A stretch of DNA of 55,916 nt from an uncultured Paludibacter sp. (GTDB lineage Bacteria; Bacteroidota; Bacteroidia; Bacteroidales; Paludibacteraceae). Position 1 is the stretch's first letter, and every line of letters begins with the position of its first letter. Below the pieces are notes generated by a model, which had not been told where the DNA came from, did not search any database, and saw only the letters and a program-made list of their open reading frames with translations. The stretch covers positions 2,170,037 to 2,225,952 of the forward strand of contig LR026962.1 in NCBI GenBank assembly GCA_900498215.1, in the 5' to 3' direction. Shown piece after piece: positions 1-55,916 of the stretch. The translations under genes and the position numbers were made by a program.

Positions 1-67
1 TTTCTTCATCTCTGTTTTTTTTATCCGAAAGTGAATTTATCCATTTTATTTTCGCCTTTGAAAGCAT
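1..67 (-). CDS. TrmH-family RNA 2'-O-methyltransferase, N-terminal fragment
   Basis: Only the first 22 codons are in the window; the gene runs off the left edge. The start ATG is at 65-67 on the minus strand and the peptide begins MLSKAKIKWINSLSDKK. That pattern (MLSKxKIKxIxSLxxKKxR) is typical of the N-terminal substrate-binding part of SpoU/TrmH-type rRNA methylases of Bacteroidota, which methylate a ribose 2'-OH of 23S rRNA or tRNA using S-adenosylmethionine. The gene is divergent from tamL, with about 124 bp between the start codons. The assignment rests on this short match and its position, so it is tentative. Confidence 0.6.
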   Translation of the reverse strand, partial: MLSKAKIKWINSLSDKKNRDEE

Positions 68-148
68 TTTTTTCTTTTTTTGTCGTTTTTATTAATATTC
101 AGTATTATTTTACTTTGCAAAACTAATAAAGAAAACCAGAATTAACAG

Positions 149-157
149 TATATTTGC
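149..157 (+). promoter_or_regulatory. Bacteroidota -7 promoter element for tamL
   Basis: TATATTTGC matches the Bacteroidota primary sigma -7 consensus TAnnTTTG(C). The expected transcription start is near 164, giving a leader of about 28 nt to the ATG at 192. A weaker match, TTACTTTGC, lies at 110-118. A TTG at 168, which would open a longer reading frame, falls at the expected transcription start, so it is unlikely to be the translation start. Confidence 0.6.
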
Positions 158-191
158 AAAAAGTTTTTTGAATCGGACAGCCCACAAAACA

Positions 192-2483
192 ATGAATTTC
201 CAACCAAAAAAAATAAAATACTTTCTTTTTTTGTTGGCAGGATTATTTATGTTATCCTGTAATACAACCAAATACGTCCCGAACGGAGAATATTTATTGA
301 ACAAGGTAAAAATTCAATCGGATACCAAAGCAGTGTCCAAGGAAGATATTCAAAATTACTTGCGGCAAACACCTAACACAAAAATGCTTGGTTTGTGGCG
401 TACTCAACTCGGAATTTACAATTTATCGGGCAAAGACAGCACAAAAAGTATTAACCGATGGTTAAAAAAAATCGGCGATGAACCTGTAATTTATAATCAG
501 GAACTTACCGATGTCTCTGAAAGAGAAATTCAGAAACACTTTGTTAATAAAGGTTTTATGAATGCCGAAGTAAAAAGCGAGGTTTCTTATCCAAAAGAAA
601 AAATGATAAATGTTAAATACGTCATTACTTCCAATAAACCGTATCGTCTTCGTGGATATACTGTAAATATTGCCCAAAAAGAAATCTTCAATATTGCTTC
701 TGATACCGCCGAGAGTTTAATTAAAACAGGGAAACTTTTCGACAGCGATGTTTTGGATGCAGAAAGAGAACGTATAACAAAAAAGTTTCGTAATTTGGGC
801 TATTTTAACTTTCTTAAGGAACACCTTCATTATTATGCAGATAGCACATTGAACACGCATCAAATAGATTTAGTTCTGGAGTTAAATAATGATATTGAAA
901 ATATAAAAGACACTTTGAGTAGTCCCATTTTCAAGAAATATACTATTAACAAAATTCATTTTTACAGCGAAGCCGATAAATTATTGGATCAGCCGAATGA
1001 AAAAATTAAATTGGATTCTGTCTCTAAAGGAAACTATGAGTTTATTTATGAAAAAAAACAAAATCTCCGTCCTAATCTACTTATAGAAACCACCCATTTA
1101 ATTCCGGGTAAATTTTATAGCGATCAATCGGTAGAAAAAACATACAGTTCGCTGAATTCTTTGAGCGCTGTAAAATACGTAAATATTGCTTTTCAACAAC
1201 AGGACAGCAATAAACTGGATACTTATATAACGCTTACTCCCAATAAATTGCAAACCATATCTGCTGATGGAGAAATAACATATTCTGCAGGATATTGGGG
1301 AGCAGGAACCAATATAAATTACGGTCATCAAAATGCTTTTGGAGGTTCAGAGGCAGTAAATGCAAAAGGTCGTTTTGCTTATGAATATCAAGGTGTAGGT
1401 CAAAACGCTATAGAACTTGGAGCAGATTTGGGAATAAAATTTCCTACTTTCCTTTTTCCGTTTGCAACTACGGATTTAAAAAGAAAAATTAGGGCAAACA
1501 CACAAATAAATACTACTTTCAGTTATCGAAAACGCCCAAAAGAATTTACGGGAATTATTGTGGGAGGAGGATTAAAGTACAGTTGGAGCGAACTTTCAAA
1601 CATTAAACACAACTTTGATTTGATTGATCTAAGTTATGTGCGTTATCCTTGGATTTCGCAAGAATATAAAGACCGGTTTTTTACCGAAAACTCAAACTTC
1701 AAATATAATTTTCAAGACCATTTTATAATGCGGATGGGTTACAATGGCTCTTATACGAATTTTAATTCACTAAATCCGTTAAAAGATTATTCTTCAATGA
1801 ATTATAATGTGGAAGTTGCCGGAAATACCTTGTATGCTTTAAATAAATTACTTAATAACAAACCCGTTCAGGACGGGACACAGTCATATTACACTCTGTT
1901 TAATCTTCGTTTTGCTCAATACGCAAAATTTGACTATAACATTTCTCATCACCAGATCTTTGACCAGAATAACCGAATTGTATATCATGCAGGAATTGGA
2001 GTTGCCGTTCCTTATGGAAACGCAAGTATTATTCCTTTTGAAAAAAGATATTTTTCAGGAGGTGCAAACAGTGTAAGGGGTTGGACTGCATATCAATTAG
2101 GTCCGGGAACGTATTCTGACTCTATCAAAAATTATATCAATTTAAACACTCAAATGGGTGATATTAAAATTGATTTAAATATGGAATATCGTGGGAAAAT
2201 ATTTTGGAAACTGGACGGAGCGTTGTTTTTGGATGCCGGAAACGTTTGGACAATAAAAAATTATAAAGAACAACCCGGAGGTGTCTTCAAATTAGGTTCT
2301 TTTTTTAACCAGTTCGGAGTTGCTTATGGTACAGGACTGAGATTGGACTTCACATATTTTGTCATACGTTTAGATTTGGGATTAAAACTTTATAATCCGG
2401 CTTTGAGCAGAACAGAGCGATGGAGGATTAAACCCACAGGAGATGATTTTGCTCTGAATTTGGCAATTGGATATCCATTCTAA
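192..2483 (+). CDS. tamL: TamL, lipoprotein TamA/BamA-family outer membrane assembly factor
   Basis: 763 aa Omp85-superfamily protein. It begins with a lipoprotein signal (KKIKYFLFLLAGLFMLSC, lipobox LFMLSC, Cys23), then a POTRA-like N-terminal half (about 25-370), then a long beta-barrel region ending in the terminal aromatic expected for outer membrane proteins (AIGYPF). The segment RYFSGGANSVRGW is the conserved (V/S)RG motif of the Omp85 L6 loop. A lipidated TamA variant, TamL, is known to be specific to Bacteroidota and Chlorobi; it is thought to act in outer membrane protein assembly with a TamB partner, which is not in this window. I chose the ATG at 192 because it places the signal peptide at the N-terminus and lies downstream of the predicted promoter; an upstream TTG at 168 is the alternative. 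Confidence 0.88.
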   Translation: MNFQPKKIKYFLFLLAGLFMLSCNTTKYVPNGEYLLNKVKIQSDTKAVSKEDIQNYLRQTPNTKMLGLWRTQLGIYNLSGKDSTKSINRWLKKIGDEPVIYNQELTDVSEREIQKHFVNKGFMNAEVKSEVSYPKEKMINVKYVITSNKPYRLRGYTVNIAQKEIFNIASDTAESLIKTGKLFDSDVLDAERERITKKFRNLGYFNFLKEHLHYYADSTLNTHQIDLVLELNNDIENIKDTLSSPIFKKYTINKIHFYSEADKLLDQPNEKIKLDSVSKGNYEFIYEKKQNLRPNLLIETTHLIPGKFYSDQSVEKTYSSLNSLSAVKYVNIAFQQQDSNKLDTYITLTPNKLQTISADGEITYSAGYWGAGTNINYGHQNAFGGSEAVNAKGRFAYEYQGVGQNAIELGADLGIKFPTFLFPFATTDLKRKIRANTQINTTFSYRKRPKEFTGIIVGGGLKYSWSELSNIKHNFDLIDLSYVRYPWISQEYKDRFFTENSNFKYNFQDHFIMRMGYNGSYTNFNSLNPLKDYSSMNYNVEVAGNTLYALNKLLNNKPVQDGTQSYYTLFNLRFAQYAKFDYNISHHQIFDQNNRIVYHAGIGVAVPYGNASIIPFEKRYFSGGANSVRGWTAYQLGPGTYSDSIKNYINLNTQMGDIKIDLNMEYRGKIFWKLDGALFLDAGNVWTIKNYKEQPGGVFKLGSFFNQFGVAYGTGLRLDFTYFVIRLDLGLKLYNPALSRTERWRIKPTGDDFALNLAIGYPF

Positions 2484-2564
2484 GAAAATATAAGTAATTA
2501 AGGAATAGATAATTTCAAAAAAAGTCTATAAATCTTAATTCTTAATTCTAAATGTCTATAAAAT

Positions 2565-3017
2565 ATGCGATTATTAATACAACGAGTTATAGAAGCATCG
2601 GTTGAGATTGATGGTAAAATCAAATCTGAAATTCAAAAAGGGTTGTTGGTTTTTGTAGGAATAGAAAATGCCGATGATGAAAAAGACATCGAGTATTTAT
2701 CACAAAAATTAGTGAGTCTTCGTATATTTAATGATAAAAATGGAGTGATGAATCTTTCGGTGTTGGATGTTGATGGAGAAATTTTGGTTGTAAGTCAGTT
2801 TACGCTTCACGCGCGCACACGCAAAGGAAATCGTCCTTCTTACATTGATGCTGCAAAACCTGAAATTTCAGTACCTTTGTATGAAAAATTTTGTGACGAA
2901 ACAGCATTTTTACTTGGGAAAAATGTAAAGACAGGCGAATTTGGAGCCGATATGAAAGTTAATTTAATCAATGACGGACCCGTAACAATTTGGATGGATA
3001 GTAAAGAAAAACAATGA
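2565..3017 (+). CDS. dtd: D-aminoacyl-tRNA deacylase
   Basis: 150 aa, full family length. It hydrolyses D-aminoacyl (and glycyl) groups mischarged on tRNA, a chiral proofreading step in the cytoplasm. Both signature motifs are present: SQFTL at residues 77-81, and the C-terminal NxGPVT motif as NDGPVT at 136-141, which form the active site across the dimer interface. The start MRLLIQRV is the standard N-terminus. It lies 81 bp after tamL and 3 bp before the next gene, so it is probably in the same rightward transcript. Confidence 0.95.
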   Translation: MRLLIQRVIEASVEIDGKIKSEIQKGLLVFVGIENADDEKDIEYLSQKLVSLRIFNDKNGVMNLSVLDVDGEILVVSQFTLHARTRKGNRPSYIDAAKPEISVPLYEKFCDETAFLLGKNVKTGEFGADMKVNLINDGPVTIWMDSKEKQ

Positions 3018-3020
3018 TTA

Positions 3021-3554
3021 ATGAATAAAGGATTGAAAATATTACTTAGTATAGGCGTATTCATTTTTTTAATAAACATAATTAATACTTTTATTTATAG
3101 ATTTCCAATTGATTTCCCAAGTGGATTTTTACAATTTGTATTAATTTTATTTTCAATTATTTCACCTTTTCTTATTGGTGTAATTCTGATCTTGAATTTT
3201 TATAAAAAGAAAGGATTAATCAATAGATTGATATCTCTTTTTGGATTAATTACTATTCTTTTATCGATTCCTTGGTTTTTTATTGTAATTTGGTCAAGTA
3301 AAACAGCAGATGAAGAGAAAATTATTTTTCAATCATTAGAAAATAAAAATGAACAAATTTTGTATCAATATTTTGATGAAGGTGCGATTGGAAGTCACAC
3401 ACAGGAGGTAAGAATTTATAAATTTTGTTGCGGTATTAGATATTCAAAAGTAATAAAAGAAACTATGTTAAACGGTAAATGGATTAAATTTGACGAAAAT
3501 CAAGCAAAAGATACGATTAATTTTGTAAACTATAATTATAACGCTGAACATTAA
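3021..3554 (+). CDS. Unknown three-pass membrane protein
   Basis: 177 aa, family not recognised. Three hydrophobic stretches are visible (about 6-26, 37-60 and 72-93), followed by a soluble tail of about 80 residues containing a Cys-Cys pair in RIYKFCCGIRY. The gene sits 3 bp after dtd and 2 bp before pssA, so it is co-transcribed with them. It is very A/T-rich and Ile/Phe-rich, and looks like an accessory insertion between housekeeping genes. Nothing in the sequence supports a specific function. Confidence 0.6.
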   Translation: MNKGLKILLSIGVFIFLINIINTFIYRFPIDFPSGFLQFVLILFSIISPFLIGVILILNFYKKKGLINRLISLFGLITILLSIPWFFIVIWSSKTADEEKIIFQSLENKNEQILYQYFDEGAIGSHTQEVRIYKFCCGIRYSKVIKETMLNGKWIKFDENQAKDTINFVNYNYNAEH

Positions 3555-3556
3555 CT

Positions 3557-4231
3557 ATGATAAAACAACTTCCCAATATCATCACAAGTATGAACCTGTT
3601 TTCAGGTTGTGTCGGCGTGTGGTTTGCTTTTAATGGTAATTACGAAGGAGCCGCTTTAGCTATTTTTTTATCCGCTATTTTCGATTTTTTAGATGGAATG
3701 GTTGCAAGGTTATTACAAGCATATTCCGAAATAGGAAAAGAATTGGATTCCTTGGCGGATGTAGTGAGTTTTGGAGTAGTTCCCGGAGCTATCGCCTTTT
3801 CTATGCTTTCTGCAAATGGTTTTATGCTTTACGCCTTCTTAGCATTTCTTATTCCGGTTTTTTCGGCGCTGAGATTAGCAAAATTTAATGTTGATGAGCG
3901 TCAATCTTCGTCCTTTATTGGTTTGCCTACACCTGCCAACGCTATTTTTTGGGCAGGTTTGGCTTTGTCTTTATCGCAATGGCTTGTGTCTCATCCTTTT
4001 ATTTTAATCGGAATAATTTTCTTTTTTTCTTATTTATTGGTAGCGGAAATTCCAATGTTTTCACTGAAATTTAAAAATCTGAATTGGAAAAACAATAAAG
4101 CTCAATTCATTTTCCTTGGCGGTTGTCTGTTGTTGATTTTATTGTTGCAGCAAAGAGCAATAGCTCCTCTGATTTTATGGTACATTCTTTTGTCCGTGTT
4201 TCAAAATTTTATCAAAAAACCACAAATATAA
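3557..4231 (+). CDS. pssA: CDP-diacylglycerol--serine O-phosphatidyltransferase
   Basis: 224 aa polytopic membrane enzyme that makes phosphatidylserine from CDP-diacylglycerol and serine, the route to phosphatidylethanolamine. The CDP-alcohol phosphatidyltransferase signature DGxxAR(x8)GxxxDxxxD is complete: D46-G47, A50-R51, G60, D64 and D68. These Asp residues bind the metal and the CDP group. Hydrophobic helices fill the rest. The N-terminus MIKQLPNIITSMNLFSGC is typical of PssA. It starts 2 bp after the preceding unknown gene and is 18 bp before the ABC ATPase gene. Confidence 0.93.
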   Translation: MIKQLPNIITSMNLFSGCVGVWFAFNGNYEGAALAIFLSAIFDFLDGMVARLLQAYSEIGKELDSLADVVSFGVVPGAIAFSMLSANGFMLYAFLAFLIPVFSALRLAKFNVDERQSSSFIGLPTPANAIFWAGLALSLSQWLVSHPFILIGIIFFFSYLLVAEIPMFSLKFKNLNWKNNKAQFIFLGGCLLLILLLQQRAIAPLILWYILLSVFQNFIKKPQI

Positions 4232-4249
4232 TTTTTTCGTAAAGCAAGA

Positions 4250-5155
4250 ATGTCTATTGAAATTTCCAACATATCCAAAACTTACGGAACGCAACAGGTA
4301 TTAAAAAATATCAGTTTCAAAATTGGCAGTGGTGAAATTGTGGGTTTTTTAGGTCCAAACGGAGCGGGCAAAACTACTACTATGCGAATTTTAGCAGGCA
4401 GCTTGAATTACGATGGTGGCAGCGCAAAAATTTGCGAAACTGATGTAAAAGAAAATCCGTTGGAAACGAAAAAAAACGTAGGTTACTTGCCGGAGCAAAA
4501 TCCACTTTATACAGATATGTATGTAAGGGAATATCTGCTCTTTGTGGCTGAAACATATAAACTCGGAAAAGAAAAAAGGAAACGCGTAGAAGAACTCATT
4601 GATTTGGTTGGTTTGCGGAACGAGTGTAAGAAAAAAATCGGACAGCTTTCAAAAGGATATCGCCAGCGTGTAGGATTGGCGCAAGCGTTAATTCATAATC
4701 CCGAAGTATTGATTTTGGACGAACCAACCACAGGTTTAGACCCAAATCAGTTGGTTGAAATACGGAATTTGATAAAAGAAATTGGTAAAAACCGTACCGT
4801 GCTTTTTAGTACGCACATTATGCAGGAAATTGAAGCCGTTTGCAACCGGGTAATCATTATCAGCAAAGGTGAGATTGTAGCAGATTATCCCGATGTGAAA
4901 GAAATCTCCACATTTGGCAAAAACGAATTTCATTTGGAGGTAGAATTCTCTGACAAGTTAGAGAAAGACGCTTTGAAATCGATAAAATCGATAAAAAACA
5001 TCCAAACAAAAGACGAAAAAACGTTTACATTAACAAGTGAAAAGGATATACGTTCCAATATATTTGATTTTGCTGTAAAAACGAATAATAAAATTCTTAC
5101 TTTGAAACCGTTGGGAAAAAAAATGGAAGAAGTATTCAGAGAATTGACAAAATGA
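4250..5155 (+). CDS. gldA: GldA-like ABC transporter ATP-binding protein
   Basis: 301 aa. Walker A GPNGAGKTT at 35-43, signature LSKGYRQR at 133-140, Walker B VLILDEPT at 153-160, and an H-loop in LFSTHIMQEIEAVCNR, followed by a C-terminal extension of about 80 residues. The layout and wording match GldA, the ATPase that pairs with GldF/GldG permeases in gliding flavobacteria. Many non-gliding Bacteroidales keep a GldA-like ATPase. No gldF or gldG is nearby, so the substrate and membrane partner are unknown. The ATPase assignment is firm; the GldA label rests on overall resemblance. Confidence 0.82.
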   Translation: MSIEISNISKTYGTQQVLKNISFKIGSGEIVGFLGPNGAGKTTTMRILAGSLNYDGGSAKICETDVKENPLETKKNVGYLPEQNPLYTDMYVREYLLFVAETYKLGKEKRKRVEELIDLVGLRNECKKKIGQLSKGYRQRVGLAQALIHNPEVLILDEPTTGLDPNQLVEIRNLIKEIGKNRTVLFSTHIMQEIEAVCNRVIIISKGEIVADYPDVKEISTFGKNEFHLEVEFSDKLEKDALKSIKSIKNIQTKDEKTFTLTSEKDIRSNIFDFAVKTNNKILTLKPLGKKMEEVFRELTK

Positions 5156-5159
5156 GTTT

Positions 5160-5579
5160 ATGGAAACAGTTTTACAAATACTGGGAGTTTTATTACTTAT
5201 TTCTGTGTTTATTTTTTTGATTTACCATCAAATAAGGTTAATTTATTACCGTCATTTGTACACGTATAAAAAAGAAATTAGACAATATTTAAATTCCAAA
5301 GGCTTCAAATATGTGAATACTTTTTATCCGAGAAATGAGGATTGGCAAAAATCTCCGTTCAATAAGCCACCAATTATCAGCGTAAGTTTCATTGTTATTA
5401 CACCTCGGAATTTTACTAAGACCGAGTATTTAATTATAATAGGTAAAACAATAAACGAAAAATATAGAGAATTTTGGTTAGAAATTACAACTACCTATTT
5501 TAGTAAGCCGATTTTAGTTTTTAGACAGGGTCAAAAAATAAAAATAGAACAATTAGAAGAAGAAGTTACATTCAATTAA
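5160..5579 (+). CDS. Unknown single-pass membrane-anchored protein
   Basis: 139 aa, family not recognised. One N-terminal membrane segment (about 5-24) is followed by a basic, Tyr-rich soluble domain ([17 protein letters not shown]) that reads as a compact alpha/beta fold. It starts 4 bp after the GldA-like gene, and its stop codon overlaps the ruvB start by one base (TAATG), so it is translationally coupled to ruvB. Like the unknown gene at 3021, it is a small membrane protein wedged into a housekeeping run. No function can be assigned. Confidence 0.6.
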
Positions 5580-6595
5580 TGGAAGAAAAATTTGACATAC
5601 GAAATAATCAAAACAACGAAAAGGAATTTGAAAACGCTTTGCGTCCGCTTACTTTTTCCGATTTCAACGGTCAGAATAAAATCGTTGAAAATCTGAAAAT
5701 ATTTGTACAAGCAGCGCGTATGCGTACCGAATCGCTTGATCACGTTTTGTTGCACGGACCTCCGGGTTTGGGAAAAACCACTCTTTCCAATATCATTGCG
5801 AATGAATTAAATGTTGGTTTTAAAATTACATCCGGTCCGGTTTTGGATAAGCCGGGAGATTTGGCTGGCTTGTTGACAAGTTTGGAGCCAAACGATGTAC
5901 TTTTTATCGATGAAATCCATCGTTTAAGTCCCATTGTAGAAGAATATTTATATTCGGCAATGGAAGATTATCGTATCGATATAATGATAGATAAGGGACC
6001 AAGTGCGCGTTCCATTCAATTAGAATTAAATCCGTTTACATTGATTGGAGCCACAACAAGAAGCGGTTTGCTGACAAGTCCGTTAAGAGCTCGTTTTGGA
6101 ATTAATTGCCATTTCGAATATTACGATGATGATGTTTTACGAGGTATTGTAGAGCGTTCTGCACGTCTTTTAAGCGTTGAAATCGATAAAAAAGCAGCTG
6201 CGGAAATTGCAGGTCGTAGTCGTGGAACGCCTCGTATTGCAAATGCTTTACTGCGGCGTGTGCGAGATTTTGCTCAAGTGAAAGGAAGTGGAAAAATTGA
6301 TTTGGAAATTGCCAAATATGCGTTGGAAGCGTTGAATATTGATAAATACGGTTTGGATGAAATTGACAACAAAATACTCACAACCATTATTGATAAATTT
6401 CAAGGAGGTCCGGTTGGATTAACAACTATTGCTACTGCACTGAGCGAAGATCCCGGAACATTGGAAGAGGTATACGAACCGTTTTTAATTAAGGAAGGAT
6501 TTTTGAAACGAACTCCGCGTGGACGTGAAGTTACAGAATTAGCTTATAAACATTTAGGAAAAGTGAAATTTGGAGATCAAGGAACATTATTCTAA
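5579..6595 (+). CDS. ruvB: Holliday junction branch migration ATPase RuvB
   Basis: 338 aa AAA+ ATPase that drives branch migration of Holliday junctions as hexameric rings on RuvA. Walker [10 protein letters not shown] at 60-68, Walker [10 protein letters not shown] at 108-116, sensor 1 GATTR at 157-161, the arginine-finger region SPLRARFG, and the C-terminal winged-helix domain with FLKRTPRGR. The start overlaps the preceding stop (TAATG). ruvA and ruvC are not in the window, so the ruv genes are scattered. Confidence 0.97.
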
Positions 6596-6607
6596 AATAT
6601 ATATATT

Positions 6608-6892
6608 ATGGAAAAAAGAGTTAATATTGCACATTTTTTTCAATCAATGGAATTTGAAATGGCAAAATCGTATCTCGAATCCTGTGGAATTCAATGTTTT
6701 GGACGGGACGAGATTATAAACCGTGCGTACATAAGCAATGTGAATGATGGTGTAAAACTTGATGTGCTTGAAAGTCAGGCAGAAGAAGCGGTAGGTTTGC
6801 TTCTTGAAAAAGGTTACTTGAAAAAAGAAGATTTTGAACCTTCTCCGGAATTTAAATGGGCAGAAAAAGTAATTAATTTTTTCAAAAAATGA
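6608..6892 (+). CDS. DUF2007 domain protein
   Basis: 94 aa. It matches the DUF2007 pattern ('putative signal transducing protein'): an N-terminal helix around FQSMEFEMAKSYLESCGI, then a beta region around GVKLDVLESQAEEAVGLL, giving a ferredoxin-like fold. The biochemical role is unknown. Its last 4 bases (ATGA) overlap the start of the L,D-transpeptidase gene, so the two are translationally coupled. Confidence 0.75.
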   Translation: MEKRVNIAHFFQSMEFEMAKSYLESCGIQCFGRDEIINRAYISNVNDGVKLDVLESQAEEAVGLLLEKGYLKKEDFEPSPEFKWAEKVINFFKK

Positions 6893-7629
6893 AGAGATTT
6901 TTAATTTGGATTTTTTTTGTTTCGCTTTTTACTTTGTCTTTTTCACAAAGTAAGTCATTTTTATCCCAGCAAAAAACATATGCTCGGGTAAGACTTGCAT
7001 TGGAAGAAAAAGGAGATATAGTCAATCGAAATTTATCAGAAAATAATTTTAAAACAAATAATTTAAACGTACTTTTCGTGGCATATAAAGGCGAAAAGGA
7101 TTTTGAAATTTATGCAAAGAGTAAAACAGAAACTACGTATAAGAAAATTGCCACGTACAATATCTGTAAACTTTCGGGAGTTTTAGGTCCAAAACAAAAA
7201 GAAGGAGACTATCAAGTTCCTGAAGGATTTTACTACATCAATAATTTTAATCCTTCCAGCTTGTATTATTTGTCGCTTGGAATTAATTATCCAAATCAGT
7301 CGGATAAAATAAAAAGTACTTTTCCACGATTAGGAGGCGATATTTTTATTCACGGAAAATGCGTTACTATCGGTTGTTTACCAATGACAGACGATAAAAT
7401 CAAAGAAATTTACTTGTATGCGCTTTTTGCCAAGGCAAGCGGACAAAATAAAATTCCGGTATATATTTTTCCTTTCAGGATGATAAATGAAAATTTGAAG
7501 AAATATCAACAAAGCTATCCTCAATGGAAAGATTTTTGGAATAATCTGAAAAAAGGATACGACATATTTCAAAAAGAGAAAAAGGAATTAAAATTTTCAG
7601 TAGATAAGCAAGGAAATTATATTTTTTAA
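6889..7629 (+). CDS. YafK-type L,D-transpeptidase (YkuD fold), secreted
   Basis: 246 aa with a signal peptide (about 1-19, MKRFLIWIFFVSLFTLSFS). The catalytic core carries the YkuD motif as H155-G156 ... G162-C163 within IHGKCVTIGCLPM, where C163 is the expected nucleophile. The family cleaves or forms bonds at meso-diaminopimelate in peptidoglycan; the YafK branch (DpaA in E. coli) releases Braun lipoprotein-type crosslinks. Which reaction occurs here is not decidable from sequence. It overlaps the upstream DUF2007 gene by 4 bp. Confidence 0.82.
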   Translation: MKRFLIWIFFVSLFTLSFSQSKSFLSQQKTYARVRLALEEKGDIVNRNLSENNFKTNNLNVLFVAYKGEKDFEIYAKSKTETTYKKIATYNICKLSGVLGPKQKEGDYQVPEGFYYINNFNPSSLYYLSLGINYPNQSDKIKSTFPRLGGDIFIHGKCVTIGCLPMTDDKIKEIYLYALFAKASGQNKIPVYIFPFRMINENLKKYQQSYPQWKDFWNNLKKGYDIFQKEKKELKFSVDKQGNYIF

Positions 7630-7646
7630 TTTATTAAAGTATAACT

Positions 7647-7680
7647 AAAAGTCCCCCAAAGGGGGATTTAGGGGGCTGTT
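7647..7680 (+). repeat. Dispersed G/C-rich repeat, copy A
   Basis: An AAAAGTCCCCC run, a short A spacer, then GGGGGATTTAGGGGGCT. It forms a CCCCC/GGGGG hairpin in otherwise AT-rich DNA and ends one base before the flippase ATG at 7682. Related copies lie at 13957-13994, 14923-14960 and 53126-53157. Elements of this look are common in Bacteroidota intergenic DNA. Confidence 0.8.
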
Positions 7681-7681
7681 T

Positions 7682-9175
7682 ATGGCAAAAGAGATGAAAA
7701 CCCTGGCGAAAGACACCGCCATTTATGGTGTAAGCAGTATTTTAGGAAAATTCTTGAATTGGCTGCTTGTTCCGCTTTACACATATACGTTGGAAAAACA
7801 AGCCGATTACGGTATTGTAACCAATTTATATGCCTGGACTGCATTACTATTGGTGGTTTTGACTTATGGAATGGAAACCGGTTATTTTCGATTTGCAAAT
7901 AAAGAAACGGAAAATGCCGATAAAGTTTACGGAAATTCATTGTTGTCGGTTGGTTTTACTTCGTTGCTTTTTACGGTGTTGTTGATTATTTTTAATCGTT
8001 CCATAGCAAATGCGCTGGGCTATTCAAACCACTCGGAATTTATTTGGATGCTTGGTTTAACTGTTGCAATGGATGCTTTTTCTTCCATTCCGTTTGCATA
8101 TTTGCGCTTTATAAAACGTCCCATTGCGTTTGCCGCTATGAAGTTTTTGTACATTGTTCTAAACATTGTTCTAAACCTTTTCTTCCTGGTACTTTGTCCG
8201 TGGTTGATGAAAGTGGCTCCAAATTCAGTTTCTTGGTTTTATGATCCGCATTATGGAGTTGGATATATTTTTATATCAAATCTTATTGCAACCACACTTC
8301 AAACGCTGATTTTATCGAGATATATGTTTACGGCAAAATTTGAATTTGATTTTGGACTGTTGAAAAAAATTCTGAATTATTCTTATCCGTTGTTGTTTTT
8401 AGGAATTGCCGGAATTGCAAATCAAAATTTGGATAAAATTCTTTTTCCGTTTCTTCAAATAGGCGAGCAGGGAAAAGCAGATTTAGGTGTGTATGGAGCT
8501 GTTTCAAAAATTGCAATGGTGATAATGATGTTTACACAAGCATTCCGGTATGCTTATGAACCTTTTGTTTTTGCAAAAAACAAGGACAAAAACAGTTTGC
8601 AAACATACTCGGAAGCAATGAAATTTTTCGTTATTTTTTCTTTGCTGATATTTTTAGGAATGGTACTTTATATGGATTTGATTAAATTCATCATCAAACA
8701 CACCTATTGGGCAGGTTTGGATGTCGTTCCCATTATTTTGTTTTCGTTTATTTTTCAGGGAATATTTTTCAATCTTTCTATTTGGTACAAATTAACGGAC
8801 AGAAATCATTACGGCGCGTGGTTTTCAGCTATCGGAACAGTTATTATTTTTGTGGGAAATATTATTTTTGTTCCTATGTATAGTTATTGGGGTTCGGCGT
8901 GGAGCGCTTTTGCCGGATATTTTATTGTAATGTTGCTTTCGTATTTCTTTGGACAAAAATTTATGCCGATAAATTATAATTTAAAGAAACTTGGAATTTA
9001 TTTAGTGCTAACGCTCGTGTTGTTTGGCATAAGCACTTTCATCGAAACACGTTATTTGATTGTAAATTTAGCTCTGAAAACAGTATTAATGGCAATATTT
9101 ATTTGGTACACGATAAAAACAGATTTTCCATTAAAACAAATTCCGTATTTAAATAAATTTTCAAAAACAAAATAA
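7682..9175 (+). CDS. Polysaccharide/lipid-linked sugar flippase (MOP superfamily)
   Basis: 497 aa integral membrane protein with 12-14 hydrophobic helices. The N-terminus (KTLAKDTAIYGVSSILGKFL) with LVPLYTYTL is the usual start of Wzx-like 'lipopolysaccharide biosynthesis' flippases of Bacteroidales. Such proteins flip undecaprenyl-linked oligosaccharides across the inner membrane. No glycosyltransferase cluster adjoins it, so the substrate cannot be inferred. The start codon directly follows a dispersed repeat; it converges with the RNase H gene 21 bp downstream. Confidence 0.85.
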   Translation: MAKEMKTLAKDTAIYGVSSILGKFLNWLLVPLYTYTLEKQADYGIVTNLYAWTALLLVVLTYGMETGYFRFANKETENADKVYGNSLLSVGFTSLLFTVLLIIFNRSIANALGYSNHSEFIWMLGLTVAMDAFSSIPFAYLRFIKRPIAFAAMKFLYIVLNIVLNLFFLVLCPWLMKVAPNSVSWFYDPHYGVGYIFISNLIATTLQTLILSRYMFTAKFEFDFGLLKKILNYSYPLLFLGIAGIANQNLDKILFPFLQIGEQGKADLGVYGAVSKIAMVIMMFTQAFRYAYEPFVFAKNKDKNSLQTYSEAMKFFVIFSLLIFLGMVLYMDLIKFIIKHTYWAGLDVVPIILFSFIFQGIFFNLSIWYKLTDRNHYGAWFSAIGTVIIFVGNIIFVPMYSYWGSAWSAFAGYFIVMLLSYFFGQKFMPINYNLKKLGIYLVLTLVLFGISTFIETRYLIVNLALKTVLMAIFIWYTIKTDFPLKQIPYLNKFSKTK

Positions 9176-9196
9176 TCAAGGAAATCAAGGTTCAGA

Positions 9197-9844
9197 CTAT
9201 TTTCTTCCGAAATCAGCGGGAATTTCTCCCCAAATTTCGGTTTGCCATTTCAGGATGGGGTTTTTATAGGAGTTTTCTCTGAGCCATTTTTCAGCCCGTT
9301 CAATAATACTAAACAATTGGTTATTTTTGGAGTTTTCTTCTAATTTTGTTTTGCATTTTTTCTGTGCAATCCAACCGATTGCAATTTTGCTGTCGCTGTA
9401 AATGGGAATGGGAATTTCATAATTTTTTACAAGCGCTAGTGCGTGTACAATGGCTAAAAATTCTCCAATATTGTTTGTGCCTTTTTCATAAGGTCCTTGA
9501 CGAAAAATTTCCATTCCGGTTTTAAAATCCACTCCGCGATATTCCATTTTTCCCGGATTTCCACTGCAGGCGGCATCTACGCAAATACTTTCACGTATAG
9601 GTTGTTTTTCAACGGGCAAATCCAAATAAGATTTTTTTATCGTCTTATTTTCTGATTTCTGAAGATTGATAAACTCGCTCCAATGTCTTGAAAAAGCTTC
9701 TTCCGCTTCTGTACGTGTGTCAAAAGATTTGTATTTGGCATCAGGAAAACCTTTTATTTGGTCGGAACATTCTTTCCACGAACAGAAAACGCCTGTTTTA
9801 TTTCCGTTCCAAACGGTATAATATTTTTCTTTCTTTTTTGACAT
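9197..9844 (-). CDS. Ribonuclease H with N-terminal viroplasmin domain
   Basis: 215 aa. Residues 5-55 form the viroplasmin/caulimovirus VI domain (YYTVWNGNKTGVFCSWKEC), which binds RNA-DNA hybrids. Residues 85-215 are a type 1 RNase H fold with the four acidic catalytic residues: D90 (VDAACSGNPG), E128 (NIGEFLAI), D151 (YSDSKIA) and D211 (IPADFGRK). It degrades RNA in RNA-DNA hybrids. The architecture is common in Bacteroidota and Firmicutes. It is divergent from the tRNA-Arg gene. Confidence 0.93.
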   Translation of the reverse strand: MSKKKEKYYTVWNGNKTGVFCSWKECSDQIKGFPDAKYKSFDTRTEAEEAFSRHWSEFINLQKSENKTIKKSYLDLPVEKQPIRESICVDAACSGNPGKMEYRGVDFKTGMEIFRQGPYEKGTNNIGEFLAIVHALALVKNYEIPIPIYSDSKIAIGWIAQKKCKTKLEENSKNNQLFSIIERAEKWLRENSYKNPILKWQTEIWGEIPADFGRK

Positions 9845-9902
9845 ATTATCTTATTCAGGAAAAAAGCGTAACGAGTAGCTTGTAACTCGTAACTATTTTA
9901 TG

Positions 9903-9911
9903 TATTTTTGC
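9903..9911 (+). promoter_or_regulatory. -7 promoter element of tRNA-Arg
   Basis: TATTTTTGC is a perfect match to TAnnTTTG plus the frequent following C. It ends 13 bp before the tRNA 5' end, so a transcription start about 7 bp downstream gives a short 5' leader. Confidence 0.75.
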
Positions 9912-9924
9912 ATCTCTAAATTTT

Positions 9925-9996
9925 GCCCCCGTAGTTCAATGGATAGAACGAAAGTTTCCTAAACTTTAAATTCGGGTTCGATTCCCGGCGAGGGTA
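9925..9996 (+). tRNA. tRNA-Arg (anticodon CCU)
   Basis: A 72-nt cloverleaf. D stem GTTC/GAAC, anticodon stem AAAGT/ACTTT with loop TTCCTAA (anticodon CCT at positions 34-36), T arm TCGGG-TTCGATT-CCCGG. The acceptor is GCCCCCG against CGAGGGT, giving a G-U at pair 1 and a C-A mismatch at pair 5. The discriminator is A and CCA is not encoded. It reads AGG codons. Confidence 0.9.
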
Positions 9997-10037
9997 CTGT
10001 TTTAGTGTTGAATATTGAGCGATGATGTTTGAGAAAT

Positions 10038-10691
10038 TTATAAGCTGATTTTCCCGTCTTTCATTTCTATTACCCTGTCCGAAAGTTGCGCTAATTCTTT
10101 GTCGTGGGTAACAATTAAAATCGTTAGTCCAAATTTATCACGCAAGTCAAAAAGCAGTTTATGAAGCTCCATCTTATTTTGCGTGTCCAAACTTCCCGAA
10201 GGTTCATCGGCTAAAATCAACGATGGATTGTTTATAAGCGCTCGCGCCACAGCTACGCGTTGTTTTTCGCCACCGGAAAGTTCCGAAGGTTTATGTGATA
10301 AGCGATCGCTTAACTGCAAGTAAGCGAGTAATTCTTCTGCACGGTTGTTTGCCTTTTTAGCATCGGTTCCGGCAATTAAAGCGGGGATTGTAACATTTTC
10401 AAGCGCGGTAAATTCCGGCAAAAGTTGGTGAAATTGAAAAATAAAACCAATATGTTGATTTCTGAACTTGGAAACTTCGTTTGCTCCCATTTTTCTCACG
10501 TCAATATTATCAATTTTAATATCGCCACCGTTAGGTTTATCCAGTGTTCCCAAAATTTGTAAAAGCGTAGTTTTTCCGGCGCCGCTCGGACCTATAATGG
10601 AAACAATTTCCCCTTTTTTTATATCGATATCAACACCTTTCAGCACTTCAAGGTCGCCAAAACTTTTGTGAATGTTTTTTGCGGTTATCAT
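10038..10691 (-). CDS. lolD: LolD, lipoprotein-releasing ABC ATPase
   Basis: 217 aa from the ATG at 10689-10691 ([12 protein letters not shown]); a longer frame reaches 10712 but would overlap tcdA. Walker [10 protein letters not shown] at 34-42, signature LSGGEKQR, Walker [13 protein letters not shown] and H-loop VTHD are all present, and [18 protein letters not shown] is typical of the LolD/MacB group. It powers release of lipoproteins from the inner membrane by LolCE to the LolA carrier; lolCE genes are not in the window. It starts one base after the tcdA stop. Confidence 0.87.
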
Positions 10692-10692
10692 T

Positions 10693-11415
10693 TTATTCAA
10701 TATTATTTTCAATGAGTTGATTTATAACGTACGCCGCTATATGTAATCCAAATAACGCCGGCATATACGAAATGGTTCCGGTAGTGGATTTTTTATATTT
10801 TTCATCGGTTTCAATAACACTTTCTTTTTTTGCGGTTTCATCGGAATAAACAACAGCAACTCCTTTTTTAATTCCAATTTTTGCCAAACGTTGACGTACA
10901 GCTTTTGCCAGAGGACAATAGTTTGTTTTAGAAATATCAGCAACTTTCACTTTCGATGTGTCCATTTTTGCTCCCGAACCCATTGAAGAAACAACTTTTA
11001 TTCCCTTTTCAACGCAAGTTTTTATTAAAAATACTTTTGGTGAAAGCGTATCTATTGCATCAACCACAAAGTCAAATTTTCCGTCATTTAAAATTTGTTC
11101 CGTATTGTTTTCATCCAGCCAATCCGAGATTACATTTAATTCCAACTCGGGATTTATATCCGATAATCTTTTTACAAATATTTCCGTTTTTAATTGATTT
11201 ACAGTGGAATGTAATGCAATTATTTGGCGATTAATATTTGTTTCACTCACGGTATCTCTGTCAATAATAGTCATTTTTCCTACTCCCGCACGGCAAATCA
11301 TTTCGGCTGCCATGCCTCCTACGCCTCCCAAACCCACAATGAGCACGGATGAGTTTTTTAATTTCTCCAATCCTTCTTTACCTATTAAAAGTTCGGTGCG
11401 TTGTGTCCAGTCCAT
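10693..11415 (-). CDS. tcdA: tRNA threonylcarbamoyladenosine dehydratase TcdA (CsdL)
   Basis: 240 aa E1/MoeB/ThiF-fold enzyme that cyclises t6A37 to ct6A in ANN-decoding tRNAs using ATP. The nucleotide-binding GLGGVGG is at 28-34, followed by [15 protein letters not shown], the adenylation-site pattern. The C-terminal part ([20 protein letters not shown]) matches TcdA rather than MoeB or ThiF. The ATG at 11413-11415 is preferred; the frame opens one codon earlier at a TTG. It is followed at 1 bp by lolD, so they are co-transcribed. Confidence 0.88.
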
Positions 11416-11437
11416 CAATTATTGTCAGTTTATTTTT

Positions 11438-11446
11438 GCAAAGTTA
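11438..11446 (-). promoter_or_regulatory. -7 promoter element for tcdA-lolD
   Basis: On the minus strand TAACTTTGC matches TAnnTTTGC, 22 bp before the tcdA start. On the plus strand an overlapping TATTTTTGC is at 11431-11439, so this spot could fire in both directions. Confidence 0.6.
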
Positions 11447-11489
11447 AACGTTTCTGTTAATTCCCGAATAAAACACTGTAAAATAATTG

Positions 11490-11497
11490 TAACTTTG
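11490..11497 (+). promoter_or_regulatory. -7 promoter element very close to the YgjP-like start
   Basis: TAACTTTG lies only 4 bp before the ATG at 11502. With normal spacing transcription would begin at or just inside the start codon, giving a leaderless mRNA. Alternatively the more distant TATTTTTGC at 11431-11439 is used. Confidence 0.45.
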
Positions 11498-11501
11498 TAA
11501 A

Positions 11502-12197
11502 ATGATTCAGGATAAAGAACTCGGCAACATCACTTTTGAACTTAGTTTAAAAGCAAAACGTATGCGGGCAATGATTTTGCCGGACGGAATTCGTGTGGTT
11601 CTTCCCAAAGGGTTTTCGGAAAAAGATGGGATAAAATTTGTAGAGAGTGTACGCGGTAAAATTCGGCAACGGCAAGCAAAAATCCAACATAAAAGCATTG
11701 TTATTACTGAAGAAAAACCGTTAAAAACGCTGACATTTGCCGTAGAAGTATATAAAACAGAAAGAAAGGATATTTTTTCTTCATTAAAATCAGGTGTTTT
11801 AACCATTCAATATCCCGATTTTTTGGTGTGTGAAGAACAAAAAACGCAAGAATATTTTTGGAAGAGTATCAATTATTTTCTTCGGAAAGAAGCAAAACGT
11901 TTGTTGCCATATCGAACTTATGAGTTAGCTCAGCAATTTGGTTTTCGTTACGCTGATGTTAAAATACAGTCGTCTAAAACACGTTGGGGAAGCTGTAACC
12001 GTAAAAAAAACATCAATCTTTCGTTTTATTTACTGCTTTTACCTCAATATTTGATTGATTATGTGATTCTTCACGAACTTTGCCACACACGAGAAATGAA
12101 TCATAGCGATAAATTTTGGAAAGAAATGGATAGCGTTACAAACAGCAAAAGCAAAGTTTTAAGAAGAGAATTGAAAAATTATTCTATGCCGAGATAA
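11502..12197 (+). CDS. YgjP-like (DUF45) zinc metalloprotease
   Basis: 231 aa. The gluzincin motif HELCH is at 191-195 with a third ligand candidate H201 in MNHSDKFW, and the family hallmark KTRWGSCN is at 159-166. The N-terminal half is the usual beta-rich region (LKAKRMRAMILPDGIRVVLP). Family members (YgjP/UPF0758-unrelated, M48-like WLM clan) are intracellular metal-dependent hydrolases of unclear substrate. It is divergent from tcdA. Confidence 0.85.
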   Translation: MIQDKELGNITFELSLKAKRMRAMILPDGIRVVLPKGFSEKDGIKFVESVRGKIRQRQAKIQHKSIVITEEKPLKTLTFAVEVYKTERKDIFSSLKSGVLTIQYPDFLVCEEQKTQEYFWKSINYFLRKEAKRLLPYRTYELAQQFGFRYADVKIQSSKTRWGSCNRKKNINLSFYLLLLPQYLIDYVILHELCHTREMNHSDKFWKEMDSVTNSKSKVLRRELKNYSMPR

Positions 12198-12241
12198 AAG
12201 ATAGTTTTTCAAATTAAACAGCAAAATAAAGAGGAAATTTA

Positions 12242-12249
12242 TATCTTTG
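12242..12249 (+). promoter_or_regulatory. -7 promoter element for dgt
   Basis: TATCTTTG matches TAnnTTTG; the predicted transcription start near 12257 gives a leader of about 26 nt to the dgt ATG at 12283. Confidence 0.6.
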
Positions 12250-12282
12250 ATAACGATTTTTCTTAAAAAACATTCAATATAA

Positions 12283-13599
12283 ATGAATTGGAACCAATTA
12301 CTTTCGCCGCTCCGTTTGGGAATGGAAACGTATCAGGACCATTACCGCGATTACCGCAATGAATTTCAACGCGATTACGACCGTTTGATATTTTCTGCTC
12401 CTTTTCGCCGCCTTCAAAATAAAACACAAGTTTTTCCATTGCCGGGAAGCATTTTTGTACATAACAGGTTGACACACAGTTTGGAAGTGTCCAGTGTAGG
12501 ACGTTCGCTGGGAACGATTGTTAGTCGCGAGTTGATAAAGAAAAACCCGAATGAATCCGATTTTTTAAGTGAAATTGGTTCGGTTGTTGCGGCGGCATGT
12601 TTGGCGCACGATTTAGGAAATCCGCCCTTCGGACATTCCGGAGAAGAAGCTATTGCCACTTTTTTTTCGGAAGGAAAAGGACATTTTTTGAAAGAAAAAA
12701 TGAACGATGTTGAATGGAAAGATTGTACTATTTTTGAAGGAAATGCCAACGCTTTTCGTTTGCTTACACATCAATTTAATGGTCGTCGCAAAGGCGGATT
12801 TGTTCTTACATACAGTACGTTAGCTTCCATTGTAAAGTATCCGTATTCATCAATTTATGCCGATACAAACAAACAAAAATTCGGTTTTTTTGAATCAGAA
12901 AAGACTGATTTTGAGAAAATTGCGGGTGAACTTGGAATCCCAAAACGAAAAGATAATCCCAATCGTTTTGTCCGATATCCGTTGGTATATTTGGTGGAAG
13001 CTGCCGACGATATTTGTTATCAGTTAATGGATATTGAAGATGCACATAAATTACGGCTCTTAACTACCGATGAAACCAAAGAGTTAATGTTTGGATTTTT
13101 TAATGACGAGAAGAAAAAACGGAGGGAATATACATTGACATTAGTTTCCGATACTAACGAACAAATCGCTTATTTGCGTTCATCTGTCATCGGGCAATTG
13201 ATAAAAGAATGTTCCGATGTATTTCTTGCTAACGAAAAATCAATTCTTGACGGCACATTTGAAGGTTCGTTGATTAAACAAATTTCTCCGATTTCATCGA
13301 AAGCTTATAAAACTTGCTCGGAAGTTGCCGTAAATAAAATTTATAAATCGCAGGAAGTACTTGATATTGAACTTGCCGGATATAAAATCATCCTTACCTT
13401 GCTCGAACACTTTATTGAAGCCGTTTTAAACCCGCAAAAATCGTATTCCAAACAATTGTTGAATAGAATCCCAAGCCAATACGAAATACGTAGTAAAACC
13501 GTTTACGGGAAAGTACAAGCTATTTTGGACTATATTTCAGGAATGACCGATATTTACGCGCTGGATTTATACCGTAAAATTATGGGAATGGAAGTTTGA
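12283..13599 (+). CDS. dgt: Deoxyguanosinetriphosphate triphosphohydrolase (dGTPase)
   Basis: 438 aa HD-domain enzyme that splits dGTP (or other dNTPs) into deoxynucleoside and triphosphate. Metal-binding HD motif residues are visible: H65 in NRLTHSLEV, H109-D110 in CLAHDLGNPPFGHSG, H118 nearby. The N-terminal SAPFRRLQNKTQVFPLP is the dGTPase signature. The role is control of dNTP pools and possibly defence against phage DNA. It converges with queA. Confidence 0.92.
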   Translation: MNWNQLLSPLRLGMETYQDHYRDYRNEFQRDYDRLIFSAPFRRLQNKTQVFPLPGSIFVHNRLTHSLEVSSVGRSLGTIVSRELIKKNPNESDFLSEIGSVVAAACLAHDLGNPPFGHSGEEAIATFFSEGKGHFLKEKMNDVEWKDCTIFEGNANAFRLLTHQFNGRRKGGFVLTYSTLASIVKYPYSSIYADTNKQKFGFFESEKTDFEKIAGELGIPKRKDNPNRFVRYPLVYLVEAADDICYQLMDIEDAHKLRLLTTDETKELMFGFFNDEKKKRREYTLTLVSDTNEQIAYLRSSVIGQLIKECSDVFLANEKSILDGTFEGSLIKQISPISSKAYKTCSEVAVNKIYKSQEVLDIELAGYKIILTLLEHFIEAVLNPQKSYSKQLLNRIPSQYEIRSKTVYGKVQAILDYISGMTDIYALDLYRKIMGMEV

Positions 13600-13636
13600 G
13601 TTAGACTTTTAGAATTTAAAATCAAGAACCAAGACT

Positions 13637-14869
13637 TTAAGAAAATAAAATGGAACTGTCTCCATAACTCAAAAAACGAAAATCGTTTGCAAGAGCATAA
13701 TCGTAAATTTGTTTCCATTTCCCTTTTACAAAAGCTGAGACCAAAAGCAATAATGTACTTTTTGGTTGATGAAAATTAGTAATCATCGCATCCACAATTT
13801 TAAAATCATATCCCGGTTTTATCATTATTTGTGTATCGGCGTGAAGCGTATCTAATTGATTTTCCTCCAAATAATCAATGATGTTTTGTAATGATTGATG
13901 TGGAGGAATATTTTCGTGAGATTGATAAGGCTCCCATTGTTTAACCTGCATCACGCAAAAGTCCTCTGTCAGCTGACGGAGATTTAGGGGGCTTGCTCCT
14001 ATCCAGTATAAACTTTCCAATGTACGCACAGAAGTAGTTCCCACAGCAACAATATTTCCCAATTTTTGCTGAATATGTTTAATCGTTTCTAATTTCACTG
14101 AAATAGTTTCGGCGTGCATCGTGTGGTCTGTAATATCTTTCGATTTTACCGGTTGAAAAGTTCCTGCGCCTACGTGAAGCGTAAGTTCTTCCGTTTCGAT
14201 ATTTTTCTTTTTTAGCGTTTTAAAAACCTCCGGAGTAAAATGAAGTCCTGCCGTAGGCGCCGCAACCGAACCTTCAATTTTGGAATAAACGGTTTGGTAT
14301 GTTTTTTTGTCGTTTTCTTCCGTTTTGCGGTGCAAATAAGGCGGAATCGGCAATTCTCCTACAGCCATCAGTATTTCGGAGAAAGAAATATTTTCATCGT
14401 CCCAGCTAAAACGGATGTGATATGTATTTTCTTCCGTAGAAATCATTTCAGCTGAAAAAATCACTTTTTGTTCGTTCCAATTTATTTCCTGAGACAGTTT
14501 TCCTTCTTTCCACTTTTTTAGATTTCCTACCAAACATTTCCACACGCAACTTTTTGTAGATGAAAGAGATAAAGCGTAATCTGAAGGAGAAATCGGTTCC
14601 AGACAAAACACTTCAATTCTGGCTCCGGTAGGTTTGTGGAAAATCAAACGCGCCTGAATTACGCGCGTATTATTGTAAACAAGCAAAGCATTTTCAGGCA
14701 AATATTGACCTATATTGTAAAATTTATCCTCTGAAACTTGGTGGTTTTTAAAAATCAATAATTTAGACGAATCGCGTTTTTCTAATGGATATTTTGCAAT
14801 TCGTTCATCAGGCAAATTGTAATTGAAATCTTCAATAAAAATCGGGTCGGTATAGTCGAAATTCTTCAA
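13637..14869 (-). CDS. queA: tRNA preQ1(34) S-adenosylmethionine ribosyltransferase-isomerase
   Basis: About 410 aa from a TTG at 14867-14869; the open frame extends to 14917, but that extension contains the predicted promoter box. The enzyme transfers and rearranges the ribose of S-adenosylmethionine onto preQ1 at wobble position 34, making epoxyqueuosine. Family landmarks: LPDERIAKYPLEKRDSSKLL near the N-terminus, AAPTAGLHFT, LHVGAGTFQPV, and NFHQPKSTLLLLVSAF. The stretch translated from the dispersed repeat at 13957-13994 (SPLNLRQLTEDF) is an in-frame insertion after ESLYWIGA, before QWEPYQ. The queuosine precursor transporter gene lies at 46983 in this same window. Confidence 0.9.
   Translation of the reverse strand: MKNFDYTDPIFIEDFNYNLPDERIAKYPLEKRDSSKLLIFKNHQVSEDKFYNIGQYLPENALLVYNNTRVIQARLIFHKPTGARIEVFCLEPISPSDYALSLSSTKSCVWKCLVGNLKKWKEGKLSQEINWNEQKVIFSAEMISTEENTYHIRFSWDDENISFSEILMAVGELPIPPYLHRKTEENDKKTYQTVYSKIEGSVAAPTAGLHFTPEVFKTLKKKNIETEELTLHVGAGTFQPVKSKDITDHTMHAETISVKLETIKHIQQKLGNIVAVGTTSVRTLESLYWIGASPLNLRQLTEDFCVMQVKQWEPYQSHENIPPHQSLQNIIDYLEENQLDTLHADTQIMIKPGYDFKIVDAMITNFHQPKSTLLLLVSAFVKGKWKQIYDYALANDFRFLSYGDSSILFS
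13957..13994 (+). repeat. Dispersed G/C-rich repeat, copy D, inside queA
   Basis: A copy with AAAAGTCC at the left and GATTTAGGGGGCTT at the right, and a CTGTCAGCTGACGG centre that pairs with itself. It lies inside queA and adds about 12 codons without a frameshift. It reads as SPLN on the minus strand, in the same phase as copy B in hutI. Confidence 0.7.
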
Positions 14870-14895
14870 GTGGAAATAAATTTTGTAATTTTGCA

Positions 14896-14903
14896 CAAAA
14901 ATA
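14896..14903 (-). promoter_or_regulatory. -7 promoter element for queA
   Basis: TATTTTTG on the minus strand. The transcription start would be near 14889, about 20 nt upstream of the TTG at 14869. This argues against the earlier TTG at 14917 as the start. Confidence 0.5.
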
Positions 14904-14922
14904 CAAATAAACTTCAATATTT

Positions 14923-14960
14923 AAAAGTCTCTCCCAAAGGGGAGACTTAAAGGGGGCTTT
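14923..14960 (+). repeat. Dispersed G/C-rich repeat, copy C
   Basis: AAAAGTCTCTCCC, a short spacer, GGGGAGACTT, then AAAGGGGGCTTT. The first part is a self-complementary hairpin (AGTCTCTCCC with GGGGAGACTT). It ends directly at the ATG of the Smr gene at 14961, the same placement as copy A before the flippase gene. Confidence 0.75.
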
Positions 14961-16031
14961 ATGATAAAAATAGGTGATAACGTTCGGTTTTTGAATGCGG
15001 TGGGCGGTGGAAAAGTTACACGCATCGACGAGAAAAAAGGATTGGTTTACGTGGAAGACGAAGACGGATTTGAAGTTCCTGCGTTAGAACGGGAATGTGT
15101 TGTAATTCAGGCGGTAAACGAAAAAACAAATTTTCCTGTTAAAGAATTTACCTCAAAACCTACGCAAGCGCAATCAAATATTCCTGAAGCAAAGAAAGTT
15201 ATTGAAGTTGAGAAAAAAGAAATCCCAATTGTAGAAACCGCTGAAGGTGAAACATTGAAAGCGTTGCTGGCATTTTTTCCTGCCGATATAAAACAACTGC
15301 AAACCACCTCGTACGAATGTTATTTGGTAAACGACAGCAATTATTTTCTGTATTACAATTTTGTGATTGGAGAAAAAAACGTAAGAAAATCGATTGCAAA
15401 CGGCATTATTGAGCCCAATTTGCAAGAGTTTTTGGCTGAAATAAAAAAAGAGGAACTCAACAATTGGGAAAATCTGCGAGTGCAAATTCTTCCTTTCAAA
15501 AAAGAGAAAACTTATACGGAACAATCAGTAATTGATTTTATACTGAAACTTAACACCGTAAAATTTTACAAACTTCACAGCTTTACTGAAACCGAATATT
15601 TCGATGATTTGTGTATGCTGATTGATATTACCAAAGCCAAACAAGAAAAACAATTGTCGGAAATCAATCCTGAAAAGATAAAAGAAGCTATTTTTGAAAA
15701 AAGAGAAGAGAAGCGTCCGCGTATTGAACTAAAAAAACCAAAACAATCGGAAGTGATTGAAGTTGATTTGCACATCAATCAACTGATAGATAATATTGCA
15801 GGGCTTTCAAATGCCGATATGCTTCAGTATCAAATGGAGGTTTTTCATAAAACATTGGAAGAAAACAAAAACAAACGCGGGCAAAAGATAGTTTTCATCC
15901 ACGGAAAAGGGGAAGGCGTACTACGCAAAGAAATTGAAAAAGAACTGAAATCACGCTACAAGAATTATTATTTTCAGGATGCTTCGTTTCGTGAATATGG
16001 TTTTGGGGCGACAATGGTAACAATAAGGTGA
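14961..16031 (+). CDS. DUF2027 and Smr domain protein
   Basis: 356 aa. The N-terminal 50 residues (IGDNVRFLNAVGGGKVTRID) form a small DUF2027 barrel, the middle is a second DUF2027 region, and residues about 265-356 are an Smr domain with the signature EVDLHINQL and VFIHGKGEGVLRKEI (HGKG motif). Smr domains are nucleases or nucleic-acid-binding modules in MutS2 and related ribosome-rescue factors. The DUF2027-Smr architecture is typical of Bacteroidota; the substrate is not known. Confidence 0.85.
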   Translation: MIKIGDNVRFLNAVGGGKVTRIDEKKGLVYVEDEDGFEVPALERECVVIQAVNEKTNFPVKEFTSKPTQAQSNIPEAKKVIEVEKKEIPIVETAEGETLKALLAFFPADIKQLQTTSYECYLVNDSNYFLYYNFVIGEKNVRKSIANGIIEPNLQEFLAEIKKEELNNWENLRVQILPFKKEKTYTEQSVIDFILKLNTVKFYKLHSFTETEYFDDLCMLIDITKAKQEKQLSEINPEKIKEAIFEKREEKRPRIELKKPKQSEVIEVDLHINQLIDNIAGLSNADMLQYQMEVFHKTLEENKNKRGQKIVFIHGKGEGVLRKEIEKELKSRYKNYYFQDASFREYGFGATMVTIR

Positions 16032-16041
16032 AATATTTAAC

Positions 16042-16071
16042 GATAGAGACGATATATACATCGTCTCTATC
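16042..16071. terminator. Perfect hairpin between convergent genes
   Basis: GATAGAGACGAT, loop ATATAC, ATCGTCTCTATC: a 12-bp perfect stem between the Smr gene (+) and the GH57-like gene (-). No clear T-run follows in either direction, so it may be a dispersed palindromic element that also limits read-through, rather than a classical terminator. Confidence 0.55.
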
Positions 16072-16083
16072 TACAAAATAATT

Positions 16084-19000
16084 TTATATTTTCACCAATT
16101 TTGAGGTGTAAATACTTGTTTTGTTTTCATTTATAATTCTTACCACATACACTCCTGATTTTAAATTCATACAAGGAATTTCTGCGGTTTCGCCTTCAAA
16201 ATAATTAGTCTGCACGGTTTTTCCGCTTATATCTAAAATGCTCAAAGTATAAACCCCGAAATCTCCCGAATTTGGTAAGTTCACTACAAATTGAGTTTTT
16301 GCCGGCTGTGGAAAAATTGTAATTTGTTTTATTACTTGTTTGTCAAATAATCCCGTCCCGGAACAAATGGTTGTTTTAACTGTAAATTTGTTTCCACTTA
16401 CCGCATCATATTCATAACAAGTGGAGGCAGTTATGCCTGTAACATCTACCGATTGCGGCGAACCATTTTTACTAAAAATTACATTAACATTGGTTACGGA
16501 AGCGTCAAATGTATATGAATACCAATTGTCATTTCCTTCAGTCATTGCTATGCCGGGCCAGGAAGCAAATAAATTTCCTGTTGAAGTCCAAGCCCAAAGA
16601 TTTACTCCCGAAGTTCCCCAATCTGTTGGTTTTTTAAATTTCACTGTAATTGCATTTGCACTGTTCAAATTAAAAGTTGCAACGTAATTTGCATCGCTAA
16701 TTAAATCGGCGCTGTCTACAATTTTATAGGTAAATGAAGAAGAGGAAGCCGAAATAGTGTAAACCATTTTTGTAACATCCGTAACTAATTGATTTACGGA
16801 AGCAGCAGTTCCGTTTACCGTCAAAGTTCCGTTTGCGGGAAGCGAGATAATTTTTACTCCTTTGAATGTATTCCCTTTCGGACTGGAAAATCCAAAATCA
16901 GAAGTAGAGAATGTATAAGAAGCATTTGCATCCAACGGTTTTGTGATACTTGTTCCTGTCGGATTATCTGTTACAACTGGTGAAACTGTAATATTATAGT
17001 TGCTTCCTCCGTTATTATCCCAAACATTGTTTGCGTGTTTTATCACAAAATTGACACTCGAAACTGCTTGAGCCGGATTATTAAACGGTCCCAATGTTAT
17101 TTTCCAAACGCCATCTACGTTTACAAAAGGAGTTTGCACAGCGCCACCTGTAGCTGCAATTGTACCTGTTGGTTGATATGCTGCGTTTGGCGTTGTCCAA
17201 GTTCCACTATTTCCATTTACGCCCCAATGTAAAAGTGATTCTGAAGTAGCATTTTTGCAAGTAATGGTGATTGTATTTGCAGTTGTAGGAGAAGTTGGTT
17301 CCCAAGAAACATCGGTGGAACCGCCACCGCCGCCATCGTTTGTTCCTATATATACGTGTTGAATTGGCGTTTTAAATACATTCCCCTTGGTATCAACAGC
17401 TTCCACGTAATAATCTACTAATTTATCTTTTAATCCGGTAATAGCAGCATAACACAAATCGGCTTTTGCTTTTGGAAGAATAAAGAAATTCAGTTCTGCA
17501 TCATTTGTTGGGTCGGCTGCCATTGCTTGACGTGTCATTGCTACATCTTGCCACGCTTCAACTTCGCTTCCTCCAGCGTAAATTTCATTTTGAATACTGC
17601 TGACAGGATTATCTCCATCTTTATCTAAACGATATTTTAAAGTAACTGAAGCTAAGCCATTTACATCGTAAGCATAAGTCCAAATATCAAAATCGCTTGA
17701 TGCAGCAATCTTTTTATAACCTGTTGTGGGTCCAAAAATATATCCTCCGGGATTGTATGGAAAACGTTGTGGAATAAATACTGAAGGAGGTGTGTTATCT
17801 ATACCGGGATTTGCATCAATTACTTTTTGTGCATAATCAATTGCGATATTTCCTGTCATAGAAGGTTTCACTTCCATATCTTCCGCTTTTCCATAGTACA
17901 TAAAACCGGAATTTAATCCGCCGAAATAAAAATGCCACGCTTTTTCAGCATTTGTTGCAGATGTTCCACCATCAGCAATGTAATTGATGCATAAATTTCC
18001 ACCCTCCAAGTCTTCCGCCATGGTTACATAATTTTCCGTAGCAGTAATCACAGCCCAATTTCGTGCATCTTCAGTCCATCCATTGGGGTCAAAACGATAA
18101 TTGGTTTTAGAATAAAGAGGCCATAACCAATTGATAAACTGTGGATGTCCCCAATCACTATCTGCATTTACCCATGCTCCGTCTTCCACTTTTACAATAT
18201 CATTTGCAGGAACGGGATGGTCTGTGAGAAATTGTTGAACTGTGGTTGGTTCATATCCTGCAGATGCAGCTGAATGCGTAAAACCAGTAACCGATTCATT
18301 GTAATAACTACTTCCTCCGCCCCAAGCATTATCTCCATCGTGAGCCATAAGAACGATAGATGGTTGCGATGTGTTGCTGTACGGTTCAATGTTGGATGCA
18401 ATATCACTTGTTCCATGTGTTCCGTATCCATCTTCATAACTAATGTAATTACACATTGGAACTACATCTATTTTATAAGAAGTTCCCGTAGCGGGATCAA
18501 TGTATTGCGCTTTGTGTGCTTGATAACAATATGGAGCTGCAAGTGTACTTCCGCGCCCATCAATAGCTCCTGAATACCAATGATCTCCTGTTGTTGTAAC
18601 TTGATCGGCTTTGTTTGGGGCGTCAACATTACCGTTAATATTGTACGGATGAACATAATCAGATAGTGTACGTGCCAAATGACTGTTTGCGATTACCGAC
18701 CACTGAATATTGCAGGTTACAAGCGCTTTAATAATTCTTTCGGAAAAAGCACATTCAGCGGGCCAGTAACCTTTTGAAACATATCCATAATATTTATTTG
18801 CTGCATATTGATGAGCTTGGATTTGTTTTATCAATGTACGTTCGCTTACAAGCGGAGATAATGCATGGTCGTAAGTAAAGCCGACAATATCCAGTCGTGG
18901 GAAACCACCGGAAGTTTTCCAACTGTTTGCTTCTTTATACGGATTCATCCATCCGCTTCCGTAACCCCATTGGTTTTTAGCTCCTAAAGATTGAATATTT

Positions 19001-19374
19001 TCCATTAATCCTGCTGAAATACTTAACTGTGCTCCTGCATTGGATAAATCTTTAATACTGTTCACAGCATCACGAGGCACAGATTGATAAGCATTTCTAC
19101 GGTCGTCTTTGGTGAAAATTTCTTCTAAATTATTGGTAGGATGTGATACGGAACTTCCCGGATACATGTTTCCGCCACTCATTTTTAATCGTTGCGATTC
19201 TTCAACAAACTGTTTTGAATCCGGTTTGTCTTGGCTTTTATCAGCCCAATAAACTGGCTGATCCATATGCCAAAGATAGGAAGTGTGAACTTTTTGTGCT
19301 TTTACAAAAAAGAAAGAGAAATTTGTTAATAAAAAAACAAGAATAAAGAAATGTTTAATTGTAATGTGTTTCAT
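16084..19374 (-). CDS. Secreted GH57-like glucan hydrolase with starch-binding module and T9SS sorting domain
   Basis: 1096 aa. Signal peptide 1-26 (ends FFFVKAQ). The catalytic region starts with YLWHMDQPVYW (31-43), the GH57 first motif. GYWPAECAFS places the likely nucleophile at E207, and MAHDGDNAW the likely acid at D346. After about residue 690 come Ig-like and carbohydrate-binding segments; the last of these (NLWAWTSTGNLFASWPGIAM) resembles starch-binding CBM26. The end (IFPQPAKTQFVVNLP ... KSGVYVVRI) is a type A T9SS C-terminal domain, so the protein is exported across the outer membrane. Probable role: extracellular attack on starch-like alpha-glucan. The GH57 call is by motif only. 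Confidence 0.8.
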   Translation of the reverse strand: MKHITIKHFFILVFLLTNFSFFFVKAQKVHTSYLWHMDQPVYWADKSQDKPDSKQFVEESQRLKMSGGNMYPGSSVSHPTNNLEEIFTKDDRRNAYQSVPRDAVNSIKDLSNAGAQLSISAGLMENIQSLGAKNQWGYGSGWMNPYKEANSWKTSGGFPRLDIVGFTYDHALSPLVSERTLIKQIQAHQYAANKYYGYVSKGYWPAECAFSERIIKALVTCNIQWSVIANSHLARTLSDYVHPYNINGNVDAPNKADQVTTTGDHWYSGAIDGRGSTLAAPYCYQAHKAQYIDPATGTSYKIDVVPMCNYISYEDGYGTHGTSDIASNIEPYSNTSQPSIVLMAHDGDNAWGGGSSYYNESVTGFTHSAASAGYEPTTVQQFLTDHPVPANDIVKVEDGAWVNADSDWGHPQFINWLWPLYSKTNYRFDPNGWTEDARNWAVITATENYVTMAEDLEGGNLCINYIADGGTSATNAEKAWHFYFGGLNSGFMYYGKAEDMEVKPSMTGNIAIDYAQKVIDANPGIDNTPPSVFIPQRFPYNPGGYIFGPTTGYKKIAASSDFDIWTYAYDVNGLASVTLKYRLDKDGDNPVSSIQNEIYAGGSEVEAWQDVAMTRQAMAADPTNDAELNFFILPKAKADLCYAAITGLKDKLVDYYVEAVDTKGNVFKTPIQHVYIGTNDGGGGGSTDVSWEPTSPTTANTITITCKNATSESLLHWGVNGNSGTWTTPNAAYQPTGTIAATGGAVQTPFVNVDGVWKITLGPFNNPAQAVSSVNFVIKHANNVWDNNGGSNYNITVSPVVTDNPTGTSITKPLDANASYTFSTSDFGFSSPKGNTFKGVKIISLPANGTLTVNGTAASVNQLVTDVTKMVYTISASSSSFTYKIVDSADLISDANYVATFNLNSANAITVKFKKPTDWGTSGVNLWAWTSTGNLFASWPGIAMTEGNDNWYSYTFDASVTNVNVIFSKNGSPQSVDVTGITASTCYEYDAVSGNKFTVKTTICSGTGLFDKQVIKQITIFPQPAKTQFVVNLPNSGDFGVYTLSILDISGKTVQTNYFEGETAEIPCMNLKSGVYVVRIINENKTSIYTSKLVKI

Positions 19375-19403
19375 GGTTTTGTTTTATAAAAAAGATTATA
19401 AAA

Positions 19404-19411
19404 CAAAAATA
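19404..19411 (-). promoter_or_regulatory. -7 promoter element for the GH57-like gene
   Basis: TATTTTTG on the minus strand, 29 bp before the ATG at 19374; leader of about 22 nt. Confidence 0.5.
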
Positions 19412-19526
19412 ACAGTGATACTTTATATTCTAAAAGCAATCACTGTCAAAACGAATAATTATTCACTCAAACGTTTGTAATTTTTCTGAAATCTTTTAAC
19501 AATACAGATTTTATACAAAATCATTG

Positions 19527-19904
19527 TTATTTTACGGCAATCGTTTCAATTTCGACAAGCGCTCCAAGTGGCAAATCTTTTACGGCAAAAGCAGAACGAG
19601 CAGGACATTCTGTTGGATAATATTTTTTATACACCTCATTCATTCCTGCAAAATGGGCGATGTCTGAAAGAAAAACGGTAGATTTTACAACATCAGCAAA
19701 AGTGTATCCCGCTTCAGTAAGGATAGCTAAGATATTTGCAAAAACCTGCTCTGTTTGAGAAGTAATATCTGTAGCTTGAATTTTGCCTACTGATGGATTT
19801 ACCGGAACTTGCCCTGAAATAAACAGCATTCCGTTTGCTTCTACCGCTTGACTATAAGGACCAATTGCAGCGGGCGCATTTGAGGTTGAAATTATTCTTT
19901 TCAT
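19527..19904 (-). CDS. ridA: RidA-family enamine/imine deaminase
   Basis: 125 aa from the ATG at 19902-19904. RidA hydrolyses reactive 2-aminoacrylate and related enamines formed by PLP enzymes. The N-terminus (MKRIISTSNAPAAIGPYSQA), the SGQVPVNP loop and the active-site Arg in PARSAFAV (R103) with E120 in VEIETIAV are all present. An upstream TTG at 19934 would add ten residues, but it lies inside the predicted promoter box and is rejected. Confidence 0.93.
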   Translation of the reverse strand: MKRIISTSNAPAAIGPYSQAVEANGMLFISGQVPVNPSVGKIQATDITSQTEQVFANILAILTEAGYTFADVVKSTVFLSDIAHFAGMNEVYKKYYPTECPARSAFAVKDLPLGALVEIETIAVK

Positions 19905-19931
19905 TTTTGAGATTTTAATGTTGTTTGGATA

Positions 19932-19939
19932 CAAAGATA
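19932..19939 (-). promoter_or_regulatory. -7 promoter element for ridA
   Basis: TATCTTTG on the minus strand; the predicted transcription start near 19924 gives a leader of about 20 nt and supports the start at 19904. Confidence 0.6.
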
Positions 19940-20199
19940 AACGATAACTTTATAATTGACAGAAAATTCGAGTTAGATTTTTTAATTTTTATGTCTGATT
20001 CTTATTTAGACAATTAAAAAACGTGTTAAATATTTTATTCCTTTTTAACTAAAAATCAATTGTTTGGAATGAATTTTGCTGTTCTATAATGTAATTAATA
20101 ACGCTCTTAAACAAATGTAAATCCAAAAATGTTATATAATTTGGAATAATATATTTTTTAACAACTAAAATATTTATTAACAATCTAAAAACAAACAAC

Positions 20200-20676
20200 A
20201 TGAAAAAAATCGTTTCTATGTTGGCTTTGGTTGCTTTTATTGCGCTGGGATTAAATTCTTGTGCGCCAAAAGATGCCGACATTCAAAAAGCTGTACAAAC
20301 TGCCATTTCAACTAATCCGGATGCTACAGGCGTATCGGTGAGCGTAGAAAAACAAGTGGTAACATTAACAGGCGAAGTAAAAGACGAGGCTACGAGTGCC
20401 GCTATTGCTGCTGCCGCTCAAGAGGTAAAAGGCGTAAAATCAGTAGTAAATAGTTTAACTGTTACTCCTCCTCCTCCTGTAATTAGCGCAGCCGACGAAA
20501 CTTTAATGACACAACTAAAAGATGCATTAAAAGATAACCCTACCGTAACTTTTACAGTAAAAGACGGAGTAATTACATTGACTGGCGAAGTAAAAAAAAT
20601 GGATTTACCTAAATTGATGCAAAAAATCAGTGCTTTAAAACCGGTAAAGGTTGAAAATAATTTAACCATTAAATAA
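20200..20676 (+). CDS. Lipoprotein with two BON domains
   Basis: 158 aa. Lipoprotein signal with lipobox LNSC (Cys21). Two BON modules follow, about 26-90 and 98-158, each with the beta-turn signature (VVTLTGEVKDEA and VITLTGEVKKMD), separated by a proline run (TPPPPV). BON domains bind phospholipid surfaces and occur in envelope-stress proteins such as OsmY and DolP. It heads a three-gene cassette that ends at a strong terminator. Confidence 0.85.
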   Translation: MKKIVSMLALVAFIALGLNSCAPKDADIQKAVQTAISTNPDATGVSVSVEKQVVTLTGEVKDEATSAAIAAAAQEVKGVKSVVNSLTVTPPPPVISAADETLMTQLKDALKDNPTVTFTVKDGVITLTGEVKKMDLPKLMQKISALKPVKVENNLTIK

Positions 20677-20687
20677 AGTACATTATT

Positions 20688-21107
20688 ATGACTTTACAAG
20701 ATAAATATAAAGCTATTGTCGACGCAGCACAACAAGCTGGCGCCACCGAGCTTCAAGTTGTAGAACAAGGAGGAGTTCTTCATATTGATGGAGAAGTTCC
20801 AAGTGGAGAAGTAAAAGACAAACTATGGAGTATTTATGAAAGTATTGATCCAAACTTCAAATCGGGGGATTTAGTATTAAATGTTAACGCTAAAGTAACA
20901 GAAGGCGGAAAAGTAAGAGTAATCACACAAGAAGGAAATTTGAATATCCGTAAAGGTCCCGGGACAGATCAACCAATTGTAGGAAAAGCTGCTAAAGGAG
21001 AAATTATTACCCTTATTAGCAAAGCAAATGAACAATGGTGGTTAGTACGCACGAACGACGGTGAACAAGGATATTCTTATGCCCAATATCTTGAACCGGT
21101 AATATAA
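20688..21107 (+). CDS. BON-like plus SH3b domain protein, cytoplasmic
   Basis: 139 aa with no signal peptide. Residues 1-68 resemble a BON domain (LHIDGEVPSGEVKDKLW), and 72-138 are a bacterial SH3 (SH3b) domain (NLNIRKGPGTDQPIVGKAAKG ... QGYSYAQYLEP). The plan parallels E. coli Kbp (YgaU), a K+-binding BON-LysM protein, but with SH3b in place of LysM. It starts 11 bp after the BON lipoprotein gene. The K+ role is only an analogy. Confidence 0.7.
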   Translation: MTLQDKYKAIVDAAQQAGATELQVVEQGGVLHIDGEVPSGEVKDKLWSIYESIDPNFKSGDLVLNVNAKVTEGGKVRVITQEGNLNIRKGPGTDQPIVGKAAKGEIITLISKANEQWWLVRTNDGEQGYSYAQYLEPVI

Positions 21108-21130
21108 ATAAAAAAAATACATTTTAAATT

Positions 21131-21463
21131 ATGGGAAAATTTGCAGTAACATTAAGAAAAAATGGCGAGTTTCAATTTGTGTTGAAAGCCGGAAACGGTC
21201 AAGTAATTTTGTCAAGTCAGGGTTACGAAGCGAAATCAAGTTGTATGAACGGAATAGAATCTGTTCGTAAAAACAGTTTGGATGATAAACGTTTTGACAG
21301 AAAAGAATCTTCAAACGGAAAACCATTCTTCAACTTAACAGCTACCAACGGTCAAGTTATTGGAACGAGCGAAATGTACGAAAGCGTTGCAGCTTGTGAA
21401 AACGGAATTGAATCTGTGAAAAAGAATGCACCGGACGCTTTAGTTGACGACCAAACCACTTAA
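21131..21463 (+). CDS. Tandem DUF1508 (YegP-like) protein
   Basis: 110 aa made of two repeats of about 50 residues (FQFVLKAGNGQVILSSQGY and FFNLTATNGQVIGTSEMY), each followed by a helix with a GIESV motif. This is the DUF1508/YegP fold, a small dimeric protein of unknown biochemical role, often stress-linked. Last gene of the cassette; a terminator follows at 22 bp. Confidence 0.88.
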   Translation: MGKFAVTLRKNGEFQFVLKAGNGQVILSSQGYEAKSSCMNGIESVRKNSLDDKRFDRKESSNGKPFFNLTATNGQVIGTSEMYESVAACENGIESVKKNAPDALVDDQTT

Positions 21464-21484
21464 AAAAATAAGTATTTATTGATT

Positions 21485-21518
21485 AAGCCGATTTTACTCT
21501 GTTGAAATCGGCTTTTTT
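21485..21518 (+). terminator. Rho-independent terminator after the BON cassette
   Basis: AAGCCGATTT, 10-nt loop, AAATCGGCTT followed directly by a T-run. Perfect 10-bp stem. Confidence 0.88.
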
Positions 21519-21587
21519 CATATTATTCTTAACCAACGTTTTAAAACTTTGGCAAAGTTTGTTGAGCGGTTTTTAATTTTTAATTCG

Positions 21588-21596
21588 TATTTTTGC
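21588..21596 (+). promoter_or_regulatory. -7 promoter element for dut
   Basis: TATTTTTGC, a perfect TAnnTTTGC; the leader to the dut ATG at 21635 is about 32 nt. Confidence 0.65.
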
Positions 21597-21634
21597 ATAA
21601 ATTTTTATTTTTATATTAGGATAATTGTAAACAG

Positions 21635-22069
21635 ATGAAAATCAGAATAGTAAATAAATCGAAACATTTGTTGCCGGAATACGCAACGGTTTTTTCGGCA
21701 GGAATGGATTTAAGAGCCAACATTGATGAACCGATTGAATTAAAACCTTTGGAACGAAAATTGATTTCTACAGGATTATATATAGAATTGCCCGAAAGTT
21801 ACGAAGCGCAAATCCGTCCCCGAAGCGGGCTGGCAATAAAAAAGGGAATTACCGTTTTAAATTCTCCCGGAACGATTGATGCCGATTATCGTGGCGAAAT
21901 TTGTGTTATTTTAATCAATTTGTCGAATGAACCGTTTGTGATAAACGACGGTGAACGTATTTGTCAAATGGTTATTGCTCGTCACGCTCAAGCTGAATGG
22001 GAACAAGTAGAACTTTTAAATGAAACAGACAGAGGCGCAGGCGGTTTCGGACACACCGGAAAACATTAA
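21635..22069 (+). CDS. dut: dUTP diphosphatase (dUTPase)
   Basis: 144 aa trimeric dUTPase that makes dUMP and keeps uracil out of DNA. The conserved motifs are in order: AGMDLRA (22-28), PRSGLA (62-67), [11 protein letters not shown] (79-89), a motif 4 region around [10 protein letters not shown], and the C-terminal arm [10 protein letters not shown] (133-142). It leads a rightward run of dut, TPR, DUF4292 and EnvC-like genes, an order often seen in Bacteroidota. Confidence 0.97.
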
Positions 22070-22130
22070 TTTACAGTTTGTAGTTTGCATATTTTTAAAA
22101 TGATACAAGCTGTTTGAGAAAAATACAAAA

Positions 22131-23876
22131 ATGTCAAAAATAAAAATTATCATATTTATCCTTGTTTTGGGATGTTTTTCTACTGCATTTGCAGCAAAAA
22201 AACCGGCTAAAAAAGAGAATTTAAAACAGCAGATTTTATCTTCGGACGAAAAAACTCGTTTTGATTACTACTTTTTTGAAGCTATGCGTCAAAAAAATCT
22301 TGAGCATTACGATGCTGAAATGGAAGCGCTGAGAATGTGTGAAAGTATTGACTCGTTAAATGGCAGTGTTCAAAGCGAATTGGGTATTTTGTATTCCAAT
22401 CTGGATAAAACAGACAAAGCGGTTTATGCATTTCAAAAGGCAGTGAATGCAAACCCAACAAATTGGTGGTATCGCGTTCAGTTAATTTCTACGCTTTCTT
22501 CCAGAGAAAAATATGAAGAAGCAATAAATCAGACATTGGAACTTAAAAAACAATTTCCTGAAAAAGAGGAAGTTTACACAATGCTTGCATCATTGTACAA
22601 GCAAACAGGAGAATATGATAAAGCCATAAAAGCATTAGACGATTTGGAAGTTTTTACCGGAATAAACGACTATTTGTCTTTTCAAAAATTCCAGCTATAC
22701 TCAGCATTGAATAAAAATCAAAAGGCAATGGCTGAAATTGACAAACTCATTGCGAAATACCCTGCAGAAACACGTTATCAGGTTTTGAAAGGTGATATTC
22801 TTTTGCAATTAAAACAAGAAGAAAAAGCATATCAAATATATCAAAATATTTTAGCAACCGATCCGTCCAATCCTTTTGTATATGTATCGTTGGCAAATTA
22901 TTACAAACAAAAAAATCTGCCCGAAAAAGCGATGGACGCTATTGTTTCCGCATTAAAAAATCCACAACTTCCTTCCGATACAAAAATGGAAATTTTGGGA
23001 CAATATGTGGAAAAATTGCTTTATAATAAAGAAAAAATTGCTGAAACTGAGAATTTGTTTAAAATTTTGGTAGATTCTTATCCGTTGGATGAAAAAACGC
23101 ATATGTATTACGCTCTCTTTTTGCAACATCAGAAAAGAAATGACGAAGCGCTTTCGGAATTGGAAAGTGTAATCAATATAAATCCTAAAAATGAACAGGC
23201 GTGGTTAAATTCATTAAATATTTTATCCGAAAAAGAAGATACGTTGGGGATTCTGAATTTAACAGAAAAAGCATTAAAACAACTTCCGGAAACTCCACAG
23301 TTTTATTTTTATCGTTCTATCGCTTTTTATCAATTGGGAAAATATGATGAGGCGCTGAAAACCAACGAAGATGCTTTAAAAAGTATAGATACGAGTGTTC
23401 CGCAAGTATTAAGTAATTTTTACGCTCAAATGGCTGATATCTACTACAAAATGAAAGAAAAAGAAAAAGCGTTTGATAATTACGAAAAAGCTCTCAATGC
23501 CGATCCTACCAATATTTATGTAATGAATAATTATGCATATTATTTATCCGAAGAAAAAACAGAATTGCGGAAAGCGGAGCGTATGAGTGCAAAAACGGTG
23601 GAACAAGAACCTACTAACAGCACGTATTTAGACACTTACGCTTGGATTCTTTATCAGCAAGGAAATTATTCGTTAGCAAAATTTTATATACAAAAAGCCG
23701 TTGATAATTTAGACAAAGAACACGAACCCGGTGTAATTTTAGAACATTACGGCGATATTCTTTTTGCATTAAAAGACAATGCTAAAGCCCTCGAGATGTG
23801 GCAAAAAGCATATGATTCAGGGAAAAAAGACGACGAACTGAAAAAGAAAATTGAAGACCTTAAGAAGAGTTTATAG
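22131..23876 (+). CDS. Exported TPR-repeat protein
   Basis: 581 aa with a signal peptide (about 1-21, ends AFAAK). At least eight TPR-type helical pairs follow, for example ELGILYSNLDKTDKAVYAFQ and KMKEKEKAFDNYEKALNADP. It is a periplasmic scaffold without a catalytic domain. Its place in the dut-TPR-DUF4292-EnvC order suggests envelope biogenesis. Confidence 0.85.
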   Translation: MSKIKIIIFILVLGCFSTAFAAKKPAKKENLKQQILSSDEKTRFDYYFFEAMRQKNLEHYDAEMEALRMCESIDSLNGSVQSELGILYSNLDKTDKAVYAFQKAVNANPTNWWYRVQLISTLSSREKYEEAINQTLELKKQFPEKEEVYTMLASLYKQTGEYDKAIKALDDLEVFTGINDYLSFQKFQLYSALNKNQKAMAEIDKLIAKYPAETRYQVLKGDILLQLKQEEKAYQIYQNILATDPSNPFVYVSLANYYKQKNLPEKAMDAIVSALKNPQLPSDTKMEILGQYVEKLLYNKEKIAETENLFKILVDSYPLDEKTHMYYALFLQHQKRNDEALSELESVININPKNEQAWLNSLNILSEKEDTLGILNLTEKALKQLPETPQFYFYRSIAFYQLGKYDEALKTNEDALKSIDTSVPQVLSNFYAQMADIYYKMKEKEKAFDNYEKALNADPTNIYVMNNYAYYLSEEKTELRKAERMSAKTVEQEPTNSTYLDTYAWILYQQGNYSLAKFYIQKAVDNLDKEHEPGVILEHYGDILFALKDNAKALEMWQKAYDSGKKDDELKKKIEDLKKSL

Positions 23877-23955
23877 TCCTGATGAAAACTCTGTCGGGGA
23901 GGCAGACAAACTATATTTCGTCTGCATTTACACTAAAAAATAAATTTACATTAAA

Positions 23956-24786
23956 ATGAGAACGATAAAATATATTTCTGCAATACTTATAATAATTACG
24001 TTTGCTGCTTGCGGCACAACAAAAAAAATAACTCAACAACCTCCTGTAGAAACTCCTAAAATTACCATCAATTCTGCTGTAGAAATGGTAAAAACATTGG
24101 AAGAAAATCAACCGAGTTTTCTTTCGGCAAACGCTTCAAAAATGTCGGTAGATGTGAATTTTAAAGGGCGTGAAATGTCTATGGGAGCTGCTTGCCAATT
24201 GGTAACGGATTCTGCAATTCATCTTTCTTTAATGCCTTTTATGGGAATTGAACTTTTTAAGCTGGAGCTTACGCCAAAAGAATTTATTCTCATTGACAAA
24301 ATGAATAAAAGATATTACATAAACACGTATGCCTATTTCAAAAACCATTTCGGAATAAATATAAATTATAATGATATTCAATCCATTATAAGCAACAGGT
24401 TATTTTTAGCCGAGAAAAAAGCATATCTCCCGGAGGATTTCAGCTGGAAGGAAAATTCTCCTACAACACTTACGCTGCTTGCAAACGGTGAAAAAACTAT
24501 GCAGGAAACAAAAATAGACTCGCTGCTACTTACTAGAATTTCACAGGTAATTATAAAAGCTGTGGACTATAATTACGTTCTCTACACCGATTATTCTGAC
24601 TTTAAAAAAACCGGTGAATATCTTTTCCCGCAAAAAACATCAATTAAAGCAGAAGATAATGGAATTATAAAAGCATCGTTTAGTTTCGATATTCAAAAAT
24701 TAGCATTCAATGAACCTTTAACATTAAAACCTACAAACTTAGCAAGATACACACCGGGAAATTTAGACGCGTTTTTTAAAAAATAA
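23956..24786 (+). CDS. DUF4292 lipoprotein
   Basis: 276 aa. Lipoprotein signal with Cys19 (FAACGTT). The rest matches DUF4292 (LSANASKMSVDVNFKGREM ... SLMPFMGIELFKLELTPKEF), a beta-rich, LolB/LolA-like Bacteroidota family. LolA-like folds carry lipids or lipoproteins, and a LolB-like role is a reasonable inference; the family has no firmly established function to my knowledge. Confidence 0.8.
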   Translation: MRTIKYISAILIIITFAACGTTKKITQQPPVETPKITINSAVEMVKTLEENQPSFLSANASKMSVDVNFKGREMSMGAACQLVTDSAIHLSLMPFMGIELFKLELTPKEFILIDKMNKRYYINTYAYFKNHFGININYNDIQSIISNRLFLAEKKAYLPEDFSWKENSPTTLTLLANGEKTMQETKIDSLLLTRISQVIIKAVDYNYVLYTDYSDFKKTGEYLFPQKTSIKAEDNGIIKASFSFDIQKLAFNEPLTLKPTNLARYTPGNLDAFFKK

Positions 24787-24804
24787 AATTCTCACAATAA
24801 TTTA

Positions 24805-26145
24805 ATGATGAAGAAAAACATAGTTCATATAATTATAATTTTCGTTTTCAGTATCAGCCAATTTTCTGTTTCGGCTCAAACCGTAGAACAATTAAAGAAA
24901 GAGCGAAAGCAAATTCAGAAAAAACTGGAACAAACAAGCAAAATATTAAGGGAAACTCAAAAAAACGAAAAACAATCGATTAAAAAACTCAATGTTTTAA
25001 AACAAGGCGTGATTGAGAGAAAAGCATTGATAAACAATTATAATTCGGAAATAAATATTTTAGAGAATAAAATTACCAAATTATCCTCAGAACAAGCCGC
25101 ACTCGAAAAAGAACTTGCAAAACTGAAAAAAGATTACACACGGCTTATTCAAAAAGCGCAAATAAACAAAAACGTATATTCAAAACTGATGTTTATACTT
25201 TCTGCCGATAATTTTGATCAAAGTATACGCAGAATGCGTTACTTACACGAATTTACCGCTTATGAAAAACAACAAGGAAACAAAATAAAAGAAATTCAGA
25301 AAAAATTAGAACAAAAAACCGATAGTCTCGGACAACATAAATTATCGAAAGTACAAGCCGTACAAGCTAAAAAAGCTGAAACTACAAAATTACAAAAAGA
25401 CCAAAAAAACGAACAAATTGTGTTAACCGGTTTGCAGAAAAAAGAAAAAAATCTCTCATCGGAATATCAGAGGAATCAACGCAAAGTAAACGAAATAAAT
25501 GCCAAAATAGAACGAATTATTGCCGAAGAAATTCGTAAAGCAGAAGAACGTAAGAGAGCGGAAGAAGCTCGCCAGAAAAAACTTGCAGAACAAAGACGCA
25601 AAGAAGCAGAAAGATCAAAAGAAACCGGAAAAACCACTAAAACATCTTCAGAAGTTGCTGTGAAAGAAGAAAAAGAACCAACTTTGCCTGCTTATGAAAT
25701 TTCTAAAGAAACGCGTGAAGAAAATTTGCTTTCGGGAAATTTTGAACGCAACCGCGGTCGTCTTCCTTGGCCTGTAGATAGAGGTTCGGTAAGCGGACAT
25801 TTTGGAGTTCAACCGCATCCCGTGCTTAAACAAGTAACCGTAAACAATAAAGGTACGTATTTTCAATCGCCGTCCGGAACAAACGCACGTGCTGTTTACG
25901 ATGGTTTAGTTACATCTGTGTTCAGCATTCCCGGCGGAGGAAACGCCGTTATCGTTCAACACGGAAATTATAGAAGCGTTTATGGAAATTTGTCCAGTGT
26001 TTATGTTAAAATGAACCAAAAAGTATCAACAAAACAACCTATCGGAAGAATTTATTCTGATGATGAAACCGGAAAAACCGAATTGTATTTTCAAATTTGG
26101 CAAGGGCGCCAACTCTTAAATCCTGAAGGTTGGATTACGCGATAA
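24805..26145 (+). CDS. EnvC-like coiled-coil protein with degenerate LytM (M23) domain
   Basis: 446 aa with a signal peptide (about 1-25, ends FSVSAQ), a long Lys/Glu/Gln-rich coiled coil (about 26-275) and a C-terminal LytM domain (about 318-446). Zn ligands of active M23 enzymes are missing: the HxxxD site reads NNKGTYF, the YAHL site reads VYGNL, and the HFE site reads YFQ; only VQHG keeps its His. This is the pattern of EnvC/NlpD activators, which switch on murein amidases during division rather than cutting themselves. It starts 19 bp after the DUF4292 gene; the ATG at 24808 is an alternative start. Confidence 0.88.
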   Translation: MMKKNIVHIIIIFVFSISQFSVSAQTVEQLKKERKQIQKKLEQTSKILRETQKNEKQSIKKLNVLKQGVIERKALINNYNSEINILENKITKLSSEQAALEKELAKLKKDYTRLIQKAQINKNVYSKLMFILSADNFDQSIRRMRYLHEFTAYEKQQGNKIKEIQKKLEQKTDSLGQHKLSKVQAVQAKKAETTKLQKDQKNEQIVLTGLQKKEKNLSSEYQRNQRKVNEINAKIERIIAEEIRKAEERKRAEEARQKKLAEQRRKEAERSKETGKTTKTSSEVAVKEEKEPTLPAYEISKETREENLLSGNFERNRGRLPWPVDRGSVSGHFGVQPHPVLKQVTVNNKGTYFQSPSGTNARAVYDGLVTSVFSIPGGGNAVIVQHGNYRSVYGNLSSVYVKMNQKVSTKQPIGRIYSDDETGKTELYFQIWQGRQLLNPEGWITR

Positions 26146-26202
26146 TGATTCATTGAAAATTATTTTAAAAGAAAAATCTGTAATATAGAATTTTATTGAT
26201 AT

Positions 26203-28083
26203 ATGGAAGAAGTAAAAGATTTGACCGCTGTTGAAGTTAATTATGGCGATGGAAACATTGTAACGTTGGAAGGATTGGAACACGTTCGTCGCCGTCCAGG
26301 GATGTATATCGGAAAATTGGGAGACGGTACGCATTCCGACGATGGAATTTATGTGCTTTTGAAAGAGGTGATTGATAATTCCATAGATGAATACCGAATG
26401 GGATTTGGTAAAAGTATCGACATAAAAATAGAAGAAGGCATAGTTTCCGTGCGCGATTACGGGCGTGGAATTCCTTTGAACAGTATTGTAAAAGCTGTTT
26501 CTATAATGAACACGGGAGGAAAATTTGATTCTCAAGCATTCAAAAAATCGGTAGGATTAAACGGTGTGGGAACAAAAGCTGTAAATGCACTTTCCTCAAA
26601 CTTTACCGTTCAAAGTTTCCGTGATGGGAAATGTCGTCGCGCTTATTTTGAAAAAGGCATTTTAATTAATGAAGAAAATTTAGCGGATACGAAAGAAAGC
26701 AATGGAACGCTTGTAATTTTTGAGCCGGACAAAACAATGTTTCCGAATTACACTTACAACGATGAATTTGTGGAAACAATGCTTCGCAATTTTGCTTATT
26801 TAAACACCGGGCTTACTATTGCTTACAACGGCAAAAAAATTCTTTCTAAAAACGGATTAACCGATTTGCTGAATGAAAATATGACAGCAGAACCGCTTTA
26901 TCCGATTATTCATTTAAAAGGTGAAGATATTGAAATTGCTTTCACTCACAGCGATCAATACGGAGAAGAATATTATTCGTTTGTGAACGGACAACACACC
27001 ACGCAAGGAGGAACTCACCAAAGTGCATTTCGTGAAGCAGTTGCGCGCACTATTAAAGAGTTTTACAACAAAAATATGGAGCTTACCGATATCCGTAATG
27101 GGATTATTGCAGCAGTTGCCATTGGTGTTGAAGAGCCGGTTTTTGAAAGCCAGACAAAAACAAAACTTGGCTCGCGCGATATTTCAAAAGAGGGCATTAC
27201 GGTAAATAAATTTGTATCTGATTTTGTAAAAAAAGAATTGGATAATTATTTACATCGCAGCAGTGAAACTGCCGATATTTTGTATCAAAAAATTCTTGAA
27301 TCGGAAAAAGAACGAAAAGCTATTGCCGGAGTTACAAAAATTGCTCGCGAGCGTGCTAAAAAAGTAAATCTTCACAATAAAAAACTTCGCGATTGTCGTT
27401 TCCATTTCAACGATACGCTTACAAAAGACGAAGCAAAAAACGAAGCCATTGCAAACACCTCCATTTTTATTACTGAGGGAGATTCTGCGAGCGGTTCCAT
27501 TACAAAAAGTCGCGATGTAAACACACAAGCGGTATTTAGTTTGCGCGGAAAACCACTCAACACTTATGGTTTGACAAAAAAAATTGTGTACGAAAACGAA
27601 GAATTTAATTTGCTCCAAGCTGCTTTGAATATAGAAGAGGGTATTGAAGGATTACGTTATAACAAAGTAATTGTAGCTACTGATGCCGATGTGGATGGAA
27701 TGCATATTCGCCTGTTGTTAATTACTTTTTTCTTACAATATTTTCCCGATTTAATTAAAAAAGGACACGTTTATATTCTTCAAACGCCTCTTTTCCGTGT
27801 GCGAAATAAAAAAGAAACCGTTTATTGCTATTCGGAAGAAGAAAGATTGAACGCCATTGCACGTTTGGGAGCAAATCCCGAAATAACACGCTTCAAAGGA
27901 TTAGGAGAAATTTCACCCGATGAGTTCAAGCATTTCATAGGAAAAGACATTCGTTTGGATCAGGTAACATTGAAAAAAGAAGATGCTGTAAGTGATTTAC
28001 TCGAATTTTATATGGGTAAAAACACTTCAGAACGTCAAAATTTTATTATAGATAATTTGGTATTGGAAGAAGATGAGGCGTGA
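26203..28083 (+). CDS. parE: DNA topoisomerase IV subunit B
   Basis: 626 aa type IIA topoisomerase ATPase subunit. GHKL ATPase motif [10 protein letters not shown] (catalytic Glu/Asn 55-59), ATP-lid [13 protein letters not shown], and TOPRIM motifs EGDSA (E425) and DADVD (494-498). It decatenates chromosomes with ParC. I call ParE over GyrB from its length, [14 protein letters not shown] and the N-terminal [16 protein letters not shown]; parC is not adjacent. Confidence 0.9.
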
Positions 28084-28123
28084 TTTTTAACTTTAAATTT
28101 CGATTGTTTTAAAGTCTGTCCTT

Positions 28124-30085
28124 ATGAGAAAAATTACACTTTTTATCGTTTCCTTTATTGTATTTTTCTATACAATGCAAGGACAAATTCCTTTCAGTAG
28201 AGGAGTGAATCTTACGGGATGGTTTCAAACTTCAAATGCTCGTCAAATTCAGTTTTCAAAATATACAAAAAAGGACTTTCAAAACATCAAAAGTTTAGGT
28301 TGTGATGTTATCCGTCTTCCAATAAATTTATTTGGAATGACTTCCGGAAATCCTGATTACACTTTAGATCCTCTTTTTTTAGAATTTTTAGATGAAGCTG
28401 TTAATTGGGCTGAAGAATTACAAATGCACTTAATACTTGACAATCATTCTACAGATGATTTGGCAAGTAAAAATCCCGATTTAGAATCAATTTTAGTAAA
28501 AGTTTGGACTCAAATGGCTGAACATTTCAGCAATCGCTCACAGTACATTTCTTTTGAAATAATGAATGAACCCAATGGAATCACGACACAAACTTGGGGT
28601 GAAATTCAACAAAAAGCAATAAACGCTATCAGAGCTTCAGATAAAAGTCATTTTATTATTGTAGGAGGAGCAAGCTGGAACACTTATAGCGAGTTAAGTT
28701 CTCTGCCATATTATACTGACACAAAACTGATTTATACTTTCCATTTTTACGACCCATTTGTTTTTACGCATCAAGGAGCAACCTGGAGTTCTCCTTCAAT
28801 GGCATCATTAGCCAATGTTCCTTTTCCTTATAATGCTTCCACAATGCCTTCGACACCGTCTGATCTTGTCGGAACTTGGATAGAAAGCGCACTTAATAAT
28901 TACAAATACGATGGAAATGTTGCAAAAGTAAAATCATTAATCGATCTTGCTGTCAATTTCAAGACAGCAAGAAATGCCAATGTTTATTGTGGGGAATTTG
29001 GTGTTTATATCCCAAATTCTAACGATGCCGATAGAGTTTTTTGGTACAGCGAAGTTCGTAAATATTTGGAAGAAAAAGGTATTCCTTGGACAACGTGGGA
29101 TTTTCAAAATGGTTTTGGATTATTCCAAAAAGGTTCAAATGAATTGTTTGATTACGATGTAAATATTCCGCTCATTAATGCGCTTGGATTAAATTCTCCG
29201 CCACAAAAAACCTATACTCTGCGCCCTGATTCTGTAGGATTTCCTATTTATACAGATTTTATAGGTGAAAAAATACTTGAATCAAGTAATTTGAATGGAG
29301 GAAGTATCGATTTTTATTCATCAGAAAATCCAAACAATGGAAAAAGATGTTTACTTTGGCGAGATTGTAACCAATATGGAACGGTTGGATTTGACTTTCA
29401 GCCGGACAAAGATTTAAGCCAGCTACGTGGAAATACCTATGCTTTAAGTCTGCTTGTGAGAGGGAATTCATCAAATACATCTTTTGATTTGCGTTTTATT
29501 GATACCAAAACAGGAAGCGCCGATCATCCTTGGAGAATGAATTATACAATAAACGACAGTAAAATTACTTGGGATAATAAATGGCATAAACTTTATATTC
29601 CTCTCACAAATTTTTACGAGGGAGGTTCTTGGGATACAGGAAACTGGTATAATCCAATTGGAGCTTTTGACTGGAAAGCTGTGGATAGATTTGAAATTGT
29701 TTCGGAACAGGGTTCATTATCAGGAAAAAAACTTTGGTTTGACAATATTCAAATTGCCAATATGGATACAGCAAAAATATATGAAAATTCTTCAGGGATT
29801 TCTATTCTTTCACAAAAAAATACAAATTTAAGTATCTCTCCTAATCCTGTTATCAATAATGCGGAGATAAGCTATACTATTTATAAAAATGAGGATATTG
29901 ATATTTCCATTTATAATCTATCAGGGCAAAAGATAGAAACAATCATCAATAAGACCCAAAATGCAGGCACATATACTGTGGATTGGAATAGGACAAACAC
30001 TTCAAAATCGTTGAAATCAGGAGTATATATTTGTTGTTTAAAGACAAAAAATCAAAATATCTCCATAAAATTAATTTTGATTTAA
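28124..30085 (+). CDS. Secreted GH5 endoglucanase with carbohydrate-binding module and T9SS sorting domain
   Basis: 653 aa. Signal peptide 1-20. GH5 domain about 22-355: GVNLTGWF, the acid/base E149 in EIMNEPNG, HFYDPFVFTHQG and nucleophile E291 in YCGEFGVY. Residues about 365-550 form a beta-sandwich ending in KKLWFDNIQIAN, like CBM11/CBM30-type modules. The C-terminus (SISPNPVINNAEISY ... KSGVYICCL) is a type A T9SS domain. Likely an extracellular beta-glucanase; GH5 also includes mannanases and xyloglucanases, so the substrate is not certain. It ends 7 bp before tadA. Confidence 0.9.
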   Translation: MRKITLFIVSFIVFFYTMQGQIPFSRGVNLTGWFQTSNARQIQFSKYTKKDFQNIKSLGCDVIRLPINLFGMTSGNPDYTLDPLFLEFLDEAVNWAEELQMHLILDNHSTDDLASKNPDLESILVKVWTQMAEHFSNRSQYISFEIMNEPNGITTQTWGEIQQKAINAIRASDKSHFIIVGGASWNTYSELSSLPYYTDTKLIYTFHFYDPFVFTHQGATWSSPSMASLANVPFPYNASTMPSTPSDLVGTWIESALNNYKYDGNVAKVKSLIDLAVNFKTARNANVYCGEFGVYIPNSNDADRVFWYSEVRKYLEEKGIPWTTWDFQNGFGLFQKGSNELFDYDVNIPLINALGLNSPPQKTYTLRPDSVGFPIYTDFIGEKILESSNLNGGSIDFYSSENPNNGKRCLLWRDCNQYGTVGFDFQPDKDLSQLRGNTYALSLLVRGNSSNTSFDLRFIDTKTGSADHPWRMNYTINDSKITWDNKWHKLYIPLTNFYEGGSWDTGNWYNPIGAFDWKAVDRFEIVSEQGSLSGKKLWFDNIQIANMDTAKIYENSSGISILSQKNTNLSISPNPVINNAEISYTIYKNEDIDISIYNLSGQKIETIINKTQNAGTYTVDWNRTNTSKSLKSGVYICCLKTKNQNISIKLILI

Positions 30086-30092
30086 ATATTTA

Positions 30093-30542
30093 ATGGACAC
30101 AGCTCATATTCAATATATGCGCCAAGCTCTTTTGGAAGCTCACAAAGCCCTTGAAAAAGACGAAGTTCCTATAGGAGTTGTTGTTGTTTGTCAGGATAGA
30201 ATCATTGCCCGCGGACATAATCTTACCGAAACGCTCAACGATGTTACCGCTCACGCCGAAATGCAAGCCATTACCGCCGCTGCAAATTTCCTTGGAGGAA
30301 AATATCTTATCGATTGCACACTTTATGTTACAGTTGAACCTTGTGTAATGTGTGCAGGAGCGCTCGCTTGGTCACAAATAAGCAAAATTGTTTATGGCGC
30401 ACCTGATGAAAAAAGAGGTTTTTCTCGTTTTGCACCCAATGCTTTACATCCAAAAACAGAAGTTGTATGCGGAATTTTGGAAGATGAATGCAAGCAATTG
30501 ATGAAGAATTTTTTTAAAGGGAAAAGACGGATAACAATCTAA
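30093..30542 (+). CDS. tadA: tRNA-specific adenosine deaminase
   Basis: 149 aa. It deaminates A34 to inosine in tRNA-Arg(ACG). Zn-site motifs HAEMQAI (H54, E56) and PCVMCAGA (C84, C87) are complete, and GAPDEKRGF is the usual TadA loop. The C-terminus CKQLMKNFFKGKR is typical. It is probably transcribed with the GH5 gene by proximity only. Confidence 0.94.
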   Translation: MDTAHIQYMRQALLEAHKALEKDEVPIGVVVVCQDRIIARGHNLTETLNDVTAHAEMQAITAAANFLGGKYLIDCTLYVTVEPCVMCAGALAWSQISKIVYGAPDEKRGFSRFAPNALHPKTEVVCGILEDECKQLMKNFFKGKRRITI

Positions 30543-30654
30543 TAATCTTTCTTTTAGTTAATTCCTTTTTTATATTTTTTCAAAAAACCTCTATCATATT
30601 TAAAATTTTCCTGTTAAATTCGTTATTTTTATTAATTTATATTAAAAAAATACA

Positions 30655-30663
30655 TATATTTGC
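30655..30663 (+). promoter_or_regulatory. -7 promoter element for susC-susD
   Basis: TATATTTGC, a perfect match. The predicted start near 30670 leaves a leader of about 66 nt. The 193-bp gap before susC is very AT-rich; no anti-sigma or two-component regulator gene lies next to it. Confidence 0.65.
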
Positions 30664-30735
30664 TGCCTAATAATATTTTTTAAATATACAATGCCTTTTA
30701 AAAATCTATTTATTAATATTTAAAGTGGTAAATCT

Positions 30736-33700
30736 ATGAAAAACAAAATCAAATTACTCTTGTTCCTGTTTTTTGTCGGTTCAGGAATACTCTTTGCACA
30801 GTCTCCTCTAAAGGGAACTGTTACGGACGAAAACGGAGAACCAATTGTTGGAGCTTCAGTTTTAATAAAAGGGACTTCGCAAGGTACAGCAACAGATGCC
30901 GAGGGTAAATTTACCCTAACGGTTCCTGCTGGGAGCAAGTATCTTATTATATCGTACGTTGGAATGGAGATACAGGAAATCCCTATCGTTTCTAATCCAC
31001 GGGTTGTTTTAGTTAATAAGGGTTCACAATTAGATGAAGTTGTTGTAACAGCATTGGGTATAAAAAAAGACCGCAAGGCTTTGGGGTATGCTGTTGAAGA
31101 TGTAAAATCGGAAGAGTTGATGCGTAACAAGCAAGTGAATGTTATAAACTCGCTCTCTGGTAAAATTGCCGGTGTAAATGTAACGCAGTCCTCAGGCGCT
31201 GCCGGTAGTGGTTCGCAGATTATTTTACGGGGTGGTACTTCTGCTAGCGAAACTCGTGATAATCAACCTCTCTTTGTGGTTGACGGCGTTATTTATGATA
31301 ACTCATCATCGGTGGTAGGAAACTCGGCGTTTGACGGAGCCGGATCAAGTTCGTCCACTATGTCTAATCGCGTGATGGATATCAACCCAGAAGATATAGA
31401 AAACATATCAGTGTTGAAAGGTCCTGCCGCTTCCGCGCTTTACGGTTCGCGGGCTTCTGCCGGTGTTATTCTTATTACTACTAAAAAGGGAAAGGAAGGA
31501 GCTGTAGAAGTAAACTTTTCGACTAAATACATCTCTTCGTGGGCAAAATATCTGCCGGAAACCCAGACAAAATATAAAAGAGGTTATATGGAAGACCAAT
31601 ATGATTCTGGCGGAAACTATACCGGTACCATATTCAATAATTTTTCCTATAATTCATGGGGAGAAAAGATGAGTGCGTCAGATCTTGTGTATGATAACAT
31701 TGGTAATTTCTATCAGAATGGAGGTATCTACGATACAAATCTTAGTGTATCCGGCGGAACAAAGAACAGTAATTTTTATTTATCCGGTTCTTATTACGAT
31801 CAGGGTGGTATTATCCCTACTACCGGTTATACTAAATCCACGCTCCGTTTTAATGGCGAGCAAAGATATGGTATCTTCACTTTTAGTGCTAATGCCGCCT
31901 ATTCCGATGCCGCTACACAAAAAACCCTTACTTCTGCTGCACTTTATAATTCTCAAGGTACTGGAGCGCTTTACGCAGTTAACACATGGTCCCCAAGTGA
32001 CGATATGAGTCATTATCTCAACGAAGACGGAACGCGTTATCGTATGTTTGGTGACTTACTCGACCCTTGGGATGAACGTGATAATCCATATTGGATAATC
32101 AACAAAAACAAATTATACGATTCAACCGAACGTTTTACCGGCAACTTTAATGTGAAAGCTGATATCACAAAATGGTGGTGGATAGCTTACCGAATGGGTG
32201 TTGACTCTTATACAACAGAAAACCATACCCGAATAGCTCCTGAAGGTGCTGTCAAATTGGAATGGCAAAATGGTATGATGAGTGATAATACATTACGCTT
32301 CAAGTATCTGTCAACCAATTTGATGACTAATCTTAATAAAAAACTTGGCGATTTCGATCTTAATTTAATGTTGGGAACATCAACTGATAACACTCATACA
32401 AATACACATTATGAGATGGCATGGAATTTTCAGGTGCCGAACTTTTACGCTACCGATAACGCTACATCTGATAATCGAAACTTCAAAACTTATCTATCGG
32501 ATAAGCGATTGGTTGGCGTGTTTGGAGAGTTTCGAGCAGATTGGAGAAACGCTATATTTTTTACAGTAACTGGCAGAAATGACTGGACTTCTACGCTCCC
32601 TATTGAGAACCGTTCTTATTTTTATCCTTCATTCAACGGAAGTGTGGTATTTACTGAATTTTTGCCGAAAATGTCTTGGTTAAATTTTGGTAAAGTACGT
32701 GTTTCTGGAGCAAGGGTAGGTAAAGATACCGGCCCTTATGAAACAAATACTGCTCTTTGGCCTGTAGCTACTTATATTGGTGGTAAAGTGGGAGTAGGCA
32801 ACAGTTGGACACGCGGTAATCCATACATTAAACCTGAGATGACAGAATCAACAGAACTTGGCTTGGAATTGCGTTTTCTCGATAATCGTCTGAAGATGGA
32901 TGTGGCTTACTATACAAACAACTCTTATAATCAGATTCTTTCACCACGTGGACCTCAATCTACTGGTTATATTTTTACTTCTATTAATGCCGGTAATGTT
33001 TATAACAAAGGAATGGAATTGGCAATTAGCGCCACACCAGTTCAAAATAAGGTTTGGAGTTGGGAAACGAGCATCAATATAGCAGGAAACCGTGGTACAA
33101 TGGACGGACTACTTCCTGGCATGGACATTATGTATGTAACAGATGTTCAATACGGTAATGCCAAAGCAGCTTCTTTCTCAGGTGGCGATTTTATGGCCAT
33201 CTCCGGTTCTCAATATTTACGTACTACAGATGGAGAAATCATTCTTGACAAAAATGGTATGCCTACTTATGATAAAAGTACGGCACACCAAGTTGGGAAT
33301 CGTGAACCTAAGTTGACCGGAGGTTGGAACAATACTATATCCTACAAAAACTTTACATTCAACATGTTGTGGGAATTCCGTGTTGGAGGAGACGTGTTTA
33401 ATGGAACAAAATACGCTATGACTCAAACCGGTACAAGCAAGTTCTCGGGAGATGTTCGAGATCATCTCGTTATTGATGGGGTTGAAAATGTAGGTACTGC
33501 TGATGCACCTGTGTATGAAGTACGTCATTATGAATGGTTTGCTGATCAGGCTTATGATTTCAACGGTGTCAGGATGAGTGGCGCAAACATAATAAAAGGT
33601 TACTATACCGGATATTACAATTATGAAACCGCAAATTACATTACCAAAGTTAATTCGCTCCGTTTACGCACTGTTTCCGTGAGCTATGATATACCTCGTA

Positions 33701-33903
33701 CATTCCTCGACAAGTTGAAGGTTATTAAACGTGCTTCTCTTTCTGCATCAGCTAATAACCTTTTATTGTTTACCAATTACGAAGGAGATCCTGAAGTTGC
33801 TGCTGCAGGTTCAGGGCGCGGAGGTTCATCTTCAGTAGGGTTCGATTATTGCGGTGTACCTGCGACTCAAAGCGTATCCTTTGGAATGAATATAACTTTC
33901 TAA
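30736..33903 (+). CDS. SusC/RagA-type TonB-dependent outer membrane transporter
   Basis: 1055 aa. Signal peptide 1-21, then a carboxypeptidase-regulatory-like domain (about 24-95, GTVTDENGEPIVGASVLIKG), a TonB box DEVVVTALG near 100-108, the plug (PLFVVDGVIYDN; VLKGPAASALYGSRASAGVI) and a large barrel ending with an aromatic (FGMNITF). It imports glycans with its SusD lid using TonB energy. No N-terminal signalling extension (STN) is present, so it is not a FecA-like anti-sigma partner. Confidence 0.95.
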   Translation: MKNKIKLLLFLFFVGSGILFAQSPLKGTVTDENGEPIVGASVLIKGTSQGTATDAEGKFTLTVPAGSKYLIISYVGMEIQEIPIVSNPRVVLVNKGSQLDEVVVTALGIKKDRKALGYAVEDVKSEELMRNKQVNVINSLSGKIAGVNVTQSSGAAGSGSQIILRGGTSASETRDNQPLFVVDGVIYDNSSSVVGNSAFDGAGSSSSTMSNRVMDINPEDIENISVLKGPAASALYGSRASAGVILITTKKGKEGAVEVNFSTKYISSWAKYLPETQTKYKRGYMEDQYDSGGNYTGTIFNNFSYNSWGEKMSASDLVYDNIGNFYQNGGIYDTNLSVSGGTKNSNFYLSGSYYDQGGIIPTTGYTKSTLRFNGEQRYGIFTFSANAAYSDAATQKTLTSAALYNSQGTGALYAVNTWSPSDDMSHYLNEDGTRYRMFGDLLDPWDERDNPYWIINKNKLYDSTERFTGNFNVKADITKWWWIAYRMGVDSYTTENHTRIAPEGAVKLEWQNGMMSDNTLRFKYLSTNLMTNLNKKLGDFDLNLMLGTSTDNTHTNTHYEMAWNFQVPNFYATDNATSDNRNFKTYLSDKRLVGVFGEFRADWRNAIFFTVTGRNDWTSTLPIENRSYFYPSFNGSVVFTEFLPKMSWLNFGKVRVSGARVGKDTGPYETNTALWPVATYIGGKVGVGNSWTRGNPYIKPEMTESTELGLELRFLDNRLKMDVAYYTNNSYNQILSPRGPQSTGYIFTSINAGNVYNKGMELAISATPVQNKVWSWETSINIAGNRGTMDGLLPGMDIMYVTDVQYGNAKAASFSGGDFMAISGSQYLRTTDGEIILDKNGMPTYDKSTAHQVGNREPKLTGGWNNTISYKNFTFNMLWEFRVGGDVFNGTKYAMTQTGTSKFSGDVRDHLVIDGVENVGTADAPVYEVRHYEWFADQAYDFNGVRMSGANIIKGYYTGYYNYETANYITKVNSLRLRTVSVSYDIPRTFLDKLKVIKRASLSASANNLLLFTNYEGDPEVAAAGSGRGGSSSVGFDYCGVPATQSVSFGMNITF

Positions 33904-33938
33904 AATATTTTGCAAAACAACATAAATTTTATATTAGT

Positions 33939-35783
33939 ATGAAAAATATAATAAAATCAATAATAATAAGTCTTATAGGTGTGTTTTCCTTTACATCCTG
34001 TAGTGATTGGCTGGATGTAAATGTTGATCCGAATACACCTACAGACCAGAGTGCAACGATAGAAAACCGTTTGCCACATATTCAATTCTACGCAAATGAC
34101 GCTTATCAGTTTGCAAGTATGCGTACATTTATGGCAATGGGTGATATGACAATGAACAGCCGTACTTCTACTTATGGTTATGCTGCACAATGGCAGGTTT
34201 CCACATCTTGGGTTACAACACCTTACCAGTGGTTTTTTGTTGGTGCAGGCTCCAATCTTCAGATACTATATGATAAAGCTATGGAACAGGAAGCATGGTA
34301 TTATGCCGCTGCTTCACGCCTGATACATGCATATGGTTATATGTTGATGACTGATCTATACGGTGAAATGCCTTATACAGAGGGACTTGGCTCGAGCTCA
34401 ACTCCCAAATATGATAATGGTAAGACCATTTACCTGGGTTGTCTTACTGAGATAGATGAAGCTATTGAACTGTTACAAAAAACTCAGGCACCAAATGTTC
34501 CCGCACTTTCGTTAGGAGATACTTGGGCTAATGGAGACGTAAGCAAGTGGTTAAAAATGGCTTATCTGCTGAAAGCGCGCTGGATTAATAAATTAAGTAA
34601 GAAACAGCCCGGAAGTTATAAGGAAGGCAAGTGGGATGCTGATGAAATTCTGTCATGTTTGGATAAAGCGCAACAAAGCAATGCGGATGATGTTATTTAC
34701 GACCATACAGATGATTATGGACCGTCACGCGATGTGCTCGGTTGGAATGAACCTGTTGATTATTCTCCTATGTACTCCGTGCTGGGTATGAACTCTAATT
34801 ATTATGTTACTCAGATGATGATTGATAATTTTAGTAATTTTGCTGGTTCCGGAATAGAAGACCCGCGCGCGGATCACGTAATTCCTTGGGCATACTCAAT
34901 AAAGGGTGCGGACTCACCGACAGGTTTGAAATGGGTTGGTAATTGGCGACGTACTGCTGGTATTGATATGCATACTTTAGTTCGCCTTCAGAAGCACCCA
35001 TACACAACCTCGTACGATGCAAGTAAAGGCGGTTGGTATGTCAATACCACAGATGCCTCTCTTAAAGGAGACACTATTTATGTACAGGCAACTTGTGGTT
35101 CTAAAGGTTATGGTGGTTTCAGTAGTTTGTTGTATGAAAAAGTTAAAGGTGATGCTAAATCCCGTCAGTCTGGTATTTTCTATGCACGTCCTTCTTCTCC
35201 GACCTGGATTGCAACTTATCACGAAGCTTGCTTTATCAGAGCAGAGGTGAAGTTTAAGCAAGGAGATAAGGTTGCTGCTTTTAACGCATATAAGGATGGT
35301 ATCAGAGCTAATATGGAATTGATGAATCAGAAACTAAATGTCTGGGTGGGCGAAGATTCCAATTTAGCAGATTGTCCATCATTTACTCCAATGAAACAAA
35401 GTGATATGGATAATTATATTGCCAATGCAATTGGCACCGAAAGTAATATCACTTTGGCTAAAATTATGACTCAAAAGCGTATGGCAATGTTATGGTCATT
35501 AGAGGTCTATAATGATATGCGTCGCTATGATTACGATTCTAATGTATTTTTGAATTGGCAAATTCCCGCCGAGTATTATCAAAACACTGCTGCTCAAAAG
35601 AATATTCCATTAGGTAAGCAGCTCCGACGTTGGCAACAATGTTCGCATGAACTCAATTATAACGCTGCTAACTTGCAAGCAATTGGAGCCGAAGTTCCCG
35701 GAGCGAATATGTCAAGTGAAGCATGGAATAAGGATGACGCTGTGTGGTCAATCAATGTATGGTGGGATTCTGACCAACAATAG
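33939..35783 (+). CDS. SusD/RagB-type surface glycan-binding lipoprotein
   Basis: 614 aa from the ATG at 33939; an earlier in-frame start lies inside susC and is rejected because only the 33939 start gives a lipoprotein signal (SFTSC, Cys21). The body matches the SusD-like_2 group (LMTDLYGEMPYTEGL; YHEACFIRAEVKFKQGD; KRMAMLWSLEVYNDMRRYD). It captures oligosaccharide at the cell surface and forms the lid on SusC. It lies 35 bp after susC and is followed by a strong terminator, so the operon is just susCD. Confidence 0.94.
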   Translation: MKNIIKSIIISLIGVFSFTSCSDWLDVNVDPNTPTDQSATIENRLPHIQFYANDAYQFASMRTFMAMGDMTMNSRTSTYGYAAQWQVSTSWVTTPYQWFFVGAGSNLQILYDKAMEQEAWYYAAASRLIHAYGYMLMTDLYGEMPYTEGLGSSSTPKYDNGKTIYLGCLTEIDEAIELLQKTQAPNVPALSLGDTWANGDVSKWLKMAYLLKARWINKLSKKQPGSYKEGKWDADEILSCLDKAQQSNADDVIYDHTDDYGPSRDVLGWNEPVDYSPMYSVLGMNSNYYVTQMMIDNFSNFAGSGIEDPRADHVIPWAYSIKGADSPTGLKWVGNWRRTAGIDMHTLVRLQKHPYTTSYDASKGGWYVNTTDASLKGDTIYVQATCGSKGYGGFSSLLYEKVKGDAKSRQSGIFYARPSSPTWIATYHEACFIRAEVKFKQGDKVAAFNAYKDGIRANMELMNQKLNVWVGEDSNLADCPSFTPMKQSDMDNYIANAIGTESNITLAKIMTQKRMAMLWSLEVYNDMRRYDYDSNVFLNWQIPAEYYQNTAAQKNIPLGKQLRRWQQCSHELNYNAANLQAIGAEVPGANMSSEAWNKDDAVWSINVWWDSDQQ

Positions 35784-35806
35784 AAATAAAAAATTTTATT
35801 TTATTA

Positions 35807-35843
35807 AACATAAGAAGTTTACTTAAACTTCTTATGTTTTTTT
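35807..35843 (+). terminator. Rho-independent terminator after susCD
   Basis: AACATAAGAAGTTT, loop ACTT, AAACTTCTTATGTT, then a T-run. Perfect 14-bp stem. Confidence 0.9.
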
Positions 35844-35860
35844 ATTACTGATGTGATACT

Positions 35861-36694
35861 ATGAATAAGATTATCTACTTTTTTATCTTTTTGATGGTTT
35901 CGTGCCAATCTGTAAATCACATTCAAAATGGAATTTTACCGCTTAAAAATAAAAATGCTATTACCGGAAACGAATTTGTTAAAAAAACACTGTTGCTTAG
36001 CAGCAACGAAAGAGAAAATCTTATTGCAAAAGAGATAATAGCAGGTAACTTTCCTAATTTTATGCGAAAATGGGAAAAAATAAATGTCACATTAACTCTG
36101 TCGGACAAAAAGATTATCAATGCATATTATTATGTTTTGCCCGATTATCTGATGATTGGAAGCGACAAAGATTTTTGTCGAATGCCGATGCAACCTAAAA
36201 CTGCTCAAAAAATAGCCGATAAGTTTAATTGCTTTTTAAGCACTCGAAAAATTTGTAATGATATTTATAAGGCGGCAAAAGTAAAACTTGAACCTTATCC
36301 GTTAACAATAAATAGAGATTCTTTACTCACTTTTTATCAACACAATCAAATTATCGAAAATCAAAGAAAAGGGAGAAAGGGATTAATCGCAGGAATAAAA
36401 AAAGATGTTGTTATTTCTTCAGCTATTTCTCAAAGCAGCAAACCCAACAGAGTAGCTATATATGGTTGGCATAAATTAGACGGAACACCTATTCAACCTT
36501 TATATACAGGACACGTAGATTGGTATGTGGATTATAGCCACGGAATAAGATTGGTTTGGCGTACAATTTATATTGATGGAAAACCTATGGATTATACAGA
36601 CGTATTAAATAATCCGGAGTTGTCCTCAATTATCTGCGACGAAAGCGAATGTAATTTTTACGCATATCCATATAATAAAAATGAAAAAAAGTAA
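35861..36694 (+). CDS. Lipoprotein of unknown function with an enzyme-like conserved core
   Basis: 277 aa. Short lipoprotein signal with lipobox MVSC (Cys15). Family not recognised by a domain name. The C-terminal half contains a dense run of potentially catalytic residues: GWHKLDGTPIQPLYTGH (202-218) and WYVDYSHGIRL (221-231), with H204, D207, H218, D224 and H227. An N-terminal segment YLMIGSDKDFCRMPM (97-110) looks equally constrained. From memory, similar unnamed proteins exist in other polysaccharide-degrading bacteria. It lies 15 bp before the GH9-deacetylase gene, so both probably form one operon acting on the same glycan. Enzymatic activity is inference. Confidence 0.7.
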   Translation: MNKIIYFFIFLMVSCQSVNHIQNGILPLKNKNAITGNEFVKKTLLLSSNERENLIAKEIIAGNFPNFMRKWEKINVTLTLSDKKIINAYYYVLPDYLMIGSDKDFCRMPMQPKTAQKIADKFNCFLSTRKICNDIYKAAKVKLEPYPLTINRDSLLTFYQHNQIIENQRKGRKGLIAGIKKDVVISSAISQSSKPNRVAIYGWHKLDGTPIQPLYTGHVDWYVDYSHGIRLVWRTIYIDGKPMDYTDVLNNPELSSIICDESECNFYAYPYNKNEKK

Positions 36695-36709
36695 TTTGGA
36701 GAAAATTAT

Positions 36710-39178
36710 ATGAAAAAAATCCTGAATATCTATATTTTAACGCTGATATCTTGTATCTCGTATGCATCTTCCTGGATTCGAGTAAATCAAATCGGTTACT
36801 TGGAAAACGACATAAAAGTTGCGGTATGGATAAGCAAAGAGAATAAAATCATTTCAAGATTTCAAATAATTGATGATAAAACCGGGAAAATTGTTTATAG
36901 CGGAACAAAAAATCGTCAGACAGGAAAACAACACGCATTTGAAAGTTCTGCAAGACTGGATTTTTCGAATTTTACAATACCCGGGACATATAAAATCCTG
37001 ACAAACGATGCAGTTTCTGAAGCATTTAAAATAGGAAATGATATTTATTTTGGAGCTGCAGACATTCCATTAAAATATATGCGTCAGCAACGTTGTGGAT
37101 TTAACCCGTACTTGAAAGATTCTTGCCATACACACGATGGAATTACCGTTGGCGATCCGGAAGGAAAACGTGATGGCAAATATTACAACACTATTGGCGG
37201 TTGGCATGACGCTTCAGATTATCTGCAATACGTAACTACTTCTGCTAATGCTGTTTACCAAATGCTTTTTGCTTACAATCAATATCCTGAAGTTTTTGGT
37301 GATTATTATCAGGCAAACGGATTGGAAGGGAAAAACGGCATTCCAGATATTTTGGATGAAGCAAAATGGGGATTAGATTGGTTGGCGAGAATGAATCCTG
37401 ACTCAGCAACATATTTCAATCAGTTAGCAGACGATAGAGATCACGCGGGAATGATTTTGCCTCCCCAACAAAAAGTGGATTACGGTTGGGGAACAGGAAA
37501 AGAACGCCCGGTTTATTTTTGCAGTCCTAAACCGCAGGGGTTGAGGAAATATAAAAACAGAAGCACCGGCTTAGCTTCTACACTGGGGAAATATGCATCT
37601 TCTTTTTCATTGGGAGCTAAAACTTTAGAAAAATATTATCCTGAATTTGCCGAAATGCTTAAACAAAAGGCAAAAGATGCCTACAAAAAAGGAACGGAAA
37701 ACCCCGGAGCTTGCCAAACAGCTTCGTGTGTATCTCCTTACTTTTATGAAGAAGATAATTGGGCTGATGATATGCAATTGGCAGCATCTGAAATATATTC
37801 CCTCTCGGGCAATAATAAATTTTTGATGGAGGCGGTAAATTATGGTCGTTTGGAACCGATTACACCATGGATGGGAGCCGACTCTGCAAAACATTATCAA
37901 TGGTATCCGTTTATCAATCTCGGAAAATATCAAACCATAATACAAAATACCAATTCACGCACGAAAGCTGAATTTATCCGCAATATGAAAAGTGAACTCC
38001 AACGTGTGAAAGACCGCGCAGGAAATGATGCATTTATGAACGGAATTCCTTTTATTTGGTGTTCGAATAATTTGACAGTTGCATTTATAACTGAATGCCG
38101 ACTTTATAATGAATTGACAAACGACGATTCTTTTCTTGAAATAGAAACAGCTATGCGCGATTGGCTTTTTGGATGCAATCCGTGGGGAACATCTATGATT
38201 ATTGGTTATCCTGAAAATGGTGATTTTCCTTCCGATCCTCATTCTGCTTTTACTCATTTACACCAAATGCCAATAACAGGAGGATTGGTGGATGGACCTA
38301 TTTATTCTTCCATTTTCCAGTCATTAAAAGGAGTTCATTTAACAAAAGATGATACTTATGCAGAATTTCAATCCGATTATGTTGTTTATCATGATGATTT
38401 TGCCGATTATTCCTCCAACGAGCCCACAATGGACGGAACCGCTTCTTTAACATATTATTTGGGATATTTAAACGCTCAAGCAACAAAGAAAAAAGAAATA
38501 GAAGGAGGAATAATTCGGGGTAATCCGATGGAAAAGAAAATAGCATTGGTTTTCACGGGACATGAATTTGCAGATGGAGCAAAAACCATTTCAAATACAT
38601 TGAAAAAGAATAACATAAAAGGGAGTTTTTTTCTTACGGGAGATTTTTACAGAAAGTATTCTCGCATTGCAAAAAAACTACAGGAAGAAGGAAATTATAT
38701 GGGTCCTCATTCCGATAAGCATTTATTGTATAATGATTGGACAAAACGTGACAGTACAATCATTTCAAAAGAGAAATTTGAAAAAGATTTAAGTGAAAAT
38801 TATGAAGCAATGGAAAAAGCCGGCTTGAAGATTGATGAGCCGCGCTATTTTATTCCTCCTTATGAGTGGTATAACAATCAAATTGCAGATTGGGGAAAAG
38901 AAATGGGAGTAAAGATTATCAATTTCACGCCGGGAACTGGTTCCAATGCCGATTATACAACACCGGACATGAAAAATTATCGCTCCTCGGAGATAATTTA
39001 TAATAACATTCTAAAATACGAAGAAGAACAAACATTAAATGGGTGTTTCCTTTTATTGCACATTGGAACAGACCCAAAAAGAACCGATAAATTTTATAAT
39101 CGTTTATATGATTTAGTAAAGGAAATGAAAATACGTGGATATGAGTTTATTCGAGTGGATGATATGATGAACAATTAA
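36710..39178 (+). CDS. GH9 cellulase fused to a polysaccharide deacetylase (NodB-like) domain
   Basis: 822 aa with a signal peptide (about 1-20). Residues 21-110 are the Ig-like CelD N-terminal domain (SSWIRVNQIGYLENDIKVAVW). Residues about 111-590 are GH9: catalytic Asp pair D167 and D170 in GGWHDASDY, DPHSAFTH, and the catalytic acid E571 in YSSNEPTMDGTASL. Residues about 607-822 are NodB-like: HSDKH (667-671) keeps the HSxxH metal pair and IPPY the third motif, but the first motif is TGHEFADG instead of TFDDG. No T9SS tail. It may remove acetyl groups and cleave the backbone of a decorated beta-glucan. Confidence 0.85.
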   Translation: MKKILNIYILTLISCISYASSWIRVNQIGYLENDIKVAVWISKENKIISRFQIIDDKTGKIVYSGTKNRQTGKQHAFESSARLDFSNFTIPGTYKILTNDAVSEAFKIGNDIYFGAADIPLKYMRQQRCGFNPYLKDSCHTHDGITVGDPEGKRDGKYYNTIGGWHDASDYLQYVTTSANAVYQMLFAYNQYPEVFGDYYQANGLEGKNGIPDILDEAKWGLDWLARMNPDSATYFNQLADDRDHAGMILPPQQKVDYGWGTGKERPVYFCSPKPQGLRKYKNRSTGLASTLGKYASSFSLGAKTLEKYYPEFAEMLKQKAKDAYKKGTENPGACQTASCVSPYFYEEDNWADDMQLAASEIYSLSGNNKFLMEAVNYGRLEPITPWMGADSAKHYQWYPFINLGKYQTIIQNTNSRTKAEFIRNMKSELQRVKDRAGNDAFMNGIPFIWCSNNLTVAFITECRLYNELTNDDSFLEIETAMRDWLFGCNPWGTSMIIGYPENGDFPSDPHSAFTHLHQMPITGGLVDGPIYSSIFQSLKGVHLTKDDTYAEFQSDYVVYHDDFADYSSNEPTMDGTASLTYYLGYLNAQATKKKEIEGGIIRGNPMEKKIALVFTGHEFADGAKTISNTLKKNNIKGSFFLTGDFYRKYSRIAKKLQEEGNYMGPHSDKHLLYNDWTKRDSTIISKEKFEKDLSENYEAMEKAGLKIDEPRYFIPPYEWYNNQIADWGKEMGVKIINFTPGTGSNADYTTPDMKNYRSSEIIYNNILKYEEEQTLNGCFLLLHIGTDPKRTDKFYNRLYDLVKEMKIRGYEFIRVDDMMNN

Positions 39179-39189
39179 GTTCATTCAAA

Positions 39190-40308
39190 TCAATAGTTGA
39201 AATTAATCACCACCAATTCGCTTTGGCTTCCAATTCTATATTGAGGTCCCCAAAGTCCTAATCCGGAAGACACATAATAATTGGTTTTCCCTTTTTTCAA
39301 ATATCCGTAACCTAACTCAAACATTTGTTTCACAATTAAGTTCCCCGGGAAAAATTGTCCGTTGTGTGTATGACCTGAAATCTGCAAATCTACTTTGTTT
39401 TCTTCGGCTGCTTTTAAATCAGAAGGTTGATGGTCAAGAAGAATAATTGGCTGAGATTTATCGATGTTTTGCAAGATTTCTCCCAAATTTTTTCGATGAT
39501 AATTGGTTTTATCATCTCTACCTGCAATGTAAAACTGATTTTGAACCAAAACAACACTGTCTATCAATAATTTTATTCCTGCTTTTTCGTAAAAATTCGC
39601 AATAATATCGGTTCCTTCGCCAAAATGCTCGTGATTGCCAAAAATAGCATAAATACCCATAGGTGCTTTAATTTGCAACAATTCTTCTTCCATTTTTTGT
39701 TTAACAACGGGTTGTATGCTGCGATCTATTAAATCTCCCGCAATTAAAACTAAATCGGGTTGTTGTTCATTTATCATTTCCACGTATTTTTTCAGACGTT
39801 TTTTATCAATTGAAATCCCAAGATGAACATCGCTCAAAGCAACAATTTTTATGCTTTTGTTTTTCTTGGCTTTTTCTGTTTCTATTTTAAGATGAACAAT
39901 ATTTGGATGATTAAATTTATAATTACCCATAATCATTGCAACAAAAATCACAAACACGCTTATCATCATTGCCCAAAACCGAAATGAAATTATATCCGTT
40001 TTAATAAGAGGAAACAGCTTATTTATTAACAGTAAAATATCTGTTGCAAGAAAAGAAAGTGTAAGATAAACAAGAACGAGAAGAAAACTATCGCCCAAAA
40101 AAGTAATCGTTTTTGCTATTGTAAGTGGAAAATAATTTCCAAAAATCATTCCAACAAAAAATAACAAAAAAAGTACTATTGATGAAATGATATAAATGTT
40201 TTTCCACGTGGGGGATAAATAATTTGACGCCTGTCCGCCTCGCACAAGAATATAAGCCATCATCGATAGGAAAAAGGCAAGTATAAAAGCAAAAAATCCG
40301 TATTTCAT
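39190..40308 (-). CDS. Membrane-anchored calcineurin-like phosphoesterase (YkuE-like)
   Basis: 372 aa. The N-terminal 130 residues hold four hydrophobic helices; the C-terminal domain has all metallophosphoesterase motifs: ALSDVHLG, AGDLIDRS, GNHEHFG, LDHQP and SGHTHNGQFFPGN. This group resembles YkuE/YaeI-type enzymes, some of which cleave UDP-sugars or lipid-linked phosphates. The substrate is unknown. Convergent with the GH9 gene, 11 bp apart. Confidence 0.85.
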   Translation of the reverse strand: MKYGFFAFILAFFLSMMAYILVRGGQASNYLSPTWKNIYIISSIVLFLLFFVGMIFGNYFPLTIAKTITFLGDSFLLVLVYLTLSFLATDILLLINKLFPLIKTDIISFRFWAMMISVFVIFVAMIMGNYKFNHPNIVHLKIETEKAKKNKSIKIVALSDVHLGISIDKKRLKKYVEMINEQQPDLVLIAGDLIDRSIQPVVKQKMEEELLQIKAPMGIYAIFGNHEHFGEGTDIIANFYEKAGIKLLIDSVVLVQNQFYIAGRDDKTNYHRKNLGEILQNIDKSQPIILLDHQPSDLKAAEENKVDLQISGHTHNGQFFPGNLIVKQMFELGYGYLKKGKTNYYVSSGLGLWGPQYRIGSQSELVVINFNY

Positions 40309-40331
40309 CTTAAAAATCGTATTTTAAATTA

Positions 40332-40360
40332 TTAAAAAGGATGAGTGGAAACTCATCCTT
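40332..40360 (-). terminator. Terminator after ackA
   Basis: On the minus strand AAGGATGAGT, loop TTCC, ACTCATCCTT, then TTTTT. Perfect 10-bp stem, 32 bp beyond the ackA stop codon. Confidence 0.85.
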
Positions 40361-40391
40361 CAGAAAATATTGGTTAGTAAATATTAGAAAT

Positions 40392-41588
40392 TTATTTTTC
40401 TATTAGTTCCATCGTATCTGAAGCAATCATATATTCCTCATCGGTGGGTATAACAACTACTTTTACTTTGGATTCCGGCTTAGTTATTTCTATTTCTTTA
40501 CCTCGAATTTTGTTTTTTTCTTTGTCTATTTCAACGCCTAAATAACTTAATCCTTCACAAACCCGCTCACGAGTAATAGTTTGATTTTCACCTACGCCTC
40601 CTGTAAATACAATCACATCTACTCCATTTAACACCGCAGCATAAGCGCCAATGTATTTTTTTATACGATATTCATACATAGCCAATGCTAATTCTGCTCT
40701 TTCGTTCCCTTCTTCGATGGCTTTTTCTATATCGCGCATATCCGATGAAAGTCCTGACACTCCAAGAACTCCACTGTGTTTGTTAAACAATGTAGTTGTG
40801 GCAGATGTTCCTATCATTTCTTTATCCATCAAGTATGTTACAACACCTAAATCAACATCTCCTGAACGAGTTCCCATCATTAAGCCTTCTACAGGGGTAA
40901 ATCCCATAGAAGTATCTACAGATATGCCATTGTCAATAGCTGTAATGGATGCGCCGTTTCCAATATGAGCTGTAATTACTTTGGGTTTTGTACAGTTTAG
41001 TTTTAAGAATTCGCACGCCCTTTTTGATACATAACGGTGGCTTGTACCATGAAATCCGTAACGCCTGATACCGTATTTTTTATACAATGAATACGGAATT
41101 CCATACATATACGCGTGTTCAGGCATAGTTTGATGAAAAGCAGTATCAAAAACGGCAGCTTGAGGTGTGTTTGGAAGCAATTCTTGAATAGCATAAATTC
41201 CTGCCAGATTTGGCGGATTATGTAATGGGGCTATTTCGATACATTCTTCTATTTGTTTTATCACTTCATCGTTAATAATAACACTGGAGTTAAAACGTTC
41301 GCCTCCGTGAACCACACGATGTCCAACGGCATCAATTTCTTCCAAACTTTCAATAGCGCCATGTTTTTTACTGGTTAAAACTCCCAAAATGTATTCAATG
41401 GCTAATTGATGTTCCAACACTTCTCCTTCAAGTTGGACTTTTTGTCCGTCTCGGCGTGTGTGTTTAAGGAAAGAACCTTTCATCCCGATTTTTTCAACTC
41501 CTCCGGAACCAAGAACTTCTCCGGTTGCCATATCAAATAATTTATATTTAACGGAGGAGCTTCCGCAGTTTAAAACTAATATTTTCAT
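40392..41588 (-). CDS. ackA: Acetate kinase
   Basis: 398 aa from the ATG at 41586-41588. It interconverts acetyl phosphate and ADP with acetate and ATP, the energy-yielding last step of acetate fermentation. Motifs: LVLNCGSSSVKYKLF at the N-terminus, VFDTAFHQTMP, GFHGTSHRYVS, HIGNGASI and FTGGVGEN. An ATG 15 bp upstream overlaps the previous stop, but a GGAGG correctly spaced before 41588 supports the chosen start. Third gene of pta-HAD-ackA. Confidence 0.97.
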   Translation of the reverse strand: MKILVLNCGSSSVKYKLFDMATGEVLGSGGVEKIGMKGSFLKHTRRDGQKVQLEGEVLEHQLAIEYILGVLTSKKHGAIESLEEIDAVGHRVVHGGERFNSSVIINDEVIKQIEECIEIAPLHNPPNLAGIYAIQELLPNTPQAAVFDTAFHQTMPEHAYMYGIPYSLYKKYGIRRYGFHGTSHRYVSKRACEFLKLNCTKPKVITAHIGNGASITAIDNGISVDTSMGFTPVEGLMMGTRSGDVDLGVVTYLMDKEMIGTSATTTLFNKHSGVLGVSGLSSDMRDIEKAIEEGNERAELALAMYEYRIKKYIGAYAAVLNGVDVIVFTGGVGENQTITRERVCEGLSYLGVEIDKEKNKIRGKEIEITKPESKVKVVVIPTDEEYMIASDTMELIEK

Positions 41589-41596
41589 ACCTAATT

Positions 41597-41601
41597 CCTC
41601 C
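41597..41601 (-). promoter_or_regulatory. Shine-Dalgarno site of ackA
   Basis: GGAGG on the minus strand, 8 nt before the ATG at 41588. It is one of very few recognisable Shine-Dalgarno sites in the window, and it lies within the end of the preceding gene and its overlap. Confidence 0.6.
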
Positions 41602-41602
41602 A

Positions 41603-42559
41603 TTATTTTATAATATTTCCTTCGTCATCGTAAGTGTAGAATCCTCTTTTTTGACTCACTCCAAAATGTTTTGCTCTGTTCATACGTAATAATACGGGCG
41701 ACGGTTTGTATTTTACGTGTCCGTATTCATCATAAATATTTTCCATCAATTTCACTATTTTTTCTATTCCCAATTGGTCTGCTGTGCGGAAAATTCCTTG
41801 ACGATGTCCGTAACCAACCGTCATAATTTTATCAATATCTTCAGCTGAAGCAATTCCTTCCATCAACATGGAACAAGCTTCGTTTAATTGTATCAGGAAT
41901 AATCTTACGCTAACCAATCCGGCAGATTCTAAAACTGCAACATACTGATGATTAATCATTTTAGCAAACTTGCATACTTTTTCATAGGTTTCATCGGATG
42001 TTTCCAAACCACGCACAATTTCAATTAATTGTGATTCAGGCATATTAGCAAGAAAATGTAACCCAATACATCTCTCTTTATATTCCATTTCGGAAGCCAA
42101 ATCCGAAACAACAACAGTAGTTACATTAGAAGCAATAATAGCGGTGGGAGATAATACTTTCTCCAGTTTTAGGAAAACCTCTTTTCGTTCATTCAAACGC
42201 CTTTCACCTGTCATATTATCGTAACGAATTGCCTCAATTACAAAGTCGCAATAGATAAAATCTTCATAATTTGTTGTTCCCGTAATACGTCCCAGAATAG
42301 TTCGCTTTTCACTCCCGGTTAATCCCCAATGGAGAATTTTTGCATCCAATTTTTCTTCAATTCTTTTAAATGCATTGGCTATTTGTTCTTCTGATGGTTC
42401 TAAAAACACAACTTCTATTCCGTGGGAAGCAGCAATGGTTGCAATTACGCTTCCATCTTTTCCGCAGCCAACTACGCCAATTTTAGAAAAAAGTGTTCTT
42501 TTTCTAATTCGTTTACTTAATCCGTACCTTTCAATAGGTTCTCTTGATATGTTGAGCAT
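41603..42559 (-). CDS. 3-hydroxyacyl-CoA dehydrogenase-like protein with altered active site
   Basis: 318 aa. Rossmann NAD site IGVVGCGKDGSVIA (GxGxxG at 31-36) and C-terminal helical domain ending GFYTYDDEGN. In standard 3-hydroxybutyryl-CoA dehydrogenases the next motifs are SNTSS and GLHFFNP; here they are ASNVTTVV and GLHFLANMPES, and the usual GF-x-N-R motif reads SAGLVSVRLF. The His is kept, the rest has drifted. Lying 3 bp after pta and touching ackA, it may link acyl-CoA redox to acetate formation or be a regulatory relative. The reaction is not certain. Confidence 0.78.
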   Translation of the reverse strand: MLNISREPIERYGLSKRIRKRTLFSKIGVVGCGKDGSVIATIAASHGIEVVFLEPSEEQIANAFKRIEEKLDAKILHWGLTGSEKRTILGRITGTTNYEDFIYCDFVIEAIRYDNMTGERRLNERKEVFLKLEKVLSPTAIIASNVTTVVVSDLASEMEYKERCIGLHFLANMPESQLIEIVRGLETSDETYEKVCKFAKMINHQYVAVLESAGLVSVRLFLIQLNEACSMLMEGIASAEDIDKIMTVGYGHRQGIFRTADQLGIEKIVKLMENIYDEYGHVKYKPSPVLLRMNRAKHFGVSQKRGFYTYDDEGNIIK

Positions 42560-42562
42560 ACT

Positions 42563-43576
42563 CTATTTTTTATTTTTAAGTCCGATGGCTTGATTTGCAG
42601 TTATGGTAATCATTCTTACGATGTCTTCTACCGAACATCCGCGCGATAAATCGTTTACCGGAGCGGCTATTCCTTGTAAAATAGGACCAATTGCTTGTGC
42701 TCCCGAAAAACGTTCCACCATTTTATAGCCGATATTTCCCGCTTGTAAATCGGGGAAAACAAGTACATTTGCTTTTCCTGCCACAGCGCTTCCGGGCGCT
42801 TTACTTGCACCAACCGAAGGAACTAATGCTGCGTCTGCCTGTAATTCTCCGTCAATTTGCACATCCGGAACCATCTCTTTTGCAATACGCGTTGCCTCAA
42901 TTACTTTATCAGATAATTCATGTTTTGCACTTCCTTTGGTAGAAAAACTCAACATTGCTACGCGCGGTTCAAATCCACATATAGCACGGGTTGTTTGCGC
43001 TGTAGCAACAGCAATTTGTGCTAATTCTTCCGCCGTTGGATTGGGATTTACAGCGCAATCTGCAAATACGAGCAATCCGTTTTCGCCATATTGTGTTGCA
43101 GGAGTAAACATTAAAAGTGCACCGGAAACTACTTTAATACCGGGAACAGTTTTAATTATCTGAAAAGCCGGACGCAATACATTTCCCGTTGTGTTTCTTG
43201 CTCCGGCAAGTTCTCCATCGGCATCACCGTTTTTTATCATCAAACAAGCAAAATAAAGCGGATCTTTCACCAATTTTGATGCTTCTTCAGGCGTCATTCC
43301 TTTTTCTTTTCGTAAATTATAAAGTAAATCGGCATATTCTTTTGCTTGTATGTCATCTTCAGTGTTGATTATTGCTGCTTCTTTGATGTAAGTCAATCCG
43401 TTTTCTTCAGCTAATTTCAGTATTTCATCTTTGTTTCCAAGCAGCGTTAATTTTGCAGCTTTCTCTTTTAAAATTATATCTGCAGCTTTCAACGTTCTTG
43501 GCTCTGTCCCCTCGGGTAAAACAATGTGTTGCAAATTGTTTTTTGCACGCTGCATTATTTCGTCTAAAAGTTTCAT
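42563..43576 (-). CDS. pta: Phosphate acetyltransferase
   Basis: 337 aa, the short Pta form lacking the N-terminal DRTGG region. It converts acetyl-CoA and phosphate to acetyl phosphate for AckA. Recognised by IVLPEGTEPRTLKAADI at the N-terminus, DGELAGARNTTGNVLRPAFQ, LLVFADCAVNPNPTAEELAQIA, MLSFSTKGSAKHE and LVFPDLQAGNIGYKMVERF. First gene of the operon. Confidence 0.96.
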   Translation of the reverse strand: MKLLDEIMQRAKNNLQHIVLPEGTEPRTLKAADIILKEKAAKLTLLGNKDEILKLAEENGLTYIKEAAIINTEDDIQAKEYADLLYNLRKEKGMTPEEASKLVKDPLYFACLMIKNGDADGELAGARNTTGNVLRPAFQIIKTVPGIKVVSGALLMFTPATQYGENGLLVFADCAVNPNPTAEELAQIAVATAQTTRAICGFEPRVAMLSFSTKGSAKHELSDKVIEATRIAKEMVPDVQIDGELQADAALVPSVGASKAPGSAVAGKANVLVFPDLQAGNIGYKMVERFSGAQAIGPILQGIAAPVNDLSRGCSVEDIVRMITITANQAIGLKNKK

Positions 43577-43645
43577 AGTCTTTGTGTTATAAATTAAATC
43601 GATTAAAGTAATGATGTTTGAAATGTTAAATTTCGGTATTCCCTA

Positions 43646-43653
43646 CAAAGGTA
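43646..43653 (-). promoter_or_regulatory. -7 promoter element for the pta operon
   Basis: TACCTTTG on the minus strand; the predicted start near 43639 gives a leader of about 63 nt to pta. Confidence 0.55.
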
Positions 43654-43742
43654 AAAAAGATTTTTGGCAAAAAGAAACGATTGCAAAAAAATAAATAAAA
43701 ATTCTATTTTTATCAATAAGCGAAAATAAAAAAGAAAAAACG

Positions 43743-43751
43743 TATTTTTGC
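43743..43751 (+). promoter_or_regulatory. -7 promoter element for the LOG gene
   Basis: TATTTTTGC. A TTG that would open a longer LOG frame at 43748 is part of this box, so translation starts at the ATG at 43778. Confidence 0.65.
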
Positions 43752-43777
43752 AGAATTATTTTTTAGACAGAAAACGA

Positions 43778-44356
43778 ATGAAAAAAATCTGTGTATATTG
43801 CGCATCGAGCAGTAAAATCAATTCAATATACTTTGAAACGGCTGAAAAGTTAGGGAAGATATTTGCCGATAACGATATTGAATTGATTTACGGCGGCGGT
43901 TCTGTGGGTTTAATGGGGGCGCTGGCAGATACCATAATGAATTCAGGTGGGAAAGTTACCGGCGTTATTCCTCGTTTTATGTGTGAGGTAGAATGGCATC
44001 ACAATGGAATAAGCGAGTTGATTTTGACGGAAACTATGCACGAACGAAAAGAAAAAATGGCAAATTTGGCAGATGCTGTGGTTGCCTTGCCCGGAGGTTG
44101 CGGTACCATAGAAGAACTCATGGAAGTAATTACTTGGAAACAGCTTGGAATTTTTAACAAACCGATTGTTATTTTGAATGTAAATGGATATTATACACAT
44201 CTAATAGCGCAACTCGAGCAAGCCGTGAAGGAAAATTTTATGATAGAAAAACACAAGGAAATGTGGAGCGTAGTAGAAAAAGCCGAAGATGTGATGGAAG
44301 CAATAAACAATGCAACATCATGGGATGAAACTGCAAGAAATTTTGCCAAGATTTAA
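43778..44356 (+). CDS. LOG-family nucleoside 5'-monophosphate phosphoribohydrolase
   Basis: 192 aa Rossmann-like protein. Family motifs GGGSVGLMG (39-47) and PGGCGTIEE (105-113) are complete, with the catalytic Arg/Glu region HERKEKM. LOG enzymes split cytokinin riboside monophosphates in plants; bacterial homologues act on AMP or related nucleotides, with uncertain physiology. The start is decided by the promoter position. Confidence 0.9.
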   Translation: MKKICVYCASSSKINSIYFETAEKLGKIFADNDIELIYGGGSVGLMGALADTIMNSGGKVTGVIPRFMCEVEWHHNGISELILTETMHERKEKMANLADAVVALPGGCGTIEELMEVITWKQLGIFNKPIVILNVNGYYTHLIAQLEQAVKENFMIEKHKEMWSVVEKAEDVMEAINNATSWDETARNFAKI

Positions 44357-44363
44357 GTGAAAA

Positions 44364-45242
44364 ATGTTTCAAAACGATACTCCCATATTATCCACAACCA
44401 AAACTGAAACGGTACAAACATCAAAACCCGTATTCAAACCAAAAGTTTTTGTAAAACCCACACACATTACAAAAATAAAAGTTGATTCGGCTCTTTTGAA
44501 AGACAGTTTATTACGGGTGGATTCTATACAGAGAGCGAATTCGTTGAAAGCGGTTATTGTTCAAAAACCATCCGGGTACGAAGGAAAACAAATACCTTCC
44601 TTTCCCAATACCGAATCTTGGACTTTCATAGTTATTTGTATGCTGTTTTTATTGTTTGTGGGAAGCGTAAAAAATTCTGCCGGTATTTTGTGGGCAAATG
44701 TAAAATCTATTTTTAAAAGTAAAGATTCTTCATATTCTTATCATACCACATCTACCATAAATTTAATAGAATATAAAATATTTTCTACTCTTTTCTTTTT
44801 AGGTGTAATTTCTCTTTTTGTGTACGAGGCGTTTTACAATACTCCCACAGATTTTCAATTTATTACCTTTGCCAAAATATTTGGCATAAGTGTAGCTTTT
44901 TATATAATAAAAATATTATTGATAGAATTTATAGGAAATGTTTTTTTCTCCTTGAAGCAAATAAAGTTATTTAAAGATACGTATTTTAATCTCGTTTTAT
45001 TATCCTCCATAATCCTTTTTCCTGTTTTGATATTAAAAACATATCACCCCAATATGTGGCAAATTCCGTTTAATCAGATAGCCGTTTTTTTACTGCTTAT
45101 TTTTTATATTTTACTGCTTATCAAAGTTTTTCAAATATTTTTCACAAAAATATTGGATTGTTTTTATATTTTTTTGTATCTTTGCACCCTCGAAATTTTA
45201 CCATTATTCTTATTATTTCGAGTGTATAATTTGATAGTGTAA
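44364..45242 (+). CDS. DUF4271 membrane protein
   Basis: 292 aa. A Pro/Lys/Thr-rich N-terminal 75 residues precedes a first hydrophobic segment (WTFIVICMLFLLFVG) and about five more. This is the Bacteroidota family DUF4271, always found before hemD in this group. Function unknown. The hemD promoter box lies inside its 3' end. Confidence 0.82.
   Translation: MFQNDTPILSTTKTETVQTSKPVFKPKVFVKPTHITKIKVDSALLKDSLLRVDSIQRANSLKAVIVQKPSGYEGKQIPSFPNTESWTFIVICMLFLLFVGSVKNSAGILWANVKSIFKSKDSSYSYHTTSTINLIEYKIFSTLFFLGVISLFVYEAFYNTPTDFQFITFAKIFGISVAFYIIKILLIEFIGNVFFSLKQIKLFKDTYFNLVLLSSIILFPVLILKTYHPNMWQIPFNQIAVFLLLIFYILLLIKVFQIFFTKILDCFYIFLYLCTLEILPLFLLFRVYNLIV
45177..45185 (+). promoter_or_regulatory. -7 promoter element inside DUF4271, for hemD
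   Basis: TATCTTTGC within the coding 3' end of DUF4271. The predicted start near 45192 gives hemD a leader of about 77 nt independent of DUF4271. Confidence 0.55.
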
Positions 45243-45268
45243 TTTTTTATTATTAAAAACGTAAAACC

Positions 45269-46033
45269 TTGAAAATTAAAAAGATACTTATATCTCAACC
45301 TCGTCCTACAACAGAAAAATCCCCTTATTTTGACATCATTGAGAAGTATAATGTTAAGATAGATTTTCGTCCGTTTATCAAGGTTGAACCGGTTTCTGCA
45401 AAAGAATTTCGCACACAGCGAGTTTCAATTTTAGACCATACAGCAATAATTTTTAATGCCCGCCACGGTATTGATCATTTTTTCAGACTGTGTGAAGAAT
45501 TGAGAGTAAACGTTCCTGAGACCATGAAGTATTTTTGTGTGTCAGAAACTGTTGCTTTATATTTGCAAAAATATATTCAGTACCGAAAAAGGAAGATATT
45601 TTACAGTCCAACTGGAAAATTTTCCGATTTATCGGTGTTGCTTAATAAACATGCAGACGAAAAATATCTTTACATCACCTCCGATGTTAGAAATGATGAA
45701 ACAATGTCTTGTTTGGAAAACAGTAAAATTAGTTTCAGCCAGGCAATAATGTACAAAACCGTAAGTAATGATTTTCAACCGGGAGAAGATATTAACTACG
45801 ATATGTTTATCTTTTTCAGCCCGTCAGGAATAAACTCATTATTGAAGAATTTCCCTGATTTTAAACAAGAAGATGTTCAAATAGGATGTTTTGGAGCTAA
45901 TACCGCGCAAGCAATAAAAGATGCCGGATTGCGCTTGGATTTGGAAGCTCCGACAAAAGAATTCCCGTCTATGACAATGGCGCTGGACAGTTTTTTGAGA
46001 GAAAACGGCAAAAAAGAAAAAGCGAAGAAATAA
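45269..46033 (+). CDS. hemD: Uroporphyrinogen-III synthase
   Basis: 254 aa. It closes hydroxymethylbilane into uroporphyrinogen III. HemD diverges widely; the assignment uses the N-terminus MKIKKILISQPRPTTEKSPYF, IFNARHGIDHFF, VSETVALYL, YITSDVRND, FFSPSGINSLL and GCFGANTAQAIKDAGL. The start is TTG: no ATG is near, and the N-terminus matches that of other Bacteroidota HemD proteins. Position between DUF4271 and rnpA supports the call. Confidence 0.85.
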   Translation: MKIKKILISQPRPTTEKSPYFDIIEKYNVKIDFRPFIKVEPVSAKEFRTQRVSILDHTAIIFNARHGIDHFFRLCEELRVNVPETMKYFCVSETVALYLQKYIQYRKRKIFYSPTGKFSDLSVLLNKHADEKYLYITSDVRNDETMSCLENSKISFSQAIMYKTVSNDFQPGEDINYDMFIFFSPSGINSLLKNFPDFKQEDVQIGCFGANTAQAIKDAGLRLDLEAPTKEFPSMTMALDSFLRENGKKEKAKK

Positions 46034-46061
46034 GTCCATAATTTAAAGTTTATATATTTCC

Positions 46062-46103
46062 TATCCCAATTGTATGTTTTTTCGTACTTTTGGGATATTT
46101 TTT
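46062..46103 (+). terminator. Terminator after hemD
   Basis: Stem TATCCCAA / TTGGGATA with an inner stem GTATG / CGTAC around a T6 loop, then a T-run. Confidence 0.75.
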
Positions 46104-46208
46104 CAATAGACATCAGCCACTGGACTCTTAGATTTTAGAGTTTGATTTTTTAAAATTTCTGACAATGTTCGGTTTTTTGTCTAATGTCTGAAATCCGAAA
46201 TCTAAAAA

Positions 46209-46610
46209 ATGTACACTTTCCCGAAAAAAGAACATTTGTGTGGAAACAAAAACATTGAAAATCTCTACACAAACGGAAAATCATTCTTAATTTATCCGTT
46301 GCGGATTGTGTATTTGCAAATAGAAAAAGAAGAGGTACCCGTAAGAGTGATGGTAAGCGTATCGAAAAAGAAATTTAAACGGGCTGTAAAAAGGAATAGA
46401 ATTAAACGGTTAATACGTGAAACCTATCGCTTAAATAAAAATGAATTGATTGCTTATGCTGAACAAAATGATATAAAACTGCACATCGCATTCCAATACA
46501 TTGCTGCGGAAATAGAAACGTTTCAGAAATTGAATGAAAAAATGCAGACAGCGTTAAAAAAAATAGAACAAAATTCACAAAAACATGAAAACGCTGAGGA
46601 AAATAGTTGA
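46209..46610 (+). CDS. rnpA: Ribonuclease P protein component
   Basis: 133 aa basic protein that assists RNase P RNA in tRNA 5' maturation. The signature [15 protein letters not shown] is at 57-71, with FPKKEHL and NGKSF in the N-terminal region. Overlaps yidD by 26 bp, the usual arrangement. Confidence 0.93.
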
Positions 46611-46839
46611 ATTCATTGTGTTAATACCTGTATATATTTATAAATACAGTATCTCACCATTAAAGCCGCCTTCATGCAGATACACTCCAACCTGTTCGCA
46701 ATATGCTATTGATGCGGTAAAAAAACATGGTGTAATTAAAGGAATTTATTTGGCAACGAAACGTATTTTAAGTTGTAATCCTTGGGGAGGAAGTGGTTAT
46801 GACCCGGTTCCGGATGAGTTCAGTTTCAGAAAAAAATAG
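46585..46839 (+). CDS. yidD: Membrane protein insertion efficiency factor YidD
   Basis: 84 aa. Amphipathic N-terminal helix, then [21 protein letters not shown] with C31 and C37, and [16 protein letters not shown] with C64. It helps YidC insert inner membrane proteins. Confidence 0.94.
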
Positions 46840-46848
46840 TATCTTTGC
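46840..46848 (+). promoter_or_regulatory. -7 promoter element for the queuosine precursor transporter
   Basis: TATCTTTGC starting one base after the yidD stop. The predicted start near 46855 gives a leader of about 128 nt, which ends in the pseudoknot at 46946-46978. Confidence 0.65.
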
Positions 46849-46945
46849 ACGCTTTTTTGAATAAGGAATAAGGAATAAAAAACAAAGATTAAAAAGTAAA
46901 AAAGTTTTGAACAATTAAAAACAATCAAATAATAATTATTAATTC

Positions 46946-46978
46946 ACGTGTGCTTGAACACCACGTTAAAAAAACAAG
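46946..46978 (+). promoter_or_regulatory. Candidate class-I preQ1 riboswitch
   Basis: A 33-nt H-type pseudoknot. P1 is ACGTG (46946-46950) with CACGT (46962-46966). The loop holds CTTG (46953-46956), which pairs with CAAG (46975-46978) after an A-rich linker TAAAAAAA. The segment ACACC before the P1 3' strand matches the ligand-contact region of B. subtilis preQ1-I, with C61 of 46961 as the expected preQ1-binding C. CAAG ends 4 nt before the ATG, so ligand binding would block translation initiation. The downstream gene is the expected target. Seen by eye, not scored with a model. Confidence 0.75.
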
Positions 46979-46982
46979 AAAA

Positions 46983-47663
46983 ATGAAAAAACAAGTTTCA
47001 GTCGCTTTTATGATAAGCGGCATCGTTTTCACTACCTGTCTTATTGTTTCCAACATTATTGAACAAAAACTTATCAATATTGGTCCTATTGAAGCTACTG
47101 CGGGGCTGTTGATTTTTCCTATTTCCTATATTTTGAATGATATTATTGCAGAAGTGTGGGGATATAAAAAAGCCCGTTTGATAATATGGACCGGATTTTT
47201 GATGAATTTCTTTGCTGTTTTCGTGTTCCGTTTAAGCATTGTTGTGCCGGGTTCCGAGAATTTTACTCATCAAAATGAATTTGCTTTGGTGCTGGGAAAC
47301 ACGCTGAGAATTACCATTGCCAGTTTTATCGCTTTTCTTTTTGGTTCATTTACTAATGCATTTGTTATGAGTAAAATGAAAATTATGCAAAAAGGGAGGA
47401 ATTTTTCGGCTCGTGCGGTGGTTTCCACACTTTTTGGCGAAGGATTTGATTCTTTGATATTTTTCAATATTGCTTTTTATGGGATGATTCCCACGAAAGC
47501 CATCTTAGTATTAATCCTCACTCAAACATTAATGAAAACCGGATACGAAATTATCGCACTTCCTTTAACGAATTACATTGTACGTTGGGTGAAAAAACAC
47601 GAAGATACCGATGTGTACGACGAAGGAATTTCGTACAATCCACTGAAAGTGAAAGATATATAA
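46983..47663 (+). CDS. Queuosine precursor transporter (YhhQ/QPTR, VUT family)
   Basis: 226 aa with about six membrane helices. Family hallmarks: ATAGLLIFPISYILNDIIAEVWGYKKAR near the N-terminus (ISYILNDIIAEVWG is the VUT signature), RNFSARAVVSTLFGEGFDSLIFF and QTLMKTGYEIIALPLT. It imports preQ1, preQ0 or queuine for tRNA modification. The ATG at 46983 is chosen; a GTG at 46950 lies inside the riboswitch. queA (13637) is the next pathway gene in this window. A terminator follows. Confidence 0.9.
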   Translation: MKKQVSVAFMISGIVFTTCLIVSNIIEQKLINIGPIEATAGLLIFPISYILNDIIAEVWGYKKARLIIWTGFLMNFFAVFVFRLSIVVPGSENFTHQNEFALVLGNTLRITIASFIAFLFGSFTNAFVMSKMKIMQKGRNFSARAVVSTLFGEGFDSLIFFNIAFYGMIPTKAILVLILTQTLMKTGYEIIALPLTNYIVRWVKKHEDTDVYDEGISYNPLKVKDI

Positions 47664-47670
47664 TTAAATA

Positions 47671-47699
47671 AAAAAGCCGAATAAAAATTCGGCTTTTTT
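47671..47699 (+). terminator. Terminator after the transporter gene
   Basis: AAAAAGCCGAA, loop, TTCGGCTTTTT with a T-run; 11-bp stem. Confidence 0.88.
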
Positions 47700-47703
47700 A
47701 TTG

Positions 47704-47765
47704 TGGGCGTTGACGGATTCGAACTGCCGACCACTTCCGTTTGTAAAAACGGAATGCTCTGAACC
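47704..47765 (-). pseudogene. Broken tRNA-Val-like gene, 3' part
   Basis: The T arm, acceptor 3' strand and part of the D arm match tRNA-Val at 48082-48156 almost exactly: 47703-47732 and 48081-48110 differ at one base, and ATGCTCTGAACC recurs. The anticodon arm is different and 4 nt longer, and the acceptor 5' strand and D-stem 5' strand are absent, replaced by the hairpin at 47768-47781. It cannot fold as a tRNA. Confidence 0.8.
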
Positions 47766-47767
47766 TT

Positions 47768-47781
47768 CCGATAGTTATCGG
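47768..47781. repeat. Short palindrome at the breakpoint
   Basis: CCGATAGTTATCGG, a 6-bp stem with a 2-nt centre, exactly where the tRNA-Val similarity stops. Palindromes of this type are common in Bacteroidota intergenic DNA. Confidence 0.6.
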
Positions 47782-47787
47782 GATGAT

Positions 47788-48045
47788 TTACATTGTTTTT
47801 TCTTCAATAAGTTTTTCAATCCTGATTCTGCTTTTCCACTTCTTGACTTCTTTTTCTCGATTAAATGCTTGCTCTTTATTTTCAAAATGCTCACAATAAG
47901 CAATTTTCCAGTCAGAAGATTTACCCGTAAATCCTTTTTTGTGCTTAGCATTATGTCTCCTTAGACGTTCACTCATATCATCGCAAGTAGCTCCGACATA
48001 ATATTTATCAGTATTTTTTGAATAAAGGATATAAAAAGTACACAT
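47788..48045 (-). CDS. Single-domain GIY-YIG nuclease
   Basis: 85 aa from the ATG at 48043-48045. GIY-YIG core: FYILYSKNTDKYYVGAT, where FYI and YVG stand for GIY and YIG, then R27 in SERLRRHN, and the catalytic Glu region NREKEVKKWKS. Such small nucleases are widespread and their role is usually unknown. Here it lies between the intact tRNA-Val and a broken copy. An earlier start at 48075 would lie inside the tRNA terminator hairpin, so the shorter form is preferred. Confidence 0.85.
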   Translation of the reverse strand: MCTFYILYSKNTDKYYVGATCDDMSERLRRHNAKHKKGFTGKSSDWKIAYCEHFENKEQAFNREKEVKKWKSRIRIEKLIEEKTM

Positions 48046-48052
48046 AAATAAA

Positions 48053-48080
48053 AAAGGTTGCCTTTTAATTGACAACCTTT
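48053..48080 (-). terminator. Terminator after tRNA-Val
   Basis: On the minus strand AAAGGTTG, 12-nt loop, CAACCTTT then TTTTATTT. The nuclease ATG follows 7 bp after the hairpin, inside the T-rich tail. Confidence 0.8.
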
Positions 48081-48081
48081 G

Positions 48082-48156
48082 TGGGCGTTGACGGATTCGA
48101 ACCGCCGACCCTCTGCTTGTAAGGCAGATGCTCTGAACCAGCTGAGCTAAACGCCC
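48082..48156 (-). tRNA. tRNA-Val (anticodon UAC)
   Basis: 75 nt. Acceptor GGGCGTT/AACGCCC (7 perfect pairs), D stem GCTC/GAGC, anticodon stem TCTGC/GCAGA with loop CTTACAA (TAC), T arm with GTTCGAATC. Discriminator A; CCA not encoded. Confidence 0.95.
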
Positions 48157-48176
48157 TTATTTTTTAGAAAAGCGAT

Positions 48177-48185
48177 GCAAAGATA
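48177..48185 (-). promoter_or_regulatory. -7 promoter element for tRNA-Val
   Basis: TATCTTTGC on the minus strand, 20 bp before the tRNA 5' end. Confidence 0.7.
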
Positions 48186-48238
48186 CTGCTATTTTTTGAA
48201 TTGACAAATTTTAGGAAAAAATATTCAAAGAAATATTT

Positions 48239-49612
48239 TTAATTTTTCCCGAACAACACTTTAAACGCTTCCTCTACTTTCCGCACTTGCACTAATTCTA
48301 TCTTTATTTTCTTTAAATCCAAACTTTTAAGATTGATATTTGGGATAATAATTTTCTTAAAACCGAGTTTTTCGGCTTCCAAAATGCGTTGTTCAATTCT
48401 GTTGATAGGACGAATTTCGCCGGAAAGTCCAACTTCACCAGCCAAACAAACGTGAGGTTCGATTGCAATATCTACGTTTGAAGAAAGTATGGCTGAAATT
48501 ACCGCCAAATCAATAGCCGGGTCGTTTACTTTAATTCCTCCGGCAATGTTCATAAATACGTCTTTCTGAGCTAATTTGAAACCGGCGCGTTTTTCGAGCA
48601 CTGCCAGTAACATATTTAATCGTCTCAAATCGAAACCCGTGGAGGAGCGTTGCGGAGTTCCGTACGCTGCAGAACTTACCAATGCCTGTACTTCAATAAG
48701 AAAAGGACGGATGCCTTCAATAGCGGAAGCGATAGCAACTCCGCTCATTCCTTCATGATTTTGCGAAAGAAGAAGTTCGGACGGATTACTGACTTCACGC
48801 AATCCGTTTTGTTGCATTTCAAAAATACCCAATTCCGAAGTACTTCCAAAGCGATTTTTGATGGGGCGCAAAATGCGGTACATATAATGTTGGTCGCCTT
48901 CAAACTGCAAAACGGTATCTACAATATGTTCCAGTACTTTCGGCCCGGCGATGCTTCCTTCTTTGTTGATATGCCCGATAAGTAAAACAGGAGTTCCGCT
49001 CGTTTTACAGAATTTAAGTAAAGCTGCGGCGCATTCACGTACTTGCGACACGCTTCCGGGAGAAGATTCAATGGTTTCGGTAGTAATAGTTTGAATAGAA
49101 TCCACGATTAAAATATCGGGATTTATGTTTTGAACGTGTACAAAAACTTGTTCCAACGATGTTTCTCCTACAACATAACATTCCGGATTTTTGTATCCGA
49201 GCCGTTCTGCACGAAGTTTTAATTGCTGTACGCTTTCTTCACCCGAAATATATAATGTGCGTTTTTCTTTCAAATTCAAAACGGTTTGGAGCACTAATGT
49301 AGATTTTCCAATGCCGGGTTCGCCTCCAATTAAAACAAGTGAACCATTTACTAATCCACCTCCTAAAACTCGATTAAGTTCATTATTGTTTGTACTAATG
49401 CGTGGCTCATTTAACGCTTCAACATCAGAAATCAAAATTGGTTTTTGTTTTTGAAATTCCAATCCGGCAATGGGAATTTTATTTGCAGGTTCTTTGCTGA
49501 CAATTTCCTCCACATAGGTATTCCATTCTCCACAAGAAGGACATTTTCCTATCCATTTTGGAGAATCGATGCCACAATTTTGGCAAACGTACACAGTTTT
49601 TGTTTTTGCCAT
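48239..49612 (-). CDS. radA: DNA repair protein RadA
   Basis: 457 aa RecA-like ATPase with a C-terminal LonC-like domain; it promotes branch migration in recombination. Zinc finger C10/C13/C24/C27 (CQNCGIDSPKWIGKCPSCGEW), Walker A GGEPGIGKST (96-105), the RadA-specific KNRFG at 252-256, and the LonC region VNDPAIDLAVISAILSS. It is followed by the tRNA-Val on the same strand. Confidence 0.96.
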   Translation of the reverse strand: MAKTKTVYVCQNCGIDSPKWIGKCPSCGEWNTYVEEIVSKEPANKIPIAGLEFQKQKPILISDVEALNEPRISTNNNELNRVLGGGLVNGSLVLIGGEPGIGKSTLVLQTVLNLKEKRTLYISGEESVQQLKLRAERLGYKNPECYVVGETSLEQVFVHVQNINPDILIVDSIQTITTETIESSPGSVSQVRECAAALLKFCKTSGTPVLLIGHINKEGSIAGPKVLEHIVDTVLQFEGDQHYMYRILRPIKNRFGSTSELGIFEMQQNGLREVSNPSELLLSQNHEGMSGVAIASAIEGIRPFLIEVQALVSSAAYGTPQRSSTGFDLRRLNMLLAVLEKRAGFKLAQKDVFMNIAGGIKVNDPAIDLAVISAILSSNVDIAIEPHVCLAGEVGLSGEIRPINRIEQRILEAEKLGFKKIIIPNINLKSLDLKKIKIELVQVRKVEEAFKVLFGKN

Positions 49613-49662
49613 CTTATTTTAGATGATTAATTTGAATATTATTTTTTATTACTCTGGAACAG

Positions 49663-50394
49663 TTATTTCTTTTCTTCTTTACTTCTTGGAGATATAATCG
49701 AAGGAAGCATGTCGATTTTTTCTACGTTTTCCAATCCCCAACGGTTGGCTGATATTACTTCGGTAAGCATTGTTTTCATTTGTAAAGCCGCTATTTTTTT
49801 CAAATCACTATTAAGGGCAGCTTCCATTACTTGTTTTTTCCCCGCGTCTTGAATTTTATGTAAATCCTCACGACTTATAAGGTTGAAAAGATCTTCTTCA
49901 AAATAATAATATTTGAATTCCGGTTCCAAAGAAAGAATTTCCGGTTCAGGAAAAGAAACAATCCTTATTTTACGGTTTTCTTCGTCTTTTTCCCATACGC
50001 ATTTTTCAAAATCATACCCAATCATCACTTTTGCCTGCACAATTACCAGCGCTTTTTTTGTGGAAGGAATAATTTTGAAAAGCTTTTTCGTTTCTTCATA
50101 ATTATAAATTTCGTGAAATTGACCTTCGGCACACACAATTTTGAAAACCTTACGCATACTTTCAACGACGGTATGTGAACTTTCTATAATTTTCTTCTCT
50201 TTTCTATCGGCAGCGTATAATTTAAAAATAAGAAATGCAATCAATCCTCCGAGAGCTAATCCTAAAAGAAGTACTCCAATAATATTTGTTCCGCCGTAAT
50301 TTGGTTTAATAAATACTGAATATAAATATCCGATAACTACAAGCACAGTTAGTGCCAATAATATACGGGTGATTTGTTTTATTTTTTTATTCAT
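49663..50394 (-). CDS. DUF4230 membrane-anchored protein
   Basis: 243 aa. Two N-terminal membrane helices (about 8-27 and 37-60) and a DUF4230 domain (KIVCAEGQFHEIYNYEETK ... ALVIVQAKVMIGYDFEKC). The family is common in Bacteroidota and Firmicutes; its role is unknown. 50 bp upstream of radA. Confidence 0.83.
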   Translation of the reverse strand: MNKKIKQITRILLALTVLVVIGYLYSVFIKPNYGGTNIIGVLLLGLALGGLIAFLIFKLYAADRKEKKIIESSHTVVESMRKVFKIVCAEGQFHEIYNYEETKKLFKIIPSTKKALVIVQAKVMIGYDFEKCVWEKDEENRKIRIVSFPEPEILSLEPEFKYYYFEEDLFNLISREDLHKIQDAGKKQVMEAALNSDLKKIAALQMKTMLTEVISANRWGLENVEKIDMLPSIISPRSKEEKK

Positions 50395-50563
50395 AAAATT
50401 TTGAAAGAAATTATTTTACAAATTAAACGAATTTCGTTTACATAAACAAAAAACATTCCATAGCTGAAGAAATATAGAATATTCTTAAAAAACTTACCAT
50501 TGCCGATTTCCCTGAAGGATATTTTGACTATTGCAAGTAATTCTTGAAAAGAATTTAATAAAA

Positions 50564-50603
50564 ACAAAATCAGCACAGGTTTGAGTACTTATGCTGATTT
50601 TGT
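50564..50603 (-). terminator. Terminator after ftcD
   Basis: 12-bp perfect stem ACAAAATCAGCA / TGCTGATTTTGT with a 16-nt loop; on the minus strand TTTTTATTAA follows. The remaining part of the 228-bp gap (50395-50563) shows no gene I can support. Confidence 0.75.
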
Positions 50604-50622
50604 CATTCGGGATATATTTTGT

Positions 50623-52323
50623 TTAATTTCTTTCAATTTTTTCTTTTACTATTTCCAAAATCTCTTTTTCTTTTTCTATTGCTTTTTGTTCCAATGCTTC
50701 TGCTTTAGCGATAATTGTGTTGGCGAAAGTTTTATCATTTAGTCCCGCACCATTTATTTTTACATTTAATCCGGCTCCTAATACAGCAGAACGAACTGCT
50801 AAAGCACCCACACCTGCATCCGAAACCGAATTTGGATTGCCGATTTCTGCCATAGCTTGGAGTATTTCCATAGCATTATAAGCGGTTTGCATCACTTGCA
50901 ACGGAATTTCCATAGCGTATTTTGTTGCGTTTTGTATGGCTTCTGCTCGTTTAGATTTTTCTTCATCCGTATTTTTTGGCAGTCCGAATGCATCCATAAT
51001 TCCATTGAAAGCGCGAGTATCTTCATCTATCAAAAACAATAATTTTTCCTGAATTGCTTTTCCTTTTTCTGCCCAATCGGAAAATTCTTCCCAGCGTTCA
51101 TCCCATCCTTTTTTGTGTGCTGAAAGATTTGCCACCATCGTTCCCAAAGCTGCGCCCATTGCAGCCATTGTAGATGAAATGGAACCTCCGCCCGGCGCGG
51201 GACTTTCAGAAGCTGTTTCTTGGGTGAAGTTTTTTACACTCATATTCACCAACTTTTTCTCCGTATCGTCTTCAATTAAATATTCGATAATTTTCTTTTT
51301 CGGGTCAAACGGAGCAAGTTCATCCAATCCCATTGATTTTACGGCAATTTTCAGGATTTCTTCATCCGAAATTCCTACAGAACGATGTTGTTTTTTTAAG
51401 AAATATTTTCCGGCATCCAAAAGCACTTGCAAAGGAACACAACCGACCAATTCAGAACCAGTTACGCGTATTCCTCGCACAGATGCGCGCTCACAAGCCG
51501 TTTCAAAAAGTTGATGAAGCGAAGTAACTGTTGTATCGGTGAGATTAAATGACAACTGTGCAATTCCATATTCTTCAATGTACCAACCGATGCCTTTCAC
51601 GCCTTTCAACAATCCGGGCGAGTAAACGGTGTTGCCTTTCTCGTCTTTTACAATTTTTCCGGTCAATGAATTTCCTTCCCGTTTTACACGCCCTTTTTCA
51701 CGAATATCAAAAGCGATGGAATTTGCCCAGCGGGTAGAAGTGGTGTTGAGATTTACATTGTAGGCAATCAAAATATTTCTTGCACTCAATGCAACCGCTC
51801 CCGATTTTTTCACGGTTTCGGTAAATTCTGTCGGGCCGAAATCAGGTTTCCATTCGGGATTAGTGAGTTTTTGCGGAAGTCCTTCGTATTCTCCCGCTCT
51901 GCAAGAAGCCAGATTTCTGCGTTTCTCTTTTGTGCAGGCAAATTCATAAAAATAGCCCGGAATTCCGAGTTTGTCGCCAATTCTTTTGCCCAATTTATGC
52001 GCGTATTCCACCACTTCTTCCATTGAAATATTTTTTATCGGAATAAGAGGAAGTACGTCGGTTGCACCAAAACGAGGATGTTCGCCTTTGTGTTTGCTCA
52101 TATCAATCACTTCCGATGCTTTTTTTACGGCACGAAAAGCCGCCTCGCAAACAGCTTCCGGTTCGCCAACAAAAGTTACCACCGTACGGTTGGTTGCTTT
52201 TCCCGGGTCAATGTCAATCACTTTTACGCCGTCCACCATTTTTATTTCATCCACGATTTGGCGGATAATCTCCATATTGTTTCCCTCGCTAAAATTGGGA
52301 ACGCATTCTATAATTTGGTTCAT
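50623..52323 (-). CDS. ftcD: Bifunctional glutamate formimidoyltransferase / formimidoyl-THF cyclodeaminase
   Basis: 566 aa fusion. Residues 1-~330 are the formiminotransferase (IIECVPNFSEGNN; TNRTVVTFVGEPEAV; GEHPRFGATDVLPLIPI), and ~365-560 the cyclodeaminase (SPAPGGGSISSTMAAMGAAL). Together they move the formimino group of formiminoglutamate to tetrahydrofolate and cyclise it to methenyl-THF with release of ammonia, completing histidine degradation to glutamate. Full length; the fusion is the animal-like form also seen in Bacteroidota. Confidence 0.95.
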   Translation of the reverse strand: MNQIIECVPNFSEGNNMEIIRQIVDEIKMVDGVKVIDIDPGKATNRTVVTFVGEPEAVCEAAFRAVKKASEVIDMSKHKGEHPRFGATDVLPLIPIKNISMEEVVEYAHKLGKRIGDKLGIPGYFYEFACTKEKRRNLASCRAGEYEGLPQKLTNPEWKPDFGPTEFTETVKKSGAVALSARNILIAYNVNLNTTSTRWANSIAFDIREKGRVKREGNSLTGKIVKDEKGNTVYSPGLLKGVKGIGWYIEEYGIAQLSFNLTDTTVTSLHQLFETACERASVRGIRVTGSELVGCVPLQVLLDAGKYFLKKQHRSVGISDEEILKIAVKSMGLDELAPFDPKKKIIEYLIEDDTEKKLVNMSVKNFTQETASESPAPGGGSISSTMAAMGAALGTMVANLSAHKKGWDERWEEFSDWAEKGKAIQEKLLFLIDEDTRAFNGIMDAFGLPKNTDEEKSKRAEAIQNATKYAMEIPLQVMQTAYNAMEILQAMAEIGNPNSVSDAGVGALAVRSAVLGAGLNVKINGAGLNDKTFANTIIAKAEALEQKAIEKEKEILEIVKEKIERN

Positions 52324-52362
52324 AAAATTGAGATTTATTTTGGCTGAAAGCCATATTTAATT

Positions 52363-52964
52363 CAACCCAATGGCAACGCCTTGGGTTGATATATAACACA
52401 TAAAAAAGCGTCCTGAAAGGACAATTTAATTAATCCGTCCACAGATATGTTTCATTATATTCAATTCTGTATTCTTTCAGAAACAATAAATATTCTTCCT
52501 GAAATGTCATTTTTTTATGATGTTCTTTCTGATTTTGAATATAATATTTGGTTTTGTCGTGCAAAGACGGGCTGACTGAAAATCCACCGTAACCGCCTTG
52601 CCAGGCAAAAGATTTGTAATAATTATCTTTGGTTTTAATCCAACGGCTGCTGTGTCTTTTTACTTCCTCAGTCATTTTTGCTAAAGTTATATTTTTCGAC
52701 ATTACACACAAAATATGTAAATGATCTTTTGTGCCATTAATCAAAATAGGGATGCATTCAATGTCTTTTAAGATACTTCCGATATAGGCATAAAGCTCTT
52801 TTTCTTCTTTTTCACGAATAACGACACTCGTTGTTTTGATGTGAAAAATCAAATGTACATACATTTTTGAGAGTGATTGCGACATACACAATGTTTTTAA
52901 TTTGCCCTTTCAGGGCGCAATTTGGTTACTTTGCTCATTAACCCAAGGCGTTGCCATTGGGCTG
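52363..52964. mobile_element. IS200/RAYT-like element 1 with hairpin inverted ends
   Basis: The Y1 transposase gene is bracketed by two kinds of inverted hairpin. Outer: 52363-52388 (CCCAATGGCAACGCCTTGGG core) and 52940-52964 inverted, nearly identical. Inner: 52408-52429 (TCCTGAAAGGA core) and 52902-52920 inverted (GCCCTTTCAGGGC). An extra copy of the inner type lies just outside at 52971-52993. This is the layout of REP-flanked tyrosine transposases. It lies between hutI and ftcD. Confidence 0.8.
52430..52885 (-). CDS. Y1 (HUH) transposase, RAYT-like, element 1
   Basis: 151 aa from the ATG at 52883-52885. The HUH motif is H55-L56-H57 (DHLHIL) and the catalytic Tyr is probably Y115 in KYYIQNQKEHHKK. 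The N-terminus MSQSLSKMYVHLIFHIK is typical. It nicks and rejoins single-stranded DNA at hairpin ends. It appears intact. Confidence 0.92.
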   Translation of the reverse strand: MSQSLSKMYVHLIFHIKTTSVVIREKEEKELYAYIGSILKDIECIPILINGTKDHLHILCVMSKNITLAKMTEEVKRHSSRWIKTKDNYYKSFAWQGGYGGFSVSPSLHDKTKYYIQNQKEHHKKMTFQEEYLLFLKEYRIEYNETYLWTD

Positions 52965-52970
52965 AAATAT

Positions 52971-52993
52971 ATTGCCCTTTCAGGGCGAAATTT
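52971..52993 (+). repeat. Extra hairpin copy outside element 1
   Basis: ATTGCCCTTTCAGGGCGAAATTT, nearly the same as the inner hairpin at 52902-52920. A solo copy, consistent with REP-like spread. Confidence 0.7.
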
Positions 52994-53110
52994 GAAGCGG
53001 AATTGTTTTTGAATTAGTTCAAATGTTTTTTATTTTTCTTGTTAATAAGTTTACCATTAAGAAATTTAGGAAATTAAGAATTGCCTAAATTTAACTCAAT
53101 TTCTAAATGG

Positions 53111-54325
53111 TTATTTAACGCCACAAAAAGTCCCCCAAGGGGGATTTAGGGGGCTGTATAATATCTCTTTAAAATTTTCCGTTTCAAAAATAATAAAATT
53201 TGCTTTATTTCCTCTTTTCAAAACGCCGATATCATCTCTTTTTAACGCTTTTGCGGCACGGCAGGTGAGTGCAGCCCACGTTTCAGCCATCGAAAGTTTT
53301 TCCTTTGCACCAAAAATGGATGCTTGAACGAGTAAATTCCCCATTGGCGCGCTTCCCGGGTTCCAATCCGAAGCAATGACTAATGAACAGCCCGCATCAA
53401 GCAATTTACGTGCAGGCGCAAATTTCTCTCCCAAACCAATTGAAGCGCCCGGAAGCGCTACCGGAATAACATTGCTTCTGGATAATATCTCAATTTCTCT
53501 ATCATCGGCATATTCCAAATGGTCCATGGAAACCGCGTCCATTTCCACAGCAAGTTTTGCCGTGTCGTTTGAAAACTGATCGCCGTGAATAACGACATCA
53601 AATCCCATTTTTTTTGCTTCCGAAAGATAATATTCAGAATCGGAAACAGAAAATGCTCCTTTTTCAACAAAAATATCCACTCGTTGGGCTAAGTTTTTCT
53701 TTTTTATTTCTGGAAGAAGATGTTGTACAACATCTTGCAAATATTCTCTTTCGTTTCCCGGAAAATCTTTCGGTTTGATATGCGCTGCCAGACAAGTCGG
53801 GATAAGTTCGGATTTTGTCTTTTGATTTGCCAACTGAATGGCTTCCAGCATTTTTAATTCATCTTCCACCGAAAGTCCGTAACCGCTTTTCACTTCGATG
53901 GTTGTAACGCCTTGCTGATACAGTTTCTCCGCACGCTGAACGATTAAATTTGTCAATTCTTCCAAACTTGCTTCCCGAGTTTTTTGTACTGTGCTCCAAA
54001 TTCCACCGCCCGCTTCTGCAATTTCCAAATATGATTTTCCTTCCAAACGCATTGCGTAATCATCAGCGCGCGAACCAGCCCAACAAATATGCGTGTGCAC
54101 ATCAATCATTCCCGGCAGGCAAACAAAACTCCCATCCAAAAATTGAATTTCGGCATCAGGATTTTCTTTTTTCAATTGTTCAAAATTACCAATATCCAAA
54201 ATTTTCTCGTCAGCATACAAAATTCCCGCATCTGGAATTATTTCCAGTTGATTATCAGATATTTTTCCCCGCAAAGGAAGATTGTCCATTGTTAGAAGTT
54301 GGGTGAAAGGACCAATTAATTTCAT
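53111..54325 (-). CDS. hutI: Imidazolonepropionase
   Basis: 404 aa amidohydrolase that opens imidazolone-5-propionate to formiminoglutamate. Metal site DVHTH (75-79), GGGIWSTV, TTIEVKSGYGL, VIHGDQFSN and ASDWNPGSAP. The last ten or so residues (SPLNPPWGTF...) are encoded by the dispersed repeat at 53126-53157 and do not resemble the usual C-terminus, so the normal end was probably replaced. Flanked on both sides by transposase elements. Confidence 0.93.
   Translation of the reverse strand: MKLIGPFTQLLTMDNLPLRGKISDNQLEIIPDAGILYADEKILDIGNFEQLKKENPDAEIQFLDGSFVCLPGMIDVHTHICWAGSRADDYAMRLEGKSYLEIAEAGGGIWSTVQKTREASLEELTNLIVQRAEKLYQQGVTTIEVKSGYGLSVEDELKMLEAIQLANQKTKSELIPTCLAAHIKPKDFPGNEREYLQDVVQHLLPEIKKKNLAQRVDIFVEKGAFSVSDSEYYLSEAKKMGFDVVIHGDQFSNDTAKLAVEMDAVSMDHLEYADDREIEILSRSNVIPVALPGASIGLGEKFAPARKLLDAGCSLVIASDWNPGSAPMGNLLVQASIFGAKEKLSMAETWAALTCRAAKALKRDDIGVLKRGNKANFIIFETENFKEILYSPLNPPWGTFCGVK
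53126..53157 (+). repeat. Dispersed G/C-rich repeat, copy B, overlapping the hutI end
   Basis: Closest to copy A: AAAAGTCCCCC, AA, GGGGGATTTAGGGGGCTGT. On the minus strand it is translated as the HutI C-terminus. Confidence 0.8.
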
Positions 54326-54335
54326 TGTCTTTGTT

Positions 54336-54908
54336 CAATTGCCACGCCTTTTAAGGCGTGGATAATATTGTTTCTAAAAAAATGGCTTTAGCCAAAATTT
54401 ATTTATCTTTTATTCTCTTAAAATTGTATTTTTGGATAAATTCTTCATATTCTTCTGCAAAAGTTTTCTTTTTGTGATGAGTTTCTTGTGATTTAATATA
54501 TTCTCTTACTTTATCAATCATTGATTCAGAAACAGAAACGGAAAAATACTCATCTTGCCAGCCGAATTTATCATTAATCAAGTTATTTTTATTTATCCAA
54601 AATGAAGATTCCCCTTTGATGAGTTGAACCACTTTTTCAATTGTTTGATTTGATGATAATGAAATCAAACAATGACAATGCTCTGCATAACCATTAACAA
54701 CGTCTATAAATATGCCTTTTTCATTTGCGTTTTGTTTGATATGTTTCCAAACTTCAACTCTCAATTTAGATGAATTTAGAAATGGTAATCTGTTGTAAGT
54801 TGAGAAAACCAAATGGATACAAACTTTAATGTGTGGCATTTTATTTAAGTTTTGGCTAAAGCCAATTGTTTTTGTTTTGTATCCACGCCTTAAAAGGCGT
54901 GGCAATTG
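54336..54908. mobile_element. IS200/RAYT-like element 2 with perfect 29-bp inverted repeats
   Basis: The ends 54336-54364 and 54880-54908 are perfect inverted repeats of 29 bp, each containing the palindrome CCACGCCTTTTAAGGCGTGG. Inside them a second palindrome, TGGCTTTAGCCA (54383-54394), recurs inverted at 54853-54864 as TGGCTAAAGCCA. The Y1 transposase gene lies between. Total 573 bp, between hutU and hutI. Confidence 0.85.
54399..54839 (-). CDS. Y1 (HUH) transposase, RAYT-like, element 2
   Basis: 146 aa from the ATG at 54837-54839 (MPHIKVCIHLVFSTYNR). HUH motif H54-C55-H56 (AEHCHCLI), catalytic Tyr probably Y114 in REYIKSQETHHKKKTF. An N-terminal extension of the open frame to 54968 runs through the element's own end and is rejected. 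Only distantly similar to the element 1 protein. Confidence 0.92.
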   Translation of the reverse strand: MPHIKVCIHLVFSTYNRLPFLNSSKLRVEVWKHIKQNANEKGIFIDVVNGYAEHCHCLISLSSNQTIEKVVQLIKGESSFWINKNNLINDKFGWQDEYFSVSVSESMIDKVREYIKSQETHHKKKTFAEEYEEFIQKYNFKRIKDK

Positions 54909-54971
54909 ATAATTCAAACCCTTAAAATATATAGAAATTGATAATTCGAATTCTCTTTTTTTATTCAAAAA

Positions 54972-55916
54972 TCACAGTTCAGACATTTTTTTCCTGTTTT
55001 CAATCGCTTGTTCATATCCTGCATCAGCGTGGCGATAAATTCCCATTGCCGGATCATTGAATAAAACGCGACTCAAACACTCATCAGCGCGTTCTGTTCC
55101 GTCGGCTAAAATCACCATTCCTGCGTGTTGTGAATATCCAATTCCTACGCCGCCTCCGTGATGAAACGAAACCCAGGTTGCGCCGCCTGCCGTGTTTGAC
55201 ATTAAATTCAACAATGTCCAATCCGAAACAGCATCCGAACCGTCTTTCATTCCTTCTGTTTCACGATTTGGTGATGCTACCGAACCGCAATCCAAATGGT
55301 CGCGACCAATTACAATCGGCGCTTTTAATTTTCCTTCGCGAACCAATTTATTGAATAAAAGTCCTGCTTTTTCGCGTTCGCCCATTCCAAGCCAGCAAAT
55401 GCGACTTGGCAAACCCTGAAACGCTACTTTTTCTCTTGCCTGCGTGAGCCAATTGATTAAGTGTGTATTTTCGGGGAAAAGTTCCATTAACGCTTTGTCG
55501 GTGGTGTAAATATCTTCCGGATCGCCGGAAAGCGCAGCCCAGCGGAACGGACCTTTGCCGTCGCAGAAAAGCGGACGAATAAATTTCGGGACAAAACCTT
55601 CAAAATCAAACGCGTTTTTACAACCTCCCTGACGCGCAAATTCACGCAGATTATTTCCGTAATCGAAAGTAACACTGCCACGTTTTTGCATTTCGAGCAT
55701 AAATTCAACGTGGCGAGCCATACTTTTCAATGAACGGTTTTTATATTCTTCGGGATTTGATTTTCTTAGTTTCAAAGCTTCTTCCAATGTTAATCCATTG
55801 GGAACATAACCGTTCAGCGGGTCGTGTGCCGAAGTTTGGTCGGTCAAAATATCGGGAATAAGATTGTCTTTCAATAATTTTTCCAATGTATCGCCAATAT
55901 CGCCTACCAAACCGAT
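54972..55916 (-). CDS. hutU: Urocanate hydratase, C-terminal part
   Basis: Continues past the right edge; about 315 C-terminal codons are visible. Urocanase adds water to urocanate, giving imidazolonepropionate, with NAD+ as electrophile. Landmarks: IGLVGDIGD at the edge, [41 protein letters not shown] (active-site Cys), [15 protein letters not shown] and [13 protein letters not shown]. The stop is 63 bp before the transposase element end. Confidence 0.95.

Follow-up and report, generated by a model that had tools for sequence, protein, structure and literature searches.

The yhhQ gene of an uncultured Paludibacter sp. starts four nucleotides downstream of a short, A-rich sequence that resembles a preQ1 riboswitch, and no Shine-Dalgarno (SD) site precedes its start codon. 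The locus therefore raises two questions: is this sequence a preQ1 aptamer, and how might an aptamer control a start codon that has no SD site to sequester? The window referred to below is the whole stretch of DNA that was analysed, 55,916 nucleotides long, and coordinates count from its first letter.

Anatomy and class of the element

Read directly, positions 46946-46978 are ACGTG-TGCTTGAACAC-CACGT-TAAAAAAA-CAAG, followed by AAAA and ATG. The coordinates and anatomy given in the preliminary description (a P1 stem, a CTTG/CAAG pseudoknot and an A-rich linker) are exact, as listed here with the basis of each feature in brackets:

46840..46847, + strand: Bacteroidota-type −7 box TATCTTTG, promoter candidate (sequence; consensus count)
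46946..46950, + strand: P1 5′ strand, ACGTG (sequence, relatives' model, covariation)
46951..46961, + strand: P1 loop, TGCTTGAACAC (sequence)
46951..46952, + strand: L1; T 46951 corresponds to the U conserved in the ligand pocket (93 of 94 aligned members have T)
46953..46956, + strand: P2 5′ strand, CTTG, loop side of the pseudoknot (P2 cells 98.9% paired)
46957..46961, + strand: L2, AACAC; C 46961 corresponds to the specificity C and the A before it to the type II signature (AC in 92 of 92)
46962..46966, + strand: P1 3′ strand, CACGT (sequence, relatives' model, covariation)
46967..46974, + strand: L3, TAAAAAAA, A-rich linker at gene positions −16 to −9 (sequence)
46975..46978, + strand: P2 3′ strand, CAAG, at gene positions −8 to −5 (sequence, covariation)
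46979..46982, + strand: AAAA spacer between P2 and ATG (sequence)
46983..46985, + strand: yhhQ start codon, ATG (sequence)
46983..47663, + strand: yhhQ/VUT queuosine-precursor transporter, membrane protein of 226 aa (Vut_1, TIGR00697)
47001..47021, + strand: terminator-like hairpin and T-rich stretch inside the start of yhhQ (1 found, 0.1 expected)
47675..47699, + strand: terminator-like hairpin AGCCGAA/TTCGGCT and T run after yhhQ (sequence, by eye)

The standard RNA library recognizes the element poorly. A check against the Rfam preQ1 model had been proposed at the outset, and it failed: RF00522, aligned over its whole length (positions 1-45), gave 18.5 bits with a gathering score of 39, which we count against the riboswitch reading. 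Across the whole genome the element ranked third among 17 weak RF00522 matches, tied in bits with the second; the two loci ranked above it (L001 and L002) adjoin no queuosine gene by eye and were set aside. At gathering thresholds Rfam found just two tRNAs in the whole window, and the models of preQ1-II (RF01054) and preQ1-III (RF02680) had no match in the window at gathering or in 46840-47040 at E-values up to 10. The match of lowest E-value near the element, to manA-II (28.4 bits, gathering 100), was rejected as an overlap with the A-rich start region. RF00522 passed its cutoff in none of 392 genomes drawn from the order, and it gave no PreQ1 match at E-values up to 1 in 20 of the loci found by our own model (below). 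Pseudoknot-free folding of the leader was likewise no better than that of shuffled sequences (z +1.71), a second result counted against a riboswitch.

The bases of the element nevertheless agree with one known type. In a 2024 review of preQ1 riboswitches (PMC11625349), type II of class I is defined by AC before the P1 3′ strand, and a G-C ceiling pair and a specificity C are named. The window element has a short P1, this AC, a P2 with the G-C pair that forms the pocket ceiling, an A-rich L3 and the conserved U of L1; it has AC where type I has UC, and its loop (TGCTTGAACAC) and tail (CAAGAAAA) are not the pyrimidine-rich loop and AAGG tail of type III. Judged from its bases by the published criteria, the putative aptamer is thus of preQ1 class I, type II. 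Given that the printed Rfam consensus has UC, the mark of type I, a poor RF00522 score is unsurprising for this RNA, and failure at the RF00522 cutoff is a limit of the model rather than a structural feature of the class.

Conservation, covariation and gene context in relatives

A protein search for yhhQ relatives in the same family and order gave matches in 29 of 61 genomes. The motif lies right before the ATG in 24 of the 26 better-matching loci (L009-L034, own genome included); by eye, the leaders farther upstream are unrelated between close relatives, and the motif is near-identical. The two exceptions are L022, which has decayed and lost the tail, and L034, which has no element. The L022 leader (G008, same family) keeps CTACTTGAAAACCAG and has neither a P1 mate nor an A-rich tail, and is apparently a decayed riboswitch. 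Weaker or partial matches were left out of the 26: L037 and L038 start inside the protein, and in the more distant L035 and L036 the motif was not seen by eye. A second set, sharing a few genomes with the first, comprised 56 yhhQ loci found by protein in named genomes; of the 55 with upstream DNA, 54 carry the element, 51 of them close to the ATG, and L070 has none. Some members come from named Parabacteroides genomes (L082, L083 and L086). Both pairings are kept in close relatives, where their loss had been named beforehand as a finding that would speak against the proposal.

Members also vary in form. Before yhhQ in L061 and L075 (1445-1503), whose records are labelled Candidatus Gallipaludibacter and uncultured Bacteroidales, the P1 strands are AAGCTG/CAGCTT and L3 contains an inserted hairpin, GAGC CAAG GCTC; P2 has three pairs instead of four in L065, L066 and L094; and in L077 the aptamer lies 56 nt before the yhhQ ATG (1410-1501). 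In a separate subgroup (L024/L092, L027, L029 and L161) the loop reads ATTCTAG or ATTCCAG and the tail ACAGG or ACAAG, and P2 could apparently form only with a bulged A or in a shifted register. For counts across members we used an aptamer finder that requires ACC, a P2 loop ending in TTG or TAG, at least three of four pairs and an A-rich L3, and its counts are conditioned on these features. It returned 137 loci, or 136 (window included; 125 distinct) after removal of the spurious L154, and distances were taken to the first ATG within 20 nt. It missed L022, L030, L034, L061, L067, L070, L075, L158 and L161, among which L030, L061, L075, L158 and L161 carry a form of the element.

An initial MAFFT alignment of 50 sequences (A1) misplaced the tails and was superseded by A2 and then A3. 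From A2, 30 relatives picked for equal spacing, we built a covariance model, R1, leaving out the window and seven same-genus loci; some named training loci (for example L040 and L052-L054) may still be congeners. R1 scored the window element at 39.7 bits (E 6.2e-6), with the next match in the window at 11.8 bits; in the whole genome the element came first, 16 bits ahead of the runner-up at 23.8. The fitted set A3 holds 94 matches from 93 of 98 sources, in 89 distinct rows; L027, L030, L031, L065 and L066 had no match in this fitting at E 0.1.

In the 89 distinct rows of A3, 91.9% of cells pair. Changes on both sides of a pair occurred in 25 cells, 23 in P1 and 2 in P2, compared with 3.1 in shuffles; the covariation score was 0.118 versus 0.025 shuffled, and none of 500 shuffles was as high by either measure. 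Sliding the partner by up to three columns lowered the score to 0.030 or less. The four inner pairs of P1 form in 355 of 356 cells, and three of its five pairs change on both sides (C-G to A-U in 9 rows, U-A to A-U in 13, and one more at the outer pair). The 5-bp P1 first described exists in the window, but its outermost pair forms in just 28 of 87 distinct rows, and relatives mostly have 4 bp. P2 is near-invariant: compensatory changes occur at one of its four pairs, in one row each (TTTG/CAAA in L091 and ATTG/CAAT in L162), which we count against the riboswitch reading; L030, unmatched by R1, reads CTAG/CTAG, a further compensatory form. Covariation, which had been proposed as a check, is therefore clear in P1 and amounts to two cells in P2. 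The pocket bases are conserved, with T after P1 in 93 of 94 members, AC before the P1 3′ strand in all 92 that have letters there, and an A preceding the tail C in all 94.

The genes behind the element are queuosine genes. The protein encoded directly downstream in the window matches Vut_1 (PF02592, 155.5 bits) and, at 111.4 bits with a cutoff of 50.95, the NCBIfam equivalog TIGR00697, 'queuosine precursor transporter', a curated model that upholds the original reading of this gene; its score of 57.8 bits with NF008406, the E. coli-type preQ0/preQ1 transporter model, is below the cutoff of 252 and is counted against. Upstream of the element lie yidD and the RNase P protein gene. The hairpin and T run at 47675..47699 suggest that yhhQ forms a single-gene transcript.

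R1 matched 4 of 392 genomes drawn across the phylum at E 0.01, all from the window's order, and 65 places in 56 of 392 genomes drawn from that order at E 0.02 (own genome included), in a search whose strict filters lost weak members. All 65 places precede queuosine genes: 55 precede yhhQ, nine precede queC (L103, L105, L111, L121, L134, L136, L149, L157 and L160) and one precedes a gene of the PTPS family, which includes QueD (L163, PF01242). The yhhQ context is partly expected, as the training sequences of R1 were yhhQ leaders and at least 6 of the 55 places are among them again (G013, G038, G054, G059, L114 and L130), and this too is counted against; the independent part of the evidence is the ten places outside yhhQ together with the absence of other contexts. 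In nine genomes the element occurs twice, before yhhQ and again before queC or the PTPS gene. At 34 of the 55 yhhQ places queC and/or queF lie in the same stretch, often after yhhQ; the yhhQ of the window stands alone.

These results bear on whether the element is a riboswitch at all. The likeness to an aptamer could be accidental, in a conserved A-rich element of the translation start or in a hairpin bound by a protein, and A-rich start regions are indeed general in Bacteroidota and P1 is short. Such an element, however, would have to account for the covariation, for pocket bases that vary little or not at all among the 94 aligned members and for the position of all 65 places before queuosine genes, and we consider this explanation very improbable. 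We are nearly certain that the window element is a preQ1-I aptamer; the original assignment to this class is supported by the R1 match, the covariation and the queuosine context, and is refined here to type II.

The natural ligand could in principle be preQ0 or another 7-deazaguanine bound by the same fold. Passages of PMC10622847 report that E. coli YhhQ carries both preQ0 and preQ1, and that preQ0 binding by the type II Tte aptamer is 17-fold weaker than preQ1 binding and still at nanomolar level. The pocket bases are nevertheless those of type II aptamers, and the host has QueC, QueF and TGT families and two QueA-family genes; with TGT, QueA, QueC and QueF families present preQ1 is expected in the cell, and with QueF and QueA it would be the last free intermediate. 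A ligand other than preQ1 is accordingly improbable. One QueA-family gene lies within the window at 13637-14917 on the − strand (NF001140, 366.3 bits, cutoff 324), and the other at G000:C1:1080678. By eye, the leader of the host's queC does not contain the aptamer motif.

Position at the start codon and the level of control

The aptamer ends 4 nt before the ATG in the window, and in 107 of 136 members the gap between P2 and the first ATG is 3-5 nt. An SD-like core occurs in the last 20 nt in just 8 of the 131 members with a near ATG, and the window has none. Adenine stands at each of positions −10 to −13 in 112 to 127 of these 131 members, and at −14 in 96. Translational members of the preQ1-I class normally have their tail pairing near the start codon, so that, of the features first called unusual for the class, the lack of an SD site is unusual and the position of the tail is not.

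According to passages of PMC6847099, adenines at −3, −6, −12 and −13 favour initiation in Flavobacterium johnsoniae, which lacks SD sites, and a role proposed for the A-enrichment at −14 to −11 is to serve bS1. In the window, −6 falls within P2 and −12 and −13 within L3, and therefore ligand-induced docking would remove adenines that favour initiation. The A-rich L3 is also part of the aptamer in bacteria that use SD sites, and its position alone is no proof of dual use.

We consider it likely, by analogy with solved relatives, that preQ1 represses translation of yhhQ through this riboswitch; ligand, direction and level of control are taken from those relatives, and what was obtained here is the conservation and covariation, the gene context, the placement next to the ATG and the absence of an SD site. 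Without preQ1, the A-rich stretch upstream of the ATG would be single-stranded and ribosomes would initiate there. PreQ1 would pair with C46961 and be held by U46951 and an adenine of L3, as the pocket contacts of solved relatives suggest, and binding would lock P2 (CTTG/CAAG) and the A-rich L3 onto P1. The resulting pseudoknot would bury positions −5 to about −15, end 4 nt before the ATG and block the 30S subunit, and import of queuosine precursors would be shut off, again in the direction suggested by solved relatives.

The leader of which the aptamer would form the end has a promoter candidate and, in many members, an additional hairpin. TATCTTTG at 46840-46847 is what we take to be a Bacteroidota −7 box, presumed consensus TAnnTTTG; the 160 nt upstream of P1 contain this consensus in 113 of the 136 members, the window among them, compared with 11.6 in mononucleotide shuffles. 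The promoter first placed at 46840 thus has its box, enriched among members, but no clear −33 element upstream of it by eye. Many members, several named Paludibacter loci among them, have a hairpin of variable sequence that ends directly at the 5′ edge of P1 (for example L103, L157, L160, L121, L025, L042 and L124). Of 125 distinct members, 50 have a stem scoring at least 14 within 6 nt of P1, and in 42 of them the distance is 0, compared with 1.55 in dinucleotide shuffles; the 42 have fewer independent origins, part of them coming from related leaders with TTTTGC/GCAAAA stems. The hairpin is absent in the window (score 8, at chance level) and in the seven same-genus loci (none above 6.5). Sections 4 and 11, the abstract and other passages of PMC11625349 contain no description of such a hairpin that we saw.

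The hairpins inside the genes bear on the level of control. That of the window (47001-47021) begins 18 nt into yhhQ, and between ORF nucleotides 10 and 80 26 of 112 distinct members, counting the window, have such a hairpin (score at least 13, at least five T), compared with 5.3 (s.d. 2.7) in synonymous-codon shuffles; given the relatedness of the members and 10 shuffles per setting, this excess is a lead. Farther into the ORF (nucleotides 100-170, 200-270, 300-370 and 400-470), counts of 8, 2, 7 and 6 compare with 7.5, 2.0, 5.1 and 3.7 expected, no clear excess. The hairpins fall in two main registers, at ORF nucleotides 19-22 (window, L010-L013, L016, L017, L071 and others) and near nucleotide 36; L049, L093, L106 and L107 also have one, and in five of the seven same-genus loci it sits at the same place.

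The same aptamer could therefore act wholly or partly on transcription, either through a terminator in the leader or through attenuation, in which blocked initiation would let the early-ORF hairpin end transcription. Besides the early-ORF excess, three observations are consistent with this: in L077 a hairpin followed by eight T lies between aptamer and ATG, a possible switch to transcriptional control; at L105, L111, L149 and L136 the aptamer and queC are about 70-170 nt apart, a spacing not shared by nearly all yhhQ copies; and for the type II riboswitch of B. subtilis PMC11625349 describes control of transcription. In the window, however, the 4 nt between P2 and ATG are too few to hold a leader terminator, and the spacing is equally short in most members; 86 of the 112 members have no early-ORF hairpin at the threshold used; and the excess itself is weakened by relatedness and the small number of shuffles. 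We judge transcriptional control unlikely. Because early-ORF hairpins exceed synonymous shuffles, our confidence in a purely translational reading was lowered by a small step and stays high.

Within translational control, we tentatively propose, and doubt slightly more than we believe, a platform free of SD sites. The aptamer's own L3 (about −9 to −15) may double as the A-rich initiation enhancer of Bacteroidota, and preQ1 may dock this A-tract into the P1 groove, so that the enhancer rather than an SD site is removed; the 5′ hairpin stacked on P1 may complete the fold in many members, and the early-ORF hairpin may add attenuation in some once ribosome loading stops.

Comparison with known preQ1 riboswitches

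Types I and II of class I are already known from Bacteroidota and other phyla, after McCown et al. 2014 as cited in passages of PMC11625349; the class itself, Bacteroidota included, is thus not new, and the SD-less platform is the newer point. Passages of the same review predict translational riboswitches in organisms that do not use SD sites and note that missing SDs weaken bioinformatic searches. Among the matches listed in a search of open-licence literature, mostly titles and the starts of abstracts, we found no experimental study of a Bacteroidota preQ1 riboswitch, and the term 'preQ1' is absent from the main text of a B. thetaiotaomicron transcriptome paper. That paper cites a preprint in which Bacteroides TPP riboswitches reportedly act on transcription or translation, and SD-less translational riboswitches are hence not without precedent. 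The set in 56 of 392 genomes of the order makes the review's prediction testable. Probable preQ1 control of yhhQ and queC across this order goes unnoticed by the standard RNA library, and the window element is worth more as an entry to the order-wide SD-less set that the library misses than on its own.

The tail of the Tte aptamer, like that found here, reads ACAAG. The Tte and Bsu type II riboswitches, as described in passages of PMC11625349, share with the window element the H-type pseudoknot, the short P1, AC before the P1 3′ strand, the G-C pair at the base of P2, the A-rich L3 and queuosine genes downstream; the P2 tail of the window, in contrast, holds no SD and is CAAG followed by A's, and many members here, although not the window, add a hairpin that abuts P1. 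RF00522 has in common with the element P1 and the A-rich tail, and differs in its consensus UC before the P1 3′ strand, as in type I.

Candidates of type I occur in the same order. Sub-threshold RF00522 matches at E 0.01 were found in 10 of 392 order genomes, and 7 of the 10 fetched loci look like type I and lie before queC (L170-L173, L175, L177 and L178, near position 1501; 25.5-30.4 bits, below the RF00522 cutoff). They read AGACAG TTCGTAACCATC CTGTCT ... ACTAGG, and variants. Behind the L171 candidate a hairpin and a T run are visible by eye. These candidates share order, pathway and class with the window element, and differ in having UC before the P1 3′ strand (CATC, then CTGTCT), a tail of ACTAGG or ACTAAGG, and long spacers.

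The type III riboswitch of E. coli, according to passages of PMC10622847, is a small pseudoknot that controls yhhQ at the level of translation, as the window element probably does; it has a pyrimidine-rich loop and an AAGG SD tail, whereas the window element has the loop TGCTTGAACAC and no SD.
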